64,000 nt of DNA from the NCBI RefSeq assembly GCF_000382125.1, contig NZ_KB907547.1, forward strand, positions 558,001 to 622,000. Direction: 5' to 3'. The DNA is from Eudoraea adriatica DSM 19308. Its GTDB lineage: Bacteria > Bacteroidota > Bacteroidia > Flavobacteriales > Flavobacteriaceae. The notes under the pieces are model-generated. The model was given only the letters and a program-made list of their open reading frames with translations. It had not been told where the DNA came from and did not search any database. Shown piece after piece: positions 1 through 64,000 of the stretch (position 1 is the first letter of the stretch; each line of letters starts with the position of its first letter). Both the position numbers and the translations under genes were made by a program.

Positions 1-1
1 A

Positions 2-880
2 TCTGTTGGAAAAAAGATGTCCTATAACGGAAAATTAATTACCGTAATTGGCCTTGAGGATGCTGTAGCAGCGCGTCCGGATCTGGCAATTTTTTCTGCC
101 GGAGGAGATACATCGCTGACATGGGCTCCCAAATTTGCAGCGGTTGGCACAACCGTAGTTGATAATTCTTCTGCCTGGCGCATGGATCCTGAAAAAAAAC
201 TGGTGGTTCCGGAAATCAATGCAAATACATTGACGAAAGAGGACAAAATAATTGCCAATCCCAATTGTTCTACAATCCAGTTGGTTATGGTACTTGCGCC
301 CCTGCATGCAAAATATAAAATGAAACGGGTGGTAGTTTCAACATATCAATCTGTTTCAGGGACCGGAGTAAAAGCTGTAAAGCAGTTGGAGAATGAAATG
401 GCCGGAATTCAAGGTGAAATGGCTTATCCTTATCCCATAAACAGGAATGCCTTGCCTCATTGCGACACTTTTATGGAAAATGGGTATACGAAAGAAGAAA
501 TGAAATTGGCAAGGGAACCTCAGAAGATACTTAACGACCGTACATTTTCTATCTCGGCAACTGCTGTGCGTATTCCTACTGCAGGCGGACATTCTGAATC
601 GGTTAATGTTGAATTTGAAACTGACTTTGAACTTAATGAGGTAAGACAAATTCTGAATAATACTCCTGGGGTTGTGGTCCAGGATAATCCTGATACAAAC
701 ACTTACCCAATGCCGGTTTATGCCCATGATAAGGATGATGTTTTTGTGGGTCGGATACGAAGGGATGAAACACAGCGTAACACTTTAAATATGTGGATAG
801 TTGCGGATAATCTGAGAAAAGGTGCGGCCACCAATGCAGTCCAGATAGCCGAATATCTGGTGCACAAAGAACTTATCTGA
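2..880 (+). CDS. asd: Aspartate-semialdehyde dehydrogenase, 5' end missing
   Basis: Reduces aspartyl-4-phosphate to aspartate semialdehyde with NADPH, the branch point to Lys/diaminopimelate, Thr and Met; cytosolic. The catalytic Cys is in NPNCSTIQ, SGTGVKAV follows, and the substrate-binding His is in GGHSESV, all in the order expected for the family. The reading frame is open from base 2 (residues SVGKK before the first Met at 17), so Met17 is internal. Roughly the first 40 residues of a ~330-residue enzyme, including the nucleotide-binding GATGxVG loop, lie before the window. The C-terminus is complete. Identification is secure; only the start is unknown. Confidence 0.95.
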   Translation, partial: SVGKKMSYNGKLITVIGLEDAVAARPDLAIFSAGGDTSLTWAPKFAAVGTTVVDNSSAWRMDPEKKLVVPEINANTLTKEDKIIANPNCSTIQLVMVLAPLHAKYKMKRVVVSTYQSVSGTGVKAVKQLENEMAGIQGEMAYPYPINRNALPHCDTFMENGYTKEEMKLAREPQKILNDRTFSISATAVRIPTAGGHSESVNVEFETDFELNEVRQILNNTPGVVVQDNPDTNTYPMPVYAHDKDDVFVGRIRRDETQRNTLNMWIVADNLRKGAATNAVQIAEYLVHKELI

Positions 881-902
881 CAGCAGTATCATAAAATCTG
901 TT

Positions 903-938
903 AAAACCTTCGACTCAATGGGCTCCTAAAGGTTTTTT
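903..938 (+). terminator. Weak intrinsic terminator after asd
   Basis: AAAACCTT at 903-910 pairs with AAGGTTTT at 929-936 and runs into a short T tract. The stem is AT-rich and the loop is 18 nt, so termination may be partial. Confidence 0.45.
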
Positions 939-942
939 ATGG

Positions 943-950
943 TAATTTTG
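943..950 (+). promoter_or_regulatory. Possible -7 element before the prolyl oligopeptidase gene
   Basis: TAATTTTG matches the Bacteroidota -7 consensus TAnnTTTG and lies 22 bp before the ATG at 973. No TTG is seen at the expected -33 distance, so only half of the promoter is recognisable. Confidence 0.3.
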
Positions 951-972
951 ATCTTCATAAATTTTTATAGCC

Positions 973-3129
973 ATGAAAAATACAGGTATACTATTACTTC
1001 TTATTTTAATTAATATTTCTTGCCAGAAATCAGATAAAAAAGATGCCATTGCCGTGAATTATCCAGTGACCAAAAAAGCAGATACCGTTGATGATTATTT
1101 TGGAAATACCGTACAGGATCCTTACCGTTGGTTAGAAGACGACCGTAGCGAAGAAACGGAAAAATGGGTAAAAGAAGAAAATGCTGTTACTTTTGGTTAT
1201 TTAGAAAAAATCCCTTTCAGGAAAGATCTGAAAAACAGATTAGAACAACTTTGGAATTATGAGAAGCTAAGCACGCCTTTCAATGAGGGTGGTTATACCT
1301 ATTTTTATAAGAACGACGGGCTTCAAAACCAATATGTCCTATACCGTCAGAAAGAGAATCAGGAAGCTGAAGTTTTTCTAGATCCCAATAGTTTTTCTGA
1401 AGATGGAACAACCTCGCTTATGGGTCTGAGTTTCACAAAGGATGGTTCTATGGCTGCCTATGCCATTTCCGAGGGTGGAAGTGACTGGAGAAAGGTAATT
1501 GTAATGGAGACTGAAAATAAAACCATTGTTGAGGATACCCTAATTGATGTAAAATTTAGTGGTTTATCCTGGTACAAGAATCAAGGTTTATATTATTCCA
1601 GTTATGATAAACCTGAAGGAAGTGAACTCTCTGCCAAGACAGACCAGCATAAACTATATTACCATGAGCTGGGTACCCCTCAAAGTTCAGATGAATTAAT
1701 TTTTGGAGGTGTTCCTGATCAAAAACACAGGTATGTAGGTGCAAGTGTGACAGAGGATAATAAGTACCTTCTTATTTCAGCCGCTAATTCTACTGCAGGT
1801 AATCAGCTTTATTTAAAAGATTTAACAAAGCCGGAAAGTAAACTCATAACAATATTAGACCATGAAGATTCAGATACGGACCTCATTGAAAATATGGGCT
1901 CAAAACTTTACCTGGTTACCAATTTAGATGCCCCTAATAAGAAGATCATTGCTGTAGATGCTTCAGACCCAAGTCCGGAAAACTGGAAGGATATTATACC
2001 AGAAACAGAGCATGTTCTTAGTCCTGATACCGGCGGGGGTTACTTTTTTGCAGAATATCTGGTTGATGCAATCTCCAAAGTTTTTCAATATGATTACAAC
2101 GGTAAACTAATCCGGGAAATAAAACTACCTGGTCTGGGCAACGCAAATGGATTTGGTGGGAAAAAAGAAGAAAAGGAGTTTTACTTTTCTTTTACCAATT
2201 ACAATACTCCAGGTTCATCATATAAATTCGACGTGGAAACGGGCGATTATGTTCCTTACTGGACACCACCAATAGATTTTAACCCGGATGATTATGAGTC
2301 AAAGCAGGTTTTCTACTCCTCTAAAGATGGAACAAAAATCCCAATGATAATAACACATAAAAAAGGGCTGGAGCTAAATTCCAAAAACCCAACTATCCTC
2401 TATGGCTATGGTGGATTTAATATAAGTCTGTCCCCTTCATTCAGTATTGCTAATGCTGTTTGGATGGAGCAGGGCGGAGTTTATGCTGTGCCCAATTTAA
2501 GAGGTGGTGGAGAATATGGGAAAAAATGGCATAATGCCGGTATAAAAACAAAAAAACAAAATGTATTTGACGATTTTATAGCTGCTGCGGAGTACCTGAT
2601 TGAAAATAAATATACCTCATCCGAAAATTTAGCGATAAGAGGTGGTTCCAATGGTGGTCTTTTGGTAGGTGCCACAATGACCCAAAGACCTGAACTCATG
2701 AAGGTAGCGCTGCCTGCTGTAGGTGTTTTGGACATGTTGCGATATCATACATTCACTTCGGGAGCAGGTTGGCATTATGATTATGGAACTTCTGAAGATA
2801 GCGAAGAAATGTTTGAATACTTAAAAGGCTATTCTCCTTTACATAATATTAAAGAAGGAGTTGAATACCCGGCTACCTTAATTACAACAGGAGATCATGA
2901 TGATCGTGTGGTGCCTGCCCATAGCTTTAAATTTGCAGCTGAACTTCAGGATAAGCAGTCAGGTCCTAACCCTACACTTATTCGTATTGAAACTAATGCA
3001 GGCCACGGAGCAGGAACGCCCGTGAGTAAGACAATTGAACAATATGCCGATATATTTGCATTTACCTTATATAATATGAATTATCGTGAATTGCCAAATA
3101 AAGCGGTCCTCAAGGAATTCAAAGAATAA
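973..3129 (+). CDS. Prolyl oligopeptidase family serine peptidase (S9A), lipoprotein
   Basis: Cleaves short proline-containing peptides after Pro. The N-terminus [17 protein letters not shown] is a lipoprotein signal with Cys17 as lipid anchor, so the enzyme should be periplasmic or at the outer membrane rather than cytosolic. The first half is the seven-bladed propeller typical of S9A. The C-terminal alpha/beta-hydrolase carries Ser in GGSNGGLL, Asp in GDHDDRVVP and His in NAGHGAG. At 718 aa it has the usual length. It is alone between two terminators and so probably monocistronic. Confidence 0.93.
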
Positions 3130-3147
3130 CTATCAATAATACAGAAC

Positions 3148-3180
3148 AAAATCCGTTTCTGTAGAAACGGATTTTTTTTT
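3148..3180 (+). terminator. Strong intrinsic terminator
   Basis: AAAATCCGTTTC, a TGTA loop and GAAACGGATTTT form a perfect 12-bp stem followed by a run of T. It ends the prolyl oligopeptidase transcript. Confidence 0.9.
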
Positions 3181-3203
3181 AAAAGCCATTTAAGATTACT
3201 ATC

Positions 3204-4178
3204 ATGTTAAAAATTACCGGTCTATCTTTTGCCTATGACAAGGATTCGGTATTGGACGGCATTGACTTTGCTGTTGAAAAAGGGGAACATCTTGCCATAA
3301 TGGGCGAGAGTGGCTGTGGGAAAAGCACCCTTTTAAAACTAATATATGGTTCTCTTCAGCCGTCAACAGGCAAAATATATTGGGGAAAGAAAGAAGTTAA
3401 GGGCCCACTCTTTAAGCTTATTCCCGGTGAGTCCTTCATCAAATATATGTCACAGAGTTTCGACCTGATGGGAGTAACGACGGTGGCTGAAAATATTGCT
3501 GAATATCTTTCCGTAGTTTATCCAAAAGAACTAAAAGAACGCACTGAAGAATTGCTCGAAGTTATTGAAATGAAGCAATTCGCAAAAACTAAAGTAAAGC
3601 ATCTGAGCATTGGTCAGCAACAGCGTGTTGCATTAGCCAGGGCTTTAGCTCAAAAACCAGAGTTGTTACTATTGGATGAACCGTTCAGTCATATCGACAA
3701 TTTTAGAAAAAACAGCCTGAGAAGAAAGTTGTTTAACTATCTGAGGGAAGAGAAGATTACCTGCCTGACTGCTACCCATGACCATAATGATATTTTGCCA
3801 TTTGCGGACAGGGTACTTGTGCTTAAGGATAAACAAATATTGGCTGATGAACCTGTGCTGGAGTTGTATAAGAAGCCACGAAGCCTTTACGTTGCTTCAC
3901 TATTTGGTGAAGCCAATTTAGTGCCTATAGATATTATAAAATCATATGCGGACACAAAAAGAAAAATTATTGTTTATGCGCATGAATTTAAAGTATCTCA
4001 AAATTCTGGCCTTCCCGTAGAAGTAAAAAAAACATATCCTATGGGTAGTCATTTTCTGATTGAAGGACTTGCCGAGGAACAGAATATTTATTTCCATTCA
4101 GAAAGCAATATTGAAACGGGAACAGAAGTTTTTCTTAATATTTCGCTTGAGATAATTAACCAAAGGCTAAAGCTATAA
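3204..4178 (+). CDS. ABC transporter ATP-binding protein
   Basis: ATPase subunit of an ABC importer. Walker A is GESGCGKS (residues 34-41), the signature is LSIGQQQR, Walker B is LLLLDEP and the H-loop His is in TATHD. About 100 residues follow the nucleotide-binding domain and look like a regulatory or TOBE-like tail, as in iron(III)/polyamine-type ATPases. No permease or binding protein is next to it, so the substrate cannot be inferred. The ArfB-like gene starts 14 bp downstream and is probably cotranscribed. Confidence 0.85.
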   Translation: MLKITGLSFAYDKDSVLDGIDFAVEKGEHLAIMGESGCGKSTLLKLIYGSLQPSTGKIYWGKKEVKGPLFKLIPGESFIKYMSQSFDLMGVTTVAENIAEYLSVVYPKELKERTEELLEVIEMKQFAKTKVKHLSIGQQQRVALARALAQKPELLLLDEPFSHIDNFRKNSLRRKLFNYLREEKITCLTATHDHNDILPFADRVLVLKDKQILADEPVLELYKKPRSLYVASLFGEANLVPIDIIKSYADTKRKIIVYAHEFKVSQNSGLPVEVKKTYPMGSHFLIEGLAEEQNIYFHSESNIETGTEVFLNISLEIINQRLKL

Positions 4179-4192
4179 CCCACCTCCGGAAG

Positions 4193-4597
4193 ATGAATAG
4201 GGATTTGATTTTGCAGGAATTAAAGTTCAGGGCTGTCCGCAGCGGCGGTGCTGGTGGTCAGCATGTTAACAAAGTTTCTACAAAGGTGGAACTGACTTTA
4301 GACTTACCCATTTCAAAGGCTTTTAATGATTCTGAAAAAGAACGCATATATAAAAACCTAAAGAAACGGCTTACTTCCGATAACAAACTCCTTGTACAAT
4401 GTGATGATTCAAGGAGCCAGCATAGGAATAGGGAAATTGCCGAAGATAGATTGTCTAAGCTAATTGAAGAGGCGCTTAAAGTTCCTAAAAAGCGCAAGAA
4501 AACCTCTCCCTCAAAGGCTTCAGTAGAAAAAAGATTGAAAACCAAAAAAGTAATAGCAAAAAAGAAAATCAGCCGAAAAAAACCAGAAAATGAATAA
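4193..4597 (+). CDS. arfB: ArfB/YaeJ-like peptidyl-tRNA hydrolase (ribosome rescue)
   Basis: Releases nascent chains from ribosomes stalled on mRNAs lacking a stop codon. At 134 aa it has the catalytic GGQ loop (residues 21-23, in SGGAGGQHVNK) but no codon-recognition domain, and ends in a long Lys/Arg-rich tail that in ArfB enters the empty mRNA channel. It follows the ABC ATPase gene closely. The stop lies 5 bp from the stop of the convergent FAH-family gene. The known family function is inferred from the motif and length. Confidence 0.88.
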   Translation: MNRDLILQELKFRAVRSGGAGGQHVNKVSTKVELTLDLPISKAFNDSEKERIYKNLKKRLTSDNKLLVQCDDSRSQHRNREIAEDRLSKLIEEALKVPKKRKKTSPSKASVEKRLKTKKVIAKKKISRKKPENE

Positions 4598-4602
4598 TTT
4601 TA

Positions 4603-5442
4603 TTATTGGTCAACGGTATTCACCAAAGAACCAATCCCATCAATTTCAATTTTAATTTCATCTCCTTTTTGCAAGGTAAAGTCAGAAGATGGGACTATCC
4701 CGGTCCCGGTCATTAAAAGACTCCCATTGGGAAAAGTGTTTTCCGCATAGAGGTAATGCACCAAATCTTCCAACTTTCTTTTTATCTGGTCAACCCCTAT
4801 CTCACCGGAAAATACCTGTTTATTATCCCTGCCTATTTCTAGCCTTATTTTTGTTGTTTTGGGAAGAGGTCCCTCAGCAACCAAAATACAGGGGCCAATA
4901 GCCGCCGACCCATCGTAAGTCTTTGCCTGGGGCAAATACAACGGATTTTCTCCTTCAATACTCCTGGAGCTCATATCATTCCCAATTGTATATCCAATAA
5001 TCTTAGCTGTTGAACTAATTACCAGTGTCAACTCTGGTTCCGGGACATCCCAGTCAGAGTCTTTTCGTATTCTAACTTTTCCCCCGGAACCAATGGCTTT
5101 GTGTCCCATGGCTTTAAAGAACAGCTCAGGTCGTTCTGCAACATATACCCTTGCATAAAAATTACTTCCTCCTTTTTCTCTTGATTCTTCTTCACGGCCC
5201 AGTTTGCTGTTGAAATAAGTTACGCCACTTGCCCAGATTTCCTGGTTTCCTAACGGCGCAAGGAGTTCTCCTTTTAAATAAACTTCAGCATTTTGAAGAG
5301 GCTCAACCGCGGATATCCTTTGCTCAATTTTTGTTAAAAGGTTATTGTCATTAATAAATGAATCCCAATCTTCATGTTCCAATAAATAAAATTTCCCTTT
5401 ATTCTCTATCAGAATTCCTTTAATCAGCTTATAAATTTTCAT
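4603..5442 (-). CDS. Fumarylacetoacetate hydrolase family protein
   Basis: Member of the FAH superfamily, which hydrolyses or decarboxylates beta-diketo acids such as acylpyruvates and 2-keto-3-deoxy sugar acids using a divalent metal. The C-terminal two thirds carry the fold, with the metal-binding acidic residues in DVPEPELTLV and YTIGNDMSSRSIEG and a late TGTGIVP segment. The first ~80 residues are divergent. Length (279 aa) fits. No sugar-acid or aromatic pathway genes adjoin it, so the substrate is open. Confidence 0.82.
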   Translation of the reverse strand: MKIYKLIKGILIENKGKFYLLEHEDWDSFINDNNLLTKIEQRISAVEPLQNAEVYLKGELLAPLGNQEIWASGVTYFNSKLGREEESREKGGSNFYARVYVAERPELFFKAMGHKAIGSGGKVRIRKDSDWDVPEPELTLVISSTAKIIGYTIGNDMSSRSIEGENPLYLPQAKTYDGSAAIGPCILVAEGPLPKTTKIRLEIGRDNKQVFSGEIGVDQIKRKLEDLVHYLYAENTFPNGSLLMTGTGIVPSSDFTLQKGDEIKIEIDGIGSLVNTVDQ

Positions 5443-5550
5443 TTAAACATGGGTTAAGTAATCCGTTAATAATCGCTTTTGAGCACAGAACAATTTATTG
5501 AAAAATAAATGATTCATAGAAGATTTTAAGAAATCATTTTAACAATGATG

Positions 5551-6012
5551 TCAAAGAATATTTTCGATACAACTATTTTTTTTATTAAAATCAAAGCACT
5601 GTCCTTCAGATTTTCCCAATAGTATTTTACCAATTGGACTTGCTGCAGAAACACAATATATTTGAGTGGAGCCTTTTTTAAAAGCTCCGGCCGAAATTGC
5701 AATATAATAGGCGCTGTCAGAAGTGATCACAAGACTACCCTGACCAACCTTGGTTGCGTAATCCGGAGTGCAAATGCCGTTCAATACTTGTCTCACCTTT
5801 TCGGCTTCATATAGCCGATGGCCGAGTTTCTCCCTTTCAAGTTGAATCATAGCCCTTCCAGTCTCATGCTTATCACCGGCGCTACTTTTGGTCTCCGAAT
5901 TGAGGGAATCGTTTAAGTCATCAATGGTATTTTTTATACGGCAAATCCTTTCCTCCGCGAATGATTCACAAAATCTTCGTAATTCATGCTTTATCGCTAA
6001 CGAAATATTCAT
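5551..6012 (-). CDS. GreA/GreB C-terminal-domain protein
   Basis: The last ~80 residues resemble the C-terminal domain of transcript-cleavage factor GreA: an ISxxSPIGKILLG-type segment (here SAASPIGKILLGKSEGQ). The first ~75 residues are helical and could form a shortened coiled coil. At 153 aa it is close to GreA length but diverged, so whether it stimulates RNA cleavage by polymerase is uncertain. Homologues are sometimes labelled 3-oxoacyl-ACP synthase, which the sequence does not support. The gene follows the FAD oxidoreductase by one base, so the two are cotranscribed. Confidence 0.65.
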   Translation of the reverse strand: MNISLAIKHELRRFCESFAEERICRIKNTIDDLNDSLNSETKSSAGDKHETGRAMIQLEREKLGHRLYEAEKVRQVLNGICTPDYATKVGQGSLVITSDSAYYIAISAGAFKKGSTQIYCVSAASPIGKILLGKSEGQCFDFNKKNSCIENIL

Positions 6013-6013
6013 A

Positions 6014-7126
6014 TCAGCTTAAATCAGCTAAATTTTTTCCAACTAAACTTCCAATAGCTATCCCCATACCTCCGAGCCTTACACCACAAAGTAAATTATC
6101 GGAAAGTTGCTTTACAATCGGTTTCTTTTTATTACCTATCCCCATAATACCGCTCCATCTGTGCTCAATCTGAAATTCTGTGTTGGGTAAAATGATTTCA
6201 TGCAACATGGCTTCCAGTTGATTCTGAATAAGTTCTGTTTGTCCAAATTCTGATGTTTCTTCCGTTTTAAAATCCAGATTTCGCCCCCCTCCCAAAAGTA
6301 TGCGATTTTCAATATTTCTAAAATAATAAAAACCCTCATCCAAATGAAAAGTCCCTTTAATTTTAAGGTTATTAATGGGTTTTGTTATCAGCACCTGTGC
6401 CCTGGCCGGCTTCACTTCCTGATCTAAAAGCTGATTGGCAAATCCATTTGTTGCTATTATAAGTTTTCTTGTCTTAAACTCAAATTGATTTGTGCAAACT
6501 TTTACACTACCCTGACCATCCTCGAGGGAAGTAACCTCAACAGAATTTAAAATATTAGCCCCGGAACGACGAACCAATGACAACAAAGAATTCATCATAG
6601 TCCCTGTATTAATTTGAGCTTCAAACCTACTGGAGATATAATTTTTATGGATCCTGCCAAAATCAAAATTGTTGGGATGCAAATAATATGCTTCTTCGCT
6701 GTAAACTGTTTCCAGCAATTTATTTACGCTTCCCAGTGCTTCACAACACTCATTAAATAGTTCTGTGTCTTTCTCTAAAAAAAGTTCATGCCCTCCATGT
6801 TGTTGAAAATCTATTCTGGAGTCACCCAGTGTATTTCGTAATAGCTGAATTCCTTCCCATCTGTTCCTCACCAGATCCACTACTTCCTCTTCAGTATGGC
6901 TTTTAAGGTCGCTAACAATTTCTGAGATGCTGCCAAAGCAGGCAAATCCGGCATTTTTAGTACTTGCGCCCTGAGGTAATATACCTTTTTCAAGAATTAG
7001 AATTTTCGCTTTTGGATATTTTTTACTTAAATAATATGCGCAATTAAGGCCAACAATCCCGCTTCCGACAATCGTAAAATCAATGTTGGACAACCATGTT
7101 TTATATTCCCAATAACTAAGATTCAT
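6014..7126 (-). CDS. FAD-dependent oxidoreductase (DAO/DadA-type)
   Basis: Amine or amino-acid oxidase-type flavoprotein of 370 aa. The Rossmann FAD loop is VGSGIVGLNCAYYLS near residue 20, and a C-terminal GGMGIAIG segment closes the FAD site, as in the DAO superfamily. No membrane segment or signal peptide is seen. It begins just downstream of the accC terminator and runs directly into the GreA-like gene. The substrate (D-amino acid, glycine, sarcosine or other) cannot be told from sequence. Confidence 0.8.
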   Translation of the reverse strand: MNLSYWEYKTWLSNIDFTIVGSGIVGLNCAYYLSKKYPKAKILILEKGILPQGASTKNAGFACFGSISEIVSDLKSHTEEEVVDLVRNRWEGIQLLRNTLGDSRIDFQQHGGHELFLEKDTELFNECCEALGSVNKLLETVYSEEAYYLHPNNFDFGRIHKNYISSRFEAQINTGTMMNSLLSLVRRSGANILNSVEVTSLEDGQGSVKVCTNQFEFKTRKLIIATNGFANQLLDQEVKPARAQVLITKPINNLKIKGTFHLDEGFYYFRNIENRILLGGGRNLDFKTEETSEFGQTELIQNQLEAMLHEIILPNTEFQIEHRWSGIMGIGNKKKPIVKQLSDNLLCGVRLGGMGIAIGSLVGKNLADLS

Positions 7127-7134
7127 AGTTTTAT

Positions 7135-7164
7135 AAAAAACTCCGACATTGGCCGGAGTTTTAT
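7135..7164 (-). terminator. Intrinsic terminator downstream of accC
   Basis: On the minus strand AAAACTCCG and CGGAGTTTT form a 9-bp stem followed by a T run. It separates accC from the FAD oxidoreductase gene, which would then need its own promoter or read-through. Confidence 0.85.
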
Positions 7165-7165
7165 T

Positions 7166-8518
7166 CTATTCTTTTGGTTTTGGATCCATCTTAAAATCTT
7201 CCATGAATTTAGTAGTATAATTCCCCGCCAGATAATCCGGATGATCCATTAATTGCCTGTGAAAAGGTATCGTAGTTGCTATTCCCTCAATTACAAATTC
7301 GTCCAAAGCCCGTTTCATTTTATTAATTGCCTCCTCCCTTGTCTGCGCAGATGTAATTAGTTTGGCAATCATTGAATCATAGTTTGGTGGAATTGTATAT
7401 CCACTGTAAACATGGGTGTCTAATCGTATGCCGTGACCTCCGGGAGTATGCAATGTAGTTATTTTGCCGGGTGAAGGCCTGAAATCATTATAGGGATCTT
7501 CTGCATTAATTCTGCATTCAATTGCGTGAAGTTTGGGGAAATAATTCTTGCCGGAAATTGGCACTCCCCCTGCTACCAGAATCTGTTCCCTTATAAGGTC
7601 ATAGTCTACCACTTGTTCAGTAATTGGATGTTCTACCTGAATACGTGTATTCATTTCCATAAAATAAAATTCACGATGCTTATCCACAAGGAATTCTACG
7701 GTACCTGCACCTTCATATTTAATATACTCGGCCGCTTTAACTGCAGCATTACCCATATTCTCCCTCAGGTTATCTGTCATAAAAGGGGACGGGGTTTCTT
7801 CAGTAAGTTTCTGATGCCTTCGCTGGATAGAACAATCCCGTTCTGAAAGGTGACATGCATTCCCATATTGGTCGCCAATAATCTGGATTTCTATATGCCT
7901 TGGTTCTTCAATAAGTTTTTCCATATACATCGCGCCATTGCCAAAGGCAGCTGTTGCTTCCTGTACCGCACTTTCAAAAGCCGCTTCAATATTCTCTTCT
8001 TTCCATACTGCCCTCATCCCTTTACCACCACCACCGGCGGTTGCCTTTAACATAACAGGGTAACCCATTTTCTTTGCTTCCTTTTTCGCATGGCTAACAT
8101 CTTTCAGCAAACCTTCTGAACCCGGAATAGTAGGTACTCCTGCCTTTTTCATGGTAGCTTTGGCCGTGGCCTTATCTCCCATTTTATCAATATGTTCCCC
8201 GGAAGCGCCAATAAATTTAATTTCATGCTCGGCACAAATTTTAGAAAACTTTGAATTTTCAGATAGAAATCCGTAGCCCGGATGAATTGCATCCGCATTA
8301 GTAATTTCTGCCGCTGCAATAATATTGGGTATTTTCAAATAGGATTGGTTACTGGGCGCCGGGCCAATACAAACTGCCTCATCTGCAAATCGCACATGCA
8401 AACTCTCCTCATCTGCTTTTGAGTACACGGCCACAGTTTTAATGCCCATCTCCTTGCAGGTCCTTATAATGCGCAAGGCTATCTCGCCCCGGTTTGCAAT
8501 TAGTATTTTTTTGAACAT
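7166..8518 (-). CDS. accC: Acetyl-CoA carboxylase biotin carboxylase subunit
   Basis: ATP-dependent carboxylation of biotin on BCCP, the first half of the acetyl-CoA carboxylase reaction that makes malonyl-CoA. The N-terminal domain [14 protein letters not shown], the ATP-grasp glycine loop [11 protein letters not shown], the [11 protein letters not shown] metal/catalytic segment and the C-terminal ECRINAEDP are all present. At 450 aa it is full length. It lies downstream of accB in the fabH-accB-accC group. Carboxyltransferase subunits are not in the window. Confidence 0.97.
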
Positions 8519-8597
8519 AGTTTTTACTAAAAGATTCTTATTACGCCTAAATCAAATACTTAAATGTGTGTTGATAACAAGACCTTATAACTAATTT

Positions 8598-9098
8598 TTA
8601 TGAGGGATCTACCAGAAATAAAGGTTGGTCAAACTCCACTGGAGAAGAATCCTCAACTAACACTTTTATTATTTTACCTGAAACTTCAGATTCTATATCA
8701 TTGAATAATTTCATTGCCTCAATTACACACAATACATCGCCCTGTGATATATTAGCCCCAACCTCAACAAATGGAGGTTTGTCTGGAGATGGTTTTCTAT
8801 AAAAAGTACCAATAATAGGCGATTTAATGGTTATGTATTTGGAGTCTTCTTCTTTGCCAGAAGCATCTGCACTGGCTTCAGCAGAAGCTTCTGCGCCGGA
8901 TACCGGTGCAGGCGCCAAAGATGGAGCCGCAGGTGCAGCGCTTACAGGTATTTGCTGCACATAGGTAGTAGATTCCGGTTGTGTGTTCAATGCCCCGGTC
9001 CTGATGGTTATTTTGATTTCATCGGTTTCAAGTTTCACTTCACTAGCGCCCGATTTGGCTACAAATTTTATTAAACTTTGAATTTCTTTTATATCCAT
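8598..9098 (-). CDS. accB: Biotin carboxyl carrier protein of acetyl-CoA carboxylase
   Basis: Carries biotin between biotin carboxylase and carboxyltransferase. The biotinyl lysine is Lys130 in VIEAMKLFNDIE. Before the biotinyl domain is a flexible Ala/Pro/Ser linker (about residues 50-80), as usual for the family. At 166 aa it is full length. It sits between fabH (6 bp upstream) and accC (79 bp downstream), which fits coordinated production of fatty-acid initiation enzymes. Confidence 0.97.
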   Translation of the reverse strand: MDIKEIQSLIKFVAKSGASEVKLETDEIKITIRTGALNTQPESTTYVQQIPVSAAPAAPSLAPAPVSGAEASAEASADASGKEEDSKYITIKSPIIGTFYRKPSPDKPPFVEVGANISQGDVLCVIEAMKLFNDIESEVSGKIIKVLVEDSSPVEFDQPLFLVDPS

Positions 9099-9104
9099 GG
9101 AATT

Positions 9105-10115
9105 CTATTTTGATTCGTTATTGCTGTTATATGCCCATTTTAAGTATATGGATCCCCAGGTAAATCCGCCACCAAAAGCCGCAAATACCAGGTTATCGCC
9201 TTTTTTTAGTTTCGATTCGTAATCAGAAAGTAATAATGGTAATGTTGCCGAAGTTGTATTACCATATCTTTCTATATTCATCATCACCTTCGAGTCTTCC
9301 AATTCCATTCTTTTTGCAGTGGCATCAATTATTCTCTTATTCGCCTGATGTGGTATTAACCAATCTACATCGTCATGTGTAAGGTTATTTCGTTCCATTA
9401 TTTTTGCGGCCACATCTGCCATATTTGAAACGGCAAATTTAAAAACCGATTTTCCGTCCTGATAAACATAGTGTAATTTATTTTTAACGGTTTCTTCGGA
9501 GGAAGGCATTAAAGAGCCCCCCGCTTCAATCCTCAAAAATTCTCTGCCTGAACCATCAGATCTCAAATATTCATCCTGCAGGCCCAATCCCTCAAAATTT
9601 GGCTCGAAGAGAACCGCACCCGCCCCATCCCCAAAAATAATACAGGTAGTTCTATCTGTGTAATCGAGGATAGAAGACATTTTATCGGCTCCTATCAAAA
9701 GGACCTTTTTATACTTCCCGGATTCAATATAGCGTGCTGCTGTAGACATGCCATATAGAAAGTTTGAACAGGCGGCCTGCATATCAAAAGAAAAGGCGTT
9801 CACAGCGCCTATCTTTGTTGCAACATACGCCGCTGTAGAAGCAACCGGTAAATCAGGTGTTGCTGTTCCAACAATTACCAGATCAATTTCTGCCGGGTCC
9901 AAATTAGACTTGCTTATCAGGTTTTCTGCTGCTTTAATAGCCAGGTAGGAAGTACCTTTATCTTTATCTTTTAGAATTCTTCTTTCTTTAATTCCTGTTC
10001 TGGTGGTTATCCACTCATCCGTAGTATCAACCATAGTTTCCAATATTTTATTGGTTAACCTGAAGTCTGGTAAGTATGCCCCTACAGCTGTAATTGCTGC
10101 TGTTATTCTACCCAT
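9105..10115 (-). CDS. fabH: 3-oxoacyl-ACP synthase III
   Basis: Condenses acyl-CoA with malonyl-ACP to start fatty-acid synthesis. The active-site Cys116 is in DMQAACSNF, the His in LIPHQANKR and the Asn in ERYGNTTSA, the full KAS III triad. Length 336 aa is normal. It begins downstream of the rpmF terminator and is followed almost directly by accB. Flavobacteria use branched starter units, but the specificity is not readable here. Confidence 0.97.
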   Translation of the reverse strand: MGRITAAITAVGAYLPDFRLTNKILETMVDTTDEWITTRTGIKERRILKDKDKGTSYLAIKAAENLISKSNLDPAEIDLVIVGTATPDLPVASTAAYVATKIGAVNAFSFDMQAACSNFLYGMSTAARYIESGKYKKVLLIGADKMSSILDYTDRTTCIIFGDGAGAVLFEPNFEGLGLQDEYLRSDGSGREFLRIEAGGSLMPSSEETVKNKLHYVYQDGKSVFKFAVSNMADVAAKIMERNNLTHDDVDWLIPHQANKRIIDATAKRMELEDSKVMMNIERYGNTTSATLPLLLSDYESKLKKGDNLVFAAFGGGFTWGSIYLKWAYNSNNESK

Positions 10116-10234
10116 GCTAAGTTTGGTTTATATCAAGAAACCTTAAAAAAATGGTCGAAAATCCGTGAAAAATAGTCAATTTTTAGGACTTTTTATCCAA
10201 AAAGCCAATATTTAAGAATTTTGGTCTACTCCAT

Positions 10235-10269
10235 AAAAAAACTCCCAATCAATCATAAGTGGGAGTTTA
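10235..10269 (-). terminator. Intrinsic terminator downstream of rpmF
   Basis: AAACTCCCA (10239-10247) pairs with TGGGAGTTT (10260-10268) and, on the minus strand, continues into a T run. It separates yceD-rpmF from fabH-accB-accC. Confidence 0.8.
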
Positions 10270-10287
10270 AAATTACAGCCAGGTACA

Positions 10288-10485
10288 CTATACTGTTTCT
10301 TCTTCTGCCTTATCAATCAGAACCTGCCCGCGGTAATACAATTTACCTTCGTGCCAATGTGCTCTGTGATAAAGGTGCAATTCTCCTGTAGTTGGATCCT
10401 TTGCAAGAGTAGGCGCAACAGCCTTATAATGAGTTCTTCTTTTATCTCTTCTTGTCCTGGATATTTTCCTTTTAGGATGTGCCAT
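10288..10485 (-). CDS. rpmF: Large-subunit ribosomal protein bL32
   Basis: 65-residue basic protein starting [20 protein letters not shown], the standard bL32 opening, with the HLYHRAHW segment that follows in Bacteroidota. It is a structural component of the 50S subunit. It lacks the paired Cys motif seen in zinc-binding bL32 forms. It follows the DUF177/YceD gene by 8 bp, the common yceD-rpmF pair linked to fatty-acid genes. Confidence 0.97.
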
Positions 10486-10493
10486 TTTGTAAT

Positions 10494-11036
10494 CTATTTA
10501 TCCGTTAGTAATTTTTTTAAAACCTCCCATCTGGGATCTATTTTATTCTTATCCTTCTTATTCTCTTTTGGTCGCAATTCTTCAAGCTTTTTTAATGCTT
10601 CCGAATTTAATGTCCCGTCTAAAACACCGGGGTGAATGCGTTTGGATGGCACTGACAATACTATCATTTCGTAAATGTATTGTGCAATATTTACCTGATG
10701 TTCCCCGTGTGGAAGAATGAGTATTTCATCATCCTCATCGTTATAGCTTTCCCCGAACTTTACCAAAAGTTTCAAAGAAGCTTCTGTTTTCTGATCGAAA
10801 GGCTCATTAGTAAGATCACAATGCAGATTTACTATGCCCTTTGTTTTCATTTCAAGTTCGAGAACCGTAGCCATTTTTTCCAACACAATGTTCAGCCCAA
10901 TGGCCGCATCGTTAAATTCATGGTAATCAAAAGATTCAAAGAACGTATTATCTATATGATATTCAAACTTGTGTTTACCTTGTTTTAATCCTGCAAAAGG
11001 AATGCTGTATTCCTTATTCTTCATGACGTTATACAC
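10494..11036 (-). CDS. DUF177 (YceD-like) protein
   Basis: Conserved protein almost always found just before rpmF; linked in the literature to 23S rRNA accumulation or 50S assembly. The central part has an acidic region around residues 95-115 ([15 protein letters not shown]) and the end holds [11 protein letters not shown], typical of the family. 180 aa, no membrane segment. A well-formed promoter lies just upstream at 11051-11080, so transcription of yceD-rpmF probably starts here. Confidence 0.88.
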
Positions 11037-11050
11037 TAGTTTAAGGCGTG

Positions 11051-11080
11051 CAAAGATACTTTTTTTTTCTAAAACCCCAA
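11051..11080 (-). promoter_or_regulatory. Bacteroidota-type promoter for yceD-rpmF
   Basis: On the minus strand TTG (11080-11078) is followed after 19 nt by TATCTTTG (11058-11051), a full match to the TTG-N17-23-TAnnTTTG flavobacterial promoter. The predicted start is only about 8-10 nt before the yceD ATG at 11036, so the leader would be very short. Confidence 0.7.
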
Positions 11081-11142
11081 TTAAAATAAAAATATATTTC
11101 CCAGCTAATATCCTGTTAACAAATGGGGGTGTATTCGTTTGG

Positions 11143-12189
11143 TCAACGTTTCATTTTTTGTTTTTGCAATGGGTTTTTCATGAGCTTTTGAAACTCTTTC
11201 CTTTTTCTGAATATATTTATTGCCATAAAAACCGCTTCCTTAAAAGAAGCAGGGTCCGCCTCTCCTTTACCAGCTATTTCATAAGCTGTTCCATGATCAG
11301 GAGATGTGCGCACTTTTGACAAACCAGCCGTAAAATTAACCCCCTTACCAAAGGAGAGCGTTTTAAAGGGAATTAAGCCCTGATCATGATACGCTGCAAG
11401 AATTGCGTCAAAACTTCTATATGCTTCAGATCCAAAAAAACTATCAGCCGCATACGGGCCGTAAACCAAATGCCCCTCATTTGATAATTCGCGAATAACC
11501 GGCTTTAATACTTCATCATCCTCCTTCCCAATAACCCCGTTATCTCCACTGTGGGGATTAATTCCCAAAAGAGCAATCTTGGGTTTACGTATACCAAAAT
11601 CCATTTTTAGGGTATTTTCCATAATCCGGATTTTATTTCGAATAAGTTCAGGAGTAATGGCTTCAGGAACATCCTTAACAGCCAGATGATCTGTGAGCAA
11701 TCCAATTCTCAGATTCTCCGTAACCATAAACATTAAACTTTCCCCTTCCAACTCGCTCGCCAGGTAATCCGTGTGACCAGGAAAGTTAAATTCTTCGGTT
11801 TGTATGTTTTTTTTATTTATCGGAGCCGTAACCAGCACATCTATCTCATTATTTTTTAGAGCCCTGACAGCGGTCCGAAGCGATTTTAAAGCATAAGCGC
11901 CACTTTCTTCAGTCGCTTGTCCATAGCTGACCATTGGGTTGTCGTTCCACACATTTACCACATTGACTTTCCCTGCTATAGCTTTCTTGGCGTCCTTGAC
12001 ACCATTGTAGTTAATATCTATCCCAAAATCGTTCTTCCATTTCGAGATAGTCTTGTTTGAAGCAAAAATAATAGGGGTGCAAAAATCTGTCATCCTGGAA
12101 TCCTCGAATGTTTTCAGGACTACTTCACCTCCTATGCCATTTAAATCCCCTATGGAAATCCCAACCCTGATTTTTTTCAATTCATCCAT
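11143..12189 (-). CDS. pdxA: 4-hydroxythreonine-4-phosphate dehydrogenase
   Basis: Oxidises 4-phosphohydroxy-L-threonine in the DXP-dependent route to pyridoxal phosphate. Metal-binding His residues are in FPGHTDYLA, AYHDQGLIPFK and TSPDHGTAYEIAG. I start it at the second Met (12189, MDELKKIRVGISIGDLNG) because this gives the usual N-terminus and 348 aa. A Met 12 codons upstream (12225) would leave only 22 bp to the divergent ribE start. The gene stops 106 bp before the yceD start and may be a separate unit. Confidence 0.93.
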   Translation of the reverse strand: MDELKKIRVGISIGDLNGIGGEVVLKTFEDSRMTDFCTPIIFASNKTISKWKNDFGIDINYNGVKDAKKAIAGKVNVVNVWNDNPMVSYGQATEESGAYALKSLRTAVRALKNNEIDVLVTAPINKKNIQTEEFNFPGHTDYLASELEGESLMFMVTENLRIGLLTDHLAVKDVPEAITPELIRNKIRIMENTLKMDFGIRKPKIALLGINPHSGDNGVIGKEDDEVLKPVIRELSNEGHLVYGPYAADSFFGSEAYRSFDAILAAYHDQGLIPFKTLSFGKGVNFTAGLSKVRTSPDHGTAYEIAGKGEADPASFKEAVFMAINIFRKRKEFQKLMKNPLQKQKMKR

Positions 12190-12247
12190 GTTATCAAACT
12201 CTTTATTTCTACTTTTACCAAGCAAAACTACTTATTTTAAACGATAC

Positions 12248-12838
12248 ATGTTTACAGGAATAATTGAAACTTTAGGCAAAATTCACAGATTGCGAAAAGA
12301 AGGAGGGAATCTTCATATAACAGTTAGCTCATCTATAACTGAAGAGTTAAAAATAGACCAAAGTGTATCGCACAATGGAGTATGCCTGACCGTAGTAGAA
12401 AAGGACACCCCCTATTATACGGTTACAGCCATTGACGAAACATTGCAAAAGACAAACCTATCAGAATTAAAAGAGGGGCAGGTGGTTAACCTGGAACGTG
12501 CCATGGTTATGGGCTCCAGATTAGATGGCCACCTTGTTCAGGGCCATGTAGATCAAACAGCTGTTTGCAAAAAAATAATCCGCAATAATGGTAGCTGGCT
12601 GTTCTCTTTTGAGTACGATCCGAAACATAACAATATAACAATAGAAAAGGGATCTATAACTGTCGACGGGGTAAGCCTAACAGTCGTTAATTCTGAAAAA
12701 AACGCCTTTAGTGTGGCAATTATTCCCTACACCTACGAGCATACCCGATTTAAAGAATATGAAATTGGAAGTATTGTTAATCTAGAATTTGATGTAATTG
12801 GCAAGTACGTTGCCCGTTATCTGGAATTACAATCCTGA
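12248..12838 (+). CDS. ribE: Riboflavin synthase (alpha chain)
   Basis: Dismutates two 6,7-dimethyl-8-ribityllumazine molecules into riboflavin. The start is the ATG at 12248 giving MFTGIIETLG, the conserved opening; the frame is open for a further 195 bp upstream but that part overlaps pdxA. Two lumazine-binding repeats are visible, the first with GVCLTVVEK and SRLDGHLVQGHVDQ, the second with GVSLTVVNSE. 196 aa is normal. It is divergent from pdxA, so the 58 bp between them should hold both promoters. Confidence 0.96.
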   Translation: MFTGIIETLGKIHRLRKEGGNLHITVSSSITEELKIDQSVSHNGVCLTVVEKDTPYYTVTAIDETLQKTNLSELKEGQVVNLERAMVMGSRLDGHLVQGHVDQTAVCKKIIRNNGSWLFSFEYDPKHNNITIEKGSITVDGVSLTVVNSEKNAFSVAIIPYTYEHTRFKEYEIGSIVNLEFDVIGKYVARYLELQS

Positions 12839-12890
12839 TTGGAAAATATTTTTTAAAGTTCCCTATAAATTTAAGTTAGTGCCTGAAATT

Positions 12891-13979
12891 TTAAACCTTT
12901 ATGAATATTTTACGTCTGTACATTGCATACGCCAAGAGCAAATAGAAGGAAACTACAGTTAATCCATAAAGGAGTGAAGACAACTCAACCGACATAAAAT
13001 CGTAAAGGTAAATATTCTGAAACAGCCACTGATGAAGCGTTGTTTGTTCATTAATTTCTATTGAATAGAATATTTTGGTAACAAAGCTTGACAAAAAATA
13101 AACCGTAATTGCATTAGACCCTGCATATCGGAAAATACTGCCGAATTTAAGCCCCTTAACATCCGTCAAATAATAAATTAAGGCCAAAAATATATTAGCC
13201 CAACCTGCAGTAACCAAAACAAAACTGCTACTCCAAAGCGCCTTATTAATAGGAAATACAAGGTCCCACAGATGGCCTGCAATTACTAAAACAGCTCCCA
13301 TTCCTAATAGAAGAAATTCCTTTTGGGTTCTTTTCGACAAAAGAATTAACCCGGTAAAAATGCCCATCAAAGAAGTCGCTATTGAAGGCAGTGTACTTAA
13401 TAATCCTTCGGGGTCATAATCATCTTTGTACATATGGGTGCCAAATACATTCAGGTCTATATAGTTAGCCCAGTTATTTGGTGCTCTCTCAAATGTTGGC
13501 TCCATCCCATTTAAAGGAATAAATCCCATCCATATCCAATACCCTAACATTAATGCTATACAAATACCGAGAAGTGCCTTCCAGTTAAAATTTATAAATA
13601 AAATTGCCGCAAAAAAGAATACTACCCCTATCCGCTGCAGAACACCAGGAAACCTGATACTTTCGAAATCCTTAATAAAAGGAAAATGGATTGTGAAGGC
13701 TCCCAGAAAAAGGCCTAAACCTATTAATTTCAAGGTTCTTATGGTGATTTTCCTGTAGGTAGAAGAGCTTGTTGTTTTATTACTATATGCAAATGCTATG
13801 GAAGTTCCTACTATAAAAAGAAAAAATGGAAAAACCAGATCTGTAGGTGTATAGCCATGCCATTCGGCATGTAAAAAAGGAGCATACACATTGGACCATG
13901 TTCCGGGTGTGTTTACCAAAATCATGAGGACGATGGTAAGGCCACGAAAAATATCGACAGAAACGATTCGTTCTTTCAT
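12891..13979 (-). CDS. DUF5009 / heparan N-acetyltransferase-like membrane protein
   Basis: Ten or so predicted membrane helices in 362 aa. The start MKERIVSVDIFRGLTIVLMI is the R-x-x-S-x-D-x-x-R-G signature of the acyltransferase-3-like HGSNAT (DUF5009) family, with conserved His in LHAEWHGYTPTDLVFP. Family members acetylate terminal glucosamine using acetyl-CoA across the membrane; activity here is inferred. It starts 4 bp after the stop of the upstream sodium/solute symporter gene, so the two are cotranscribed and may act on the same sugar. Confidence 0.82.
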   Translation of the reverse strand: MKERIVSVDIFRGLTIVLMILVNTPGTWSNVYAPFLHAEWHGYTPTDLVFPFFLFIVGTSIAFAYSNKTTSSSTYRKITIRTLKLIGLGLFLGAFTIHFPFIKDFESIRFPGVLQRIGVVFFFAAILFINFNWKALLGICIALMLGYWIWMGFIPLNGMEPTFERAPNNWANYIDLNVFGTHMYKDDYDPEGLLSTLPSIATSLMGIFTGLILLSKRTQKEFLLLGMGAVLVIAGHLWDLVFPINKALWSSSFVLVTAGWANIFLALIYYLTDVKGLKFGSIFRYAGSNAITVYFLSSFVTKIFYSIEINEQTTLHQWLFQNIYLYDFMSVELSSLLYGLTVVSFYLLLAYAMYRRKIFIKV

Positions 13980-13983
13980 AATT

Positions 13984-15795
13984 CTATAAAATATTTTCTT
14001 TCATTCGGTTCCAGACCCGAGCCAATAAAATGCCGGAAACAATTGCTATTACCGTTAATATGGAAGCCTGCTTAATCTCCCCGTAAATCCAATAACCAGT
14101 GGCAAACATGCAGGTATAAATAAGTACACATCCCAAAACCATAGCGGAAATACCTTGAGGAACACTCCACTTTTCATCAGGATCGGCAATGGCAACCCCA
14201 TCTGAATTTGCTTCATTAATAACTTTCTTCCAGCCGGGGCCTCCGGGTTGAATTTTTTTATAGAATTCTCTTAAGACCATCTTGGATTCTGGCTGAGTCA
14301 TAAAGGTAGCCGCGAGCCATATGATTGTAGTTATTAATACAACAAAAATATACTCAGACCAATCCGGAAAGACACCGGTATCTGCAGCAAATAAGAATGG
14401 CCCTATTGCAGTAAGCTTAAGAACAATAGATATTATTCCGGAAGCAAACATTGCAGTAATCTCACTCCACGCATTTATGCGCCACCAGAACCATCTCAAA
14501 ATGAAAATTAACCCTGTTCCTGCGCCAAAAACCAACAATACTTCAAATAATTGAAGTGCATTTTGCAGTAGCAATGCAAGAAGAGCACTGAATACCATAA
14601 GAGCTACCGTAGACAATCTACCCACTGCAACCAATCTTTTTTCTGAAGCCTTTGGATTTATCTGTTGTTTATAAAAATCATAGACAATATAAGATGAGCC
14701 CCAGTTTAACTGAGTAGAAATTGTACTCATGTAGGCAGCAATTAAAGAAGCCAAAACCAAGCCCAGAAGTCCACTAGGTAATTTCGTAAGCATGGCAGAA
14801 TAAGCCAAATCATGTCCTAATTTATCATCTGCCATGTTTGGGAATGCTTCATGAATACTGGCAATATCCGGATAAACCACTAGTGAAGCTAAAGCCACAA
14901 GAATCCATGGCCAGGGCCGCAATGCATAATGCATTATGTTAAAGAAAAAGGTTGCACCAATAGCATGGTTTTCATTTTTGGCTGCCAGCATTCTTTGCGC
15001 AATATAACCTCCACCGCCTGGTTCTGCACCCGGGTACCAGGAACTCCACCATTGTACCGCCAGGGGTATAATAAAAAGGGTTATTAATGCTTGCTTATTG
15101 CTAAAATCTGGTAGGATATTCAGTTTATCTTTGACATTTTCATTGGCCATAACTGCTTCAATACCACCTACTTCGGGTAGATTTACCAAATAATAGGCCG
15201 CTCCGATTGCACCTCCCATTGCAACAAAAAACAATAAAAAATCTGTATAAACAACCCCTTTAAAACCTCCTAGCGCACTAAAAGTCACCGTAATTAATCC
15301 TGCGCTTATTACGGTCTGCCAGGGTTCAAGTCCAAGCATTATTCCCCCAATTTTAATAGCTGCAAGTGTAACCGCAGACATGGTGATCACATTAAAAATA
15401 ACCCCAAGGTAAATAGCCCGAAACTTTCTTAAAAATCTTGCCGGAGCTCCGCCATATCGTATTTCATAAAATTCCAGATCTGTATTTACATTAGATTTTC
15501 TCCAAAGCTTGGCATATACAAATACTGTTAACAGACCGGTGATAAGAAAGGCCCACCAGACCCAATTCCCTGAAACGCCATTTGTTCTTACAATATCTGT
15601 AACCAGATTCGGAGTATCTGTGGAAAATGTGGTTGCCACCATAGACAGTCCCAATAGCCACCAGGGCATAGTCCGGCCGGATAAGAAAAACTCTGATGTG
15701 TTTTTTCCGGATTTTTTTGAAACAAGAATCCCTATAAGTAGAACAATTGAGAAAAATACAATTATAAATGAATAGTCTAGTGCGCTTAGTTCCAT
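13984..15795 (-). CDS. Sodium:solute symporter family protein
   Basis: SSS-family Na+-coupled uptake protein of 603 aa with about 14 membrane helices. The sequence begins with FFSIVLLIGILVSKKSG and FFLSGRTMPWWLLGLSMVATTFST, the family's first helices, and has GGFKGVVYTDFLLF in the middle. It is close in style to the sugar-type members found next to DUF5009 and glycoside genes in Bacteroidota. It is transcribed with the DUF5009 gene. A near-consensus -7 box (TATCTTTA) lies in the 92 bp before its start, shared with the divergent TSUP gene. Confidence 0.88.
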   Translation of the reverse strand: MELSALDYSFIIVFFSIVLLIGILVSKKSGKNTSEFFLSGRTMPWWLLGLSMVATTFSTDTPNLVTDIVRTNGVSGNWVWWAFLITGLLTVFVYAKLWRKSNVNTDLEFYEIRYGGAPARFLRKFRAIYLGVIFNVITMSAVTLAAIKIGGIMLGLEPWQTVISAGLITVTFSALGGFKGVVYTDFLLFFVAMGGAIGAAYYLVNLPEVGGIEAVMANENVKDKLNILPDFSNKQALITLFIIPLAVQWWSSWYPGAEPGGGGYIAQRMLAAKNENHAIGATFFFNIMHYALRPWPWILVALASLVVYPDIASIHEAFPNMADDKLGHDLAYSAMLTKLPSGLLGLVLASLIAAYMSTISTQLNWGSSYIVYDFYKQQINPKASEKRLVAVGRLSTVALMVFSALLALLLQNALQLFEVLLVFGAGTGLIFILRWFWWRINAWSEITAMFASGIISIVLKLTAIGPFLFAADTGVFPDWSEYIFVVLITTIIWLAATFMTQPESKMVLREFYKKIQPGGPGWKKVINEANSDGVAIADPDEKWSVPQGISAMVLGCVLIYTCMFATGYWIYGEIKQASILTVIAIVSGILLARVWNRMKENIL

Positions 15796-15887
15796 AGTTT
15801 GGTTTTGGTCTTGGCATAAAGATATTATTTTTTAGGATACATTTGTTTTTTGTTCCATAAACCACCGAATCACTTTAACATTCTATT

Positions 15888-16625
15888 TTGGAAATCACAA
15901 CCACCACCTGGATATTGGCTTTTTCTGCTTCCGTAATCTTGGGTATCTCTAAGGCCGGACTTAAAGGCATAGCCATTATTATTGTTACCCTTATGGCTCT
16001 GGCCTTTGGAGCAAAAGAATCAACAGGTCTTATTGTCCCTCTGCTATTGGTGGGTGATGTTTTTGCGGTGATTTACTATAACAGGCATGCACAATGGAAA
16101 TATATATTACGCTTTCTGCCCTGGATGATTTTTGGTTTATTAATAGGGGTCCTGATTGGAAATAACCTTCCGGAAAGGACTTTTAAATTTGGAATGTCTG
16201 CTATAATTCTGGTAAGTGTATTGCTTATGTACTGGTGGGATCTGCGTAAATCAAAATCGGTCCCATCACATTGGGCTTTTGGAGGTTTTATGGGTGTATT
16301 GGCTGGTATTACCACTATGATAGGCAATTTAGCCGGAGCATTTTCGAATATCTATTTTTTGGCCATGCGACTGCCTAAAAATGTATTTATAGGAACGGCG
16401 GCGTGGCTGTTTCTCATTGTAAATGCCATTAAACTCCCCTTTCACATTTTTGTATGGAAAACAATTAGCCGGGAAACATTGATGATAGATTTAAAGCTCA
16501 TCCCAGGTATCATATTGGGGTTATTTATAGGTGTGCGACTGGTAAAAGTTATCCGTGAAAAATTTTACAGAAAATTGATCCTTATTTTAACCGCTATAGG
16601 GGCTATCCTCATTCTGTTTCGGTAA
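15888..16625 (+). CDS. TSUP (TauE/SafE-like) permease, TTG start
   Basis: Eight-helix membrane protein of 245 aa. The opening WILAFSASVILGISKAGLKG and the repeat half with GGFMGVLAGITTMIGNLAG are typical of the TSUP family, which exports or imports sulfite, sulfoacetate and related anions. In frame there is a TAA at 15876 and no ATG until codon 36, so the start must be TTG at 15888 or the preceding ATT. Its 3' end overlaps the stop of the convergent EEP-family gene. Substrate unknown. Confidence 0.82.
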   Translation: MEITTTTWILAFSASVILGISKAGLKGIAIIIVTLMALAFGAKESTGLIVPLLLVGDVFAVIYYNRHAQWKYILRFLPWMIFGLLIGVLIGNNLPERTFKFGMSAIILVSVLLMYWWDLRKSKSVPSHWAFGGFMGVLAGITTMIGNLAGAFSNIYFLAMRLPKNVFIGTAAWLFLIVNAIKLPFHIFVWKTISRETLMIDLKLIPGIILGLFIGVRLVKVIREKFYRKLILILTAIGAILILFR

Positions 16626-17460
16626 ATGATAATTTTACAAGCACCGGGAAATGATCTGAAGGGTATCTCAAATCTTTAGAATCACTTAAAATGGCATATT
16701 TATGAAACTGGAATCCAGTTTTGGAAATGAATATATAATCTATTCTCCGTGTTATGGGTTCTGAAAAATTAAAGCCATTAAACGTTCCATCAGGGCCAAA
16801 AGCCTTATCTCCGGCAAGGAGATGGCTATCCTGCATTGCGCTGGAAAGTAATAAAATACTGGGGTGATCTGGTTCCAGGTTAAGATCACCAGTTAGTATT
16901 ACCGGTAAATTCTGCTTATTTAATTCTCGTATTTTTTCCATAATCAGGAAGACGCTTTCCTTTCTGGCCTCCTCTCCAATATGGTCAAAATGTGTGTTAA
17001 ATACCCAAAAGTTTTGAGAACTGTTTTTAGCTTTGAATAAACCATAAGTACAGACTCGCTTTATGGCAGCATCCCATCCTTTTGAAGGCAATTCGGGTGT
17101 TCCGGAAAGCCAGAAAGTGTTTTCATCAAGCAATTCCAACTTTTCAGTATTGTAAAAAATTGCAGAAAACTCGCCATTTTTAAGTCCGTCCTCCCGCCCT
17201 TTTCCCAGATAGCTGTAACCCGGCATTCCATTCTTAATTTCTTCAAGCTGATGGAGCAAGCCTTCCTGGATTCCGAAAACTTCGGGTTCGTGAAAGTTGA
17301 GCTGACCGATTAAAAAGTCCTTTCTGTTATCCCAGCGGTTCAGGCTATCAGATGCAACATCCAAACGAATGTTATAAGAGACAACGGTTAAGTTCTGCGC
17401 ATATAAATTTAGTTCCATAAATAGAAACAGCACGAGGATTATAAGGCTTCTTTGTATCAT
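16609..17460 (-). CDS. Secreted endonuclease/exonuclease/phosphatase family protein
   Basis: 283 aa with a signal peptide (MIQRSLIILVLFLFMELNLYAQ). The EEP fold motifs are in order: VVSYNIRLD, EVFGIQEGLLHQ with the metal Glu, FNTHFDHIG, LTGDLNLEP, TFNGF, RRIDYIFIS and SDHFPVLV. Family members cut DNA, RNA, inositol phosphates or phospholipid head groups; here a periplasmic or secreted phosphodiesterase is expected. It begins 11 bp after the glycoamylase lipoprotein gene and is probably cotranscribed with it. Confidence 0.87.
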   Translation of the reverse strand: MIQRSLIILVLFLFMELNLYAQNLTVVSYNIRLDVASDSLNRWDNRKDFLIGQLNFHEPEVFGIQEGLLHQLEEIKNGMPGYSYLGKGREDGLKNGEFSAIFYNTEKLELLDENTFWLSGTPELPSKGWDAAIKRVCTYGLFKAKNSSQNFWVFNTHFDHIGEEARKESVFLIMEKIRELNKQNLPVILTGDLNLEPDHPSILLLSSAMQDSHLLAGDKAFGPDGTFNGFNFSEPITRRIDYIFISKTGFQFHKYAILSDSKDLRYPSDHFPVLVKLSFTETE

Positions 17461-17471
17461 AGGTTGAATGT

Positions 17472-18848
17472 TTATTGCAAATAAGGACTAGAGAAATTCA
17501 ACTTTTTCAGGCCGTTTTGCACATCTTCATTATTCATGAATAAATTCCATAGGAGACCAGACCGGTGGTTCTCTATCATTACCGGTATAGGCCCCTGATC
17601 TATAGCCAGGTACCTGGGAACATACCAATTATGCGTATTACTATAGGCATCATATGGTCCGTATTTTCCTATCAGTGAATCCTGTTTGGTATACAATTGT
17701 CTTAAAAAGTCTGTACTTTGTTCCGGAGTATATGGCATTGAAGACAAGGCTGCTGTGGGCGAAATAACTCCCAGGTCATTTGTTGGTTGGTGCGCTGCAT
17801 AACCGGTCATTGAATAACTGGAGGTTAACCCCCATTGATTTTTACCATATCCGTCAAAATTCAAAGGATTATCCAAACAATATGCATAATGGATTGATGC
17901 ATGATTTGTATTTAATTTCCAATAATCAGCAAATTGGTCTTGCAGGCCTTTAGGATCCAGTCCTAAGTAAGAATAATGTGCCCAAAACAATGGTCCTACC
18001 GGCTGATTACTGAACTCATAATGGTCTAGCTCCGTCTCCAGTCCATAAAAGGTAGTGTCGTTAAGAATAGCGCCTGCCCTGGCCCATCCGTTCTCATATA
18101 CTTCTTTCTCTATTCCGTGGGTTGGAGATGCTGCGGCCAAAATATAAACGATAAGACATTCATTGTAACCGCCAATCGGGAAATTCATTTCCCATCCATA
18201 TTGTGGACTCCAATGCCAATAAAGGACCTGTTCTCCTCCCCTTGTGTACCAATCCCATTCTACTTCTTCCCATAGTTTCGTAATCCTTGTTGCCAGTTCT
18301 TTTTCCTGTGGTTCAGATTCATTCAGATACTCCTTAACGGTTAGCAAACCCTGTACCAAAAAGGCCGTTTCAACCAGGTCGCCACCATTATCAGCGGGAC
18401 TAAAAGGATAAACCGTACCATCGGGATTTAGCCAATGCGGCCATGCACCATGAAACCGATCGGCATTCTCAAGGAAATCAATGATTTTTGTATATCGCTC
18501 AACGGCATCTTCCCTGCTGATAAAACCCCGCTCAATACCTACAAGAATGGCCATTAATCCAAATCCGGATCCGCCGGATGTTATAATATCTTTTGAATGG
18601 TCAGGGTAGTTGTTGTCTGTATGAAGACGTTCCCTGGCAAGCCCAGAAACAGGTTCTGCCCCGTCCCAGAAATAATTAAAAGTCTGTTCCTGGACCATAT
18701 CTAACAATTCTGCATCTGTAAATGATGTTTCACCCTCAATAGCAGCCCTATTTCTTTCGTCCTCATTAGGTTTTTGATTGTTGCAGCCTAAAGGAAAGAA
18801 TATACAAAGCAAGATTGCCGCCCACGGGGTAAAGAATTTATTTGTCAT
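17472..18848 (-). CDS. Glycoamylase-domain lipoprotein
   Basis: Secreted lipoprotein (MTNKFFTPWAAILLCIFFPLGC) with a PF10091-type glycoamylase domain. Characteristic stretches are FNYFWDGAEPVSGLARER, GGSGFGLMAILVGIERGF, NGGDLVETAFLVQGLL and WHWSPQYGWEMNFPIGGYNE. These (alpha/alpha)6 proteins act on glucans; some are beta-1,2- or beta-1,3-glucan hydrolases. I use the Met at 18848 (458 aa) because it gives a clean lipoprotein signal; a Met 14 codons earlier does not. It heads an operon with the EEP phosphatase. Confidence 0.87.
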   Translation of the reverse strand: MTNKFFTPWAAILLCIFFPLGCNNQKPNEDERNRAAIEGETSFTDAELLDMVQEQTFNYFWDGAEPVSGLARERLHTDNNYPDHSKDIITSGGSGFGLMAILVGIERGFISREDAVERYTKIIDFLENADRFHGAWPHWLNPDGTVYPFSPADNGGDLVETAFLVQGLLTVKEYLNESEPQEKELATRITKLWEEVEWDWYTRGGEQVLYWHWSPQYGWEMNFPIGGYNECLIVYILAAASPTHGIEKEVYENGWARAGAILNDTTFYGLETELDHYEFSNQPVGPLFWAHYSYLGLDPKGLQDQFADYWKLNTNHASIHYAYCLDNPLNFDGYGKNQWGLTSSYSMTGYAAHQPTNDLGVISPTAALSSMPYTPEQSTDFLRQLYTKQDSLIGKYGPYDAYSNTHNWYVPRYLAIDQGPIPVMIENHRSGLLWNLFMNNEDVQNGLKKLNFSSPYLQ

Positions 18849-19011
18849 GCCTTGCTCTTGTATATTTTCATTACAAAAGGTACGAAACATTTTTTAGTAT
18901 TCTGCCTTATAGAAAGCCTTTAAAAAGGATGTACAAATGACTTTTTTTGATTACCTTGTATTACCCAATTTTTAGCAAAAAATAATCATATCAACTGTAG
19001 AAAGAGAAATA

Positions 19012-19347
19012 ATGAAATTTAATTTAGCTGAGAAACTAGCCATAGTAAAAGCCATTGATGAGGTTATTCTGGTAGATGGAAAAGTCAGTAAAAGTGAAAT
19101 CGACTTCCTGACACAATTAATGGATATTCTTAAATTTGACCGAATTCTGATAGAAGAAGCCAGGAAAATTACCGCCAAAGAGTGCATGGAAGTGTTGAAA
19201 GCCATGCCAGAGAATAAAAAACATGCATTAGGCGTAATGTTAAGTGAGATGGCCAATGCCGACGGGGAATTCAGCGAAGACGAATACCGTCTTGTTTTTA
19301 ATATCCTCCTGGAAGCGGGGATAGATATTGAATCTGCCCTTGATTAG
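19012..19347 (+). CDS. TerB-like small acidic protein
   Basis: 111 aa, helical, with the TerB-type acidic segments LVDGKVSKSEIDFL near the N-terminus and MANADGEFSEDEYRLV near the C-terminus, which resemble the metal-binding pairs of the tellurite-resistance TerB fold. No other ter genes are nearby, so a stress or metal role is only suggested. It is monocistronic, ending before a strong bidirectional hairpin. Confidence 0.7.
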   Translation: MKFNLAEKLAIVKAIDEVILVDGKVSKSEIDFLTQLMDILKFDRILIEEARKITAKECMEVLKAMPENKKHALGVMLSEMANADGEFSEDEYRLVFNILLEAGIDIESALD

Positions 19348-19386
19348 GCAAGCATGGTGTTTTTTTTTATTGCAAACACCAAAATT

Positions 19387-19424
19387 GAAAAATCCGACTT
19401 ATTTCTAAATAAATCGGATTTTTC
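19387..19424. terminator. Long bidirectional terminator hairpin
   Basis: GAAAAATCCGA (19387-19397) pairs perfectly with TCGGATTTTTC (19414-19424), and the inner CTTATTT/AAATAAA extends the stem with one mismatch. It lies between the converging TerB-like and NTF2-like genes and has T tracts on both strands. Confidence 0.9.
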
Positions 19425-19475
19425 ATTGTAAAAAACTTCCAGGGTCATTATACCCATGGAAAATACGAAGCATTG

Positions 19476-19988
19476 CTAAAATTCTTTTGTCAGATCAGCT
19501 GTGTCATACCATTCTGCCTGGTGTGTAATTTTGCCTTCTTCATTAAAAAAGAGGACAGAGTACCATTTTAATCTGGAATCTTTTCCCGTTTCGGCATTTA
19601 CCGATTTCCAAAGTCCGTAAACACGAACATCTCCATTGGGTTTTTGATCCTCCCCCAAGCCCGCAAAATACTGCGCGTCTGTTAGTTCTTTGTTGTTATA
19701 CGCTTTCATAAAACCTTTCATAGCCTCTTCCCAGGTTGCTCTGGGCAAAGAGTCGCTCCCCACACTGGGCGGTGACCAGATAAAATCATCGGTAACATAT
19801 TGCCCAAAGTTGAGGGAATCATTATTAGAAAATGCTTCCAAAAATGCCTTGGTGGTTTCTACATTCTTAAGGAATATTACCATATTTGGATCGGGCATAG
19901 GCGCTGGTGGTTCCTGTACCTTTTCCTGGCAACTCGCCAAAAGTACAATAGCGGTAAATAAAAAAATAGCTTTTTTCATGTGTTTCAT
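19476..19988 (-). CDS. NTF2/SnoaL-like lipoprotein
   Basis: 170 aa. The signal MKHMKKAIFLFTAIVLLASC ends in a lipobox with Cys20. The rest is one NTF2-like cone fold with recurring pieces such as LNFGQYVTDDFIWSPP, AMKGFMKAYNN and YSVLFFNEEGKITHQAEWYD. Such domains bind small ligands or act as simple isomerases or hydrolases. No catalytic residue assignment is possible. Met4 is an alternative start. Confidence 0.75.
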   Translation of the reverse strand: MKHMKKAIFLFTAIVLLASCQEKVQEPPAPMPDPNMVIFLKNVETTKAFLEAFSNNDSLNFGQYVTDDFIWSPPSVGSDSLPRATWEEAMKGFMKAYNNKELTDAQYFAGLGEDQKPNGDVRVYGLWKSVNAETGKDSRLKWYSVLFFNEEGKITHQAEWYDTADLTKEF

Positions 19989-20252
19989 TAATTGGTTAAT
20001 AGTAATAATTAAAAGTTCCTACAATGGAATGTACTTCAAGGATATAATCTTTAAAGGCGCAATCAAAACCAGGTGGGATGAATCCATGCTTTTATTGTCC
20101 GAACGCAGTCTTTTCTTTACCCGGTAAAATTATCCGCCCTAAAATTTCATTATTCTTGATTTTGCCATGCAGAACAATAAAAAGAAACCATCCAACAAAA
20201 TTTTGGTTCTCAAAAATACTTTAGTAATTTCCTAAAGATTGGCATTCATTAG

Positions 20253-20594
20253 ATGAACTTAAATATAAAATACACCATAAAATTATTCAGAGGGTTCAGG
20301 CAGCAATTGATTCATTAAAAGAACCTAAAAAAATACCTGCTCTACGCCATTGGTGAAATTTTACTGGTAATGATCGGGATTTTACTTGCTTTTCAGGTAG
20401 ATAACTGGAATGAAGACCGGGTGAAAAAAATCCCTGAAGTAACTGATCCTGAACAAATTTACTCTGTGGAATTTCAAAACCTGACCCACTTATTGCTTCA
20501 GGCCATGACAGAAAAAGATCAAACCTATAAATCCGGCATCGCAGAAATCGATGAAATTTTGGCGTTGATAGATGCCGAGCTAAAGGATAACTAG
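20253..20594 (+). pseudogene. DUF6090-type membrane protein, nonsense-interrupted and shortened
   Basis: Reading from the ATG at 20253 gives KLFRGFRQQLI, an in-frame TAA at 20316-20318, and then in the same frame KKYLLYAIGEILLVMIGI and NWNEDR. These match the DUF6090 N-terminus, and the intact relative at 34083 has FFRRIRQQLL followed by KYLLYAIGEIILVVIGILIA. Past the membrane helix only ~65 residues remain against ~205 in the relative, so the middle also seems deleted. From the ATG at 20370 only a 74-residue fragment is open. Confidence 0.72.
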
Positions 20595-20671
20595 ATATCC
20601 AAAAACGTCAAAATATACTTATAGATTTGAAAAATTAAGGGAAGTCTGATAAACTCCCCTTCTACTGAAAA

Positions 20672-21985
20672 TTATTTTGGAATCTGCCTTTTAAATGGTT
20701 GTATTTGTTTGTAGGTGAGTGACCTCCAAAGCCATTCCAACGGTCCAAACCTATAATATTTTAGCCATATTGGACTAATTATCAACTGAAAAATCCAAAT
20801 TGAAACCACCACATAATACAGCTCATAGCGCTGTAATTCTCCAAACATAGAAAATCCTATTCCTGTAAAAATTATTGCACAAATAACCGAGTGCATAATG
20901 TAGTTGGTTAGTGCCATGCGGCCAACCGCGGCTAGTGACTTTTTTAAAAACCCAATGATGTTTAATTTGCAAAAAATCATAACCAGTCCTATATGACCAA
21001 AAGAAACTGCTATTCTCCCTATAGCATATGTGAGTTTTGCCTTATGGAATGAGAGAACAGAGAAATTATCATTCAGAATTAGCATGGTCTCATAGTAATT
21101 TACAGAAAGACCAACCCCATAACCAATAAGTGACATTATAAGGTAGGATTTATAACTTAGCTCTGCCGTAATTACTCTTAGTTTATACAAGGCTATTCCC
21201 AATAACATCATGGCCAGTATGTCCCAGGGATTATAATCGTAATTAAAAGTGCTTTGTATTAACCTGTTTACAGGGGCGAGAAACAAGACAATATCAATAT
21301 AGCCCTTATGCATGCTAGCCGTATCTTCCTGCACTTTTGCTTCAGGAGTTTTCATGTCAGACACTATTGCTTCCCAGGCTTCTTTCCCGTTTTTTATATC
21401 CTCAGGAATATCCGATTCATCATCGTAAGACTGCGCCATGGTATATTGTTCCTCATATTTCATGTCTTTAGAATAGCTATAGCTTGCCAAAGCAACTCCA
21501 ATTAGTGTAAGGGCGGCGGCGGCTATAATCAACTTTTTGGGGGAAGTGTTTCTAAATGGAAATAGAAACAGACCATAGAGGCCATATGCAAATAAGATAT
21601 CACCAACCCATAAAATCAGATACCCGTGGATGATTCCAAAAATAAGCAACCATATGGTTCTTCGATAGTAAATATCGGCTACCTCAAGACCTCCACCTTT
21701 ATTGATCATTCTTGAGGTCATGAGCACCATCCCTACACCAAAGAGCATGGAGAACATAGCTCTCATGGTGCCCTCGAAAAACATATTGTTCATAATCCAG
21801 ACATAAAGGTTGTAACCTTCATACCCTCCCTGTATAGTAGGGTCTTCATAGGCCCAAAATACCAGGCCAAAACCCGTAATGTTCATTAACAAAATTCCCA
21901 GAAGGGCAACGCCTCTTAGGACATCAAGAGATTTTATTCGTTCAGCGCCCGTAACAGGGCCAAGTTGGTTGGTTATTTCATTCAT
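20672..21985 (-). CDS. DUF418 domain-containing membrane protein
   Basis: 437 aa with about ten membrane helices. The start has RIKSLDVLRGVALLGILLMN, the acyltransferase-like signature of YeiB/DUF418 proteins. The C-terminal DUF418 part contains AVGRMALTNYIMHSVI and ends with FGPLEWLWRSLTY, both highly typical. A hydrophilic periplasmic loop (about residues 185-225) separates the halves. The role of the family is unknown; transport or membrane-bound acyl transfer has been suggested. It stands alone. Confidence 0.85.
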   Translation of the reverse strand: MNEITNQLGPVTGAERIKSLDVLRGVALLGILLMNITGFGLVFWAYEDPTIQGGYEGYNLYVWIMNNMFFEGTMRAMFSMLFGVGMVLMTSRMINKGGGLEVADIYYRRTIWLLIFGIIHGYLILWVGDILFAYGLYGLFLFPFRNTSPKKLIIAAAALTLIGVALASYSYSKDMKYEEQYTMAQSYDDESDIPEDIKNGKEAWEAIVSDMKTPEAKVQEDTASMHKGYIDIVLFLAPVNRLIQSTFNYDYNPWDILAMMLLGIALYKLRVITAELSYKSYLIMSLIGYGVGLSVNYYETMLILNDNFSVLSFHKAKLTYAIGRIAVSFGHIGLVMIFCKLNIIGFLKKSLAAVGRMALTNYIMHSVICAIIFTGIGFSMFGELQRYELYYVVVSIWIFQLIISPIWLKYYRFGPLEWLWRSLTYKQIQPFKRQIPK

Positions 21986-22104
21986 ATCAGTTGGTTTGGT
22001 TGTTTAGTAAAAAAGACTTCCCTTAAATCAGAAAGCCTTACTTAAAATTAATGTCGGGAAGATACACCTAATTGCTCAATCCCTTTTTATTTACATGAAA
22101 GTAA

Positions 22105-23166
22105 TTATTTAACCCTGATGCGGTCTATTATATTTCTTTCGAATTTTTTATCATCCTCCAGAATTTTAAAAAAAGATGCTATATACTCTTCGGCCATGGA
22201 TAGCTGAGCCGGATCCCGGAAGTAGGTTTTCAAACTGTCAATTGTGGCAAAAATTCGTTCCTTTTTATCGAGGTAGATCTGACGTACCATTTGAAATACT
22301 TCTTCATCCCTCATATACCCTTTATACGCCCGCTGTGTAACATGATCTATTTGTACAGGTATGTTCTGAATATTAGACACTGTTGCGTAATGCGTATTCA
22401 CCAACCCTGACATATCAAAATCGTAAGGAACCGAAATAATCTTATCATCAATAAACAAAAGTCGCTGATTGTGTTGAACTCTTGTAGAATAGTCTGTGTT
22501 TCCTATCATGTATTCAAAAAATGCATTTTCTACAGCAAAAACAGCATCATGCTGTAAGGGGTGGATAACCCTTTTAATCTGCTTTCCATTTACACGCTCT
22601 GCTACATTATCAATATCCTCAATTAAAAAGCCCTGGACCTGGTGTTCCTTTATTCGTTGTCCTCTCTCTTCAAGAAATTCAACGTCCACCAATCTGGTTT
22701 TGAAATGATAAGGTGAAATTACTTCAAATAGCTTATAGGCCAAATACTCTTTCAGAACATAGTCATTTCCATTTCTTCCCTCCAGGCATGGCAGCACAAC
22801 CTTCAGTTTTTTGTTTCCCGCAAAGGGTGTCCCTTTTGCTTCAGATTTTTTTAGTTTGATGCGCAAGGGAACATAATAACAGTTATTACGCCTGAAATTA
22901 CCACGGGCTCTAAGCTTCATATTAATGGAGTCCCATAGTTTTTGTTTACCCTTGTACCAAAGCACAGAAGTCATATAGGTGCTGTCATTGGTTTGTGCTC
23001 TAAGGTTTTTGGCAGAGAATTTTAGTTTTAAAGCCAATTGTTCCTGATCCTTAAATAATGTTGTGGTTTCCTTAAAATCAGTGCCAATAGCTTCCTGAGG
23101 TAGCAAAAAATGACCGAACGTCAAATTAACGATAAGAAGAAAGATAAGTTTTGTTTGGCTTTTCAT
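22105..23166 (-). CDS. CotH-kinase-like secreted protein
   Basis: 353 aa from the Met at 23166 (MKSQTKLIFLLIVNLTFGHF), which gives a signal peptide; a Met 11 codons upstream adds charged residues before it. The body resembles CotH-type atypical kinases: MKLRARGNFRRNNC, KLKVVLPCLEGR, LIEDIDNVAERV, MIGNTDYSTRVQHN and VPYDFDMSGLVN. The last two correspond to the GNxD..xHN and DFD metal/ATP segments of CotH. Kinase activity is inferred from these motifs. It is divergent from the YfcC-like carrier. Confidence 0.6.
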   Translation of the reverse strand: MKSQTKLIFLLIVNLTFGHFLLPQEAIGTDFKETTTLFKDQEQLALKLKFSAKNLRAQTNDSTYMTSVLWYKGKQKLWDSINMKLRARGNFRRNNCYYVPLRIKLKKSEAKGTPFAGNKKLKVVLPCLEGRNGNDYVLKEYLAYKLFEVISPYHFKTRLVDVEFLEERGQRIKEHQVQGFLIEDIDNVAERVNGKQIKRVIHPLQHDAVFAVENAFFEYMIGNTDYSTRVQHNQRLLFIDDKIISVPYDFDMSGLVNTHYATVSNIQNIPVQIDHVTQRAYKGYMRDEEVFQMVRQIYLDKKERIFATIDSLKTYFRDPAQLSMAEEYIASFFKILEDDKKFERNIIDRIRVK

Positions 23167-23357
23167 ACTGCCATTTTCAGCTTTCTTAAATATAATCAAT
23201 TAAATTTCAACATACTATGGCTTTGAACTTCCTCTGATCCATTTGCAACTACAATTTTAGATTAGCCGGAATCCCCGGATGTTTCGTGCCAACTTTAAAA
23301 AACAAAAATTTTAATCGCTAACTTTCCGTGGTAAATCAACCTAAAACCTCCCTTGTA

Positions 23358-24692
23358 ATGAAAAAGTTTCCGAATGCCCTTGTCATTATGATCGGGTTTA
23401 TTCTATTTGCCGCAATCTTGACCTACATCATTCCTCAGGGCGAATACCAAAGGGTTCTTAATCCGGCAACCAATCAGCTTGTTGTTGTAAACGACTCCTA
23501 TCAGGAGATAGATGCGCCATCTGTTTCCCTTTGGGATACTTTTATGTCTATCCCGGAAGGGTTTATCAATAGAGCGGATTTAATTGCACTTATATTATTA
23601 ATTGGAGGAAGTTTTTATGTCATAGAAAGAACCGGAGCTTTAAAGGATGGCATTGAATTTCTAACGATGCTCTTACAGGGAAAGGAAGAAATAGCTCTGA
23701 TTGTGGTTTCCCTGGCTTTTCTTGCAGGGGGTGCATTAAGTGGGTTGCAGGAGGAAATTATTGCCATGACCCCAGTGCTTTTATATTTATCATCCAGACT
23801 GGGTTATAATTCGTTTGTGGCAGTGGCAATAAGTTATGGTTCCGCAATATTGGGAGCCTCATTTAGTCCTATTAACCCTTTTGCAGTAGTTATCGCCCAA
23901 AAAGAGACAGGTCTGGAGTTTTTATCGGGTAGTGGTTTCCGTCTAGTGGTTATGGCGATAGCATTTTGCATATGGATGTTTATGGTAATCAGATATGCCA
24001 ATAAAAATAAGGTTGTTAGTGAAGAAGAGCACATTTTTGAAAAAAAGAACCTGAATACACGAAGTGCAATAATCCTGGGGTTGGTAGCAATAGCATTTGT
24101 TATTTTAATTATAGGTATCCTGCAATACAATTGGGGTTTTAATGAAATGTCTGCAGAGTTTTTTATTCTGGCTCTTGTGGTAGGCTTAATAGGGAAACTA
24201 GGGGTAAATGGCACTAGCCTGGCCTATATTGACGGTTTTAAAGCCATGATTTTTGCCTCAATGATCGTTGGCTTATCGAGCAGTATTTCTATAATCCTTG
24301 AGCAGGGCATGATTATAGACAGCATTATTTATGGACTCTTTACCCCTATGCAATATCTTCCCAAAAGCATGTCGGCCATTTCCATGATGATATCACAATC
24401 GCTTCTGCATTTTGTAGTGCCCAGCTATTCCGGTCAGGCCGTTTTAACTATGCCCATACTGGCTCCTTTGTCTGATCTCATAGGAATTTCAAGGCAGGTA
24501 TGTGTTTTGGCCTATCAATATGGTGCAGTAATGACGGATCTGATTATCCCTACCAACGGAGGTTTGATGGCTGTACTTGCCATTGCAGGGATCTCATTTG
24601 ACAAATGGTTTAAATTTGCCCTTAAACTTGTCCTTGTTATTTTGGGCATAAGTGCAATAGCGCTGGTGACCGGTATCTCTTTGGGTCTGTAA
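23358..24692 (+). CDS. YfcC family carrier (DcuC superfamily)
   Basis: About 12 membrane helices in 444 aa. Signature stretches include LTYIIPQGEYQR after the first helix, GGALSGLQEEIIAMTPVLLY, SFSPINPFAVVIAQ and HFVVPSYSGQAVLTMPIL, as in YfcC / basic amino-acid or C4-dicarboxylate carriers. I choose the ATG at 23358 (MKKFPNALVIMIGF) over a GTG at 23328 because the family starts with a short Lys-rich lead. Substrate not readable. Confidence 0.83.
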   Translation: MKKFPNALVIMIGFILFAAILTYIIPQGEYQRVLNPATNQLVVVNDSYQEIDAPSVSLWDTFMSIPEGFINRADLIALILLIGGSFYVIERTGALKDGIEFLTMLLQGKEEIALIVVSLAFLAGGALSGLQEEIIAMTPVLLYLSSRLGYNSFVAVAISYGSAILGASFSPINPFAVVIAQKETGLEFLSGSGFRLVVMAIAFCIWMFMVIRYANKNKVVSEEEHIFEKKNLNTRSAIILGLVAIAFVILIIGILQYNWGFNEMSAEFFILALVVGLIGKLGVNGTSLAYIDGFKAMIFASMIVGLSSSISIILEQGMIIDSIIYGLFTPMQYLPKSMSAISMMISQSLLHFVVPSYSGQAVLTMPILAPLSDLIGISRQVCVLAYQYGAVMTDLIIPTNGGLMAVLAIAGISFDKWFKFALKLVLVILGISAIALVTGISLGL

Positions 24693-24899
24693 CTTCCCAT
24701 AAACCAATTCACTTTTAGCAGATAATCCTAAGAATCTGTTTTATATTTTGGAACTGAATTATGGCCAATAGCAATAGGTCCGGGTTCAGGCACAAAGTTT
24801 TTCCGCAAAGGTTTTGAATATTTAACACCTTGTAAATCATGTCAGTTTCCAGGTAATCCATATTTTTACTTATTCATCAAAACGAAATCCAACAAAGTC

Positions 24900-27800
24900 A
24901 TGAAAAAAGCATATTTAGTTTTAGTATTTGCATTACTCATTTATGGATTTGCAAGCGCTCAAATTAGCGGGAGTTTAATGCAGCATCCCGATGTTTCTGA
25001 CACTCATGTTACATTTGTTTATGGGGATGATGTATGGGTTTCCCCAAAATCCGGGGGTTTGGCCAGTAGGTTAAGTTCTCCCGAAGGATCTGAAAGTTAT
25101 CCTAGATTTTCTCCGGATGGTACTATGATAGCCTACACGGCCAACTATCATGGAAATAGCGATATTTATCTTATCAACACATATGGTGGCATTCCCAGGC
25201 GTCTAACCTATCATGGCATGTCTGACAGGGTTCTTGGATGGACTCCAGACGGTAAGCATGTGCTGTTTGCATCCTCAAGAGAAAGTGGCCGGCAAAGCTT
25301 TAGTCAATTTTATACTATTTCAATAGCCGGAGGATCGCCTGAAAAATTACCAATCCCCTATGGGCAATTTGCTTCATTTTCGCCGGATGGACAAAAAATA
25401 GCCTATACGGACAAATCGCGCGTAAACAGAAATTGGAAAAGGTATCGCGGTGGTCGCGCAGCAGATATTATGGTCTTTGATCTCACTACGTTTGCGACAG
25501 AAAATATAACCAATAACAATGCAAATGATGAATTGCCAATGTGGAATGGAGATGCAATTTATTACATGTCCGATAACGGTCCCAATAAACGAAATAACCT
25601 GTGGAAATATGATCTAACCGGAAGGGCTAATTCACAGTTAACAAATTTTAAAGATTTTGATATTACTTTTCCGGAAAGCAGTTCCTCTGATATTATTTTT
25701 GAAGCTGGTGGAAAATTGTATTTATACAATTTAACTTCGGCCACTACAACGGAATTAAACATTGAGATAATATCAGATCAAAGGGGACTCCTCCCGGAAC
25801 AAAAGAATGTTGCTTCCTTTATACAAAATTCAACCTTATCGCCGGATGGCAACAGGCTTATAGTTCAGGCAAGGGGTGAATTATTCAATTTACCTGCTAC
25901 AGAAGGTTTTGTTGCTAATATTTCTTCTACCTCGGGTAGTGCCGAGCGCAAACCGGCATGGTCCCCTGATGGAAATTCTGTGGCTTGCTGGAGCGATGCA
26001 TCCGGTGAATATCAATTGATGATATACGACATGACCGGCAACAAACAACCTAAAACCATAACAAACTTTGCCAGTGGCTTCAATTATTCCATTTATTGGT
26101 CTCCCGACAGTAAAAAAATTGTCTATGTAGATCAATCTATGACCATAAATTATATTGATATCAATACCGCTGAGGTAATTAAGGTGGATCAAGGTAAAAG
26201 AATGTTCGAAGGTGTCTTACGCAATTTTAGCGTAACATGGTCCCCGGATAGCAAATGGATTGCTTATTCCAGGAGAAATGATAATATGGCCACCACTGCC
26301 ATATTTCTATATAACACGGAAAACAAAAAAGTATCTCAGCTTACCTCGGGTTATTATTCAGATTTTTCTCCGGCCTTTAGCGCAGATGGCAAACATCTTT
26401 TCTTTGGAACCAATAGGACCTTCCGGCCGGTATATTCAGATCTGGATAATACTTTTATCTATCCAAACACCAGCAAAATAGCCGTTGGAACCTTAAGCAA
26501 ATCTGAAAAATCTTTGCTGGCAGTAAAAAATGACGAGGTAGAAGCGCCAGAAAAGGATGAAGAGAAAGAAGATGATAAGAAGAGTAGTAAAAAAGATAAA
26601 GAAACCAAAAAAGGGATTGAACCTACCCTCATTGATATCGATGGATTTGAGAGTCGGGTGGAAATGTTAGACGCAGCCCCTGGGAATTTAGGCGATCTAA
26701 AGGCCGTGGAAGATAAGCTTTTATTTATGCGGCGCCCAAATTCAGGTTCTCCCGAAGGTATTGAGCAGTCGCTTGATTATTATGATTTTAAAGAAAGAGA
26801 AGTTAAAACCATAATCCGTGATGTTACCAATTTTAAGGTTTCTGCAGATGGCAAAAAAGTATTGGTTACCCAGGATCAAAAACTGGCAGTAATTGATATT
26901 AAAGCTGATCAGAAAATTGAGAAAACGGTCCCTACGGAAAATATGATAATGAATGTGGTTCCTAAAGAAGAGTGGAAACAGCTATTTAATGATGTATGGC
27001 GCTTTGAGCGCGACTATTTCTACGATCCAAATATGCATGGGGTAGACTGGAACAAAATGAAAACCCAATATGGGCAATTGGTAGATCAGTCTAGTTCGCG
27101 AAGTGATGTAAATATTATTATCGGCGATCTTATCGCAGAGTTGAATGCGTCTCATACCTACAATGGAGGTGGCGATATAAGCCGGGGAAAAAGAATGAAT
27201 GTTGGTTATTTGGGTGCTGATTTTAGCTTGGAAAATGGACACTACAGAATAAAAAAAATAATCTCCGGCGCCCCCTGGGATGTAGAAGTACGTTCACCTT
27301 TAGAAAAACCCGGTGTAGAGGTAAAAGAAGGGGATTACATTCTGGCGGTAAATGGCCAGCCCATAGATCCAACAAAACCAATTTTTGCTTCATTTCAGGG
27401 ATTGGCCGATATGGCTGTACAAATCACTGTAAACAGTAGTCCGTCACTAATAGATTCTAAAAATATTATTGTAAAACCAATGCACTCCGAAACCAGGTTG
27501 CGACATTTATCCTGGATAGAAAGTAATCGCCGGCGCGTAGACAGGGAAACCAATGGCAAGATTGGGTACGTCTATGTACGCAGTACCGGGCGAGATGGTC
27601 AAAATGAACTGGTTAGGCAATTTTATGCCCAGATGAATAAAGAAGGTATGATCATAGATGAACGTTTCAATAGCGGCGGACAAATACCTGACAGATTTAT
27701 TGAATTATTGGATCGCAAACCTTTGGCCTTTTGGGCCGTTAGAGATGGCAGCGACTGGTCATGGCCCCCTGCCGGTAATTTTGGGCCAAAAGTAATGCTT

Positions 27801-28160
27801 ATCAATGGCTTTAGCGGTTCCGGAGGAGATGCCTTTCCGGATTATTTTAAAAAGAGAGGCCTTGGACCACTTATCGGCACTCGCACATGGGGCGGTTTGA
27901 TTGGAATTTCCGGAACTCCTAATCTAATAGACAATGGAATCATTACCGTGCCTACTTTTAGAATGTATGACCCGGATGGCACCTGGTTCAAAGAAGGACA
28001 CGGTGTAGATGCGGATATAGAGGTCGTAGAAGATTTTCAAAAATTGGCAAACGGCACGGATGCACAGCTTGAAGCCGGTATAAAAGAAGTTATGAAATTA
28101 CTTAACAGTAATAACAGCTTTAAAAAGCCTGCCAGACCGGCTTATGAAAACCGCAATTAG
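24900..28160 (+). CDS. Tricorn-like S41 peptidase, secreted
   Basis: 1086 aa, signal peptide MKKAYLVLVFALLIYGFASAQ. Residues ~25-550 carry WD40/PD40-like propeller repeats (many SPDG/SPDSK turns). Then come a tricorn core, a PDZ domain and an S41 protease domain with the His in NASHTYNGGGD and the nucleophile Ser in NGFSGSGGDAFPD. Tricorn proteins cut peptides into short fragments; this one should act in the periplasm. A Lys/Glu-rich stretch of about 35 residues sits near residue 550 between propeller and core. It is convergent with the bacteriocin exporter, 30 bp away. Confidence 0.9.
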   Translation: MKKAYLVLVFALLIYGFASAQISGSLMQHPDVSDTHVTFVYGDDVWVSPKSGGLASRLSSPEGSESYPRFSPDGTMIAYTANYHGNSDIYLINTYGGIPRRLTYHGMSDRVLGWTPDGKHVLFASSRESGRQSFSQFYTISIAGGSPEKLPIPYGQFASFSPDGQKIAYTDKSRVNRNWKRYRGGRAADIMVFDLTTFATENITNNNANDELPMWNGDAIYYMSDNGPNKRNNLWKYDLTGRANSQLTNFKDFDITFPESSSSDIIFEAGGKLYLYNLTSATTTELNIEIISDQRGLLPEQKNVASFIQNSTLSPDGNRLIVQARGELFNLPATEGFVANISSTSGSAERKPAWSPDGNSVACWSDASGEYQLMIYDMTGNKQPKTITNFASGFNYSIYWSPDSKKIVYVDQSMTINYIDINTAEVIKVDQGKRMFEGVLRNFSVTWSPDSKWIAYSRRNDNMATTAIFLYNTENKKVSQLTSGYYSDFSPAFSADGKHLFFGTNRTFRPVYSDLDNTFIYPNTSKIAVGTLSKSEKSLLAVKNDEVEAPEKDEEKEDDKKSSKKDKETKKGIEPTLIDIDGFESRVEMLDAAPGNLGDLKAVEDKLLFMRRPNSGSPEGIEQSLDYYDFKEREVKTIIRDVTNFKVSADGKKVLVTQDQKLAVIDIKADQKIEKTVPTENMIMNVVPKEEWKQLFNDVWRFERDYFYDPNMHGVDWNKMKTQYGQLVDQSSSRSDVNIIIGDLIAELNASHTYNGGGDISRGKRMNVGYLGADFSLENGHYRIKKIISGAPWDVEVRSPLEKPGVEVKEGDYILAVNGQPIDPTKPIFASFQGLADMAVQITVNSSPSLIDSKNIIVKPMHSETRLRHLSWIESNRRRVDRETNGKIGYVYVRSTGRDGQNELVRQFYAQMNKEGMIIDERFNSGGQIPDRFIELLDRKPLAFWAVRDGSDWSWPPAGNFGPKVMLINGFSGSGGDAFPDYFKKRGLGPLIGTRTWGGLIGISGTPNLIDNGIITVPTFRMYDPDGTWFKEGHGVDADIEVVEDFQKLANGTDAQLEAGIKEVMKLLNSNNSFKKPARPAYENRN

Positions 28161-28190
28161 GCAATTGTTTTAATCATGCGAACTATCATT

Positions 28191-30359
28191 CTAAAAGGAC
28201 TGCGGCAATTGTTGTTGCCAGAGTTTGTGGTAGATGCCTTTTCTTTTGTAAAGCTCACTATGTGAGCCTTGCTCCATTACTTTGCCCTTGCTTAGTACTA
28301 CTATTTTATGGGCCCTGAAAACCGTACTCAATCTGTGGGCTATAATCACGGCAGTTTTGTTTGTCTTATTGAAGCTTTCAACCGCCTTTTGGACATAGTT
28401 TTCCGAACTGCTGTCCAGAGAGGAGGTTGCCTCATCCAATACTAAAACTTCCGGTTCTTTGTACATGGCCCTTGCAATGGCAATGCGTTGTTTTTCACCA
28501 CCAGAAAGGGTAGTGCCATTCTCCCCCAGATAGGTATTAAAGCCATTTGGGAGATTTTCGATAAAATCTAAAATGCCAATCCTTTTACAGATATGAATAA
28601 CCCTTTCCATTTCAGGGGCAAATTCACCAACTGCAATATTTTCTATAACGTTGCCTGCGAATAAATCTATTTTCTGTGGAACTACAGAAATTATGTCCCT
28701 TAGACTGCCGTTGTCGACGTGTTTTAAATCAATTTTCCCTATGGAAATAGTTCCTTTTTGAATGGGATACAGATTATGTAATAAAGATATAAGCGTAGAT
28801 TTTCCGGAGCCACTTTCCCCTACTATGGCAGTAATTTTACCCCTGGGGATAACTAAATTTAATTTTTTAAAAACCTCAACCCTGCTGCCATATCTGAAGG
28901 TGACATTTTTGAAATGGATATCGCCATGATTTGGTTTTTTAATTTGAATTCTGTTTTCATCTGCCTCCCTTTCCAGATCCATTATCTCAAATAAGCGCTC
29001 TGCTGCAATCAGGGCATTCTGTATTTCCCTGTTGGATCGGATAAGACCGGCTACCGGTCCTGTAAAATAGCCCACAATGGCATAAAAAGACATTAATTCA
29101 CCCGGCGTAATATTTCTATTTATGACAAAGTAAGAACCGCTCCACAAAAGAATGATGGTAAACAGTTTGGAAATAGAATCACTTCCGGTAGCGGAGAATA
29201 CCGAGTTTAATGCTGAGCTATACGCTGTTTTTAACAAGCTTATAAATTTGGTTTCCGTCTTAATATTGGCAAAGCTTTCCAGCCCAAATCTTTTAATGGT
29301 AGCTACAGCATTAAGGGATTCTACTAACTGACTTTCCAATTCTGCTGATTGTTCCATAATCCTTCGTTCCGTTTTTCTGTTTAGTGAGTTAACAATAAAA
29401 TAAACGGCCGCATAAACCGGAATAACGGTTAACATAATTAATGCCAGTTTCCAGTAGAACGAAAACATAATGCCAAAAGAAAAAATAATTATAAGCACGT
29501 TTACAGTAAGATTTAAAGAAACCCCATTGATAAATGTTCTGATTTTAACTGCATCATTAATTCTTGAAATGATTTCACCAACGCGCATTGTGTCAAAGAA
29601 TTGCTGGGGTAGTTTTAATAGATGTTTGTAATAACCCAGAATAAGGCGAACATCAATCTGCTGCCCTGATTTTATCAAAAAAACATCCTTAAATACCCCA
29701 ATGAGCAGCTGTAAAACCAGCAAAAGGAGCATTATGACACTCAATAGATTTAATAACCTGGTATTGCCACCAATAAAAACGAAGTCGGTTAATTTTTGAA
29801 TGTAAATTGAGGTTGAAAAACCCAAAAGCGTGTATACAACAGCTCCGGCAAAGGCCTGCAGAAGCACCCACTTATGCGGTTTTAAAAGAACCCAGAAGCG
29901 CTTGTAAACCGAGGTTTTTTCATTGCCCCTGGAAAAATTCTCTTCAGGTTGCAGGAGCACCAAAACCCCTGTCCATTCTTTTTGAAACTCTCTATGCGTC
30001 TTTTTTTGGAGCCTGCCTAAAGCAGGATCCATAATAGTAATATGCCGCTTATTTACTTCATAGATTACAATATAATGATGCAATACATCTTTCACCACTA
30101 CATGAGCTATTGTGGGCTTGGGTATTTTAAAAAGGCTGTCGAAATCTCCCCTCACTCCTTTGGCACCAAAACCCAATTTTTGTGCGGCTTCAAGAAGACC
30201 CAAAACATTGGTTCCTTTCTTATCAGTCCCAGCATATTGCCGTATCCTGGCTATAGGCATTTGAAGTCTATAGTGCGAAGCAACAGATGCTAAACAGGCC
30301 GCTCCGCAATCTGTGATATCGTGCTGTTTAATGGTAATTCCTGCCATAAGTTTGCGCAT
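28191..30359 (-). CDS. C39-peptidase ABC exporter for double-glycine peptides
   Basis: 722 aa, three parts. The N-terminal C39 protease has Cys18 in DITDCGAACLA, His95 in VLHHYIVIY and Asp111 in IMDPALG, so all catalytic residues are present. A six-helix ABC membrane domain follows (about 160-450), then an ATPase with Walker A GESGSGKST, signature LSGGEKQR and Walker B VLVLDEATSSLD. Such proteins cut leaders after Gly-Gly and export the core. It is the last gene of a leftward locus with four double-glycine precursor genes and an HlyD adaptor. Met5 is an alternative start. Confidence 0.95.
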   Translation of the reverse strand: MRKLMAGITIKQHDITDCGAACLASVASHYRLQMPIARIRQYAGTDKKGTNVLGLLEAAQKLGFGAKGVRGDFDSLFKIPKPTIAHVVVKDVLHHYIVIYEVNKRHITIMDPALGRLQKKTHREFQKEWTGVLVLLQPEENFSRGNEKTSVYKRFWVLLKPHKWVLLQAFAGAVVYTLLGFSTSIYIQKLTDFVFIGGNTRLLNLLSVIMLLLLVLQLLIGVFKDVFLIKSGQQIDVRLILGYYKHLLKLPQQFFDTMRVGEIISRINDAVKIRTFINGVSLNLTVNVLIIIFSFGIMFSFYWKLALIMLTVIPVYAAVYFIVNSLNRKTERRIMEQSAELESQLVESLNAVATIKRFGLESFANIKTETKFISLLKTAYSSALNSVFSATGSDSISKLFTIILLWSGSYFVINRNITPGELMSFYAIVGYFTGPVAGLIRSNREIQNALIAAERLFEIMDLEREADENRIQIKKPNHGDIHFKNVTFRYGSRVEVFKKLNLVIPRGKITAIVGESGSGKSTLISLLHNLYPIQKGTISIGKIDLKHVDNGSLRDIISVVPQKIDLFAGNVIENIAVGEFAPEMERVIHICKRIGILDFIENLPNGFNTYLGENGTTLSGGEKQRIAIARAMYKEPEVLVLDEATSSLDSSSENYVQKAVESFNKTNKTAVIIAHRLSTVFRAHKIVVLSKGKVMEQGSHSELYKRKGIYHKLWQQQLPQSF

Positions 30360-30420
30360 AAGTGAACAAGATAATGGATGAGGCTGCAGCCAGGCTGCAA
30401 ATTGACCTGAATTAATACGA

Positions 30421-30450
30421 CGAAACCACCTCTGCTATGAAGTGGTTTTC
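30421..30450. other. Hairpin between precursor 1 and the exporter gene
   Basis: GAAACCAC (30422-30429) pairs with GTGGTTTT (30442-30449). On the minus strand, in the direction of the locus, no T run follows, so it could slow read-through or protect a processed end of the precursor mRNA rather than terminate fully. Confidence 0.4.
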
Positions 30451-30480
30451 TTTCTTATTATTTATACCAATCGGATAAAA

Positions 30481-30624
30481 CTACACTGCTAACAATATAA
30501 ATAGGGGATATTTTTGTAAAATTTCCCTGATTTCCGCGCCTATATTACGCCCATTATTATAATCCGTTTTTGTGCCTCCATTAATAGTTTGAAGATCAAT
30601 TGGTCTTAGCTCTTTTATCGTCAT
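30481..30624 (-). CDS. Double-glycine leader bacteriocin-like precursor 1
   Basis: 47 codons. Leader MTIKELRPIDLQTINGG (Gly16-Gly17) fits the class II leader pattern with hydrophobic residues at -4, -7 and -12 before the cut. The predicted 30-residue core begins TKTDYNNGRNIGAEIR, contains a GxxxG motif and ends in a strongly hydrophobic stretch. It shares K-[ST]-D-Y-x2-G-x3-G-x2-I-R with precursor 2. It lies between the CPBP gene and the exporter gene, with repeat element B in front. It looks like a class IIb-type peptide; antimicrobial activity is inferred. Confidence 0.8.
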   Translation of the reverse strand: MTIKELRPIDLQTINGGTKTDYNNGRNIGAEIREILQKYPLFILLAV

Positions 30625-30636
30625 AATTTTTATTTA

Positions 30637-30723
30637 TTAATTAAACATATACTCCAGACCCCATTGCGCAACTGGATGTCCATACCAGCTAAGATCATCA
30701 CATTCACTGCATAAACTCCACAT
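30637..30723 (-). CDS. Possible very small Cys-containing peptide ORF (inside repeat element B)
   Basis: 28 codons starting MWSLCSECDDLSWYGHP; an in-frame Met at 30777 would extend it to 46 codons with two more Cys, overlapping the CPBP 3' end in another frame. The related element A before precursor 4 reads VCGESLDISW at the matching place and then meets a stop and a 2-nt length change. So either B is an intact copy of a peptide whose A copy is broken, or both are non-coding leader elements. Confidence 0.22.
   Translation of the reverse strand: MWSLCSECDDLSWYGHPVAQWGLEYMFN
30661..30713 (-). repeat. Intergenic element B, upstream of precursor 1
   Basis: 53-nt block related to element A (32230-32284). 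Both contain TATGC[AG]GTGAA, then 10 variable nt, then TTAGCTGGTA, then 12-14 nt, then TGCGCAATGG. A CTGG/CCAG pairing is possible in each. B ends 36 nt before the precursor 1 ATG and A ends 38 nt before the precursor 4 ATG, which suggests a shared leader or regulatory function. Confidence 0.65.
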
Positions 30724-30736
30724 AGTACATGATAAT

Positions 30737-31471
30737 TTACAGGCCTGATAGTGCAGGCAAGATATTGTTAAGGCCATGAAATAGACAGGCATAGATAAAA
30801 CCGTATTTAATCCTTATATAGCCGTTTATAGATGCAGATACTAATTGAGGAAACAGGAGTAATGGAAAAAGCAGGAATTTACCAAGTGTTAATTCTGCAA
30901 AATCTAAATGGAGTAATGCAAAAACTATTATAGAAAAATAATAGATCCATCTGAAATTTGCATCCCAAAAATTTGAAAGATTTGAGGAATACCTGTTGGA
31001 TATAAAATAAGTGAGCAGGGCAATTAGAATTGAAATGATAACTCTAACCCATAAGTGTTCTTCAATATCTAAATGCCTTACACGGTAACCCAATCTGGAG
31101 ATAAGGATATAGGATAGTAGTAAAATTGAAATTGATAAATATTTTGGTTTAAAAACAAGTGACAATCTAAATATTGTTTCCTCAAGAATTGGCCCGATAA
31201 TTACCGCATATAACATAAAATTCACAGGTGACATCATTTCCCTGATTTTAGCTGCGGGAGGGTTGTCTAAATCAATCCATGTGGTCACTGTTATAACCCA
31301 TAGTATCAGGAAAAATAAATGGATTAAATAAAATGTTAGAATGGATCTTAGATTCTTTTTTACATCGTAGGATCTGATTAAATTGTTATCCGGTTTCTTT
31401 ACAAAATTGAACACTATTTTTATTTTCCGGACTACAATTTCTTTAAAGGAGATTTTGTTTTGATTATTCAT
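30737..31471 (-). CDS. CPBP (Abi) family intramembrane protease, probable immunity protein
   Basis: 244 aa with about seven membrane helices. The CPBP motifs are EETIFR (residues 97-102), FALLHLDF and HGLNN, the Glu and His residues that bind the metal in this glutamic/metallo intramembrane protease family. In class II bacteriocin loci of Gram-positives, family members protect the producer. Its position between precursor genes 2 and 1 in the same direction fits that role. A terminator lies before it, so it may have its own promoter. Confidence 0.82.
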   Translation of the reverse strand: MNNQNKISFKEIVVRKIKIVFNFVKKPDNNLIRSYDVKKNLRSILTFYLIHLFFLILWVITVTTWIDLDNPPAAKIREMMSPVNFMLYAVIIGPILEETIFRLSLVFKPKYLSISILLLSYILISRLGYRVRHLDIEEHLWVRVIISILIALLTYFISNRYSSNLSNFWDANFRWIYYFSIIVFALLHLDFAELTLGKFLLFPLLLFPQLVSASINGYIRIKYGFIYACLFHGLNNILPALSGL

Positions 31472-31605
31472 AGAGAGCAGGTACTAATAAGGTATTGCTT
31501 AAACAGCGTTATATGATTTAAAAAGGTTGGTATTGGTAACCCCCGTAAATTTCAGAATTTGGTTATATCGGGCAACTATGGCATAAGGTGAATTGGTTAA
31601 ATTGT

Positions 31606-31640
31606 AAAAAAGCCACTCCGGATAACAGGAGTGACTTTTA
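31606..31640 (-). terminator. Intrinsic terminator after precursor 2
   Basis: On the minus strand GTCACTCC, an 8-nt loop and GGAGTGGC form an 8-bp stem (one GU pair), flanked by AAAA and followed by six T. It ends the HlyD / precursor 4 / 3 / 2 transcript 17 bp after the precursor 2 stop. Confidence 0.8.
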
Positions 31641-31656
31641 GAGTCTATAAATCTTG

Positions 31657-31815
31657 TTAACCTCGAACAAGACCAAAACACCAATCCACGATATCAGCAA
31701 AGGTCTGGACACCATGCCTGATATGATTGCCAACTGCATAGCCAAAACCATAGTCGCTTTTGGCGCCGCCATTGATTTCTGTTACTTCGCTTGTTTTTAG
31801 ATGTCTTAGTTCCAT
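31657..31815 (-). CDS. Double-glycine leader bacteriocin-like precursor 2
   Basis: 52 codons. Leader MELRHLKTSEVTEINGG (Gly16-Gly17). The 35-residue core starts AKSDYGFGYAVGNHIR, has a GxxxG motif (GYAVG) and ends with VDWCFGLVRG including a single Cys. The core start matches precursor 1 residue by residue at K, [ST], D, Y, G, G, I and R, so the two are paralogous and could work together. It is the last gene before a terminator in the HlyD-headed unit, 37 bp after precursor 3. Confidence 0.82.
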   Translation of the reverse strand: MELRHLKTSEVTEINGGAKSDYGFGYAVGNHIRHGVQTFADIVDWCFGLVRG

Positions 31816-31852
31816 ATTTATTAAGTTTAAATTGTTATAAAATTCAAATTAT

Positions 31853-32011
31853 TTAATGTTTCTCCACGCCATTGATTCCATCCCAAAATCCATGGGCAAA
31901 ATCGAGACCTCTCCCGGCCATATCGCCTGCCATAAAAGCCAGGAGTTCATACCAGGCAGGTTTATAACCGCCTGTTATATCTTTTAATTCATTCTTATCT
32001 AAATTTTTCAT
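31853..32011 (-). CDS. Double-glycine leader bacteriocin-like precursor 3
   Basis: 52 codons. Leader MKNLDKNELKDITGG is a canonical class II leader with the ELxxIxGG pattern (Gly14-Gly15). The 37-residue core starts YKPAWYELLAFMAGDMAG, is rich in aromatic residues and Gly, has GxxxG motifs (GDMAG, GFWDG) and no Cys. It is unrelated to the cores of precursors 1 and 2 at sequence level. It lies 21 bp downstream of precursor 4 and 37 bp upstream of precursor 2 in one transcript. Confidence 0.83.
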   Translation of the reverse strand: MKNLDKNELKDITGGYKPAWYELLAFMAGDMAGRGLDFAHGFWDGINGVEKH

Positions 32012-32032
32012 GCTATTTGTGCTTTCATTAAA

Positions 32033-32191
32033 TTAGAATAATTCCGTTCCATTCTTAAAACCCTTCCACCAGGCAGATACCGTTCTGCCGACAACTACGG
32101 CCGTATCTGTAATAAACCTTGGTGGTGCCCCGGCAAAGCCACCCTGAACATACTGTAATTCGTAAAAACTCAGTTCTTTTAAATTTTCCAT
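32033..32191 (-). CDS. Double-glycine leader bacteriocin-like precursor 4
   Basis: 52 codons. Leader MENLKELSFYELQYVQGG has the ELxxVxGG pattern (Gly17-Gly18). The 34-residue core starts FAGAPPRFITDTAVVVG and continues with paired Trp and basic residues (SAWWKGFKNG), giving a cationic amphipathic peptide without Cys. It is the first precursor after the HlyD gene, with repeat element A in the 109-bp gap between them. Three consecutive precursor genes have exactly the same length but different cores. Confidence 0.83.
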   Translation of the reverse strand: MENLKELSFYELQYVQGGFAGAPPRFITDTAVVVGRTVSAWWKGFKNGTELF

Positions 32192-32229
32192 CTTATATAA
32201 TTTTCGTTACACATTAAGTTAATAACCCT

Positions 32230-32284
32230 CCATTGCGCACCTGGACGATCTGTTACCAGCTAATATCAAGGCTTTCACCGCATA
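32230..32284 (-). repeat. Intergenic element A, upstream of precursor 4
   Basis: 55-nt block, second copy of the element described at 30661-30713, beginning 16 nt after the HlyD stop. It shares exact 10-mers TTAGCTGGTA and TGCGCAATGG with copy B in the same order. The 2-nt length difference lies in the loop of the possible CTGG/CCAG stem, which fits an RNA element better than a conserved reading frame. Confidence 0.65.
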
Positions 32285-32300
32285 CCACCTGCATACAGAT

Positions 32301-33470
32301 TTAAAATAATTGGTGCGCAAGAGAATTATTAGCCGGATTTAACCAATCATTCATTTTATCATAAAGCAAGTCGAAAAGCGTACGCCTGCTCAACATAAAA
32401 TTTGCGTTAAGGGTCATCCCTTTTTTTAGATTCCCCCTAAAACCGTTTTCTAACAAAAGGTATTTCTGGTCCAAACAGCAACGTACTTTAAACACAGATT
32501 GACCTTCAAGAAATTCAATGTCTTTTCCTATCTCAATTACTTTCCCGCTTGCAAGGCCCCATTGGCTATAATTATAAGCATCTACCTGAAATTTAGCAGC
32601 GAGCTTTTCGGTAATAAGGCCAATATCTGCAGGACTTACATGGCATTCCACCAGCAGGTCTGTATCCGGGGAAATCTGAGCCAGTAAAGTACCTGCCGTA
32701 ATAAAACTTCCCGTTTCCTGTTGCTTTATATTAAGCAATGTACCGCTTACCGGAGCAGTTATCACAAACCTGCTTTTACTATCCAAAAGATGATCATACT
32801 TTACCTGCAACTCTTTAAGGGTGCTGTTGTACTGTGATAGTTCTGCCTGCCATGCATTTTGTTGCTGATTCCTGTGTTGGAATATTTCAGATTTCGCCAG
32901 GTCGTATTCAAATTTGTGATTGTCGTATTCTGCCCTGGCAATTACCCCTCTTTCATATAGCGGCCTATACCGTTCATAGTCACGCTTTATCTTTTGCAAT
33001 CGAATCTGAAGTTCTCCCATCTTTTGATGATAATGCAGGTAACTTTTCCGATACCTGGGCGAAATGATCTCGGAAAGGCCTGCTTTTTTATCCGTTAAAA
33101 GCAGGCTTAGATCATTAATATAGGAACGTGTTTCCCGGGTTTGAAAGACAGTAAGGTTAACTTTCTGGTCAATTCCCTGATCGTTAATCATTAATAGTGT
33201 GTCTCCTTTAGCCACCTCCTTATTGTTGAAAAGTCCGTTGTAAATTACCTGCCCGGAATTTATAAGGCTAATATCCACCCGCTCCATATTAGGTTTAATA
33301 ATCCCCCTGGCCCGGGAAATGACATCTATTTTTACAAAAGGCAGTGCTATAAATACCCCAAAAAGGATAAACAGAAGGATAGAATATATGCCTTTGCTTC
33401 TGGTGCTGTGTTTAAACTGATGTACTTCAGCGGTGTTATCAAGGATCTCCCTGGGAAAAACCTGTTTCAT
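32301..33470 (-). CDS. HlyD-family periplasmic adaptor of the peptide exporter
   Basis: 389 aa. A short cytosolic tail, one membrane helix (about residues 29-48), a lipoyl/beta-barrel segment (SGQVIYNGLF, DTLLMIND), a long alpha-hairpin (about 100-220) and a closing lipoyl half with ITAPVSGTLLNIKQQETG. It links the inner-membrane C39 exporter to an outer-membrane channel, as needed in Gram-negative peptide secretion. It heads the leftward unit containing precursors 4, 3 and 2. No TolC-like gene is in the window. Confidence 0.93.
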   Translation of the reverse strand: MKQVFPREILDNTAEVHQFKHSTRSKGIYSILLFILFGVFIALPFVKIDVISRARGIIKPNMERVDISLINSGQVIYNGLFNNKEVAKGDTLLMINDQGIDQKVNLTVFQTRETRSYINDLSLLLTDKKAGLSEIISPRYRKSYLHYHQKMGELQIRLQKIKRDYERYRPLYERGVIARAEYDNHKFEYDLAKSEIFQHRNQQQNAWQAELSQYNSTLKELQVKYDHLLDSKSRFVITAPVSGTLLNIKQQETGSFITAGTLLAQISPDTDLLVECHVSPADIGLITEKLAAKFQVDAYNYSQWGLASGKVIEIGKDIEFLEGQSVFKVRCCLDQKYLLLENGFRGNLKKGMTLNANFMLSRRTLFDLLYDKMNDWLNPANNSLAHQLF

Positions 33471-34082
33471 AGTTCATTAATGCTAGAAAGTAACCTTTTT
33501 ACGGGTATAGTATCTTTAAGACAATATATCCCCATCAACTGCAAAGAAGGTGCAAAATGCCCGGGAGTTTCAATCAAAATTGTGGTGCCTTAGAAAATCA
33601 TAAACGCCGCTGGATTTAATGAAGTCCTTTTTTGGAATAGTCCACACATGTAGGTGACTATTAAATGGGGATAAAATGCGCCTGAAAGTCCGTTTGCCTT
33701 ACTATTCTGCGGGCATATTAGGTATATTTATCCATATCTTGATTTTATAAAGAACAATACCATATGCATACAGCATCCTAAAAACAGGTTCAAAAGACCT
33801 AGAGAACTGAACGTATTGTATTGATAAAAAGAGAAGGGATTTTCATTATTGTCGGAATCAGAAGATCCTACTGTTATAGTAACCTTACTCTGCTCTTTTG
33901 TTCTTTGGTTATTAACTATATAATTAATCAATGACAAACTTAGGATGGCTATAAGTAGCCCCCCAGAGGTAGACAGGTTCTTAGTGCTTTAGCTTAACCA
34001 CATCTTAGCCTGAGCACTTATCCTTCAATATTTATAGCATCCCAGTTGTATAAAAATTATACCTTTAAAGAAACATCTGCCG
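33471..34082. other. 612-bp intergenic region with no convincing gene
   Basis: Holds the upstream region of the bacteriocin locus on the left and of the DUF6090 gene on the right. One minus-strand open frame (33728-33937, 69 codons, hydrophobic C-terminal half with two adjacent Cys) cannot be excluded, but has no recognisable family. A 37-nt repeat copy lies at 33934-33970. A near -7 box TACCTTTA is at 34060-34067 before the DUF6090 gene. No regulator gene is seen. Confidence 0.5.
33934..33970 (+). repeat. Direct repeat, left copy, before DUF6090 gene
   Basis: 37 nt matching 34841-34877 at 31 positions by my count, without gaps (shared core GCTATAAGTA). The right copy starts at the last base of the DUF6090 stop codon, and this left copy likewise follows a TGA, so it may mark the 3' end of a lost relative. 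Confidence 0.6.
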
Positions 34083-34841
34083 ATGCTCAAATTCTTTCGC
34101 CGAATCCGACAGCAACTTCTAACACAAAATAAATTGAGTAAATACCTGCTTTATGCCATTGGCGAGATCATTTTGGTTGTCATTGGAATATTAATAGCCT
34201 TGCAAATCAACAATTGGAATCAAGATAGAATTAGAAAACAGGAAGAGTTTAATATTTTAAAAGCTATCAAAATTGGTCTCGAGAAAGATAAAAGAGATAT
34301 TCTTTATAACACTAAACGAATTAATTCAAGTATATCTTCAGCTAATAAAGTGATATATGCCCTTGAAAATGAACTGCCATATAATGATTCAATAGCAATC
34401 TGTTTAGGCGATTTAATGTTCCCTGTAATGTTTGTACATTCAACTAGTGCCTTCGAAACACTTAAATCTAAAGGCATAGACCTAATTAAAAATACTGAAT
34501 TAAGAGAAAAAATAATTGATGTTTATGATGCTGGCTATACTTTTTTCTTAAAAAATGAGGTTTTGGTTTTAGATGAGGCCGAACGAGGACTAAAAGATGT
34601 TTTCTCAACAAGGTTTCATGAAGCCTATGTTTATGGCCTTGACAAGCCAGGCTATGAACCTAAACTTACACCCTTAAATTATAATGCCCTTAAATACGAT
34701 CAGGAGTTTATTTATTTTCTGAAAACGTATAAAAACAGACTCAATATTTTATTGAATTTTCATTATAGGGGTAGATTGCAACGAGACGTTGAAATACTTA
34801 CAGAATCTGTAAATAATGAAATTGTGGATTTAAAAGAATAA
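34083..34841 (+). CDS. DUF6090 family membrane-anchored protein
   Basis: 252 aa. The N-terminus FFRRIRQQLLTQNKLSKYLL precedes one membrane helix (YAIGEIILVVIGILIALQI) and NWNQDR, the diagnostic DUF6090 opening found widely in Flavobacteriia. The remainder (about 205 residues) is a hydrophilic, helical, probably periplasmic domain. Function unknown. It sits alone between imperfect 37-nt direct repeats and next to the bacteriocin locus. A broken relative lies at 20253-20594. Confidence 0.8.
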   Translation: MLKFFRRIRQQLLTQNKLSKYLLYAIGEIILVVIGILIALQINNWNQDRIRKQEEFNILKAIKIGLEKDKRDILYNTKRINSSISSANKVIYALENELPYNDSIAICLGDLMFPVMFVHSTSAFETLKSKGIDLIKNTELREKIIDVYDAGYTFFLKNEVLVLDEAERGLKDVFSTRFHEAYVYGLDKPGYEPKLTPLNYNALKYDQEFIYFLKTYKNRLNILLNFHYRGRLQRDVEILTESVNNEIVDLKE

Positions 34842-34877
34842 CAAACTTAAGATAGCTATAAGTAAAGCCCCAAAGGT
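34841..34877 (+). repeat. Direct repeat, right copy, after DUF6090 gene
   Basis: Second 37-nt copy; see 33934-33970. It begins at the final base of the DUF6090 stop codon. Confidence 0.6.
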
Positions 34878-34926
34878 TGTTAAGCTTATAAGGTTAAATA
34901 CTAACCTGCGCAACTACTGCTAACCC

Positions 34927-36126
34927 ATGCGTTGCGTTGAATTAAATAAACCAAGTGTGAAACAGTCCAAGTTTATACTTTCGATAATTGTAATTGCGCA
35001 GTTCTGCTGCATATCGCTTTGGTTTGCAGGGAATGGTGTAATGAGTGATCTTATGGTGGTTTTCAGCCTTAAAAGCACTGCATTGGGGCACTTGACATCG
35101 GCTGTGCAATTCGGGTTTATTCTGGGCACCCTTATCTTCGCCATTTTAACTATTGCTGACCGTTTTTCCCCGTCCAAAGTGTTTTTCAGCTGTGCATTAC
35201 TCGGCTCCCTGTTCAATGCGCTGGTAATATGGGAAGGAAACAGTTTAGCTAGTATCCTTTTGCTTCGATTTCTAACAGGTTTCTTTCTGGCGGGCATCTA
35301 CCCGGTAGGGATGAAAATAGCTGCGGACTACTATGATAAAGGATTGGGCAAGTCGCTTGGCTTCATAGTTGGAGCACTGGTAGTTGGTACTGCATTTCCA
35401 CATTTGGCAAAGGGAATGACCGGTGGGTTTCATTGGAAATATGTGCTGCTCCTAAGTTCATCTCTTTCGGTATTCGGCGGTTTATTGATGTTGGCCATGA
35501 TTCCCGACGGTCCCTACCGAAAACCCGGAAATAAATTAGATCTATCTGCTTTTTTCAGCGTATTTAACTATAAGGGGGTTCGCTCTGCAGCCTTCGGCTA
35601 TTTTGCACATATGTGGGAAGTGTATGCTTTTTGGGCATTTGTGCCTGTCATCTTAAAGACATATGCCATGGAACATTCTGGAGCTGTATTTAATATTCCC
35701 TTATGGTCATTCCTGGTTATAGGAATAGGAGGATTGGGCAGTGTGCTAAGCGGGTATCTCGCACAAACAGCAGGAACTAAACAAGTGGCATACATAGCAC
35801 TACTCCTGTCATGCTTATGTTGTCTCGTTTCTCCGTTAATGTTTGAGGTAACATCTGAAAGCTTGTTTATAGCATTTCTTCTTTTATGGGGAATGGCTGT
35901 TATTGCAGACTCCCCCCTTTTCTCCACGCTGGTGGCTCAGAATGCATCTGCGGAAATTAGGGGAACGGCTCTAACAATCGTAAACAGTATTGGTTTCGCA
36001 ATTACAATAATTAGTATTCAGCTACTAAATGTTTTGCAGGATTCGATGAACCCAACGCATATATATACATTATTGGCATTAGGACCAATTTTAGGTTTGC
36101 TAGTATTATACGAAAAGAAAAAATAA
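34927..36126 (+). CDS. MFS transporter (CynX/NimT-like)
   Basis: 399 aa, twelve predicted helices. The first helix region has CCISLWFAGNGVMSDLM, then LTSAVQFGFILGTLIFAILTIADRF, where the loop 2-3 motif of the major facilitator family is degenerate, and GFFLAGIYPVGMKIAADYY. The late KSIGF-type segment is VNSIGFAITI. Similar proteins move anions such as nitrate, cyanate or organic acids. It is followed after 65 bp by a flavin monooxygenase gene. Confidence 0.83.
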   Translation: MRCVELNKPSVKQSKFILSIIVIAQFCCISLWFAGNGVMSDLMVVFSLKSTALGHLTSAVQFGFILGTLIFAILTIADRFSPSKVFFSCALLGSLFNALVIWEGNSLASILLLRFLTGFFLAGIYPVGMKIAADYYDKGLGKSLGFIVGALVVGTAFPHLAKGMTGGFHWKYVLLLSSSLSVFGGLLMLAMIPDGPYRKPGNKLDLSAFFSVFNYKGVRSAAFGYFAHMWEVYAFWAFVPVILKTYAMEHSGAVFNIPLWSFLVIGIGGLGSVLSGYLAQTAGTKQVAYIALLLSCLCCLVSPLMFEVTSESLFIAFLLLWGMAVIADSPLFSTLVAQNASAEIRGTALTIVNSIGFAITIISIQLLNVLQDSMNPTHIYTLLALGPILGLLVLYEKKK

Positions 36127-36191
36127 GTGCGCCCGGCAAAACCTGAAATGCATTAAAAAACAGTAAATTCAAAGCTTCAAACTCAGACGTA

Positions 36192-37319
36192 ATGAATGTC
36201 CAAAATCTTATTATCGGGGCCGGCCCTGCCGGTTTGGCAGTCGCGGGGCGTTTTAGAAAAGCAGGGCTGGATTTTGAGATACTTGAGCAAACCAATAAAA
36301 TTGCGTCTAAGTGGCATACCCATTACGACAGGCTTTTGCTGCATACGGTTAAGTCATTATCGAGCCTGCCACATCTGGATTTCCCGCCAGATTATCCACA
36401 GTATATCCCCAGGCAGCAATTGGTCACCTACTATGAAAATTATGCCAAACATTTTGACATTAATCCGCATTTTAATTGCGAGGTAACTGCTGTTTTAAAG
36501 AAAAATGGTTTATGGCAAATAGAATGCACCAACCAAAAAACATTTGAAGCTCAAAATGTAATTATTGCCACCGGTTTAAATAGAATTCCGAATATTCCAA
36601 ATTGGAAAGGAAAGGACATTTTCGAAGGTGAAATACTACATGCAGCATCCTACAAAAACCCCTTAAAATTTAAGGGCAAAAAGGTTTTAGTAATAGGGAT
36701 GGGGAATACAGGTGCGGAAATTGCCCTGGATTTAGCCGAAGCAAAAATAGATGTAGGTATTTCTGTAAGAAGTGAAATTGTGGTTGTTCCCAGGGATTTT
36801 TTAGGAAGGCCCATTCAACTCACGGCTAAAAAGTTAGCCAAATTACCTTTTCGCTTAGGCGATGTAATTGGAGCACTGGTGCGAAGAATAACCTTTGGCA
36901 ATATTGGAAAATACGGGCTTCCGGTTTCTAAAATGCATCCAAGGATACTCATTCAGGAGCAGGGAAGAACGCCAATAATAGATTTGGGGACTATTGCCAA
37001 AATTAAAAAAGGGGAGATCAGCGTTTTTAAAGATGTCCTTGAATTTCATGAAAATACCATCCGTTTTGCCGACAATAAAATTGAAGATATTGATTCGGTT
37101 ATTTTAGCCACAGGTTATTACCCCGCGATCACTAAATTTCTGGAAAATACGGATTCTGTTCTAAATTATGCAGGGGAACCTGCAAACAAGGTTGCCAAAG
37201 GAGAGCAAAAAGGTTTGTATTTTATTGGCTATGATAAATTTACCTTAGGGGGTATTTTGGGTACTTTAAAAAACGATTCAGCTTTAATCCTGAAAAGTAT
37301 AAAAAACGACTCTGTATAA
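36192..37319 (+). CDS. Flavin-containing monooxygenase-like NAD(P)/FAD oxidoreductase
   Basis: 375 aa. FAD loop GAGPAGLAVAGRF at residue 8, FMO-type signature FEGEILHAASY (FxGxxxHxxxY), NADPH loop GMGNTGAEIALDLAE and C-terminal DSVILATGYYP. These four in order define the FMO/Baeyer-Villiger group that oxygenates amines, sulfides or ketones. It is cytosolic. The upstream MFS gene points the same way, 65 bp apart. Substrate unknown. Confidence 0.87.
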   Translation: MNVQNLIIGAGPAGLAVAGRFRKAGLDFEILEQTNKIASKWHTHYDRLLLHTVKSLSSLPHLDFPPDYPQYIPRQQLVTYYENYAKHFDINPHFNCEVTAVLKKNGLWQIECTNQKTFEAQNVIIATGLNRIPNIPNWKGKDIFEGEILHAASYKNPLKFKGKKVLVIGMGNTGAEIALDLAEAKIDVGISVRSEIVVVPRDFLGRPIQLTAKKLAKLPFRLGDVIGALVRRITFGNIGKYGLPVSKMHPRILIQEQGRTPIIDLGTIAKIKKGEISVFKDVLEFHENTIRFADNKIEDIDSVILATGYYPAITKFLENTDSVLNYAGEPANKVAKGEQKGLYFIGYDKFTLGGILGTLKNDSALILKSIKNDSV

Positions 37320-37412
37320 TAGATTAGTCCTATATTTATTTATCTTATATTATCGATAGCTGCCCTTATCCGGGGGCGCTAAATCTGAAAACTGATTAAA
37401 ACCGTAATCATT

Positions 37413-38462
37413 ATGAAAAATTTTGGCTTAATTCTTTTTGTATTTCTAATCCTTCAAAGCTGCGAAAATAAACAGGAAGGGCTAAAGGCAAATGTCAAAA
37501 AAAGCAGTTATCTGGATTATTCAAATCGGGATGATAAATTAAGCGGGGGCGTGAAGATGGTTCCTGTACAAACCACAGCAGGGGAATTTAACGTCTGGAC
37601 GAAAAGGATTGGAAACAACCCTGACATGAAGGTATTATTACTGCATGGCGGGCCGGGTTTTACCCATGAATATCTGGAAGTCTTTGATTCGTACTTTCCA
37701 AATGCTGAAATTGAATATTACTACTATGATCAGCTCGAATCTTTTTATAGCGACATGCCTAATGACAGTACCCTTTGGAGTGTAGACAGATATGTAGATG
37801 AGGTAGAACAGGTTAGAAAAGCACTAGGTTTAAACTCAGATAATTTTTACCTCTACGGAAGTTCCTGGGGTGGAATCTTATGCATGGAATACGCGCTAAA
37901 ATACCAGCAAAACCTAAAAGGTCTTATTATATCTAACATGATGGCATCTATCCAGGATTATGTTGCGTATGCCAATGATGTCCTTGGCCCACAATTACCC
38001 CCGGATGTATTGGAAGAAATCAGGGATCTGGAAGCAAAAGGTGATTATGCTAATCCAAGATATTCTGAGTTAATTTATAACAACTATTATCCGAAACATG
38101 TATTGCGAATGCCCCTGGAAGAATGGCCAAATCCTGTTAACAGGGCTTTTGCCCATGTAAATATGGATTTCTATGTAAGCATGCAAGGTCCCAGTGAATT
38201 TGGAGTGGTGGGCGATGCAAAGCTGAAGAATTGGGATGTAAAAGAAGAACTTTCAAAAATTACCGTTCCGACCTTGGCTATTGGCGGGGCTTATGATACC
38301 ATGGATCCAAAGCACATGGAATGGATAGCTTCAGAAGTTCAGAACGGACAGTATTTGCATTGCCCCAACGGGAGTCATTTGGCCATGTACGATGACGCAG
38401 AAATCTATTTTGAAGGTTTAATAGGTTTTATTAAAAATGTAGACCTGGAAAAGTCCAAATAA
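37413..38462 (+). CDS. Proline-iminopeptidase-like lipoprotein (S33)
   Basis: 349 aa with a lipoprotein signal (MKNFGLILFVFLILQSC). The alpha/beta-hydrolase has the oxyanion turn LLHGGPGF, the nucleophile Ser in YGSSWGG, Asp in GGAYDTMDP and His in PNGSHLAMYD. Length and motifs match proline iminopeptidase, which removes N-terminal Pro from peptides. Together with the S9A and S41 proteins it adds to the periplasmic peptide-degrading set of this region. It is probably monocistronic. Confidence 0.88.
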   Translation: MKNFGLILFVFLILQSCENKQEGLKANVKKSSYLDYSNRDDKLSGGVKMVPVQTTAGEFNVWTKRIGNNPDMKVLLLHGGPGFTHEYLEVFDSYFPNAEIEYYYYDQLESFYSDMPNDSTLWSVDRYVDEVEQVRKALGLNSDNFYLYGSSWGGILCMEYALKYQQNLKGLIISNMMASIQDYVAYANDVLGPQLPPDVLEEIRDLEAKGDYANPRYSELIYNNYYPKHVLRMPLEEWPNPVNRAFAHVNMDFYVSMQGPSEFGVVGDAKLKNWDVKEELSKITVPTLAIGGAYDTMDPKHMEWIASEVQNGQYLHCPNGSHLAMYDDAEIYFEGLIGFIKNVDLEKSK

Positions 38463-38614
38463 TGGTTAAGCAAGAGAGAACAGAGTTACTTAGGGCTTAC
38501 CTAATGGTAGTGACAATTTTGCATTTCATACAAGGCCTTAATTTCTATTGCATTAAAAATATAAAATCCCAAAAGCGTCTCCGGACAAATGAATGAATTC
38601 AACAGAATTAAGAA

Positions 38615-39139
38615 ATGCAAAAAATTGAAATAAGATTCGCCAATAGTACGGATGCCGAATATATTGCCTTATTAGGCAGAGTAACTTTTCAGGAGACATT
38701 TGGGCATTACTTTAGAGATAAAAACGATCTGTTGGAATACTATAACCGGACTTTCTCTGTAGAGAAAATCAGAACTAGTTTAGAAAAATCCGATAGTGTT
38801 TATTGGCTCTCTTTAGTAGATGACCTTCCGGTTGGTTATGCAAAACTAAAGTTGAATTCCCCAACAGATTTCAGCACCTCCGCAAACATCTGTCAATTGC
38901 AAAAAATATATGTTTTAAAGGATTTTCTTTCTATGAAAATTGGTTTGGAGTTACAAAATAACTTACTGGCAACTGCAAGTGAAAAGGGGTTTCAAAAAAT
39001 TTGGCTATCTGTTCTTGGAAGTAATGAGCGGGCAATTAATTTTTATGGTAGGAGTGGCTTTGAAAAAATTGGAGATCATGATTTTCAAATAGGAAAAGAG
39101 CACTTTAAATTCATAGCAATGCTCAAAAGTTTGAAATGA
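38615..39139 (+). CDS. GNAT family N-acetyltransferase
   Basis: 174 aa with the GNAT fold: an N-terminal IRFANSTDAEYIALLGRV, a central QLQKIYVLKDFLSMKIGLEL that takes the place of the acetyl-CoA loop, and a late WLSVLGSNERAINFYGRSGFEKIG, the most conserved part. The usual R/Q-x-x-G-x-G/A loop is reduced to MKIGLE. Likely acetylates a small amine or a protein N-terminus; acceptor unknown. Confidence 0.82.
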   Translation: MQKIEIRFANSTDAEYIALLGRVTFQETFGHYFRDKNDLLEYYNRTFSVEKIRTSLEKSDSVYWLSLVDDLPVGYAKLKLNSPTDFSTSANICQLQKIYVLKDFLSMKIGLELQNNLLATASEKGFQKIWLSVLGSNERAINFYGRSGFEKIGDHDFQIGKEHFKFIAMLKSLK

Positions 39140-39189
39140 AAACACCATGGCCATTGCAAACCTCGCTTACCATTTAATTTGGATAAAAC

Positions 39190-39528
39190 ATGAATCATTC
39201 CAATAAACTTCTTGCCATTAAACTGGCACATACGCTGATCTGGATATTCTTTGTAGTTGTGATTTTCTATGTGGTATATTCAGGAATCACGGGCAATATT
39301 AATACCTATACCTGGCTTGGGATAGGATTCGTTATTGGGGAAGGAATAGTTCTTTTACTATTCAAAATGTTTTGTCCATTGACTGTTTTAGCAAGGAAAT
39401 ATTCGGATTCGCAAAAAGACAACTTCGATATTTTCCTTCCAAATTGGTTAGCGAAACACAACAAATTAATTTTTACAACAATCTTTCTATTAGGACTGGT
39501 ACTGGTTGTGATACAAACTTTTTTTTAG
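39190..39528 (+). CDS. Small integral membrane protein, unknown function
   Basis: 112 aa with about three membrane helices (around residues 13-32, 38-58 and 91-111). Between the last two is a conserved-looking loop CPLTVLARKYS and NFDIFLPNWLAKHN, reminiscent of DUF2784-like small proteins, but I cannot place it firmly. It sits 50 bp after the GNAT gene and 100 bp before a VOC-family gene, all rightward, so cotranscription is possible. Confidence 0.65.
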   Translation: MNHSNKLLAIKLAHTLIWIFFVVVIFYVVYSGITGNINTYTWLGIGFVIGEGIVLLLFKMFCPLTVLARKYSDSQKDNFDIFLPNWLAKHNKLIFTTIFLLGLVLVVIQTFF

Positions 39529-39628
39529 TTTTAATCTGAAGGGTGAGCAGTGTCAATTGCAGCCGAATAATCTGCAAAGTGTTATGAAGAGAAGTCACAA
39601 AGTAATCCTTTTTGTGTAACTTGATAAA

Positions 39629-40051
39629 ATGAACGGAGCTGAAGAATTTGAGATAAGTTTTCTGGATCATGTGGCTATCCGTGTTGCAGATATAGAGGTT
39701 TCTGCCAAATGGTACGAAGATGTCCTTGGGCTTAAAAAATATCAATTAAAAGAATGGGGGCCATTCCCTGTTTTTATGCTGGCCAACAAAACCGGGCTTG
39801 CCTTATTCCCGGCAAATAAAACAGATGAGCCCATAGATCAGAAGTCCAAAAACGTTGGAATAGATCATTTTGCGTTTAATGTTACCAACGAAAATTTTGA
39901 GAAGGCAAAAAGGAAGTACACTGCGATGAATTTGGAATTTACGATCCAGGACCATCACTATTTTATTTCTTTATATACGAAAGACCCGGACGGACATACC
40001 GTTGAACTGACTACAATGGTAGTTGATGAAAAATCATTTTATAAGCCTTAA
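39629..40051 (+). CDS. VOC (glyoxalase/dioxygenase) family protein
   Basis: 140 aa with the paired beta-alpha-beta-beta-beta modules of the vicinal oxygen chelate fold. FLDHVAIRVADIEVSAKWY gives the first metal His, IDHFAFNVTNENFEKAKRK the second, and DPDGHTVELT the terminal Glu. Glyoxalases, fosfomycin-resistance proteins and dioxygenases share these features. It ends one base before the start used here for the metallohydrolase gene, so translation may be coupled. Confidence 0.83.
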   Translation: MNGAEEFEISFLDHVAIRVADIEVSAKWYEDVLGLKKYQLKEWGPFPVFMLANKTGLALFPANKTDEPIDQKSKNVGIDHFAFNVTNENFEKAKRKYTAMNLEFTIQDHHYFISLYTKDPDGHTVELTTMVVDEKSFYKP

Positions 40052-40052
40052 G

Positions 40053-42287
40053 ATGAAAACAGCCGCAATTATTGTTTCGTTAGTATTTTCATTAATTTTT
40101 GTGACACCCTCATATGGGCATGATGGTCATGCAGATCCTGTTCTTCAGGAAATAAATGACTATCTCATGGCCATACAACTGATGCGGATTAAGGACGCAG
40201 CCGCTGCTAACATTTTTAAAACCTGGCACGAACTTAGAACTGAATCCTGGGAGATACGCAATCTTACGGATGAGCAAAATCTGTTGATCAGCGCAGAGAC
40301 TGTAATGAAGCAAATAAGCAAGACCAGGGCCAAACAAAAACAGCTGTTGCAGGAATGCCGTGCCTACTTTGCCAAATTAGTTGAACAAGGCCCTGCCATT
40401 CGTTTTATTGTAAACCAATCGATAACTGCCAGTTGGGACTCACCTGCTTTGGAAGTTCAGGAAGGGCATTTTAAAGTTGTGTTGGTTGAAGTACAAAACA
40501 ACAGTACTTCCAAAGTACAACTCAGCATGAAAAGCGACTACAGTGATGAGATCTTATTTTGGAACAAACAATTTTCATTAGAAGCCAATGCCTCCAGATT
40601 CACCTTTGTGGTATTGTCTCCACTAAGCGCAGGCAAAGTAAGGAGCACCCTGCGGATCAATGATGACGTTGGCCGGAAAGCCGAGGCCATTCTCAGTTTT
40701 AATGCAATTCCCATGACCGAAAAACCATTTGTGCTTACTCCCGACAGCATTCCTACCCATGTTGTTGTTCGGGGCTATAGTGGTCATCCGATTGACAAGG
40801 AACCTGATTTTGCTGAATCTATCAATTTTAGCATTACCGACAAAGTAAGCGGGGAGCCTCTAGCGGCAAGGGTAGAAGTGAGTGACAAGCAGGGAAACCA
40901 TTATTGGACTCCCATTAACGGGCCTTCATTTGCTGTGAACAGATATTCCGAATGGGGTTGGCATACGGCACTTTGGGAATATCAGCCTGGTCCCTATTTC
41001 TATTTACGGGGTAAAGCTGAACTGGGGGTTAGTCCAACTGGGAAAAAGGCCAAAATCTATCATGGTTTTGAATATATTCCGGCTAAAGTGGAAGTGCCTG
41101 AACAAGGGAATGTAAATATTGCTCTGGAACGATGGATTAATATGCCGGAACTAGGATGGTACTCTGGTCAAACGCACATACATACCACAGATATCGGTAT
41201 TCCTGTTCAGTTCAGTAACTACTGGCCTTTGATTTCGCAGGCAGAAGACCTCCATGTCTCCTCTATATTAACTTTAAAAGGGGAATGGGAAACACATGCC
41301 ATTTATGCCGATGAGTACCCGATTGGTAAAAGGAAGGCATTTAGCACCTCTGATCATATAATTACCTATGGGGAAGAGTTTCGCAACAATCCATATGGAC
41401 ATCTCGCTTTTATAGGGCTTAAGTCCTTAATACAACCTATTAGTACGGGTGCTTTAGGCGAATTAGGAGGTCCAGACTACCCTCCTAATGCCTGTATTCT
41501 GGAGGATGCAGTTGCTCAGGGTGCCACAACTATTGCCGCCCATTTTGGTAATTTCACAGAAGGTGTTGATCAGATCAGAACGGGCTGGCCTTCCACAGGG
41601 TTTGAGATGCCTGTTGATATTGCTTTGGAAAACATACATATGGCTGAGATTGCCGGTAATGGCGGGCAAATGAAAGTCTGGTATGACATCCTGAATTGTG
41701 GGTTTAAAATTCCCGCAACGGCAGGTCCTGACTGGGCTATTAAGGATACACCGCGCGTTTATGTTAATCTGGAGAATGAGGAATTTACGCTGGATAACTG
41801 GAGGAGGAACTTACAAAGGGGTAAAAGTTTTATAACCACCGGCCCCATGATATTCTTTAAAGTGAATGGCGAGCAGCCCGGAAGCACCCTAAATGTTGAA
41901 AAGGGCCCTGTTTCGTTAGAAATAGATGCCAGGGCGCTTACCCCTGATGGGAGAATACCCGTTGAAATAGTATATAATGGAGTTGTGGTTTTAAGTGGTA
42001 CAGAAGTTCCCGGTAAAATTACCCTGGAAGATTCTGGCTGGATTGCCGCACGTTGTGAAGGGGCACATTCCAATCCTGTTTATATCCATTTTAAAGACAG
42101 GCCTGCCGGTTATGCTGAACCGGCTGAAAAATTTATCACGACAATAGATCGTCTGTCTGAATGGGTGAATACCAAAGCCTTATTTTATGATGAAAATCAA
42201 AAAAGAGAAGTACTTGAGGTCATTGGTAAGGGAAGAGCGGTTTACGAAAATATAATTCAAAGGGCCGCGGAATTAAAGAGAAAGTAA
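40053..42287 (+). CDS. CehA/McbA family metallohydrolase, secreted
   Basis: 744 aa. I start at the Met at 40053 (MKTAAIIVSLVFSLIFVTPSYG, signal peptide); a Met 10 codons earlier would overlap the VOC gene. The C-terminal half is a PHP-type hydrolase with GQTHIHTTD, TYGEEFRN, AHFG and the LENIHMAEIAG segment, as in the carbaryl/methyl carbamate hydrolase family. The first ~350 residues form beta-rich domains likely for substrate binding. Expected in the periplasm or outside; natural substrate unknown. Confidence 0.82.
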   Translation: MKTAAIIVSLVFSLIFVTPSYGHDGHADPVLQEINDYLMAIQLMRIKDAAAANIFKTWHELRTESWEIRNLTDEQNLLISAETVMKQISKTRAKQKQLLQECRAYFAKLVEQGPAIRFIVNQSITASWDSPALEVQEGHFKVVLVEVQNNSTSKVQLSMKSDYSDEILFWNKQFSLEANASRFTFVVLSPLSAGKVRSTLRINDDVGRKAEAILSFNAIPMTEKPFVLTPDSIPTHVVVRGYSGHPIDKEPDFAESINFSITDKVSGEPLAARVEVSDKQGNHYWTPINGPSFAVNRYSEWGWHTALWEYQPGPYFYLRGKAELGVSPTGKKAKIYHGFEYIPAKVEVPEQGNVNIALERWINMPELGWYSGQTHIHTTDIGIPVQFSNYWPLISQAEDLHVSSILTLKGEWETHAIYADEYPIGKRKAFSTSDHIITYGEEFRNNPYGHLAFIGLKSLIQPISTGALGELGGPDYPPNACILEDAVAQGATTIAAHFGNFTEGVDQIRTGWPSTGFEMPVDIALENIHMAEIAGNGGQMKVWYDILNCGFKIPATAGPDWAIKDTPRVYVNLENEEFTLDNWRRNLQRGKSFITTGPMIFFKVNGEQPGSTLNVEKGPVSLEIDARALTPDGRIPVEIVYNGVVVLSGTEVPGKITLEDSGWIAARCEGAHSNPVYIHFKDRPAGYAEPAEKFITTIDRLSEWVNTKALFYDENQKREVLEVIGKGRAVYENIIQRAAELKRK

Positions 42288-42350
42288 CTAATTTTCATTG
42301 CACCGTAATTTATGATAGAAATTTAATAGCTTATTTAGTTTATAAGATAA

Positions 42351-42743
42351 ATGAAAGACATAGAAAACAGGAAGGATGTTGAAAATTTGGTAAACGAATT
42401 TTATACCAAAGTTCTTAAAGATGATAAAATAGGTTTCTTTTTTAATAAAATTACCGCAATAGACTGGGAGAAGCATTTTCCCATTATGTATGACTTTTGG
42501 GAAACCATATTATTTGATAGGATAAAGTACAAAGGCAACCCAATGACCAAGCACATAGTACTTAGTAAAAAGGAACCGATGACTTCAGAACATTTTGAAA
42601 GGTGGCTGTTGCTTTGGAATGAAACGGTGAATGAAAATTTTATGGGGAACAGGGCTGCAGAGGCAATCAGGAGAGCTCAAATGATAGCAGATCTTATGAA
42701 ATTCAAAATAGGCATTAGCGGTGATGTAACCCCAATAAAATAA
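42351..42743 (+). CDS. Group III truncated haemoglobin
   Basis: 130 aa. Group III features: NEFYTKVLKDDKIGFFF in helix B/CD, MYDFWETILFD with the family Trp, the proximal haem His in EHFERWLLLWNETV, and the missing group I/II Gly-Gly motifs. Roles proposed for the family include oxygen, NO or peroxide chemistry under low oxygen. It lies 63 bp after the metallohydrolase gene and converges on a sugar isomerase gene. Confidence 0.9.
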   Translation: MKDIENRKDVENLVNEFYTKVLKDDKIGFFFNKITAIDWEKHFPIMYDFWETILFDRIKYKGNPMTKHIVLSKKEPMTSEHFERWLLLWNETVNENFMGNRAAEAIRRAQMIADLMKFKIGISGDVTPIK

Positions 42744-42773
42744 ATCACTGCATAAAACAGAATTAAATTTGCC

Positions 42774-43637
42774 CTATTGGTAAGCTAATTCAACTTGCCT
42801 TCGGATGGTTTGAAAGGCCATTTTTCCCTGGGTGGATAGGTCTTTCCATCGACATTCAATTACTATTTTTCCTTGATACCCTTCTTTTTTGAGGGCGGTT
42901 AAGTAAGGTATAAAATCATCCCCCTTTACTCCCGGAGGAGTACGTCCTTCCTTTTCGGCCAGCTCGCAGTATACCGCATAACCTTTTGTTCCCGCAATTG
43001 CATCAGGAGATTCCTCCTCTTTTAGCATATGATAAATGTCTACGCACAACCGAAAGTTTTTATGGTCTACAGATTTCACTACAGCCAACGCCTCCTTTAA
43101 AGTGTTGATAAAATTACATTCCGTGCTGTTCAGGTTTTCAAGGGCGAGAATAATATTATATCTCTCCGCTATTTCTGCTACTTTCCTCGCCAGTTCAATG
43201 AACTGTTGTTTCGCTTTTATCCGGGAGAACCCTTCAGGAACTCTGCGTGATCCACCACTCCCCCAGGTAATCAAGGTCAGACCGGCTGCCTGTGCGCGCC
43301 GGAGAACGATTTCAACAAAGTCTAAAACGGCTTTTTCATCGACATTTGGCCCTACTGCTTTAAGGTCTCCCGGAATAAAAAGATTACAGGCATATAAGGG
43401 GGTTTGCAAGTTTTTAATAGTTTGCAGTTGGTCCTGGAAATCCTGATCCGATACATTCCTTGGGGAAAGTATTTTGGGTGTAGACTCTACTAAATAACGA
43501 AAACCGCATTCCACAAGCAGGCTGTCATTCTCAAGCTCCTGTACGACTCCAATTTCCGGTATCGCTATTTTCATTTGCGCCTGTGACGTAAGTCCGGTAA
43601 GAACCATCAGGCTAAGAATATAAATCTTTAGCATCAA
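42774..43637 (-). CDS. Sugar phosphate isomerase/epimerase-like secreted TIM barrel
   Basis: 287 aa. A signal peptide (MMLKIYILSLMVLTGLTSQAQ) sends an AP-endonuclease-2-type TIM barrel to the periplasm. Metal ligands are suggested by LALENLNSTECNF (Glu), LCVDIYHMLKEE (Asp/His) and IVIECRWKD (Glu). Periplasmic members of this family occur in Bacteroidota with Gfo/Idh/MocA and DUF1080 proteins in the 3-keto-sugar route; such genes are present at 56-61 kb. Direct function is inferred. Confidence 0.8.
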   Translation of the reverse strand: MMLKIYILSLMVLTGLTSQAQMKIAIPEIGVVQELENDSLLVECGFRYLVESTPKILSPRNVSDQDFQDQLQTIKNLQTPLYACNLFIPGDLKAVGPNVDEKAVLDFVEIVLRRAQAAGLTLITWGSGGSRRVPEGFSRIKAKQQFIELARKVAEIAERYNIILALENLNSTECNFINTLKEALAVVKSVDHKNFRLCVDIYHMLKEEESPDAIAGTKGYAVYCELAEKEGRTPPGVKGDDFIPYLTALKKEGYQGKIVIECRWKDLSTQGKMAFQTIRRQVELAYQ

Positions 43638-43797
43638 TTAAAAATACAATAATTCAGGAAATGATTGTATTCGCTGTCTGAACATCGGGCATACGATATT
43701 TCTCTGCACTCGCGGATAAAAGAAAGTTACATCAAAAAAAATAGTATCTTGAAAATCCGACCATAAAAACAAAGGGGTATTAAATAAAATCAATTTT

Positions 43798-44793
43798 ATG
43801 GAACTTCTGGAAACACTGTTTGATGAGCTAATTAATTTTCTTGGAATTTCACAGGTGCTGGAACTTTTAGAAGCAGGAGATTATGCGGCCTTCAGAACCT
43901 ATGATGGCATAGTTTCTCTGATCTATCCCATAATTCCACTGCTGGTAATCCTAGAGTTAATTTTAGGGTTTATCTATAAAAACCCTCAGGCCAAGGTATA
44001 CAAAGTCAATTTCCTTATTTATATCTTCAACAGGTTTGCAGGCAGATTTATTGCCATTGCCATGGTAGCTTTTTGCATTGGGCTCTTTCAGCCATTGGCA
44101 CCTTTTCAAACCAGTTTAACATGGTATTGGTTTATCTATGGCTATATTGTCTGGGAATTCGGGCATTTTCTTTACCATTACTGGGGGCATAAAGTACGGC
44201 TGTTCTGGTGTCTGCACTCTACGCATCATGCTCCGGAAAACATGAACCTTACCGTTACTTATGCACACTTCTTTCTGGAAGCTCCCTATGCCGATACGAT
44301 ACGAACTACCGTTTGTATTTTGCTGGGAGTGCAACCCGAGCTTTTGTTTTTAATCATGTTTATAGATGGCACCTATGGGGCGTTTATTCATGTTGGTGAA
44401 AATCTTTTAAAAGATGGCAGGCTTGGCTTTTTAAACAAGTTTATCCTGACACCTTCCCACCATAGGGTCCACCATGCGCGCAACCCGCTTTATATGGATA
44501 CCAATTTTTGTAATCTGCTGAATATATGGGACAGGGTTTTTGGAACATACCAGGATGAAGAAAAGGCTGTTAAAGTTGAATACGGAATTACGAGGGAGAT
44601 GGACTCCGGGAATTTCCTGGATGTCTATTTCGGAGAAATTGTGGCCCTATTCAAAGACGTATACAAGGCCCCCGGCCTGAAGAACAAATTCTTATATATG
44701 GTTATGCCCCCGGGATGGGATCATGAAGGTGATCACAAAACTGCCAGATTGATTCGCAACAGGTATCTGATGTCAGGAGAAATAAAGGATTAG
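43798..44793 (+). CDS. Sterol desaturase / fatty acid hydroxylase family protein
   Basis: 331 aa with about six membrane helices and the eight-His di-iron motifs HFLYHYWGH, HSTHHAPE and HHRVHHARN in the proper order. Family members hydroxylate or desaturate lipids, carotenoids or sphingolipid-like molecules at the inner membrane. Flavobacteria make sulfonolipids and hydroxylated fatty acids, so a lipid substrate is likely, but not identified. It precedes the LpxH-like/glycosyltransferase/GH1 cassette by about 290 bp. Confidence 0.87.
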   Translation: MELLETLFDELINFLGISQVLELLEAGDYAAFRTYDGIVSLIYPIIPLLVILELILGFIYKNPQAKVYKVNFLIYIFNRFAGRFIAIAMVAFCIGLFQPLAPFQTSLTWYWFIYGYIVWEFGHFLYHYWGHKVRLFWCLHSTHHAPENMNLTVTYAHFFLEAPYADTIRTTVCILLGVQPELLFLIMFIDGTYGAFIHVGENLLKDGRLGFLNKFILTPSHHRVHHARNPLYMDTNFCNLLNIWDRVFGTYQDEEKAVKVEYGITREMDSGNFLDVYFGEIVALFKDVYKAPGLKNKFLYMVMPPGWDHEGDHKTARLIRNRYLMSGEIKD

Positions 44794-44959
44794 ATACCAG
44801 ATTAAAACCAAAAAATCTTTTTAATAATTAATAAATATTAGCTATCTAACTGCAAATATTCGGAAGATTTCATAACACTTACTTAACCAAATCGTAAAAC
44901 TCAGATTACGGAAAAGGCCAAATTTAATCTTAACCTTTGTGCATACTGATTTTCATGAC

Positions 44960-45085
44960 ATGAAAATTATCTTGGCTTATGTATCCACTTTGGTAGTCAA
45001 CTTCCTAATTACCCTGTTTAGGACCTACTACTCCCCGCTAAAATTCAAGAAATTTACTAAAAACCCCAGAACAATCTTTACATGA
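44960..45085 (+). CDS. Possible 41-residue membrane peptide coupled to the LpxH-like gene
   Basis: ATG at 44960 gives MKIILAYVSTLVVNFLITLF, a membrane-helix-like stretch, followed by a basic tail. The stop overlaps the next gene's start as ATGA, typical of translational coupling. It has no recognised family and could be chance, but hydrophobicity and the overlap favour a leader or small regulatory peptide. Confidence 0.38.
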   Translation: MKIILAYVSTLVVNFLITLFRTYYSPLKFKKFTKNPRTIFT

Positions 45086-45942
45086 AAAAAAGACCTGTTG
45101 ACATTGTGGTCATTTCCGATGTGCATTTAGGCACCTACGGATGCCACGCCGATGAACTCTTTAAATACCTTAAGTCGGTTAGGCCCAAGCAGCTTATACT
45201 TAACGGGGATATAATAGATATCTGGCAATTCAAGAAAAGGTACTGGCCCAAATCCCATATGAAAATTATTAAATTAATTATGGAATGGGTAACTAAAGGA
45301 GTTAAAGTACACTATATAACAGGAAATCATGACGAGATGCTACGCAAATTTGTAGGCCTCAAACTGGGAAAATTCAGTATCTCAAATAAAATTGTGCTTA
45401 ATGTTAGTGGTAAGAAAATATGGATTTTTCATGGTGATGTATTTGATGTTAGCATGCAACATGCAAAGTGGATAGCAAAGCTGGGGGCAATAGGATATGA
45501 CTTCCTTATTCTGCTAAACAGGGCCGTCAATTATATTAGCAGAAAAATGGGAAGAGGTCGGGTTTCTATGTCAAAACGCATAAAAAATGGCGTTAAATCT
45601 GCCATTAAATTTATCAACGATTTTGAACAGATCGCCGCTGATATTGCCATTGAAAATGAATTTGACTATGTTATCTGCGGACACATCCACCAGCCTGAAA
45701 TAAAGAAAATAAGCAACTCCAAGGGATCAGTTACCTATCTTAATTCTGGTGATTGGATAGAAAATCTTACAGCTCTGGAATATTATCAGGGAAAATGGAG
45801 TTTATACCACTATGAAAAGGATCTTTTAGTCAGGGATCAGCAAGTGGAAGAAAAGGAGCAAATAGAAGTCCTTGAAAAAGGAGAGTTATTTAAAAGTCTT
45901 GTGGAAGAGTTTCGGTTTTTAATTCCAAAAATAGACCCATAA
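45082..45942 (+). CDS. UDP-2,3-diacylglucosamine diphosphatase-like metallophosphatase
   Basis: 286 aa calcineurin-type phosphoesterase with VISDVHLGTYGCHAD, LILNGDIIDIWQF, YITGNHDEML, WIFHGDVFD and VICGHIHQPEI, the five metal-binding blocks. The extra helical insert (about residues 140-190) and the CHADELFKYL segment fit LpxH/LpxG-type enzymes that make lipid X in lipid A synthesis. It could instead be a paralogue acting on another nucleotide-lipid. It is followed 33 bp later by a glycosyltransferase gene and then a GH1 gene. Confidence 0.83.
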   Translation: MKKRPVDIVVISDVHLGTYGCHADELFKYLKSVRPKQLILNGDIIDIWQFKKRYWPKSHMKIIKLIMEWVTKGVKVHYITGNHDEMLRKFVGLKLGKFSISNKIVLNVSGKKIWIFHGDVFDVSMQHAKWIAKLGAIGYDFLILLNRAVNYISRKMGRGRVSMSKRIKNGVKSAIKFINDFEQIAADIAIENEFDYVICGHIHQPEIKKISNSKGSVTYLNSGDWIENLTALEYYQGKWSLYHYEKDLLVRDQQVEEKEQIEVLEKGELFKSLVEEFRFLIPKIDP

Positions 45943-45975
45943 CCACTGCATCTTTCAAATTAAGTCAAATTATCC

Positions 45976-46965
45976 GTGAAAACACTCTACGCAATCCAAG
46001 GTACCGGAAACGGACATCTTAGCAGAGCAAGGGATATTATCCCAATCCTTAAGAAAAAACAACTTGACCTCGATATACTAGTGAGTGGTACCCAGGCGGA
46101 TATTCAAATACCTCATCCAATTAAATTCCAGCTTAAAGGATGGAGTTTTATTTTTGGCAAAAAAGGAGGAGTAGACGTATGGCGTACTTTTCAAAAAACC
46201 AATTCCGCGAGGTTGCAAAAAGAAATAAAAAGTATTCCGGTGTCAGATTATGACCTGATTATAAATGATTTTGAGCCGGTATCAGCATGGGCCAGCAAAC
46301 TAAAACAAAAGCAGTGTGTTGCCTTAAGTCATCAGTCTGCCGTTCTATCGCCCAATGCCCCAATGCCAAAAAAACCAGATCCTTTCGGAAAAATGATTCT
46401 TCAAAATTACGCTCCCAGCACCAAACGGTTCGGGTTACATTTTAAGAGTTATGAAGAAAATATCTTTACCCCAATAATTCGGGAAGAGATAAGAAATGTT
46501 TTAACGAAAGAGGGGGGGCATTACACCGTTTACTTACCTTCCTACAGTGATAAAAAGATAATCAACATACTTTCAAAAGTAAAGGGTATAAATTGGGAAA
46601 TCTTTTCCAAACACAATCACAGCGAATATGTTTCTAAGAATATCAGGATACAACCAATCAACAATGAAGGATTTGTGCAAAGTATGGCTACTAGTTGCGG
46701 AATATTGTGCGGTGCCGGTTTTGAAACACCGGCAGAAGCGCTTTACATGAAAAAAAAGCTGCTGGTTATACCCATGAAAGGACAATTTGAACAGCAGTGC
46801 AACGGTGCGGCGCTTCAGGAGATGGGAGTTCCCCTGATTAAATCGTTAAAAATTAAACATATAGACCAACTCAAAAGCTGGGTAGAGGATAATTCCAGGG
46901 TTGAAGTTGACTACCCAAATATTACAGAATCAATTATAGACCAAATCCTACAGGAATCCATTTAG
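45976..46965 (+). CDS. Glycosyltransferase family protein (GT-B, MJ1255-like)
   Basis: 329 aa; start GTG at 45976 (KTLYAIQGTGNGHLSRARDI), whose GxGNGHLSRA opening is typical for the MJ1255/VC2487 group and MurG/UGT-like GT-B enzymes. The C-terminal donor site has GAGFETPAEALYMKKKLLVIP and QFEQQCNGAALQEMG. Expected to move a sugar onto a lipid or small acceptor at the membrane. It lies between an LpxH-like phosphatase and a beta-glucosidase gene, with 33- and 8-bp gaps. Confidence 0.85.
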   Translation: MKTLYAIQGTGNGHLSRARDIIPILKKKQLDLDILVSGTQADIQIPHPIKFQLKGWSFIFGKKGGVDVWRTFQKTNSARLQKEIKSIPVSDYDLIINDFEPVSAWASKLKQKQCVALSHQSAVLSPNAPMPKKPDPFGKMILQNYAPSTKRFGLHFKSYEENIFTPIIREEIRNVLTKEGGHYTVYLPSYSDKKIINILSKVKGINWEIFSKHNHSEYVSKNIRIQPINNEGFVQSMATSCGILCGAGFETPAEALYMKKKLLVIPMKGQFEQQCNGAALQEMGVPLIKSLKIKHIDQLKSWVEDNSRVEVDYPNITESIIDQILQESI

Positions 46966-46973
46966 AACATTTA

Positions 46974-48362
46974 ATGGCTGGCATTTCAATTCAAAAATCT
47001 TCCAATACAAAAAACTCCGATCTATTAGCCGAACATTTTGGTGATGACTTTGAGTGGGGCGTTTCTACAGCGGCATACCAGATTGAAGGTGCTCACGATG
47101 TCCATGATAAAGGGGCATCTATCTGGGATCACTTCACCAGTACAAAAGGGGCTATTTATAAAGGGCATAATGGCAAAATAGCATGTGATTTTTATAGGAG
47201 GTATAATGAAGATATCCTGCTTATGAAAGCCATGAATATACCAAACTTCAGATTTTCACTTTCCTGGACCAGAATATTGCCCTCCGGTACAGGTAAGATA
47301 AGTTCCGAAGGTATAGCATTCTATAACCGCGTTATAGATTTTTGCCTGGAATGCGGCATCACTCCATGGGTAACCCTATACCATTGGGATCTTCCTCAGG
47401 CTTTGCAGGAACAAGGGGGTTGGGTAAACCGGGATATTCTAGGTTGGTTTGAAGAATATGTAACAGTATGTTCAACCTATTTCGGCGATAGGGTAAAGAA
47501 CTGGCTCGTTTTAAACGAACCCATGGTTTTTACGGGTGCTGGTTATTTTTTAGGCGTGCACGCTCCGGGTAATAAAGGGTTAAAAAACTTCCTTCCTGCT
47601 GCCCACCACGCCGTTCTTTGCCAGGCTCTTGGTGGTAGAATCCTTCGATCTATAGTTCCTGAAAGCAATATAGGCACAAGCTTTTCTTGTTCAGATATTA
47701 AGCCATACTCCAAAAGAATGGCAGATATTAAAGCCGCTGAAAAAGCAGATGCTCTTCTGAACAGATTCTTTATTGAGCCATCATTGGGGATGGGTTATCC
47801 GCTCGAAAGCCTTTTAAAACTAAAGCAAATTGAAAAGTACCAAAGACCGGAGGACTCACAAAACTGCGTATTTAATTTCGACTTTATAGGCATTCAAAAT
47901 TATACGCGTGAGGTTGTCAGACACAGTTATTTGGTGCCTTATCTCCAGGCCAAAATAGTCAAAGCGACCAAAAGAAAGGTGAAAACAACACTAATGGATT
48001 GGGAAATATATCCAAAAAGCATCTACAATATGATTGTAAAATTCAACGGATATAGTAAAATCAATAAAATTATCATCACAGAAAATGGGGCAGCATTTTC
48101 AGACAAACTAATGGATGGGGAGGTCCATGATCCGGATCGGCTCGCATATTTTCATAGGTATTTAAAACAAGTTAAAAAGGCAAAGGATGAAGGTTACGAA
48201 GTTTCAGGATATTTTGCCTGGACTTTAATTGATAATTTTGAATGGGCAGAAGGATACTATCCGAGGTTTGGGTTGGTATATGTGGATTTTGATAGCCAAA
48301 AGAGAATAATTAAGTCCTCTGGGAAATGGTTTATGGAGTTTTTGAGCGAGGATAAAAAATAA
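46974..48362 (+). CDS. Family 1 glycoside hydrolase (beta-glucosidase)
   Basis: 462 aa GH1 enzyme. Acid/base Glu182 is in LVLNEPMVF and nucleophile Glu370 in IITENGAAF; FEWGVSTAAYQIEGA near the start and NFEWAEGYYPRFGLVYVD near the end are classic. No signal peptide, so cytosolic. Being locked in one unit with a GT-B enzyme and an LpxH-like phosphatase suggests it may act on, or by transglycosylation make, a glycolipid or glucoside rather than just digest cellobiose. The unit ends in a strong terminator 24 bp downstream. Confidence 0.93.
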   Translation: MAGISIQKSSNTKNSDLLAEHFGDDFEWGVSTAAYQIEGAHDVHDKGASIWDHFTSTKGAIYKGHNGKIACDFYRRYNEDILLMKAMNIPNFRFSLSWTRILPSGTGKISSEGIAFYNRVIDFCLECGITPWVTLYHWDLPQALQEQGGWVNRDILGWFEEYVTVCSTYFGDRVKNWLVLNEPMVFTGAGYFLGVHAPGNKGLKNFLPAAHHAVLCQALGGRILRSIVPESNIGTSFSCSDIKPYSKRMADIKAAEKADALLNRFFIEPSLGMGYPLESLLKLKQIEKYQRPEDSQNCVFNFDFIGIQNYTREVVRHSYLVPYLQAKIVKATKRKVKTTLMDWEIYPKSIYNMIVKFNGYSKINKIIITENGAAFSDKLMDGEVHDPDRLAYFHRYLKQVKKAKDEGYEVSGYFAWTLIDNFEWAEGYYPRFGLVYVDFDSQKRIIKSSGKWFMEFLSEDKK

Positions 48363-48379
48363 TTCACAAGACAATTGGA

Positions 48380-48563
48380 AACCAAAAAAGCAGGTGGGGA
48401 CACCTGCTTTTTTAAACTAGTTCTAACTACATACGTAAGAACGTTTCCTTTTTACAGGCTGTGGAAAAATAAGAGGCTTTTGCCATCCTGACGTTACGTT
48501 AATTGAAAGAATAGGTTAACATTTGTGCTGCTACATAAGTAATTAAAAAAGAGCCCTCGATTA
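48380..48563. repeat. ~185-bp direct repeat, copy 1
   Basis: 184 nt matching 52992-53177 along the whole length with scattered substitutions and few indels (shared blocks such as AAGAACGTTTCCTTTTTA, AAAAATAAGAGGCTT and AAGAGCCCTC). It opens with a terminator hairpin. The two copies bracket the photolyase/DoxX region in the same orientation. Confidence 0.85.
48385..48413. terminator. Strong terminator within repeat copy 1
   Basis: AAAAAGCAGGTG, loop GGGA, then CACCTGCTTTTTT: a perfect stem with T/A runs on both sides, so active on both strands. It ends the GH1 unit on the plus strand. Confidence 0.9.
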
Positions 48564-48686
48564 AACGAAATTAATACTTTTTTAAATTTTGTTTAATTAT
48601 TAACAGTTTATGTTAAACATAATGAATAATTTTACAGAGAGAAATCAGTTTTTCTATTCCGTTTATTATTTTTCAAAATTTTATCT

Positions 48687-48851
48687 ATGTTCAATTTATT
48701 CAAAAGAAAGTCCGAAAAAGAAATCCTTCAAAATAAATACAAAAAACTAATGGCCGAGGCCCATCAATTATCTCAAACCAACCGAAAACTGGGAGACGCA
48801 AAGGTATATGAGGCAGAAATGGTGATGAAACAAATTGAAATATTGGATTGA
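48687..48851 (+). CDS. Lacal_2735 family small protein
   Basis: 54 codons starting MFNLFKRKSEKEILQNKYKK, followed by MAEAHQLSQTNRKLGDAK and a final helix ending in KQIEILD. The basic-helix opening and the S-x-x-N-R-K-x-x-D-A-K segment are diagnostic of this small, highly helical Bacteroidota family of unknown role. It is found close to stress and photolyase genes; here it lies 98 bp before the cryptochrome-DASH gene. Confidence 0.8.
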   Translation: MFNLFKRKSEKEILQNKYKKLMAEAHQLSQTNRKLGDAKVYEAEMVMKQIEILD

Positions 48852-48949
48852 ATTTATTCGCCAACGGCTCATCTGACGAATGGTTTCCCTACATAAATTA
48901 GTCCATTCGGTTAAAAGCTCTTTGTCCGGAGGGAAAATTGTAAAGAAAA

Positions 48950-50263
48950 ATGCCCGGTATACATAAAACAGGCTTAATTTGGTTTACTAAAAACCTTAGG
49001 GTCCTTGATAATTACACCTTGCATAGGGCTGCAGAAGATAACGACAGACTTATTGGGGTCTTTTTCTTTGATCCACGCGATTTTGAGCCTACCCCTTATG
49101 GCTTTAAAAAAACAGAGCGGTTCAGAGCTAAATTTCTATTGGAATCCGTAGCGCAACTCAGGGATTCTCTTCAAGAAATTAATATTTCTTTATGGGTGGT
49201 TCATGGCAAAGCCGAAGAAACTATGCCTGAATTAATAAAAGATCTTAATATTCAATCTATTTATCTCCAGAAAGAATGGACCCGGGAAGAAGCGGATGTT
49301 TTACACAGTGTTCAAAAGAGCCTTCCTGAACACATTAAAATAAAAGAAATTTTTGATCAGTTCTTATTTCATCCACAAGATATTCCCTTCTCTGAAATGA
49401 GCATCCCAAAGGTCTTTACAGACTTTAGAAAAGCCTGTGAAAAAGAAGCTTTGGTCAGACCTGAAGCATCAGAGATAAATGCTTTACCCAAAAATAATCT
49501 GCTCCACAATACACCTGAATTGCCAACCCTTGAGGATTTGGGCTTCAAATCTTTTGAAAAAGATACCCGTTCTGCATTTCCTTTTGCCGGCGGGGAAAAG
49601 GAGGTCCAAAAGCGTTTGAATTATTACTTTTTTCAAACCAAAAAGCTGGGCTATTATAAAAAAACACGCAATGGCCTGTTAGGCACAGACTACAGCTCAA
49701 AATTTTCACCCTGGCTGGCCAATGGCAGTATATCCGCCCGACAGGTGTATTGGCAAGTTTTGGATTTTGAAAAGCAATACTTAAAAAACCAAAGTACTTA
49801 TTGGCTGATATTTGAACTCATCTGGCGCGATTACTTTAAATACATCTCCATAAAATACCGGGATAAGATATTTCTGCAAGGGGGGATTCTACAAAAAAAA
49901 TACCAGTGGAGTAACAATCTAAATAAATTTAATTCCTGGATTAGCGGCGCCACAAAAGAACCCTTTGTAAACGCCAACATGCTTGAACTTAAGAACAGCG
50001 GATGGATGAGCAACCGGGGAAGACAAAATGTGGCATCTTATCTGGCCAAAGAGCTTCAAATAGACTGGCGTATGGGAGCGGCTTATTTTGAAGCCATGCT
50101 GCTAGACTATGATGTGCATAGCAATTATGGGAACTGGATGTATGTTGCCGGGGTTGGCAACGACCCCAGGGACCGTAAATTCAACGCGCGACTGCAGTCT
50201 GAACGCTATGACCCCAGTGGCAACTATCAAAATACCTGGTTGCAGAAAACACTTTTTGAATGA
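48950..50263 (+). CDS. Cryptochrome-DASH / photolyase
   Basis: 437 aa, one N-terminal Rossmann antenna domain (GLIWFTKNLRVLDNYTLHRA) and a C-terminal FAD domain with LLGTDYSSKFSPWLANGSIS, ELIWRDYFKY, MLELKNSGWMSNRGRQNVAS and LLDYDVHSNYGNW. DASH enzymes repair cyclobutane dimers in single-stranded DNA or loops using blue light. The stop overlaps the next photolyase gene's start by ATGA, so the two are translated together. Confidence 0.92.
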   Translation: MPGIHKTGLIWFTKNLRVLDNYTLHRAAEDNDRLIGVFFFDPRDFEPTPYGFKKTERFRAKFLLESVAQLRDSLQEINISLWVVHGKAEETMPELIKDLNIQSIYLQKEWTREEADVLHSVQKSLPEHIKIKEIFDQFLFHPQDIPFSEMSIPKVFTDFRKACEKEALVRPEASEINALPKNNLLHNTPELPTLEDLGFKSFEKDTRSAFPFAGGEKEVQKRLNYYFFQTKKLGYYKKTRNGLLGTDYSSKFSPWLANGSISARQVYWQVLDFEKQYLKNQSTYWLIFELIWRDYFKYISIKYRDKIFLQGGILQKKYQWSNNLNKFNSWISGATKEPFVNANMLELKNSGWMSNRGRQNVASYLAKELQIDWRMGAAYFEAMLLDYDVHSNYGNWMYVAGVGNDPRDRKFNARLQSERYDPSGNYQNTWLQKTLFE

Positions 50264-51792
50264 AAACTCTGCGCCTCATACTTGGAGATCAGTTGAACCG
50301 TCAGCATAGCTGGTTTAACCATGTTAATGACGAACATATTTACGTAATGTTTGAGATGCGGCAGGAAACCGACTATGTGAGGCAGCACATTCAGAAAGTA
50401 ATTGGCTTTTTTTCGTCCATGCGGCATTTTGAAAATAGCCTGAGGGACAACGGCCACAAGGTTATCTATTATCGCATAAATGATACGAAAAACACCCAGC
50501 AGCTTATTGGCAATCTAAAAAAACTCATAGAGGAATACCAGATTGAGGTATTTGAATATTTACTTCCCGATGAATACCGGTTGGACAAACAGCTCAGGGA
50601 ATTCTGCAGTGGCTTAGACATTAAAACTAACCCATGCGATACCGAGCATTTCTACTCTTCACGCAATGAACTTCAACTTTTTTTTAAAGACAGCAAGCAA
50701 TTGCTGATGGAGCGCTTTTATCGCTATATGCGGAAAAAACACAATGTACTGATGGATGGGGCACAACCTCTGGGAGGTAGCTGGAATTATGATAAAAGCA
50801 ATAGAAAAAAATGGAAAGGCCAACCTTCTGTTCCCCATCCGATTTTTTTTGAAAATGAGGTAAGTGAGGTTTTAGAAGATATTAAATCGGCCGGCATAGA
50901 AACTATCGGGCATTTCGAAGGGACTATTTTCAATTACCCTTTTAATGAGAAACAAGCCATTGAGCAGTTGAGATATTTTTGTGAGTACCTCTTAAAATAT
51001 TTTGGTGACTACCAGGATGCACTTCATACCTCAGAAATATTTCTTTTTCATTCCAGGCTTTCATTCGCCCTGAACACCAAAATACTTTCACCAAAAACCG
51101 TGGTTAATGAGGCTATAACCTATTATCAAAACCACAGTACTGAAATAGATATTTCACAGATTGAAGGTTTTGCAAGGCAGATCATAGGATGGAGGGAGTA
51201 CATGCGCGGAGTCTATTGGAAGGAAATGCCGGATTATGCTCAGTATAACAGGCTCGAAAATTACAACCAACTACCTGATTTTTATTGGACGGGAAATACC
51301 AAAATGAATTGTCTGGCAGTATCCATTAAAAATTCCCTGAACAATGCATACGCTCATCATATACAGAGACTGATGATAACCGGGAATTTTGCCTTGCTTA
51401 CGCAGGTTCATCCCAACGAGGTTGATCAGTGGTATCTGGGAATATATATAGATGCCATAGAATGGGTAGAAATTACAAATACAAGGGGAATGAGCCAGTT
51501 CGCAGATGGGGGTATTATCGCCACCAAACCCTATGTTTCCTCAGCTTCCTATATACACAAAATGGGTGATTATTGTGAAAAATGCTCCTACAATAGAAAC
51601 AAAAGAACCGGTGAGGATGCCTGCCCTTTCAATAGTCTTTATTGGAACTTTCTTGACAACAAAAAAGAATATCTCAAAAATAATCACAGGATGGGAATGA
51701 TGTACAATCTGCTTTCCAGGATTCCTGAAGAAGAACTAAAACAATTAAAAGAGAGAGCAAACAGGGTTATTAAAAATCCTGATCTATTTTAA
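50260..51792 (+). CDS. Cryptochrome/photolyase-related protein (FeS-BCP type)
   Basis: 510 aa. N-terminal LRLILGDQLNRQHSWF and the C-terminal YCEKCSYNRNKRTGEDACPFN, whose Cys residues with one upstream (MNCLAV region) bind a [4Fe-4S] cluster in the prokaryotic (6-4) photolyase group (PhrB/CryB). FAD-binding part includes QIIGWREYMRGVYW and MITGNFALLTQVHPNEV. It should repair (6-4) photoproducts, complementing the DASH enzyme next door. Confidence 0.9.
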   Translation: MKTLRLILGDQLNRQHSWFNHVNDEHIYVMFEMRQETDYVRQHIQKVIGFFSSMRHFENSLRDNGHKVIYYRINDTKNTQQLIGNLKKLIEEYQIEVFEYLLPDEYRLDKQLREFCSGLDIKTNPCDTEHFYSSRNELQLFFKDSKQLLMERFYRYMRKKHNVLMDGAQPLGGSWNYDKSNRKKWKGQPSVPHPIFFENEVSEVLEDIKSAGIETIGHFEGTIFNYPFNEKQAIEQLRYFCEYLLKYFGDYQDALHTSEIFLFHSRLSFALNTKILSPKTVVNEAITYYQNHSTEIDISQIEGFARQIIGWREYMRGVYWKEMPDYAQYNRLENYNQLPDFYWTGNTKMNCLAVSIKNSLNNAYAHHIQRLMITGNFALLTQVHPNEVDQWYLGIYIDAIEWVEITNTRGMSQFADGGIIATKPYVSSASYIHKMGDYCEKCSYNRNKRTGEDACPFNSLYWNFLDNKKEYLKNNHRMGMMYNLLSRIPEEELKQLKERANRVIKNPDLF

Positions 51793-51803
51793 ATACAAAA
51801 GAC

Positions 51804-52079
51804 ATGGCACACCTCAAACCGCATGAAATTGACAGGGTCATAGAAATGGCCTGGGAAGACCGTACGCCTTTTGAAGCAATAAGTCATCAATTCAGTGTTT
51901 CGGAAGCCGAAGTAATTCTATTGATGAGAAATGAACTTAAACCATCTAGTTTCAGAATGTGGCGAAAACGGGTTCAGGGCAGAAAAACCAAACACGCCAA
52001 ACTCAGAGGTTTTGACAAAGGGAGATTTAAATGCAGCCAACAGAAAAACATAAGTAATAACAAGATATCAAAACGTTGA
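51804..52079 (+). CDS. TIGR03643 family small protein
   Basis: 91 aa. The opening HEIDRVIEMAWEDRTPFEAI and the following VILLMRNELKPSSFRMWRKRVQGR are diagnostic of this short helix-turn-helix-like family that very often follows photolyase genes in Proteobacteria and Bacteroidota. The C-terminus is Lys/Arg-rich. Nucleic-acid binding is plausible. It follows the FeS-BCP photolyase gene by 11 bp, in one operon. Confidence 0.85.
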   Translation: MAHLKPHEIDRVIEMAWEDRTPFEAISHQFSVSEAEVILLMRNELKPSSFRMWRKRVQGRKTKHAKLRGFDKGRFKCSQQKNISNNKISKR

Positions 52080-52121
52080 ATTGTAACAATTCTAAAAGTC
52101 CTATCGCTCTTTATCTATTGA

Positions 52122-52499
52122 TTATAAATAATCCATCGCGATAATAATGACAGATAAGACTAAAAAACTAAAAGCAGGGAATGATTTTTTCAGAGGATCT
52201 TTGACCTTTAAATGCATGGCAATGGCTCCCAGCATTAAAACTGACATGCCCGCAGCCCCGGGAACGCCAAGTTGCGGCAGCCATATAGACGAAAATATAA
52301 GAATCGCAAAAAGTATTTTTAAGCCTCCTACAACGTACACCATGGTTTCTGAGAGGCCATAGGTTTCAAATTCCTCCTTCATGGATTGGGCAGAGCCTCC
52401 CCGCCATGACGTAGGTTTATTAAATCTTAGCAGCCAAACGTTGAGTATGCTTATTAAGATAAATACTTTAATCGCAATTAACAGATAATTAATCTCCAT
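52122..52499 (-). CDS. DoxX-like membrane protein
   Basis: 125 aa with four membrane helices. Segments FETYGLSETMVYVVGGLKILFA and LGVPGAAGMSVLMLGAIAMHLKV match the DoxX/DoxD-like fold, a small quinone-linked or redox-related membrane family of unclear role. It is convergent with the TIGR03643 gene and divergent from a second DoxX-like gene 89 bp away; the two share the pattern (EF)xxYGL, suggesting related function. Confidence 0.8.
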   Translation of the reverse strand: MEINYLLIAIKVFILISILNVWLLRFNKPTSWRGGSAQSMKEEFETYGLSETMVYVVGGLKILFAILIFSSIWLPQLGVPGAAGMSVLMLGAIAMHLKVKDPLKKSFPAFSFLVLSVIIIAMDYL

Positions 52500-52588
52500 A
52501 TTTTAAGATTTTAATAGTTAAACCGTCTTACCTTCACAATTCTGGACTAAGCAGACAGAAATTATTCATATTTCGGGACCCGCCATAT

Positions 52589-52933
52589 ATGCTACTAAAG
52601 ATATTAATTTTATTTTCATCTCTTTCCTTTATCATTTTTGGGGTGAATTGCCTGTATTCTCAAAAGATGGTTTTCGAATTCCAGCGCTACGGCCTGAAAC
52701 ACTATCGTATCCTGACCGGCATATTACAACTTTTGGGTTCCTTTTCTTTAATCATTGGTTTTTGGATTCCATCTTTTACCTTGGTCGGATCAGGCGGACT
52801 TGCCATGCTAATGCTCCTTGGGGTCCTAGTAAGAATAAGAATAAAAGACAAACCCTATTTACTTATTCCCGCTATCTTCTTTATGTGTCTTAACATTGTC
52901 ATTTTAGGTGCTTCGCTGATTCACATGATGTGA
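52589..52933 (+). CDS. DoxX-like membrane protein, second copy
   Basis: 114 aa with four membrane helices; MVFEFQRYGLKHYRILTGILQLLGSF lines up with the FETYGL...GGLKILFA part of the divergent DoxX protein, and the later GSGGLAMLMLLGVLVRIRIKD with its last helices. It probably has the same fold. Role unknown. It ends 58 bp before the second copy of the long direct repeat, whose hairpin should terminate it. Confidence 0.72.
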   Translation: MLLKILILFSSLSFIIFGVNCLYSQKMVFEFQRYGLKHYRILTGILQLLGSFSLIIGFWIPSFTLVGSGGLAMLMLLGVLVRIRIKDKPYLLIPAIFFMCLNIVILGASLIHMM

Positions 52934-52991
52934 ATCAGTATCTTTTAGACTAATGTACGTTTCCTATTTCGTCTAATTTAAGAATTAACAA

Positions 52992-53177
52992 AACTAAAAA
53001 AGCAGATGTCCCCACCTGCTTTTATAAACTAACTCAAACTACATAAATAAGAACGTTTCCTTTTTATAGGCTGCCCAAAAATAAGAGGCTTATTCAATCC
53101 TGAGGTTAAGTTAATTAAAAGAATAGGTTACCATTTGTTCTTTTAAATAAGTAATCAAAAAAAAGAGCCCTCAATTA
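52992..53177. repeat. ~185-bp direct repeat, copy 2
   Basis: 186 nt, partner of 48380-48563. Its right end reaches exactly the stop codon of the leftward aldo/keto reductase gene. The terminator loop is TCCC here and GGGA in copy 1, i.e. inverted. Confidence 0.85.
52996..53024. terminator. Terminator within repeat copy 2
   Basis: On the minus strand AAAAGCAGGTG, loop GGGA, CATCTGCTTTTTT (one GU pair): a good terminator for the leftward aldo/keto reductase gene. On the plus strand the same position is an A-C mismatch, so it is weaker in that direction. Confidence 0.75.
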
Positions 53178-54143
53178 CAGGTTCTTTATCCTCCAATCCA
53201 AAATCTTTTCTATTGCTTCAATATTGGTCCCGGTCAATTTAAGTTCACTGGCTTTGGCGGTTTCTTCAATTTGTTCCGGGTTTCGGGCACCTACAATTGC
53301 CGAAGTCATTTCTTTATTTCGCAGTACCCAGGCCAGGGAAAGCTGTGAAAGGGAAATGTTTTCTTCAATTGCAATCTGATTTAGCCGTTTTATTGTTTCA
53401 AGATTCACGCTGAGTTGGGGTTCCCTGAAAAATGGATGTTTGCTTCGCCAATCAGATTCGGGCAGGGCCATTGCTCTCTCTTTGGTAAATTTGCCGGTAA
53501 GTAATCCCGCCTGCATGGGGCTGTAAGCAATAATTCCAATCTCGTTTGTGTTACAATAAGGCATGATTTCTTCCTCAATTTCGCGGCGGAACATGCTGTA
53601 AGGAGGTTGTAAAGAAGTTATTGGGTGTATGGCCTGAGCCCTTTTAAGCTGTTCCAGGTTAAAATTAGAAACGCCTACATAACGTACTTTTCCCTCTTTA
53701 ACAAGTTGCGCCATGGCTGCCCATCCTTCCTCAATCTCTTCATCCGGTTCCGGCCAGTGAATCTGATACAGATCAATTGTTTCTATATCCAAACGTTTCA
53801 GGCTAGCCTCAACCTCCTGTTTTATACTTTCCGTTTTAAGTGATTTGCCAATCTCGCGGCTGTCTCCTTCCCAGACTCTTCCGCACTTGGTAGCTATGAT
53901 AACTTCATCCCTTATTCCTTTGATTGCCCTGCCCACAACTTCTTCCGCATGGCCATGCCCATAAATGGCGGCTGTATCTATCCAGTTAATCCCCAAATCC
54001 AATGCGGTATGAATGGCCTTGACTGAAGCCATATCATCCTGAGGTCCCCAGCCAAATTTCCAGTCGCCTCCACCCATTGCCCAGGTGCCTAATCCTATTG
54101 TTGTTAGATAGAGTTCACTGTATCCTAATTTACGTGTTTGCAT
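53175..54143 (-). CDS. Aldo/keto reductase
   Basis: 322 aa (alpha/beta)8 NADPH-dependent reductase. Start MQTRKLGYSELYLTTIGLGT is typical. Catalytic Asp and Tyr are in WIDTAAIYGHG, Lys in VIIATKCGR and His in DLYQIHWPEPD; the cofactor part includes GVSNFNLEQL and AIVGARNPEQIEE. This subgroup (YajO/perakine-reductase-like) reduces aldehydes and sugar ketones. Its transcript should end in the hairpin of repeat copy 2. Confidence 0.92.
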   Translation of the reverse strand: MQTRKLGYSELYLTTIGLGTWAMGGGDWKFGWGPQDDMASVKAIHTALDLGINWIDTAAIYGHGHAEEVVGRAIKGIRDEVIIATKCGRVWEGDSREIGKSLKTESIKQEVEASLKRLDIETIDLYQIHWPEPDEEIEEGWAAMAQLVKEGKVRYVGVSNFNLEQLKRAQAIHPITSLQPPYSMFRREIEEEIMPYCNTNEIGIIAYSPMQAGLLTGKFTKERAMALPESDWRSKHPFFREPQLSVNLETIKRLNQIAIEENISLSQLSLAWVLRNKEMTSAIVGARNPEQIEETAKASELKLTGTNIEAIEKILDWRIKNL

Positions 54144-54310
54144 AACTGTGATTTTGAAAGGTAATAAAGATACTTATAGCTTCGCAGAATTCCATACGAT
54201 ATTCAACACCATCTTCTTCCATGGCTTTGGCACATCCTTCTAATCCTGGTTGTATTGCTCTTGAGTTGAATAAAAACGCCTATTTTTAGCCTGCCAACCA
54301 TTGTGCCTCT

Positions 54311-55075
54311 ATGCGATTACTTTGCCTTTTTTTTATATTGTTGTGTTTGGGGTCTGCTTCTCTTTATGCACAAGTGGTGAATATAGAGTCTGCCAGAATG
54401 CAAACCGATTCTGTGAGATTTGTTTTGAGTAATGATTTTTCATTTAGGTATAATGATAATGACGGAAACTATATCTTCGAAGTAAGCGATGCTATATATA
54501 CACAGTTAAAATCAAAGGATTTTCGAAAGTTGTATTTTTTTCTGGCCAATTTCGGCCTTATCCGATCCAAAGGGGAGGATTTTTCAAATAACTGGTTGGT
54601 GCATCTAAGATTTAATTACAGGCTTACCCGTGTCATTAGACTGGAGACCTTTGTTCAAAGTCAGGGCAATCAATTATTAGATGTAAGTGGCAGGCATTTG
54701 CTGGGCGCAGGCCTACGTTTTAGGGCAATAGCAACTGAACGCGTCAGGTTGTATTTAGCAAACTCCTATATGTATGAACTGGAAATAAGTGATGCTTTAA
54801 ATCAAAATTTTTACAACCACCGCAATAATACCTATATGTCTTTTTCCGTAGAACTGCCAAAAAGTAAAATTACTATTACCAACATACTCTATTATCAGCC
54901 CCTATATAGAGATATTAGTAATTATAATATCTCGGAACAGTTCAAAATTGAGGTTCCCCTTAATGAAAAAATAAGCGTGAATAGTTCCTTCTATTATTAT
55001 TTTGACAGCCAGACTCCGGGTAACAGGTCGCAGTACACCTCAACTTTTTATATCGGAATTGGCATCAATATTTGA
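54311..55075 (+). CDS. DUF481-like outer-membrane beta-barrel protein
   Basis: 254 aa with signal peptide MRLLCLFFILLCLGSASLYAQ. Alternating beta-strand pattern with aromatic girdles (FSFRYNDNDGNYIFEV, WLVHLRFNYRLTRVIRLETF, LYLANSYMYELEIS) and a C-terminus ending in a beta-strand with alternating hydrophobics, as needed for barrel insertion. Such DUF481 proteins are small outer-membrane barrels, some induced by salt stress. Ligand unknown. Confidence 0.75.
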   Translation: MRLLCLFFILLCLGSASLYAQVVNIESARMQTDSVRFVLSNDFSFRYNDNDGNYIFEVSDAIYTQLKSKDFRKLYFFLANFGLIRSKGEDFSNNWLVHLRFNYRLTRVIRLETFVQSQGNQLLDVSGRHLLGAGLRFRAIATERVRLYLANSYMYELEISDALNQNFYNHRNNTYMSFSVELPKSKITITNILYYQPLYRDISNYNISEQFKIEVPLNEKISVNSSFYYYFDSQTPGNRSQYTSTFYIGIGINI

Positions 55076-55249
55076 GAGAGAATGAGACTGATTTTTTTCC
55101 TTCTTTTCCATAAACAGGGTTTAATTCCTTATGGATCATCTTTGCTGCGGGTATGCTGGGCTGGATTATTTGAATTATACTCTGGCATGTTTAAAGGTCA
55201 AAGTTGTATCTTTATTTGTTCATCATCTAAATAATTTAAAATTTAAACT

Positions 55250-55579
55250 ATGGATAATTCAGGGAACACCTTAGTTGGATTAATTGCCGGTGCAGCCATA
55301 GGCGTTGCACTTGGAGTATTATTTGCTCCGGACAAAGGAGAGGTCACACGAAAAAAATTGGCTGAAGAAGCTGAAGCTGCCAGGGCAAATCTTTCTGAAA
55401 CCGCGAGCGATTTAAAAGAAAGAGTTGAGGATGCGCTCTCTTCGGAATCGGAAACATTAGAGAACCGTATGGAAAGACTGCTTTCAGATGTAAGCTATAA
55501 GGCAGACGATGTTATCTCTGCTTTGGAAAAAAAATTAGCTGAATTAAAAGCAAGAAATAAAAAATTACAGAAATCTTAA
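55250..55579 (+). CDS. YtxH domain protein
   Basis: 109 aa. The N-terminus GNTLVGLIAGAAIGVALGVLF is a glycine-zipper membrane hairpin, then APDKGEVTRKKL, the YtxH signature, then long charged helices predicted to be coiled coil. Family members are envelope-stress (sigma-B-type) proteins in Bacillus. The following two genes overlap or abut it (2 bp and 0 bp), so the three form one stress operon. Confidence 0.87.
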   Translation: MDNSGNTLVGLIAGAAIGVALGVLFAPDKGEVTRKKLAEEAEAARANLSETASDLKERVEDALSSESETLENRMERLLSDVSYKADDVISALEKKLAELKARNKKLQKS

Positions 55580-55581
55580 TA

Positions 55582-55929
55582 ATGAGTATACTAGAATCAC
55601 TTAATCAGACTTCAGATAAAGCCATGAATCTTGGCGAGGAGTATATCAGTAAAACCCAGGAATATTACGAACTTAAAGTATTTCAGCAACTTACTGCTAC
55701 CACAAGTATGTTTTGCAAAGCCGCAATATTAGGGAGCCTTGGTTTTTTAGTAATTATTTTATTGATTGTCGCAGGCACTTTGGCCTTAAACAGCCTTATA
55801 GGCAATATAATCTATGCCTGCTTGATTAGTGCCGGCATTTTATGTTTGTTAGGAGCCATTATTTATGCTTTTAGATTTCGAATCGAAAGCCTGATTGTTA
55901 GAAGCATGTCTAAACAATTTTTTAATTAA
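55582..55929 (+). CDS. Putative holin-X (DUF1469) family membrane protein
   Basis: 115 aa with two membrane helices (about 49-73 and 78-97) preceded by an amphipathic GEEYISKTQEYYELKVFQQL segment. It matches the phage-holin-X/Actinobacterial holin superfamily, which despite the name is common in non-phage stress operons of Bacteroidota next to YtxH genes. No phage genes are around, so I read it as an envelope protein. Confidence 0.78.
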   Translation: MSILESLNQTSDKAMNLGEEYISKTQEYYELKVFQQLTATTSMFCKAAILGSLGFLVIILLIVAGTLALNSLIGNIIYACLISAGILCLLGAIIYAFRFRIESLIVRSMSKQFFN

Positions 55930-56139
55930 ATGAAGCAGTACAATAATCTTAAAGAAATAAACCACGATCTGAAACGGCTTAGTCTGGAAAGACAGATTGC
56001 CTGGGAAGAAATGAAAGGTCTTAAAGAAGATTTTAAGGAAAGCGTACAGCCCCATAATTGGTTTGGGCCAATACTGTCTTCAGCTAAAAAATACGGTATT
56101 CTTTATTTAATCGGGTTGTTATTCAAAAAGAAAAAATAA
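55930..56139 (+). CDS. Small DUF6327-like protein
   Basis: 69 aa starting MKQYNNLKEINHDLKRLSLE, a charged helix, then a hydrophobic end (YGILYLIGLLF) followed by KKKK. The ATG comes directly after the TAA of the holin-X gene. It belongs to the third-gene position usual in YtxH / holin-X operons of flavobacteria. Function unknown. Confidence 0.72.
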   Translation: MKQYNNLKEINHDLKRLSLERQIAWEEMKGLKEDFKESVQPHNWFGPILSSAKKYGILYLIGLLFKKKK

Positions 56140-56278
56140 GAACATCTCCCTTATTTAGTTTCGAGAAGTTGGTTAACCTTTGTATAAGTCCCGAGTAATT
56201 ATATGGCCTTTCAAATTCCTTTGGTATATACGGGCTATTTTTTAATTACATTTAGAAAATTCGTTACATTCCACCATT

Positions 56279-57076
56279 ATGAAAAATATAATCTGTCTGT
56301 TAATCATTGGTTTGCTCTTCGTAACCTCTTGTAAAGAGAAAAAAGCCGAAACTGTTGCGCAAAAAACTGAACTTAACAATTGGCAACCTATATTCAACGG
56401 CACTAACCTGGATGGATGGACCCCGAGAATTACAGGACACCCATTGGGAGAAAATTTCGGTGACACCTTTCGGGTTTCAGGTGGTATCTTGAGTATTCGC
56501 TATGACGCCTATGGAGATGACTTTGATAACAGGTTCGGAGCTATATATTTTAATGAGAAATTAGCTGATTACAGAATAAAAGTAGAATATAGATTTGTGG
56601 GGGAAACTGCTCCCGGGGCACCTGAATGGGGGTTTAGAGATAGTGGTATTCAATTTCATTCGCAGTCCCCGGCATCACTAAAACCAGACCAGCCATTTCC
56701 GGTTTCCCTGGAATACAACCTGCATGGCGGTAATGGAACCGATGAAAGGCCGGTAGGCGCTATTTGCGCCAACGGTATGTTTGTAGAACTCAACGGACAA
56801 AAAAACACGAGTTATTGTACCCCACCTGTTATAAAAAGGACTTTTCACGGGGATCAATGGGTTACTCTGGAAATTGATGTAAAAGATAGTCTTATAAGGC
56901 ATTACGTCAATGGGGAGGAGATATTGAGTTACGCCAACCCAACTTATAATCCTGAGCACGAAATAGCGAAAACACTAATTTTTAATGGTGATGCGCGGGT
57001 AAAAGATGGATATATTTCTTTGCAATCTAATAGTCACCCCATAGATTTCAGGAAAATAGAGCTTTTAAAATATTAA
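56279..57076 (+). CDS. DUF1080 (3-keto-disaccharide hydrolase) lipoprotein
   Basis: 265 aa with lipoprotein signal ([18 protein letters not shown]). The DUF1080 jelly roll has [44 protein letters not shown] and [19 protein letters not shown]. In Bacteroidota such enzymes cleave 3-keto-glucosides made by Gfo/Idh/MocA or PQQ enzymes. That fits the nearby Tat-exported Gfo/Idh/MocA protein and secreted TIM barrel. It is followed 13 bp later by an SDR gene. Confidence 0.87.
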
Positions 57077-57089
57077 ACTCAAATTTAAG

Positions 57090-57842
57090 ATGCTTAGGAA
57101 ATCAAAAGTTGCCATAGTAACCGGTGCCGGGTCAGGTATTGGGAGAGCTGTAGCAAAGGCACTAAATGAAGATGGATGGAACGTAATCCTTGCTGGCAGG
57201 CGTCAAAAAAGCCTCGATGAAACAGCGGCTTTATGTACCGGTAACGAAGTGCTGGTAATACCAACTGATGTGAAAGACCCTCTAAGTGTTAAAAATCTGT
57301 TTGCCCAAACACTGAAAGCCTATGGTCGCCTGGATTTACTTTTCAATAATGCCGGAGTAAGTGCTCCGGAAAAACCAATGGAAGAACTTACGATAGAAGA
57401 ATGGAGGAATGTGATAGACACAAATTTAAATGGTGTTTTTTTCTGTACCCGGGAAGCATTCAGAATAATGAAGGCCCAGGATCCCATGGGGGGAAGAATA
57501 ATTAACAACGGTTCACTTTCGGCCCATGTGCCACGCCCTTTTTCTGCGCCCTATACCGCAAGCAAACATGCGGTAACAGGCCTGACAAAATCTACTTCCC
57601 TGGATGGCAGGGCCTATAGCATTGCCTGTGGGCAAATTGATATTGGAAATTCGAAAAGTGAAATGACAAAAAAGATGGAAAAAGGAACACTGCAGGCCGA
57701 TGGTTCCTACAAAACAGAACCTACAATGAGCCCTGAAGATGTAGGACGGAGCATAGTTTATATGGCCGGGTTGCCGCTGAATACCAATGTTCCTTTTCTT
57801 ACGATTATGGCCAACGAAATGCCCTATATTGGCAGGGGCTAA
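57090..57842 (+). CDS. Short-chain dehydrogenase/reductase
   Basis: 250 aa classical SDR. Cofactor loop [15 protein letters not shown], structural NNAG in LLFNNAGVS, catalytic Ser in [10 protein letters not shown] and YxxxK in [10 protein letters not shown]. Cytosolic, NAD(P)-dependent oxidation or reduction of an alcohol/ketone. It follows the DUF1080 gene by 13 bp and may act on a product of that pathway. It converges on the cytochrome c gene. Confidence 0.92.
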
Positions 57843-57859
57843 TAGGTAAACAAGGCCTT

Positions 57860-58366
57860 TTATTTTTTAGTTGCTGATCTATAAGCGGCCACTTCCCTTG
57901 GTGTAATTGGATCTGCTTTATTACCAAAACTATTCCGAATATAAGATGCTACATTAGCTATTTCTTCATCACCAAGCATGCCATAACCCTGCATAACATT
58001 GGCATATTCAGATTTATCGCGTGCCAGTTCCGCTTCAGATCCCATTATAATAATCTCCAACAAGTTGCTCTTGTCACCCAGCACATAGTCCGTTTTTATA
58101 AGGGGTGGGTTTAATCCGGGTACACCTCCCCCATTGGCCTGATGACAGGTTAAGCACACCTGCCTGTATACTTTTTTACCTTCTGCAATATATGGCGGCG
58201 GTTTAGCCTTAGGGGTTGTTTTTGAAACATTTGGTATTTCAGTTTTTGCAGATGCTTCCTTCTTCTTATCTGAAGAATTACAACTATAGAACAAAACAAT
58301 TGCGGCAAGCACAAAAAGAAACCCCGGAATAGTATCCTTCAGCAATCTGTTTATAACCATTTTCAA
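57860..58366 (-). CDS. Cytochrome c lipoprotein
   Basis: 168 aa. Signal with lipobox (VLFYSC) followed by a Lys/Ala/Pro linker and one cytochrome c domain with haem motif CLTCH and distal Met in MQGYGMLG. Its start immediately follows the PQQ dehydrogenase stop (adjacent bases), so the two are cotranscribed. It is the likely electron acceptor for that dehydrogenase, passing electrons to the respiratory chain. Confidence 0.9.
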   Translation of the reverse strand: MKMVINRLLKDTIPGFLFVLAAIVLFYSCNSSDKKKEASAKTEIPNVSKTTPKAKPPPYIAEGKKVYRQVCLTCHQANGGGVPGLNPPLIKTDYVLGDKSNLLEIIIMGSEAELARDKSEYANVMQGYGMLGDEEIANVASYIRNSFGNKADPITPREVAAYRSATKK

Positions 58367-59683
58367 TTACTCTTTCGTATAAACAATCCTGAACAAAGTG
58401 CCTCCGGAATCATCCGATACATAGAGAGAGCCATCCGGACCCTGAGCCAAACCTGTAGGCCTGTGTTTTGCCTCGCTCGGGGAAGAAACTTTTTCTACGC
58501 CGGCAAAGCCATCGGCAAAAACCTGCCAATCCCCGCTGGGTTTTCCATCCTTAAATGGCACAAAGGCAACCAAATACCCTTCTTGTTTTTCAGGTGCCCG
58601 GTTCCAGGAACCATGAAATGCAATAAAAGCACCATTCCTGTATTCCTCCGGAAACATCTCTCCGGTATAGAAAAGCAGTGCGTTAGGGGCAATATGTGCA
58701 GGAAAAGTAACAACAGGATCTATGGCATTTTCGCCTGCTGTTTTTGTGCCATCACCACCATATTCGGGTGACAAAATTTTCTTGTTCTGATAATGATCAT
58801 AATAAATATAAGGCCATCCGGCATCGTCACCTTCATTAATTATATACATGGTTTCTGCAGGTAAGTTGGCCGAGGTCTTTTGATCAAAAAGATCCGGATA
58901 AAGTGTGTTCAACTGATCTCTTCCGTGTTGTGTAACTACCAGCTTATTTAGTTGAAAATTCCAGTCGAGCCCGACCACGTTTCGCAGGCCCGTAGCATAT
59001 CTCTTCCCTTCAGCATAGGACTGTTTAAATTTATCAGCCCTGAATTGCCAAATACCGCCGGCAGAATCGAGTATCGCGCATGGCATTACCCCGGGAGAAC
59101 CCAAAGTCCTGTCTTCCTCCTGGCATGCGTTGGAATACGCCCCTATATTAACATAAATATTCCCGTCTCCATCAAGTGTAAAGGATTTTGTAGCATGCGT
59201 TCTGTAAGACACCAGGTTTGTTACCAAAGTGTCCGGGTTAGAGGATTCGGTTACTTCGCCATTGGCATCCAGTTTATATCTGAAAATTTCTTCATCAGAT
59301 GAGGCGTATAAATAACTTTCATCAATATAAATTCCCGTTCCGCCATAATCCCCAAACCCCTTTTTTGTGTCGGCTATACCATCACCATCCTGGTCTTCGA
59401 GGTAAAGTATACCTTCACCATCGATTGGTTTTCTCAACTTCAGGTAGATGGCTCCGTTAGAATTAACTGTTATATGACGTGGAGCCCCCAGGGAATCAGC
59501 CACCTTAATTACCCCGAAGCCATCAGGCACCTTAATCCCTTCGTTATCCGGGCTTACGGCCAAAGCGGCCTTACCTTCGGTATTTTCCTGTTTCTGCCGG
59601 CAGGCAGAAAATGCCAGCAGTACAATGCTAAAAAAAAGGAATTTTGCAAGCAGATTATGTAATTTCTGTGAAGTTCCGAACAT
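58367..59683 (-). CDS. PQQ-dependent sugar dehydrogenase-like lipoprotein
   Basis: 438 aa, lipoprotein (lipobox LLAFSAC). Six-bladed propeller of the glucose/L-sorbosone dehydrogenase (GSDH) family: GLRNVVGLDWN, WPYIYYDHYQ, AFHGSWNRAPE and HRPTGLAQGPDGSLYVSDD are characteristic. Oxidises aldoses or similar outside the inner membrane with PQQ. It is directly coupled to a cytochrome c gene. No PQQ synthesis genes are in the window, so cofactor may be imported or the domain may use none. Confidence 0.87.
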   Translation of the reverse strand: MFGTSQKLHNLLAKFLFFSIVLLAFSACRQKQENTEGKAALAVSPDNEGIKVPDGFGVIKVADSLGAPRHITVNSNGAIYLKLRKPIDGEGILYLEDQDGDGIADTKKGFGDYGGTGIYIDESYLYASSDEEIFRYKLDANGEVTESSNPDTLVTNLVSYRTHATKSFTLDGDGNIYVNIGAYSNACQEEDRTLGSPGVMPCAILDSAGGIWQFRADKFKQSYAEGKRYATGLRNVVGLDWNFQLNKLVVTQHGRDQLNTLYPDLFDQKTSANLPAETMYIINEGDDAGWPYIYYDHYQNKKILSPEYGGDGTKTAGENAIDPVVTFPAHIAPNALLFYTGEMFPEEYRNGAFIAFHGSWNRAPEKQEGYLVAFVPFKDGKPSGDWQVFADGFAGVEKVSSPSEAKHRPTGLAQGPDGSLYVSDDSGGTLFRIVYTKE

Positions 59684-59789
59684 ACTATTTTAATTTAAGG
59701 TCCCTAAATGTATACAATTTTATCGCTTTCTATATTTAAGATAAAGATATTTCGAAAATCATTTATAGGTAGCTTTATTTTCCAGGAAA

Positions 59790-60905
59790 TCAGGATGAGG
59801 TCAAATCTATCTTTTTTCCTGTTTTTACTGCCTTATATATAGCATCTATAATTTTCATATCCTTTACGCCCTCTTCGCCATCTACAGGTATCACGGGCTG
59901 TTTGTTTTCCAATATTATACCTGCCATCTCATCCATCTGCACAGTCTGATGGGTAATATGAGGATCTGTGAGTTCTCCCTTATGAGTGCGTGCTTTTATT
60001 GGTCCGTAACCAGTGGACGGCTGCATTTCGGCCCACCCTTCTATGCCCGCAAGGTAAAATCTATCCAGATGATTTACGGCATAGGTAGAAAGGCAGGAGG
60101 CCACAGCGCCACCTGGAAAGCCTAATTGAAACTGAATGGTTTCATCTATTCCTTCCTTGAATTTAACGGGATCATTTTTGGTTTCCTGGGCAGTAACCCA
60201 TATGGGTTCTTCCCCTATCATATAACGTGCCCCGTTAATAGAATAAATGCCTATATCCATCATTGCCCCGCCTCCTGAAAGTTTTTTATTCAATCTCCAT
60301 TGATTGGGATCTCCAATTATAAAGCCCGATTGCCCCTGGAAAAAGATAATTTTTCCAAATTCACCTTTCTTTCTCATCCCGACAATTTTAAGGGTTTTAG
60401 CTTCGAAATGCATGCGATACCCTATGAGTAATTTAACATTGACAGCCCTGCAGGCATCTACCATCTCCTGTCCTTCTCTGGCGTTTATTCCCATTGGCTT
60501 TTCACAGATCACATGCTTCCCGGCCGCGGCAACGCGTTTGGTAAATTCGCAATGCAGTCCGTTTGGTGTAATAACATAGACCGCATCTATATCCGGGTTG
60601 TCCTTTATTTCATCAAAATTATCATAGTTGTAACAATTTTTACCCTCGATCCCATACTTTGACTGCCATATGGCAACTTTGGAAGGTGTTCCACTGATCA
60701 CTCCTACCAGTTTGGCTTTCCTGCAGCTTTGCATAGCTTCCGCCACCCTTGTCCCATAGCTGCCTAAGCCCATTATTGCAACCCGTAACAACGGGCCGTC
60801 ATAGTGGTTGTTTGTATACGCGAAAAGACTGCTTGAATTTAATAAAACCGGCAATCCCAGGGCCGAAGTGGCTATTTTTTGTACAAATTCTCTGCGTGAG
60901 CTCAT
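59790..60905 (-). CDS. Gfo/Idh/MocA oxidoreductase with Tat signal
   Basis: 371 aa. The N-terminus SSRREFVQKIATSALG is a twin-arginine export signal. Then the Rossmann loop MGLGSYGTRVAEAM, the EKP motif in VICEKPMGIN and GGGAMMDIGIYSINGARYM in the C-terminal domain. Tat-exported members with tightly bound NAD(H) oxidise sugar C3-OH or related groups in the periplasm. It fits the secreted sugar-oxidation set (DUF1080, TIM barrel). Confidence 0.9.
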   Translation of the reverse strand: MSSRREFVQKIATSALGLPVLLNSSSLFAYTNNHYDGPLLRVAIMGLGSYGTRVAEAMQSCRKAKLVGVISGTPSKVAIWQSKYGIEGKNCYNYDNFDEIKDNPDIDAVYVITPNGLHCEFTKRVAAAGKHVICEKPMGINAREGQEMVDACRAVNVKLLIGYRMHFEAKTLKIVGMRKKGEFGKIIFFQGQSGFIIGDPNQWRLNKKLSGGGAMMDIGIYSINGARYMIGEEPIWVTAQETKNDPVKFKEGIDETIQFQLGFPGGAVASCLSTYAVNHLDRFYLAGIEGWAEMQPSTGYGPIKARTHKGELTDPHITHQTVQMDEMAGIILENKQPVIPVDGEEGVKDMKIIDAIYKAVKTGKKIDLTSS

Positions 60906-60987
60906 ATTATTATTTTTTTAATGTATATAAACATAAGAATTAATTTAATTGATCGCTAAATCAGGTTAAAAACTTGTCTTTGTACTT

Positions 60988-61007
60988 ATCCCATTTAAAA
61001 ATGGGAT
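60988..61007. other. Short perfect hairpin in an intergenic region
   Basis: ATCCCATT, TAAA loop, AATGGGAT. An 8-bp palindrome between the divergent Gfo/Idh/MocA gene and the small membrane-protein gene; it could be an operator. No T run directly follows. Confidence 0.3.
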
Positions 61008-61085
61008 TAATTAAATTTTGTTAAGTATTTGTTAATTATTTTTAAAATTACTATCTTACCTTACCAACCATTAATAAATCTTATT

Positions 61086-61268
61086 ATGCAAGCATCGGAA
61101 AAATTACTTTCGTCCCGGATTCTAACCATAGTCCTGTCTATGATCCTTGTCCTTGCAGCGATTCTTCTTTATACGGAATATATCCCGGAATTGCTTGTAA
61201 AAGCAGAGCATGCTATAGCTACTCACATGGTAGATATTGATGCTACTATTGTGGCAAATAACTATTGA
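61086..61268 (+). CDS. Small single-helix membrane protein
   Basis: 60 codons from the ATG at 61086. MQASEKLLSSRILTIVLSMI leads into one membrane helix (about residues 10-28), followed by an acidic, periplasmic-looking tail. An in-frame ATG at 61029 would add a hydrophobic, less likely lead. No family recognised. It stands alone and could be a real small protein or a chance frame. Confidence 0.45.
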   Translation: MQASEKLLSSRILTIVLSMILVLAAILLYTEYIPELLVKAEHAIATHMVDIDATIVANNY

Positions 61269-61808
61269 ATTCTATACTGAATTCCATTTAATTTATTTAA
61301 TGCAACTATTTGTATTGGACATGTTATGTTCTATAAAACACAGTTCCAACTTACCCCTTGTTCCGTAATTCATTCCTTAAGCCTATTATTAGAAACCACT
61401 AAGTTACCAGGCTCACCAGCACCTGCCTGATTAGCAATTCTTAAGATCTTGAGGCATTATATTTTCTTCATTTATAAGTGCTTACATGGGGGAATTTGAT
61501 AATATCATTGCCTCCAAATAATTTTAGACTTCTAAATAAATATGATTTATCAATGGCCTTTAGTCTTTTGTTACATTATTTGTTTGGGTAGCAGGTTCCC
61601 GTTGCGTTAAACATTTCCTTGTCCATTTAAGGTTCTTTTGACCCGTCCTCAAGGCCTCCAGGTAGATGGTTCTAAATCATGAGCATAAAAATACATTTTA
61701 CGGTTCGATTTTTACCAAATAAAAAAACCGGATTATTTAAAATCCGGTTTTGTTTACTCCTGGTTCCAAGCCCTTTTGAAAAGCATATATTTCAGTGGGT
61801 ATACGTCC
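61269..61808. other. 540-bp AT-rich intergenic region
   Basis: No open frame of useful length and no recognisable RNA. It ends with the terminator of the leftward gene at 61809. Confidence 0.5.
61721..61752 (-). terminator. Intrinsic terminator
   Basis: AAAACCGGATT (61724-61734) pairs with AATCCGGTTTT (61741-61751), T run on the minus strand. It ends the leftward gene at 61809-62570. Confidence 0.85.
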
Positions 61809-62570
61809 TTAGTTTCCCATAAATGACATTTCCGGGACAAGCTTGTGCGTTTCTACAAGGTTGCCGTAAATTTCAAAAGATTTTGTGTAAAGATCCACAT
61901 CTGTCATATAGGAATTAAACCCATATTTCTCATTGTAGGCATCTTCAAAATCGAAATCCTCTGACTTCCATTCACCCATGGCTTTCATGGGGTCGTCAAA
62001 AAAGGTGATAATCCTAAATTCACCTAACTGACTACCCGAGCTTATCTTAAAAACAGCTGTCTTTCTGCTAGAATTCTCTTTTAATATTACCATACGACGG
62101 TGCATAAAACGCCTAAAATCACTTGAATTAGCAGCTTTAATATTTATTATTTGAACATTCATAAACTTACTGGGGGTGCCACCTTCTTCCCAATTTACGC
62201 TCCAGTTTTTAATTCGCCACCAAATTTTGCTGCCTTCAGGGTTCTCGGCAAATTGCGTAACGTTTTTGGCCCAATAATCTAACTCTTTAGTATTATCGGC
62301 ATTGTAGAGGTTATCTAATGTCCTCGCAACCTGAACCCTTTCGAACATGCCCTGATCTGGCCCTGTCATTATTTGATAGGTGACAATAGCATTTTCCGGG
62401 CTATTGTTGAACATTTGGGTTTTTTTAGCCGCTGCTTTTTTAAAATCGTCTGCCTGTCCGGATTTTGCCTTCCAGCGCATTGTCCTGTAATACTCCCAAT
62501 TTGGATTTGTTTGAGCATAGCCTGGTAAGGCCAGCAATAAAATAAATAATAATGTTAAAACACGTTTCAT
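61809..62570 (-). CDS. Secreted protein with tandem ABM-like halves, unknown function
   Basis: 253 aa with signal peptide MKRVLTLLFILLLALPGYAQ. Two halves of similar pattern (a strand with aromatic residues, an amphipathic helix, then strand-turn-strand): WEYYRTMRWKAKSGQADDF... and FMNVQIINIKAANSSDFRRF..., each resembling a dimeric alpha/beta barrel (ABM/NIPSNAP-like) module. The layout matches the secreted protein at 63106, probably a distant paralogue. No catalytic residues seen. Confidence 0.62.
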   Translation of the reverse strand: MKRVLTLLFILLLALPGYAQTNPNWEYYRTMRWKAKSGQADDFKKAAAKKTQMFNNSPENAIVTYQIMTGPDQGMFERVQVARTLDNLYNADNTKELDYWAKNVTQFAENPEGSKIWWRIKNWSVNWEEGGTPSKFMNVQIINIKAANSSDFRRFMHRRMVILKENSSRKTAVFKISSGSQLGEFRIITFFDDPMKAMGEWKSEDFDFEDAYNEKYGFNSYMTDVDLYTKSFEIYGNLVETHKLVPEMSFMGN

Positions 62571-63105
62571 AATTAATTGGTTATTAGTTAGTAAATAAGA
62601 ATACTTACTGAAGATATGGATAAGAAAGCATCTATCAAATCAAGTTATGACCAAACTACCATAATTGTGTCCGAATGGTATCAATTCCTTATCCAAGGTT
62701 TTAACAATGATAAAATTATTGGGTTAATTAAGATAAAGTTATTCCCGGAAACAGAAAACATATTGATTACAGATGGAAGGCGCATAGAAGGTCCGGACAG
62801 AAAATCCATGGTTACCTTTGGTGGCCATCAATAGGGTCGTATCATGGAGGTTACCCATGATAAAAATTCAGAGGTTCGTTATTCAGTTTACAAGGCCCAA
62901 CGATTTCGCGGCCTGTATCTCAAATTAGATCACCCTACGGGCAAACACAGAGATCTTTAATTACGTGCAGGGATAATCTCTTGAAAATGACAAACCATTT
63001 ATAATAGAACTACACTATGGTTCCAGATTATTGTTTTGGACTTTTATAGGCTTCAAATCCATTTTTTTTACTACCTTTTTGGCAGTAACTATAAACCAAA
63101 ACAAA
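62571..63105. other. Intergenic region containing a broken reading frame
   Basis: Divergent region between the two secreted ABM-like genes. It contains the interrupted frame 62616-62960 described separately. A TACCTTTTTG box near 63070, close to the Bacteroidota -7 element, may serve the gene at 63106. Confidence 0.45.
62616..62960 (+). pseudogene. Interrupted open frame, possible gene remnant
   Basis: 115 codons in a single frame broken by one TAG at 62832-62834. Before it MDKKASIKSSYDQTTIIVSE..., after it EVTHDKNSEVRYSVYKAQRF and GLYLKLDHPTGKHRDL. The second part has protein-like composition, but I recognise no family. Could be a degraded gene or chance. Confidence 0.3.
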
Positions 63106-63816
63106 ATGAAAAAATTAATTCTTACGTCACTGTTATTTGTGACCTTTTCTATTAGTGCTCAGGATTTCTATTGGACCTATTACAATTTCAGTGTAGAACC
63201 TAAAAATGAGGCTGCTGTATTACAACTGGTACAAGATTATTTTAAAGAACATAAGCAGGATGGCGTTACCGTACGTTTTTTTGAAAACCACTTTAACGAC
63301 AGTGGTAATAACTATACCCATTCCATTGGATTTTCGGGTACTTTGGATGCCATGGGAAATCAGTATTCCGGCGCACAGAGCGATTCCTGGGACCTGTTTC
63401 TGACAAGAGTAAACCAGCTCATCAAAGGATCATTCAGTTCTTTTATGGGGCGTGGTATTTCTACCCATGGTCCGGCTACCGAAGGTAATGATTGGCCCGT
63501 TCAAAATTATGTATACCTTCATGTGAAAGACCCCAGTGCCTTTTTAGCAGCCAGGGAAAAATATTTTTCTTCGTTTAAATCAGATGTAAGGCTAACTGTA
63601 TTGGGAAGTATCACCTCTGGTCGTTCTCCACATGGGGAGACTCATATGGTAATTCAGGGCTATAAGGATTTCAAATCTGCTATGGCAGGTATGGATGCCC
63701 TTCTTACATCGGATCAGGTTGAAGCCCGCAGGAAAGCCTGGAAAGAATTTAACGAAAATGATGGCGGTGTTTCTGTAATACGCTCAGGTACCAGGATCCT
63801 GTTAGGTAAATGGTAA
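63106..63816 (+). CDS. Secreted protein with tandem ABM-like halves, second copy
   Basis: 236 aa from the ATG at 63106, signal peptide MKKLILTSLLFVTFSISAQ; an upstream in-frame Met at 63031 adds 25 residues without improving the signal. Two similar halves: WTYYNFSVEPKNEAAVLQLV... and YVYLHVKDPSAFLAAREKYF..., each with an aromatic strand, a helix and a paired strand as in ABM-type barrels. It resembles the layout of the protein at 61809. Function unknown. Ends before a strong terminator. Confidence 0.65.
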   Translation: MKKLILTSLLFVTFSISAQDFYWTYYNFSVEPKNEAAVLQLVQDYFKEHKQDGVTVRFFENHFNDSGNNYTHSIGFSGTLDAMGNQYSGAQSDSWDLFLTRVNQLIKGSFSSFMGRGISTHGPATEGNDWPVQNYVYLHVKDPSAFLAAREKYFSSFKSDVRLTVLGSITSGRSPHGETHMVIQGYKDFKSAMAGMDALLTSDQVEARRKAWKEFNENDGGVSVIRSGTRILLGKW

Positions 63817-63833
63817 AAGCATCTGTTTAAAAT

Positions 63834-63865
63834 AAAAGCCCCTTTCGGAATAAGGGGCTTTTTTT
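63834..63865 (+). terminator. Strong intrinsic terminator
   Basis: AAAAGCCCCTT, a 7-nt loop and AAGGGGCTTTTTTT. It ends the secreted-protein transcript. Confidence 0.92.
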
Positions 63866-63926
63866 GTATTCTTAATAATAGAAACCAATAATTGAGATTC
63901 GGAATTATCATTTAAAGTTTTAAAAC

Positions 63927-64000
63927 CTGGAGAATATAAAGAACAAAATAGGCTGGAAAGTAGCCGCCGCCCTGGTGGTTGCAAATATGATTGGAACGGG
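63927..64000 (+). CDS. APC family amino-acid permease, 5' fragment
   Basis: The frame from 63924 to the end of the window reads NKIGWKVAAALVVANMIGTG, the first helix of the amino acid-polyamine-organocation family, with the unwound GTG substrate-binding turn. An in-frame TAA at 63921-63923 is followed by no ATG, GTG or TTG before the conserved helix; CTG at 63927 is the best available start. So either a rare start is used or the N-terminus is altered. Only ~25 residues are inside the window. Confidence 0.7.
   Translation, partial: MENIKNKIGWKVAAALVVANMIGT

Follow-up and report, generated by a model that had tools for sequence, protein, structure and literature searches.

A candidate class IIb-like multi-peptide bacteriocin locus with predicted palindromic promoter elements in Eudoraea adriatica

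Class IIb bacteriocin families such as lactobin A/cerein 7B and lactococcin G have adjacent precursors with double-glycine (GG) leaders and GxxxG motifs, together with a C39 exporter, an accessory protein and a membrane immunity candidate. In lactic acid bacteria, CPBP/Abi immunity proteins are known from plantaricin and sakacin loci. Class II precursors have already been reported in Bacteroidota, according to the available part of a preview article on IIBacFinder (PMC12648078), and the accessible portions of two papers on bacteroidetocins (PMC6671954, PMC8546649) describe four cysteines, a thiol oxidoreductase, a transmembrane protein and no obvious immunity protein. The small peptides that marine Bacteroidota secrete are difficult to detect, and to our knowledge the control of their operons has not been described. 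Here we analyzed a 64,000-nucleotide stretch of Eudoraea adriatica DSM 19308 (the window; all positions refer to it), which holds at one locus four minus-strand GG-leader ORFs, termed P1 to P4, with an exporter and an HlyD adaptor alongside. The closest subtype appears to be class IIb (multi-peptide, GxxxG). Our joint model, to which we assign a probability of somewhat more than one half (about 0.57), is a class IIb-like bacteriocin with C39/HlyD export, protection by a CPBP protein and palindromic promoters bound by a winged-helix regulator; activity, immunity, promoter use, binding and cleavage are what we infer.

The precursors all lie on the minus strand: P1 at 30481-30624 (47 aa, core TKTDY..., variable C-terminus), P2 at 31657-31815 (52 aa, core AKSDY..., GxxxG at core positions 8 and 31), P3 at 31853-32011 (52 aa, core YKPAW..., GxxxG at 14 and 26) and P4 at 32033-32191 (52 aa, core FAGAPP..., GxxxG at 26). 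Positions and lengths given in the initial annotation were all correct on recheck, and the GG leaders end within residues 15-18 as it had stated (17 in P1 and P2, 15 in P3, 18 in P4). Hydrophobic residues at -12, -7 and -4 are common to the leaders. The leader pattern matches the 64-kb window four times, exactly at P1-P4; under a second-order Markov null, 64 kb would have 1.9 matches, with a maximum of 6 in 100, so this whole-window count is weak by itself, but a 3.1-kb stretch would have 0.06. Each of the four cores carries a GxxxG-type motif, and the locus has, as expected of class IIb, more than one adjacent precursor with a GG leader. The cores are near neutral (net charge -2 to +2) and contain no cysteine except for one in P2, so that none has the four core cysteines of bacteroidetocins. 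P3 lies above the curated NCBIfam cut-off of TIGR03949 by 0.4 bit (21.9 vs 21.5), and no curated bacteriocin model was passed by P1, P2 or P4. With the model for rSAM-modified GG RiPPs, TIGR04149, P3 reached 12.3 bits against a cut-off of 25 and P1, P2 and P4 gave no match. Searches of solved structures with the P3, P2/P1 and P4 profiles returned chance-level matches only and no solved bacteriocin. The earlier statement that ordinary gene callers would miss genes of this length is unsupported: the ORFs span 144-159 nt, the minimum gene length of Prodigal is 90 nt, and P3 is reached by a curated model.

All of P1-P4 recur at matching places in congeneric genomes. The cassette order P4-P3-P2-CPBP is found in 6 genomes of the genus, that of the window included, and a diverged form of the cassette also occurs in two other genera. 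The claim was to be rejected if relatives lacked GG leaders at the corresponding positions; the leaders are conserved there, and the claim withstood this test. One-to-one relatives in genome G200 scored 39 (P4'), 56 (P3') and 53 bits (P2') against the profiles, and those in G204 scored 49 (P2'), 22 (P3') and 12 bits (P4', named by position); the P2 profile (A3) detects relatives in other genera. In the congeneric comparison purifying selection acts on P4, P3 and P2, with a pN/pS of 0.03-0.41 over 15 pairs for P4 and 81-90% identity of P3 in 5 relatives, and GxxxG is retained in P2-P4 of relatives. P1, which is related in sequence to P2 and evolves fast, is the weakest of the four: its pN/pS is 0.46-0.72 over 10 pairs and its C-terminus is not conserved (G002 was left out of this comparison, as its contig ends before P1 and the match there is P2). 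Such ratios and the unrelated C-termini would also fit a decaying pseudogene copy of P2 that has no role, which we consider plausible at somewhat below even odds, but the P1 leader, the DYNNG core start and a promoter element of its own are retained in five genomes. The designation as class II bacteriocin-type is well supported for P4, P3 and P2, which have conserved GG leaders and GxxxG cores, evolve under purifying selection and are accompanied by their own exporter and an immunity candidate; it is weaker for P1. Among the best 80 of 576 confirmed exporter loci, 188 GG ORFs lie on the exporter strand and 3 on the opposite one; the 188 count some nested starts and identical copies (L077), and four of them are the ends of HTH genes. 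GxxxG is present in 112 of these 188 cores, compared to 66.6 after shuffling (maximum 81).

Both export components proposed earlier were borne out. The C39 peptidase-containing ABC exporter (28191-30359, minus strand, 722 aa) scores 530.9 bits with TIGR01193 (cut-off 523.85) and 124.9 bits with PF03412. Its catalytic Cys18, His95 and Asp111 are indeed intact, and an alignment of 11 sequences, that of the window among them, shows no change at Q12, C18, H95 or D111. The genome has no other C39 match. The exporter aligns with PCAT1 (4ry2) at E 2e-165 over residues 8-716, and comparison with the starts of homologues indicates that translation probably begins at Met5 (30347). The HlyD-type periplasmic adaptor (32301-33470, minus strand, 389 aa) matches PF13437 at 54.3 bits against a cut-off of 22.2. 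To call the system complete was too strong, as the genes of the locus include no recognised outer-membrane channel and the candidate for immunity had gone unlisted. No thiol oxidoreductase was found among the eight scanned ORFs of 28191-33470.

Three transcription units of the locus (HlyD, P4-P3-P2 and P1) are preceded by a palindrome, ACTGCA-N7-TGCAGT, at a fixed distance from the Bacteroidota -7 box; the available text of PMC9723704 gives TAnnTT[AT]G or TTGY as the flavobacterial -7 promoter box. All these elements lie on the minus strand. The HlyD element (33521..33554, TGCAcc-N5-TGCAG..TATATTG, predicted +1 at ~33516) has a PWM score of 16.1 and an R2 match (G000:C2:591521, E 0.08), with counterparts at the same place in loci L042-L045 (12.0-22.8) and L053 (28.0). 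Upstream of P4, the element (32260..32293, PWM 20.9, predicted +1 at ~32255) is conserved in 6 genomes and was matched in its own genome with E 1.9e-24 (R1) and E 0.04 (R2). The P1 element (30689..30722, PWM 19.3, predicted +1 at ~30684) is the top R2 match of its own genome (E 0.004), and the region upstream of P1 repeats ~92 nt of that upstream of P4. This repeat had been considered as a decayed precursor, a short ORF or a structured RNA until comparison across several genera showed the promoter palindrome. The exporter is probably a fourth unit with such a promoter: its element (30366..30399, minus strand, TGCAGCCTGGCTGCAG..TATCTTG) scores 6.3, below threshold, and its counterparts score 10.6 in L042, 22.1 in L044 and 22.5 in L045, with none at 10 or more in L043.

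With a PWM refined on the same loci that it scores, sites at 16 or more in the best 80 of 576 exporter loci number 81 on the exporter strand and 1 on the opposite strand, against 0 in a Markov null. In these best 80 of 576 loci, 80 of the 81 sites precede a GG ORF (58), an exporter (19) or HlyD (3), with 1 other; random same-strand positions lie before a GG ORF in 93 of 1280 cases. The site alignment kept the 77 sites that scored at least 18 and lay far enough from an end, and alignment A8 comprises 48 of the 77 and the 3 window sites, picked by hand. In two Sinomicrobium genomes, six sites away from the exporter loci (E below 0.003) are all upstream of GG-leader ORFs, one of them very short, and a fixed promoter element from which six off-locus peptide genes were obtained in two genomes constitutes an exporter-independent finder. 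Of 12 family-wide element matches, 3 lack a regex-recognised GG ORF and 4 repeat training loci. The window genome gave no element match at E 1e-4, the weak R2 matches L178 and L179 (E 0.016 and 0.022) had no GG ORF, and an R1 match in G002:C24, located inside a long open frame, was taken as chance. An 8-mer enrichment product, GGTGTTCA, turned out to be leader coding sequence, and starts were then extended upstream. A sigma-70 promoter scan was uninformative (14 found vs 20.5 expected).

A small winged-helix protein is encoded in 49 of the best 80 of 576 exporter loci, often ending at the palindrome. PF08279 (HTH_11) is matched by 26 of 35 HTH proteins at E 0.01, the first member scoring 23.7 against a cut-off of 25. 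AlphaFold predicts an H-H-H-E-E winged helix (pLDDT 93-96 over residues 11-70), for which the best Foldseek matches, NiaR, BirA and IclR, are weak (E 0.012 or more). A full strict GG-leader motif (L at -12, E/D/Q at -8, hydrophobic residues at -7 and -4, GG) is found near the C-terminus of 28 of 65 HTH proteins, near-duplicates included, and this suggests that the exporter may read the regulator. We tentatively propose, at less than even odds, that the C39 peptidase of bacteriocin maturation also binds or cuts the regulator via a genuine C-terminal double-glycine leader; flavobacterial GG-peptide operons would then be controlled by a new class of exporter-coupled transcription factor. If true, such coupling would tie transcription from palindromic promoters to export capacity, or free the tail as a signal, and an export-tagged transcription factor would be a direct molecular link from secretion to gene expression. 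Alternatively, the GG could be a structural Gly-Gly turn or a gene-fusion relic that is unlinked to the exporter, an explanation that we take seriously without giving it an even chance. The strict motif is absent from 37 of the 65 proteins and was defined after the sequences had been seen; some GG occurs in the C-terminal part of 48, several instead have AG, and AlphaFold places the GG at the end of a strand with low confidence. A turn or relic is at odds with the background of the strict motif, a mean of 0.005 in shuffled sequences and 2 occurrences among 889 other ORFs, a set that includes many non-coding frames. The Eudoraea locus itself contains no regulator gene; the window genome has one unlinked HTH homologue with a degenerate motif, RG in place of GG, and in G009, which has the locus and is 81% complete, no HTH homologue was found.

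Further elements may act at the RNA level. A 5' leader hairpin is suggested upstream of P4 (32229..32245, minus strand, TCCA-GGTGCGCAA-TGGA), of which CCAGGTGCGCAATGGAGGGTT is identical in 6 genomes, and related leaders occur in other genera. RNA folding over the Eudoraea copies alone gave no structure support. Alignment A9 holds 19 of 29 UGC[AG]CA leaders and 4 look-alikes from two other lists, and its inner-stem pairing was not counted because the register shifts between rows; alignment A10 holds 10 of 13 GACG-type leaders. A hairpin with a T run after P2 (31606..31638, minus strand, AAAGTCACT..(stem)..ACTTTTT), kept in 6 genomes, is likely a terminator or attenuator, and a hairpin after P1 (30422..30449, minus strand), present with changed letters in 5 genomes, is a possible terminator; neither was in the automatic scan list. 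Rfam gave one chance-level match (E 2.4) in the window region and none at gathering scores in 8 relatives. Instead of being an operator, the palindrome itself might mark peptide cassettes as a site of recombination or form a hairpin in the RNA: its arms vary by lineage yet remain mutually complementary, copies precede many cassettes, and many 5' leaders look structured. We regard this as improbable, since its spacing to the -7 box is fixed, palindromes also lie immediately upstream of exporters and HlyD, and the Eudoraea copies are without structure.

The candidate immunity gene, for a CPBP/Abi (Rce1-like) membrane protein, lies between the precursors (30737-31471, minus strand, 244 aa); the earlier reading had omitted this membrane-protease gene. 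Its product scores 25.6 with PF02517, above the cut-off of 22.4, and E97, E98, R102, H188, H232 and N236 are invariant in 6 sequences. The motifs of the family are EExxxR, FxxxH and HxxxN-type, and with both score and motif residues the protein belongs to it. A CPBP gene is present in 15 of the best 80 of 576 loci, every time on the exporter strand, and 11 of these 15 have GG precursors within 1.5 kb upstream. Nine of ten CPBP relatives from other genera with flanks read (G200 apart), the six closest among them, lack a GG ORF within ~1.5 kb; therefore the CPBP family is not tied to bacteriocins. The neighbour-ORF scan covered 54 of 86 listed ORFs and the window CPBP, with HlyD-size ORFs and near-duplicates removed by hand. 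The peptides might instead be cell-cell signals, since communication peptides also use C39 exporters (available part of PMC7018657), P1 stands apart with its own promoter and the shared promoters suggest autoregulation. We consider this unlikely: a CPBP gene directly follows the precursors in this locus and in some of its relatives, and the precursors are several, diverse and equipped with GxxxG.

In the bacteriocin model that we favor, the locus would make a class IIb-like bacteriocin of several peptides. The C39 ABC exporter, together with HlyD, would secrete P4, P3 and P2 and cut them after GG. Their GxxxG helices would associate in a target membrane, and the producer would be shielded by the CPBP protein. 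P1 would be a diverging P2 paralogue, perhaps a specificity variant or an inducer. The HlyD, P4-P3-P2 and P1 units, and probably the exporter too, would use sigma-A-type promoters with a 19-bp palindrome as their -33 region, to which a small HTH_11-type winged-helix protein would bind as regulator. The exporter possibly reads the GG-tailed regulator, of which the window genome has an unlinked homologue with a degenerate GG.

Compared to the class IIb families, with which it shares precursor arrangement, exporter, accessory protein, membrane immunity candidate and, in P3, a narrow match to TIGR03949, the Eudoraea locus differs in its Gram-negative Bacteroidota host, its three conserved peptides plus a fourth and its near-neutral cores. 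PCAT1 is homologous to the locus exporter and comes from a Gram-positive host, whereas here an HlyD adaptor is encoded alongside. As in lactic acid bacteria, an Rce1-like membrane protein is encoded beside the putative bacteriocin genes; here it is an immunity candidate, with 51 bits against the 220-bit cut-off of the nearest NCBIfam equivalog. Unlike bacteroidetocins, the locus has several peptides, no cysteines other than the one in P2, and a CPBP gene. For genome-mined Bacteroidota bacteriocins, the available part of PMC12648078 is silent on a promoter common to such loci, on leader RNA and on a regulator with a GG tail, and the accessible text of a mining paper (PMC10352776) has an HTH gene in one Bacteroidales cluster. 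Compared with these sources, and for the regulator with Pfam and NCBIfam, the promoter element, the leader RNA and the GG-tailed regulator look new.

Four precursor ORFs with Gly-Gly (GG) leaders, a C39 exporter and an HlyD adaptor gene had been proposed by the initial annotation, and all lie on the minus strand at the positions it gave: P1 (30481-30624), P2 (31657-31815), P3 (31853-32011), P4 (32033-32191), the exporter ABC (28191-30359) and HlyD (32301-33470). The exporter scores over the TIGR01193 and PF03412 cut-offs, and PCAT1 is closest to it among solved structures. It is the only C39 match in the window genome. Its catalytic residues C18, H95 and D111, which had been claimed to be intact, are indeed invariant together with Q12 in 11/11 aligned sequences. 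C39 domains cleave after GG leaders, and within the 64-kb window the leader pattern matches P1-P4 exactly and nothing else. Since a Markov null yields 1.9 matches per 64 kb versus 0.06 per 3.1 kb, the case for these ORFs rests on their clustering and not on their number.

The gene order HlyD, P4, P3, P2, CPBP, P1, ABC is common to five genomes of the genus (the window genome G000, G001, G003, G006 and G009), and G002 keeps it from HlyD through CPBP, where the contig ends. This order and the aligned GG pairs reveal that the GG leaders are kept at the same places in relatives, the opposite of what the initial annotation had named as refuting it; the GxxxG motifs of P2-P4 are preserved as well. 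We obtained pN/pS values of 0.03-0.41 for P4, 0.04-0.36 for P3 and 0.21-0.45 for P2 (15 pairs each), and of 0.46-0.72 for P1 (10 pairs, G002 left out). P3 is present in six of the ten genomes of the genus, the window genome counted; it was looked for and not found in G004, G007 and G008 (60-82% complete). The exporter of G005 is 63% identical, and no GG ORF was recognised adjoining it. Besides the window-type cassette at its contig end, G002 holds a second, different exporter locus (L048 and L053) encoding another two GG precursors, with a GG-tailed HTH gene adjoining.

The gene at 30737-31471, absent from the earlier list, scores over the Pfam cut-off of PF02517 and retains CPBP-type residues, making it a candidate immunity gene. 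PF02517 is the commonest family among scanned neighbour ORFs (20/55, the window's own counted). Among the best 80 of 576 exporter loci, CPBP occurs in 15, every time on the exporter strand, and 11 of these have GG precursors at most 1.5 kb upstream. Across 299 family genomes the CPBP profile matches 30 (E 1e-8) and the P3 profile only the window and G200 (E 0.01). In G200 (L218), promoter elements are followed by P4', P3' and P2' (relatives scoring 39, 56 and 53 bits against the corresponding profiles) and then CPBP. In G204 (L200), which has no promoter-element match, three GG ORFs precede CPBP; by sequence the third is clearly P2' (49 bits) and the second likely P3' (22 bits), and the first is named P4' from its position alone (12 bits). 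L200 is one of ten other CPBP relatives whose flanks were read; weighing against this link, the remaining nine (L194-L199, L202-L204), which include the six best-scoring, have no GG ORF within ~1.5 kb. In Tenacibaculum aiptasiae (L076:5472-6222), a CPBP homologue after P3'/P2' relatives is split over two overlapping frames, reflecting either a broken gene or a sequencing error.

The same 80 loci (best 80 of 576) contain 188 GG ORFs outside long ORFs on the exporter strand versus 3 on the opposite one, in 65 loci; four of the 188 are the ends of HTH genes. Class IIb peptides act in pairs via GxxxG, and this motif occurs in 112/188 cores versus 66.6 +/- 5.5 for shuffled cores. An uncultured Aquimarina (L077:11332-12452) carries six tandem P2-like precursors of 51 aa with identical protein sequence (core SEETYNAGHAAG...), and in another Aquimarina (L083) the contig breaks off after the beginning of a similar array. 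L131, with a 62% identical exporter and GG ORFs, is on a contig labelled as a Deltaproteobacteria MAG, by transfer or mis-binning.

A stretch of ~92 nt 5' of P4 is repeated 5' of P1. A sequence-only model of this repeat, R1, matches both places in each of the six locus-bearing genomes and finds weaker matches in other genera, mostly upstream of GG ORFs. Comparison of upstream regions yielded a 34-nt element, a palindrome ACTGCA-N7-TGCAGT followed at fixed spacing by TAnnTT[AT]G. The axis of the palindrome stands out (complementarity averages 0.69 versus at most 0.28 on other axes), and arms that differ in some lineages stay complementary to each other. Judged by sequence, the downstream box agrees with the Flavobacterium psychrophilum -7 box, TAnnTTTG and TAnnTTGY (PMC9723704); if the box spans -12 to -5, the palindrome centre would arithmetically be at ~-31. 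In the 80 loci (best 80 of 576), 81 PWM sites scoring at least 16 are on the exporter strand and one on the opposite strand (Markov null 0). These 81 sit in 32 loci and precede GG ORFs (58), the exporter (19), HlyD (3) or a GS-leader ORF (1); of 1280 same-strand positions drawn at random from these loci, 93 lie before a GG ORF. Because these same exporter loci had served to refine the PWM, we also sought the element elsewhere. Twelve whole genomes gave six off-locus matches (E <0.01), all in two Sinomicrobium genomes that had both contributed exporter loci to the training set. Each lies upstream of a GG-leader ORF, that of L175 being very short; these orphan precursors (L172-L177) are away from the exporter locus and were found via the element only. 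In the 299 family genomes, 12 matches in 11 genomes (E 1e-4), four of them repeating training loci (L182, L191, L189, L190), include nine with a GG ORF within 330 nt; the control was 37/2160 random positions in other loci. The window genome has no match at E 1e-4. Its HlyD, P4 and P1 sites (PWM 16.1, 20.9 and 19.3) are the genome's three best matches to the second element model, R2 (E 0.004-0.08). The window's exporter site, a probable promoter, scores just 6.3 and is called from orthologue sites.

In many loci the 5' leader between promoter and precursor opens with a stem AUCAAAAC/GUUUUGAU. Among 105 distinct leaders listed, this is topped by a UGC[AG]CA loop in 29; pattern matching assigns G[AG]CG-loop hairpins to 13, a set that includes at least one variant of the UGC[AG]CA kind (L068). 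Some of the 63 others are sites of the exporter or HlyD. Pairing of the two hairpins is complete (100% of 80 cells) in 10 of the 13 GACG leaders, with nine double changes, which 0/500 shuffles reach; the number of pairs with a double change is reached by 16/500. For the outer stem in 23 chosen leaders the values are 89% of 179 cells and six double changes (4/500), and 137/500 for the number of pairs. Folding z-scores of 44 leaders average -1.3, with 19 below -1.5. A search of Rfam with 8 loci gave no match at gathering scores. Leaders L060, L062, L066, L091, L125 and L184 have two tandem GACG-type-loop hairpins inside an AUCAAAA/UUUUGAU-like stem, and such leaders, without Rfam match in the loci searched, are possibly a new structured RNA. 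For Eudoraea, likeness alone suggests a hairpin UCCA-GGUGCGCAA-UGGA.

Related exporters are often accompanied by a small winged-helix protein (HTH_11 matches in 6/55 scanned neighbour ORFs). Using one such protein beside an exporter of G002 as query, we recovered 65 proteins, itself included (E <1e-6), in 56/89 loci, among them 49/80 named exporter loci (best 80 of 576). A GG ORF lies downstream of 54 HTH genes, with a gap below 190 nt in 29. The gene is found in 28/32 element-bearing loci; the element begins less than 400 nt from the HTH stop in 25 loci and overlaps the gene end in 20. There it is translated variously, as LQGLCS (L060), TARLLQ (L078) or TPMQLEW (L058), and because the genes read through it in different frames, the element is conserved as DNA. 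In 28/65 proteins the C-terminal part contains a GG-leader motif (L-12, E/D/Q-8, hydrophobic -7 and -4, GG) followed by a short tail; controls gave 0.005 for shuffles and 2/889 for other like-sized ORFs. AlphaFold predicts a confident winged helix (residues 11-70), with the GG drawn as a strand end in a low-confidence stretch (pLDDT ~45-60) and residues 93-111 below 50. Of the 299 family genomes, 39 encode the regulator and 94 have C39; the two occur together in 28 (Fisher 3e-8, with no correction for kinship). Promoter-element genomes have C39 in 11/11 and the regulator in 9/11, the latter not independent because element and HTH gene overlap. The single homologue in the window genome (G000:C3:202160-202441, 94 aa) is unlinked to the locus; its motif reads RG instead of GG, and its tail has four residues.

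Beyond the observed gene content, conservation, motif positions and associations, P4, P3 and P2 would act jointly, CPBP would protect the producer, and the HTH protein would bind the palindrome. In the boldest reading, the exporter would also read the GG-tailed regulator. Among the titles listed by our search of the open-licence literature, none deals with class IIb systems in Flavobacteriia. Class II bacteriocins of Bacteroidota are already known as bacteroidetocins (PMC6671954, PMC8546649), many more are predicted for this phylum (PMC12648078), and two-component predictions using GxxxG have been made elsewhere (PMC13289728). Among such systems the locus is a new member, and its novelty comes from the promoter, the leader RNA and the GG-tailed regulator.
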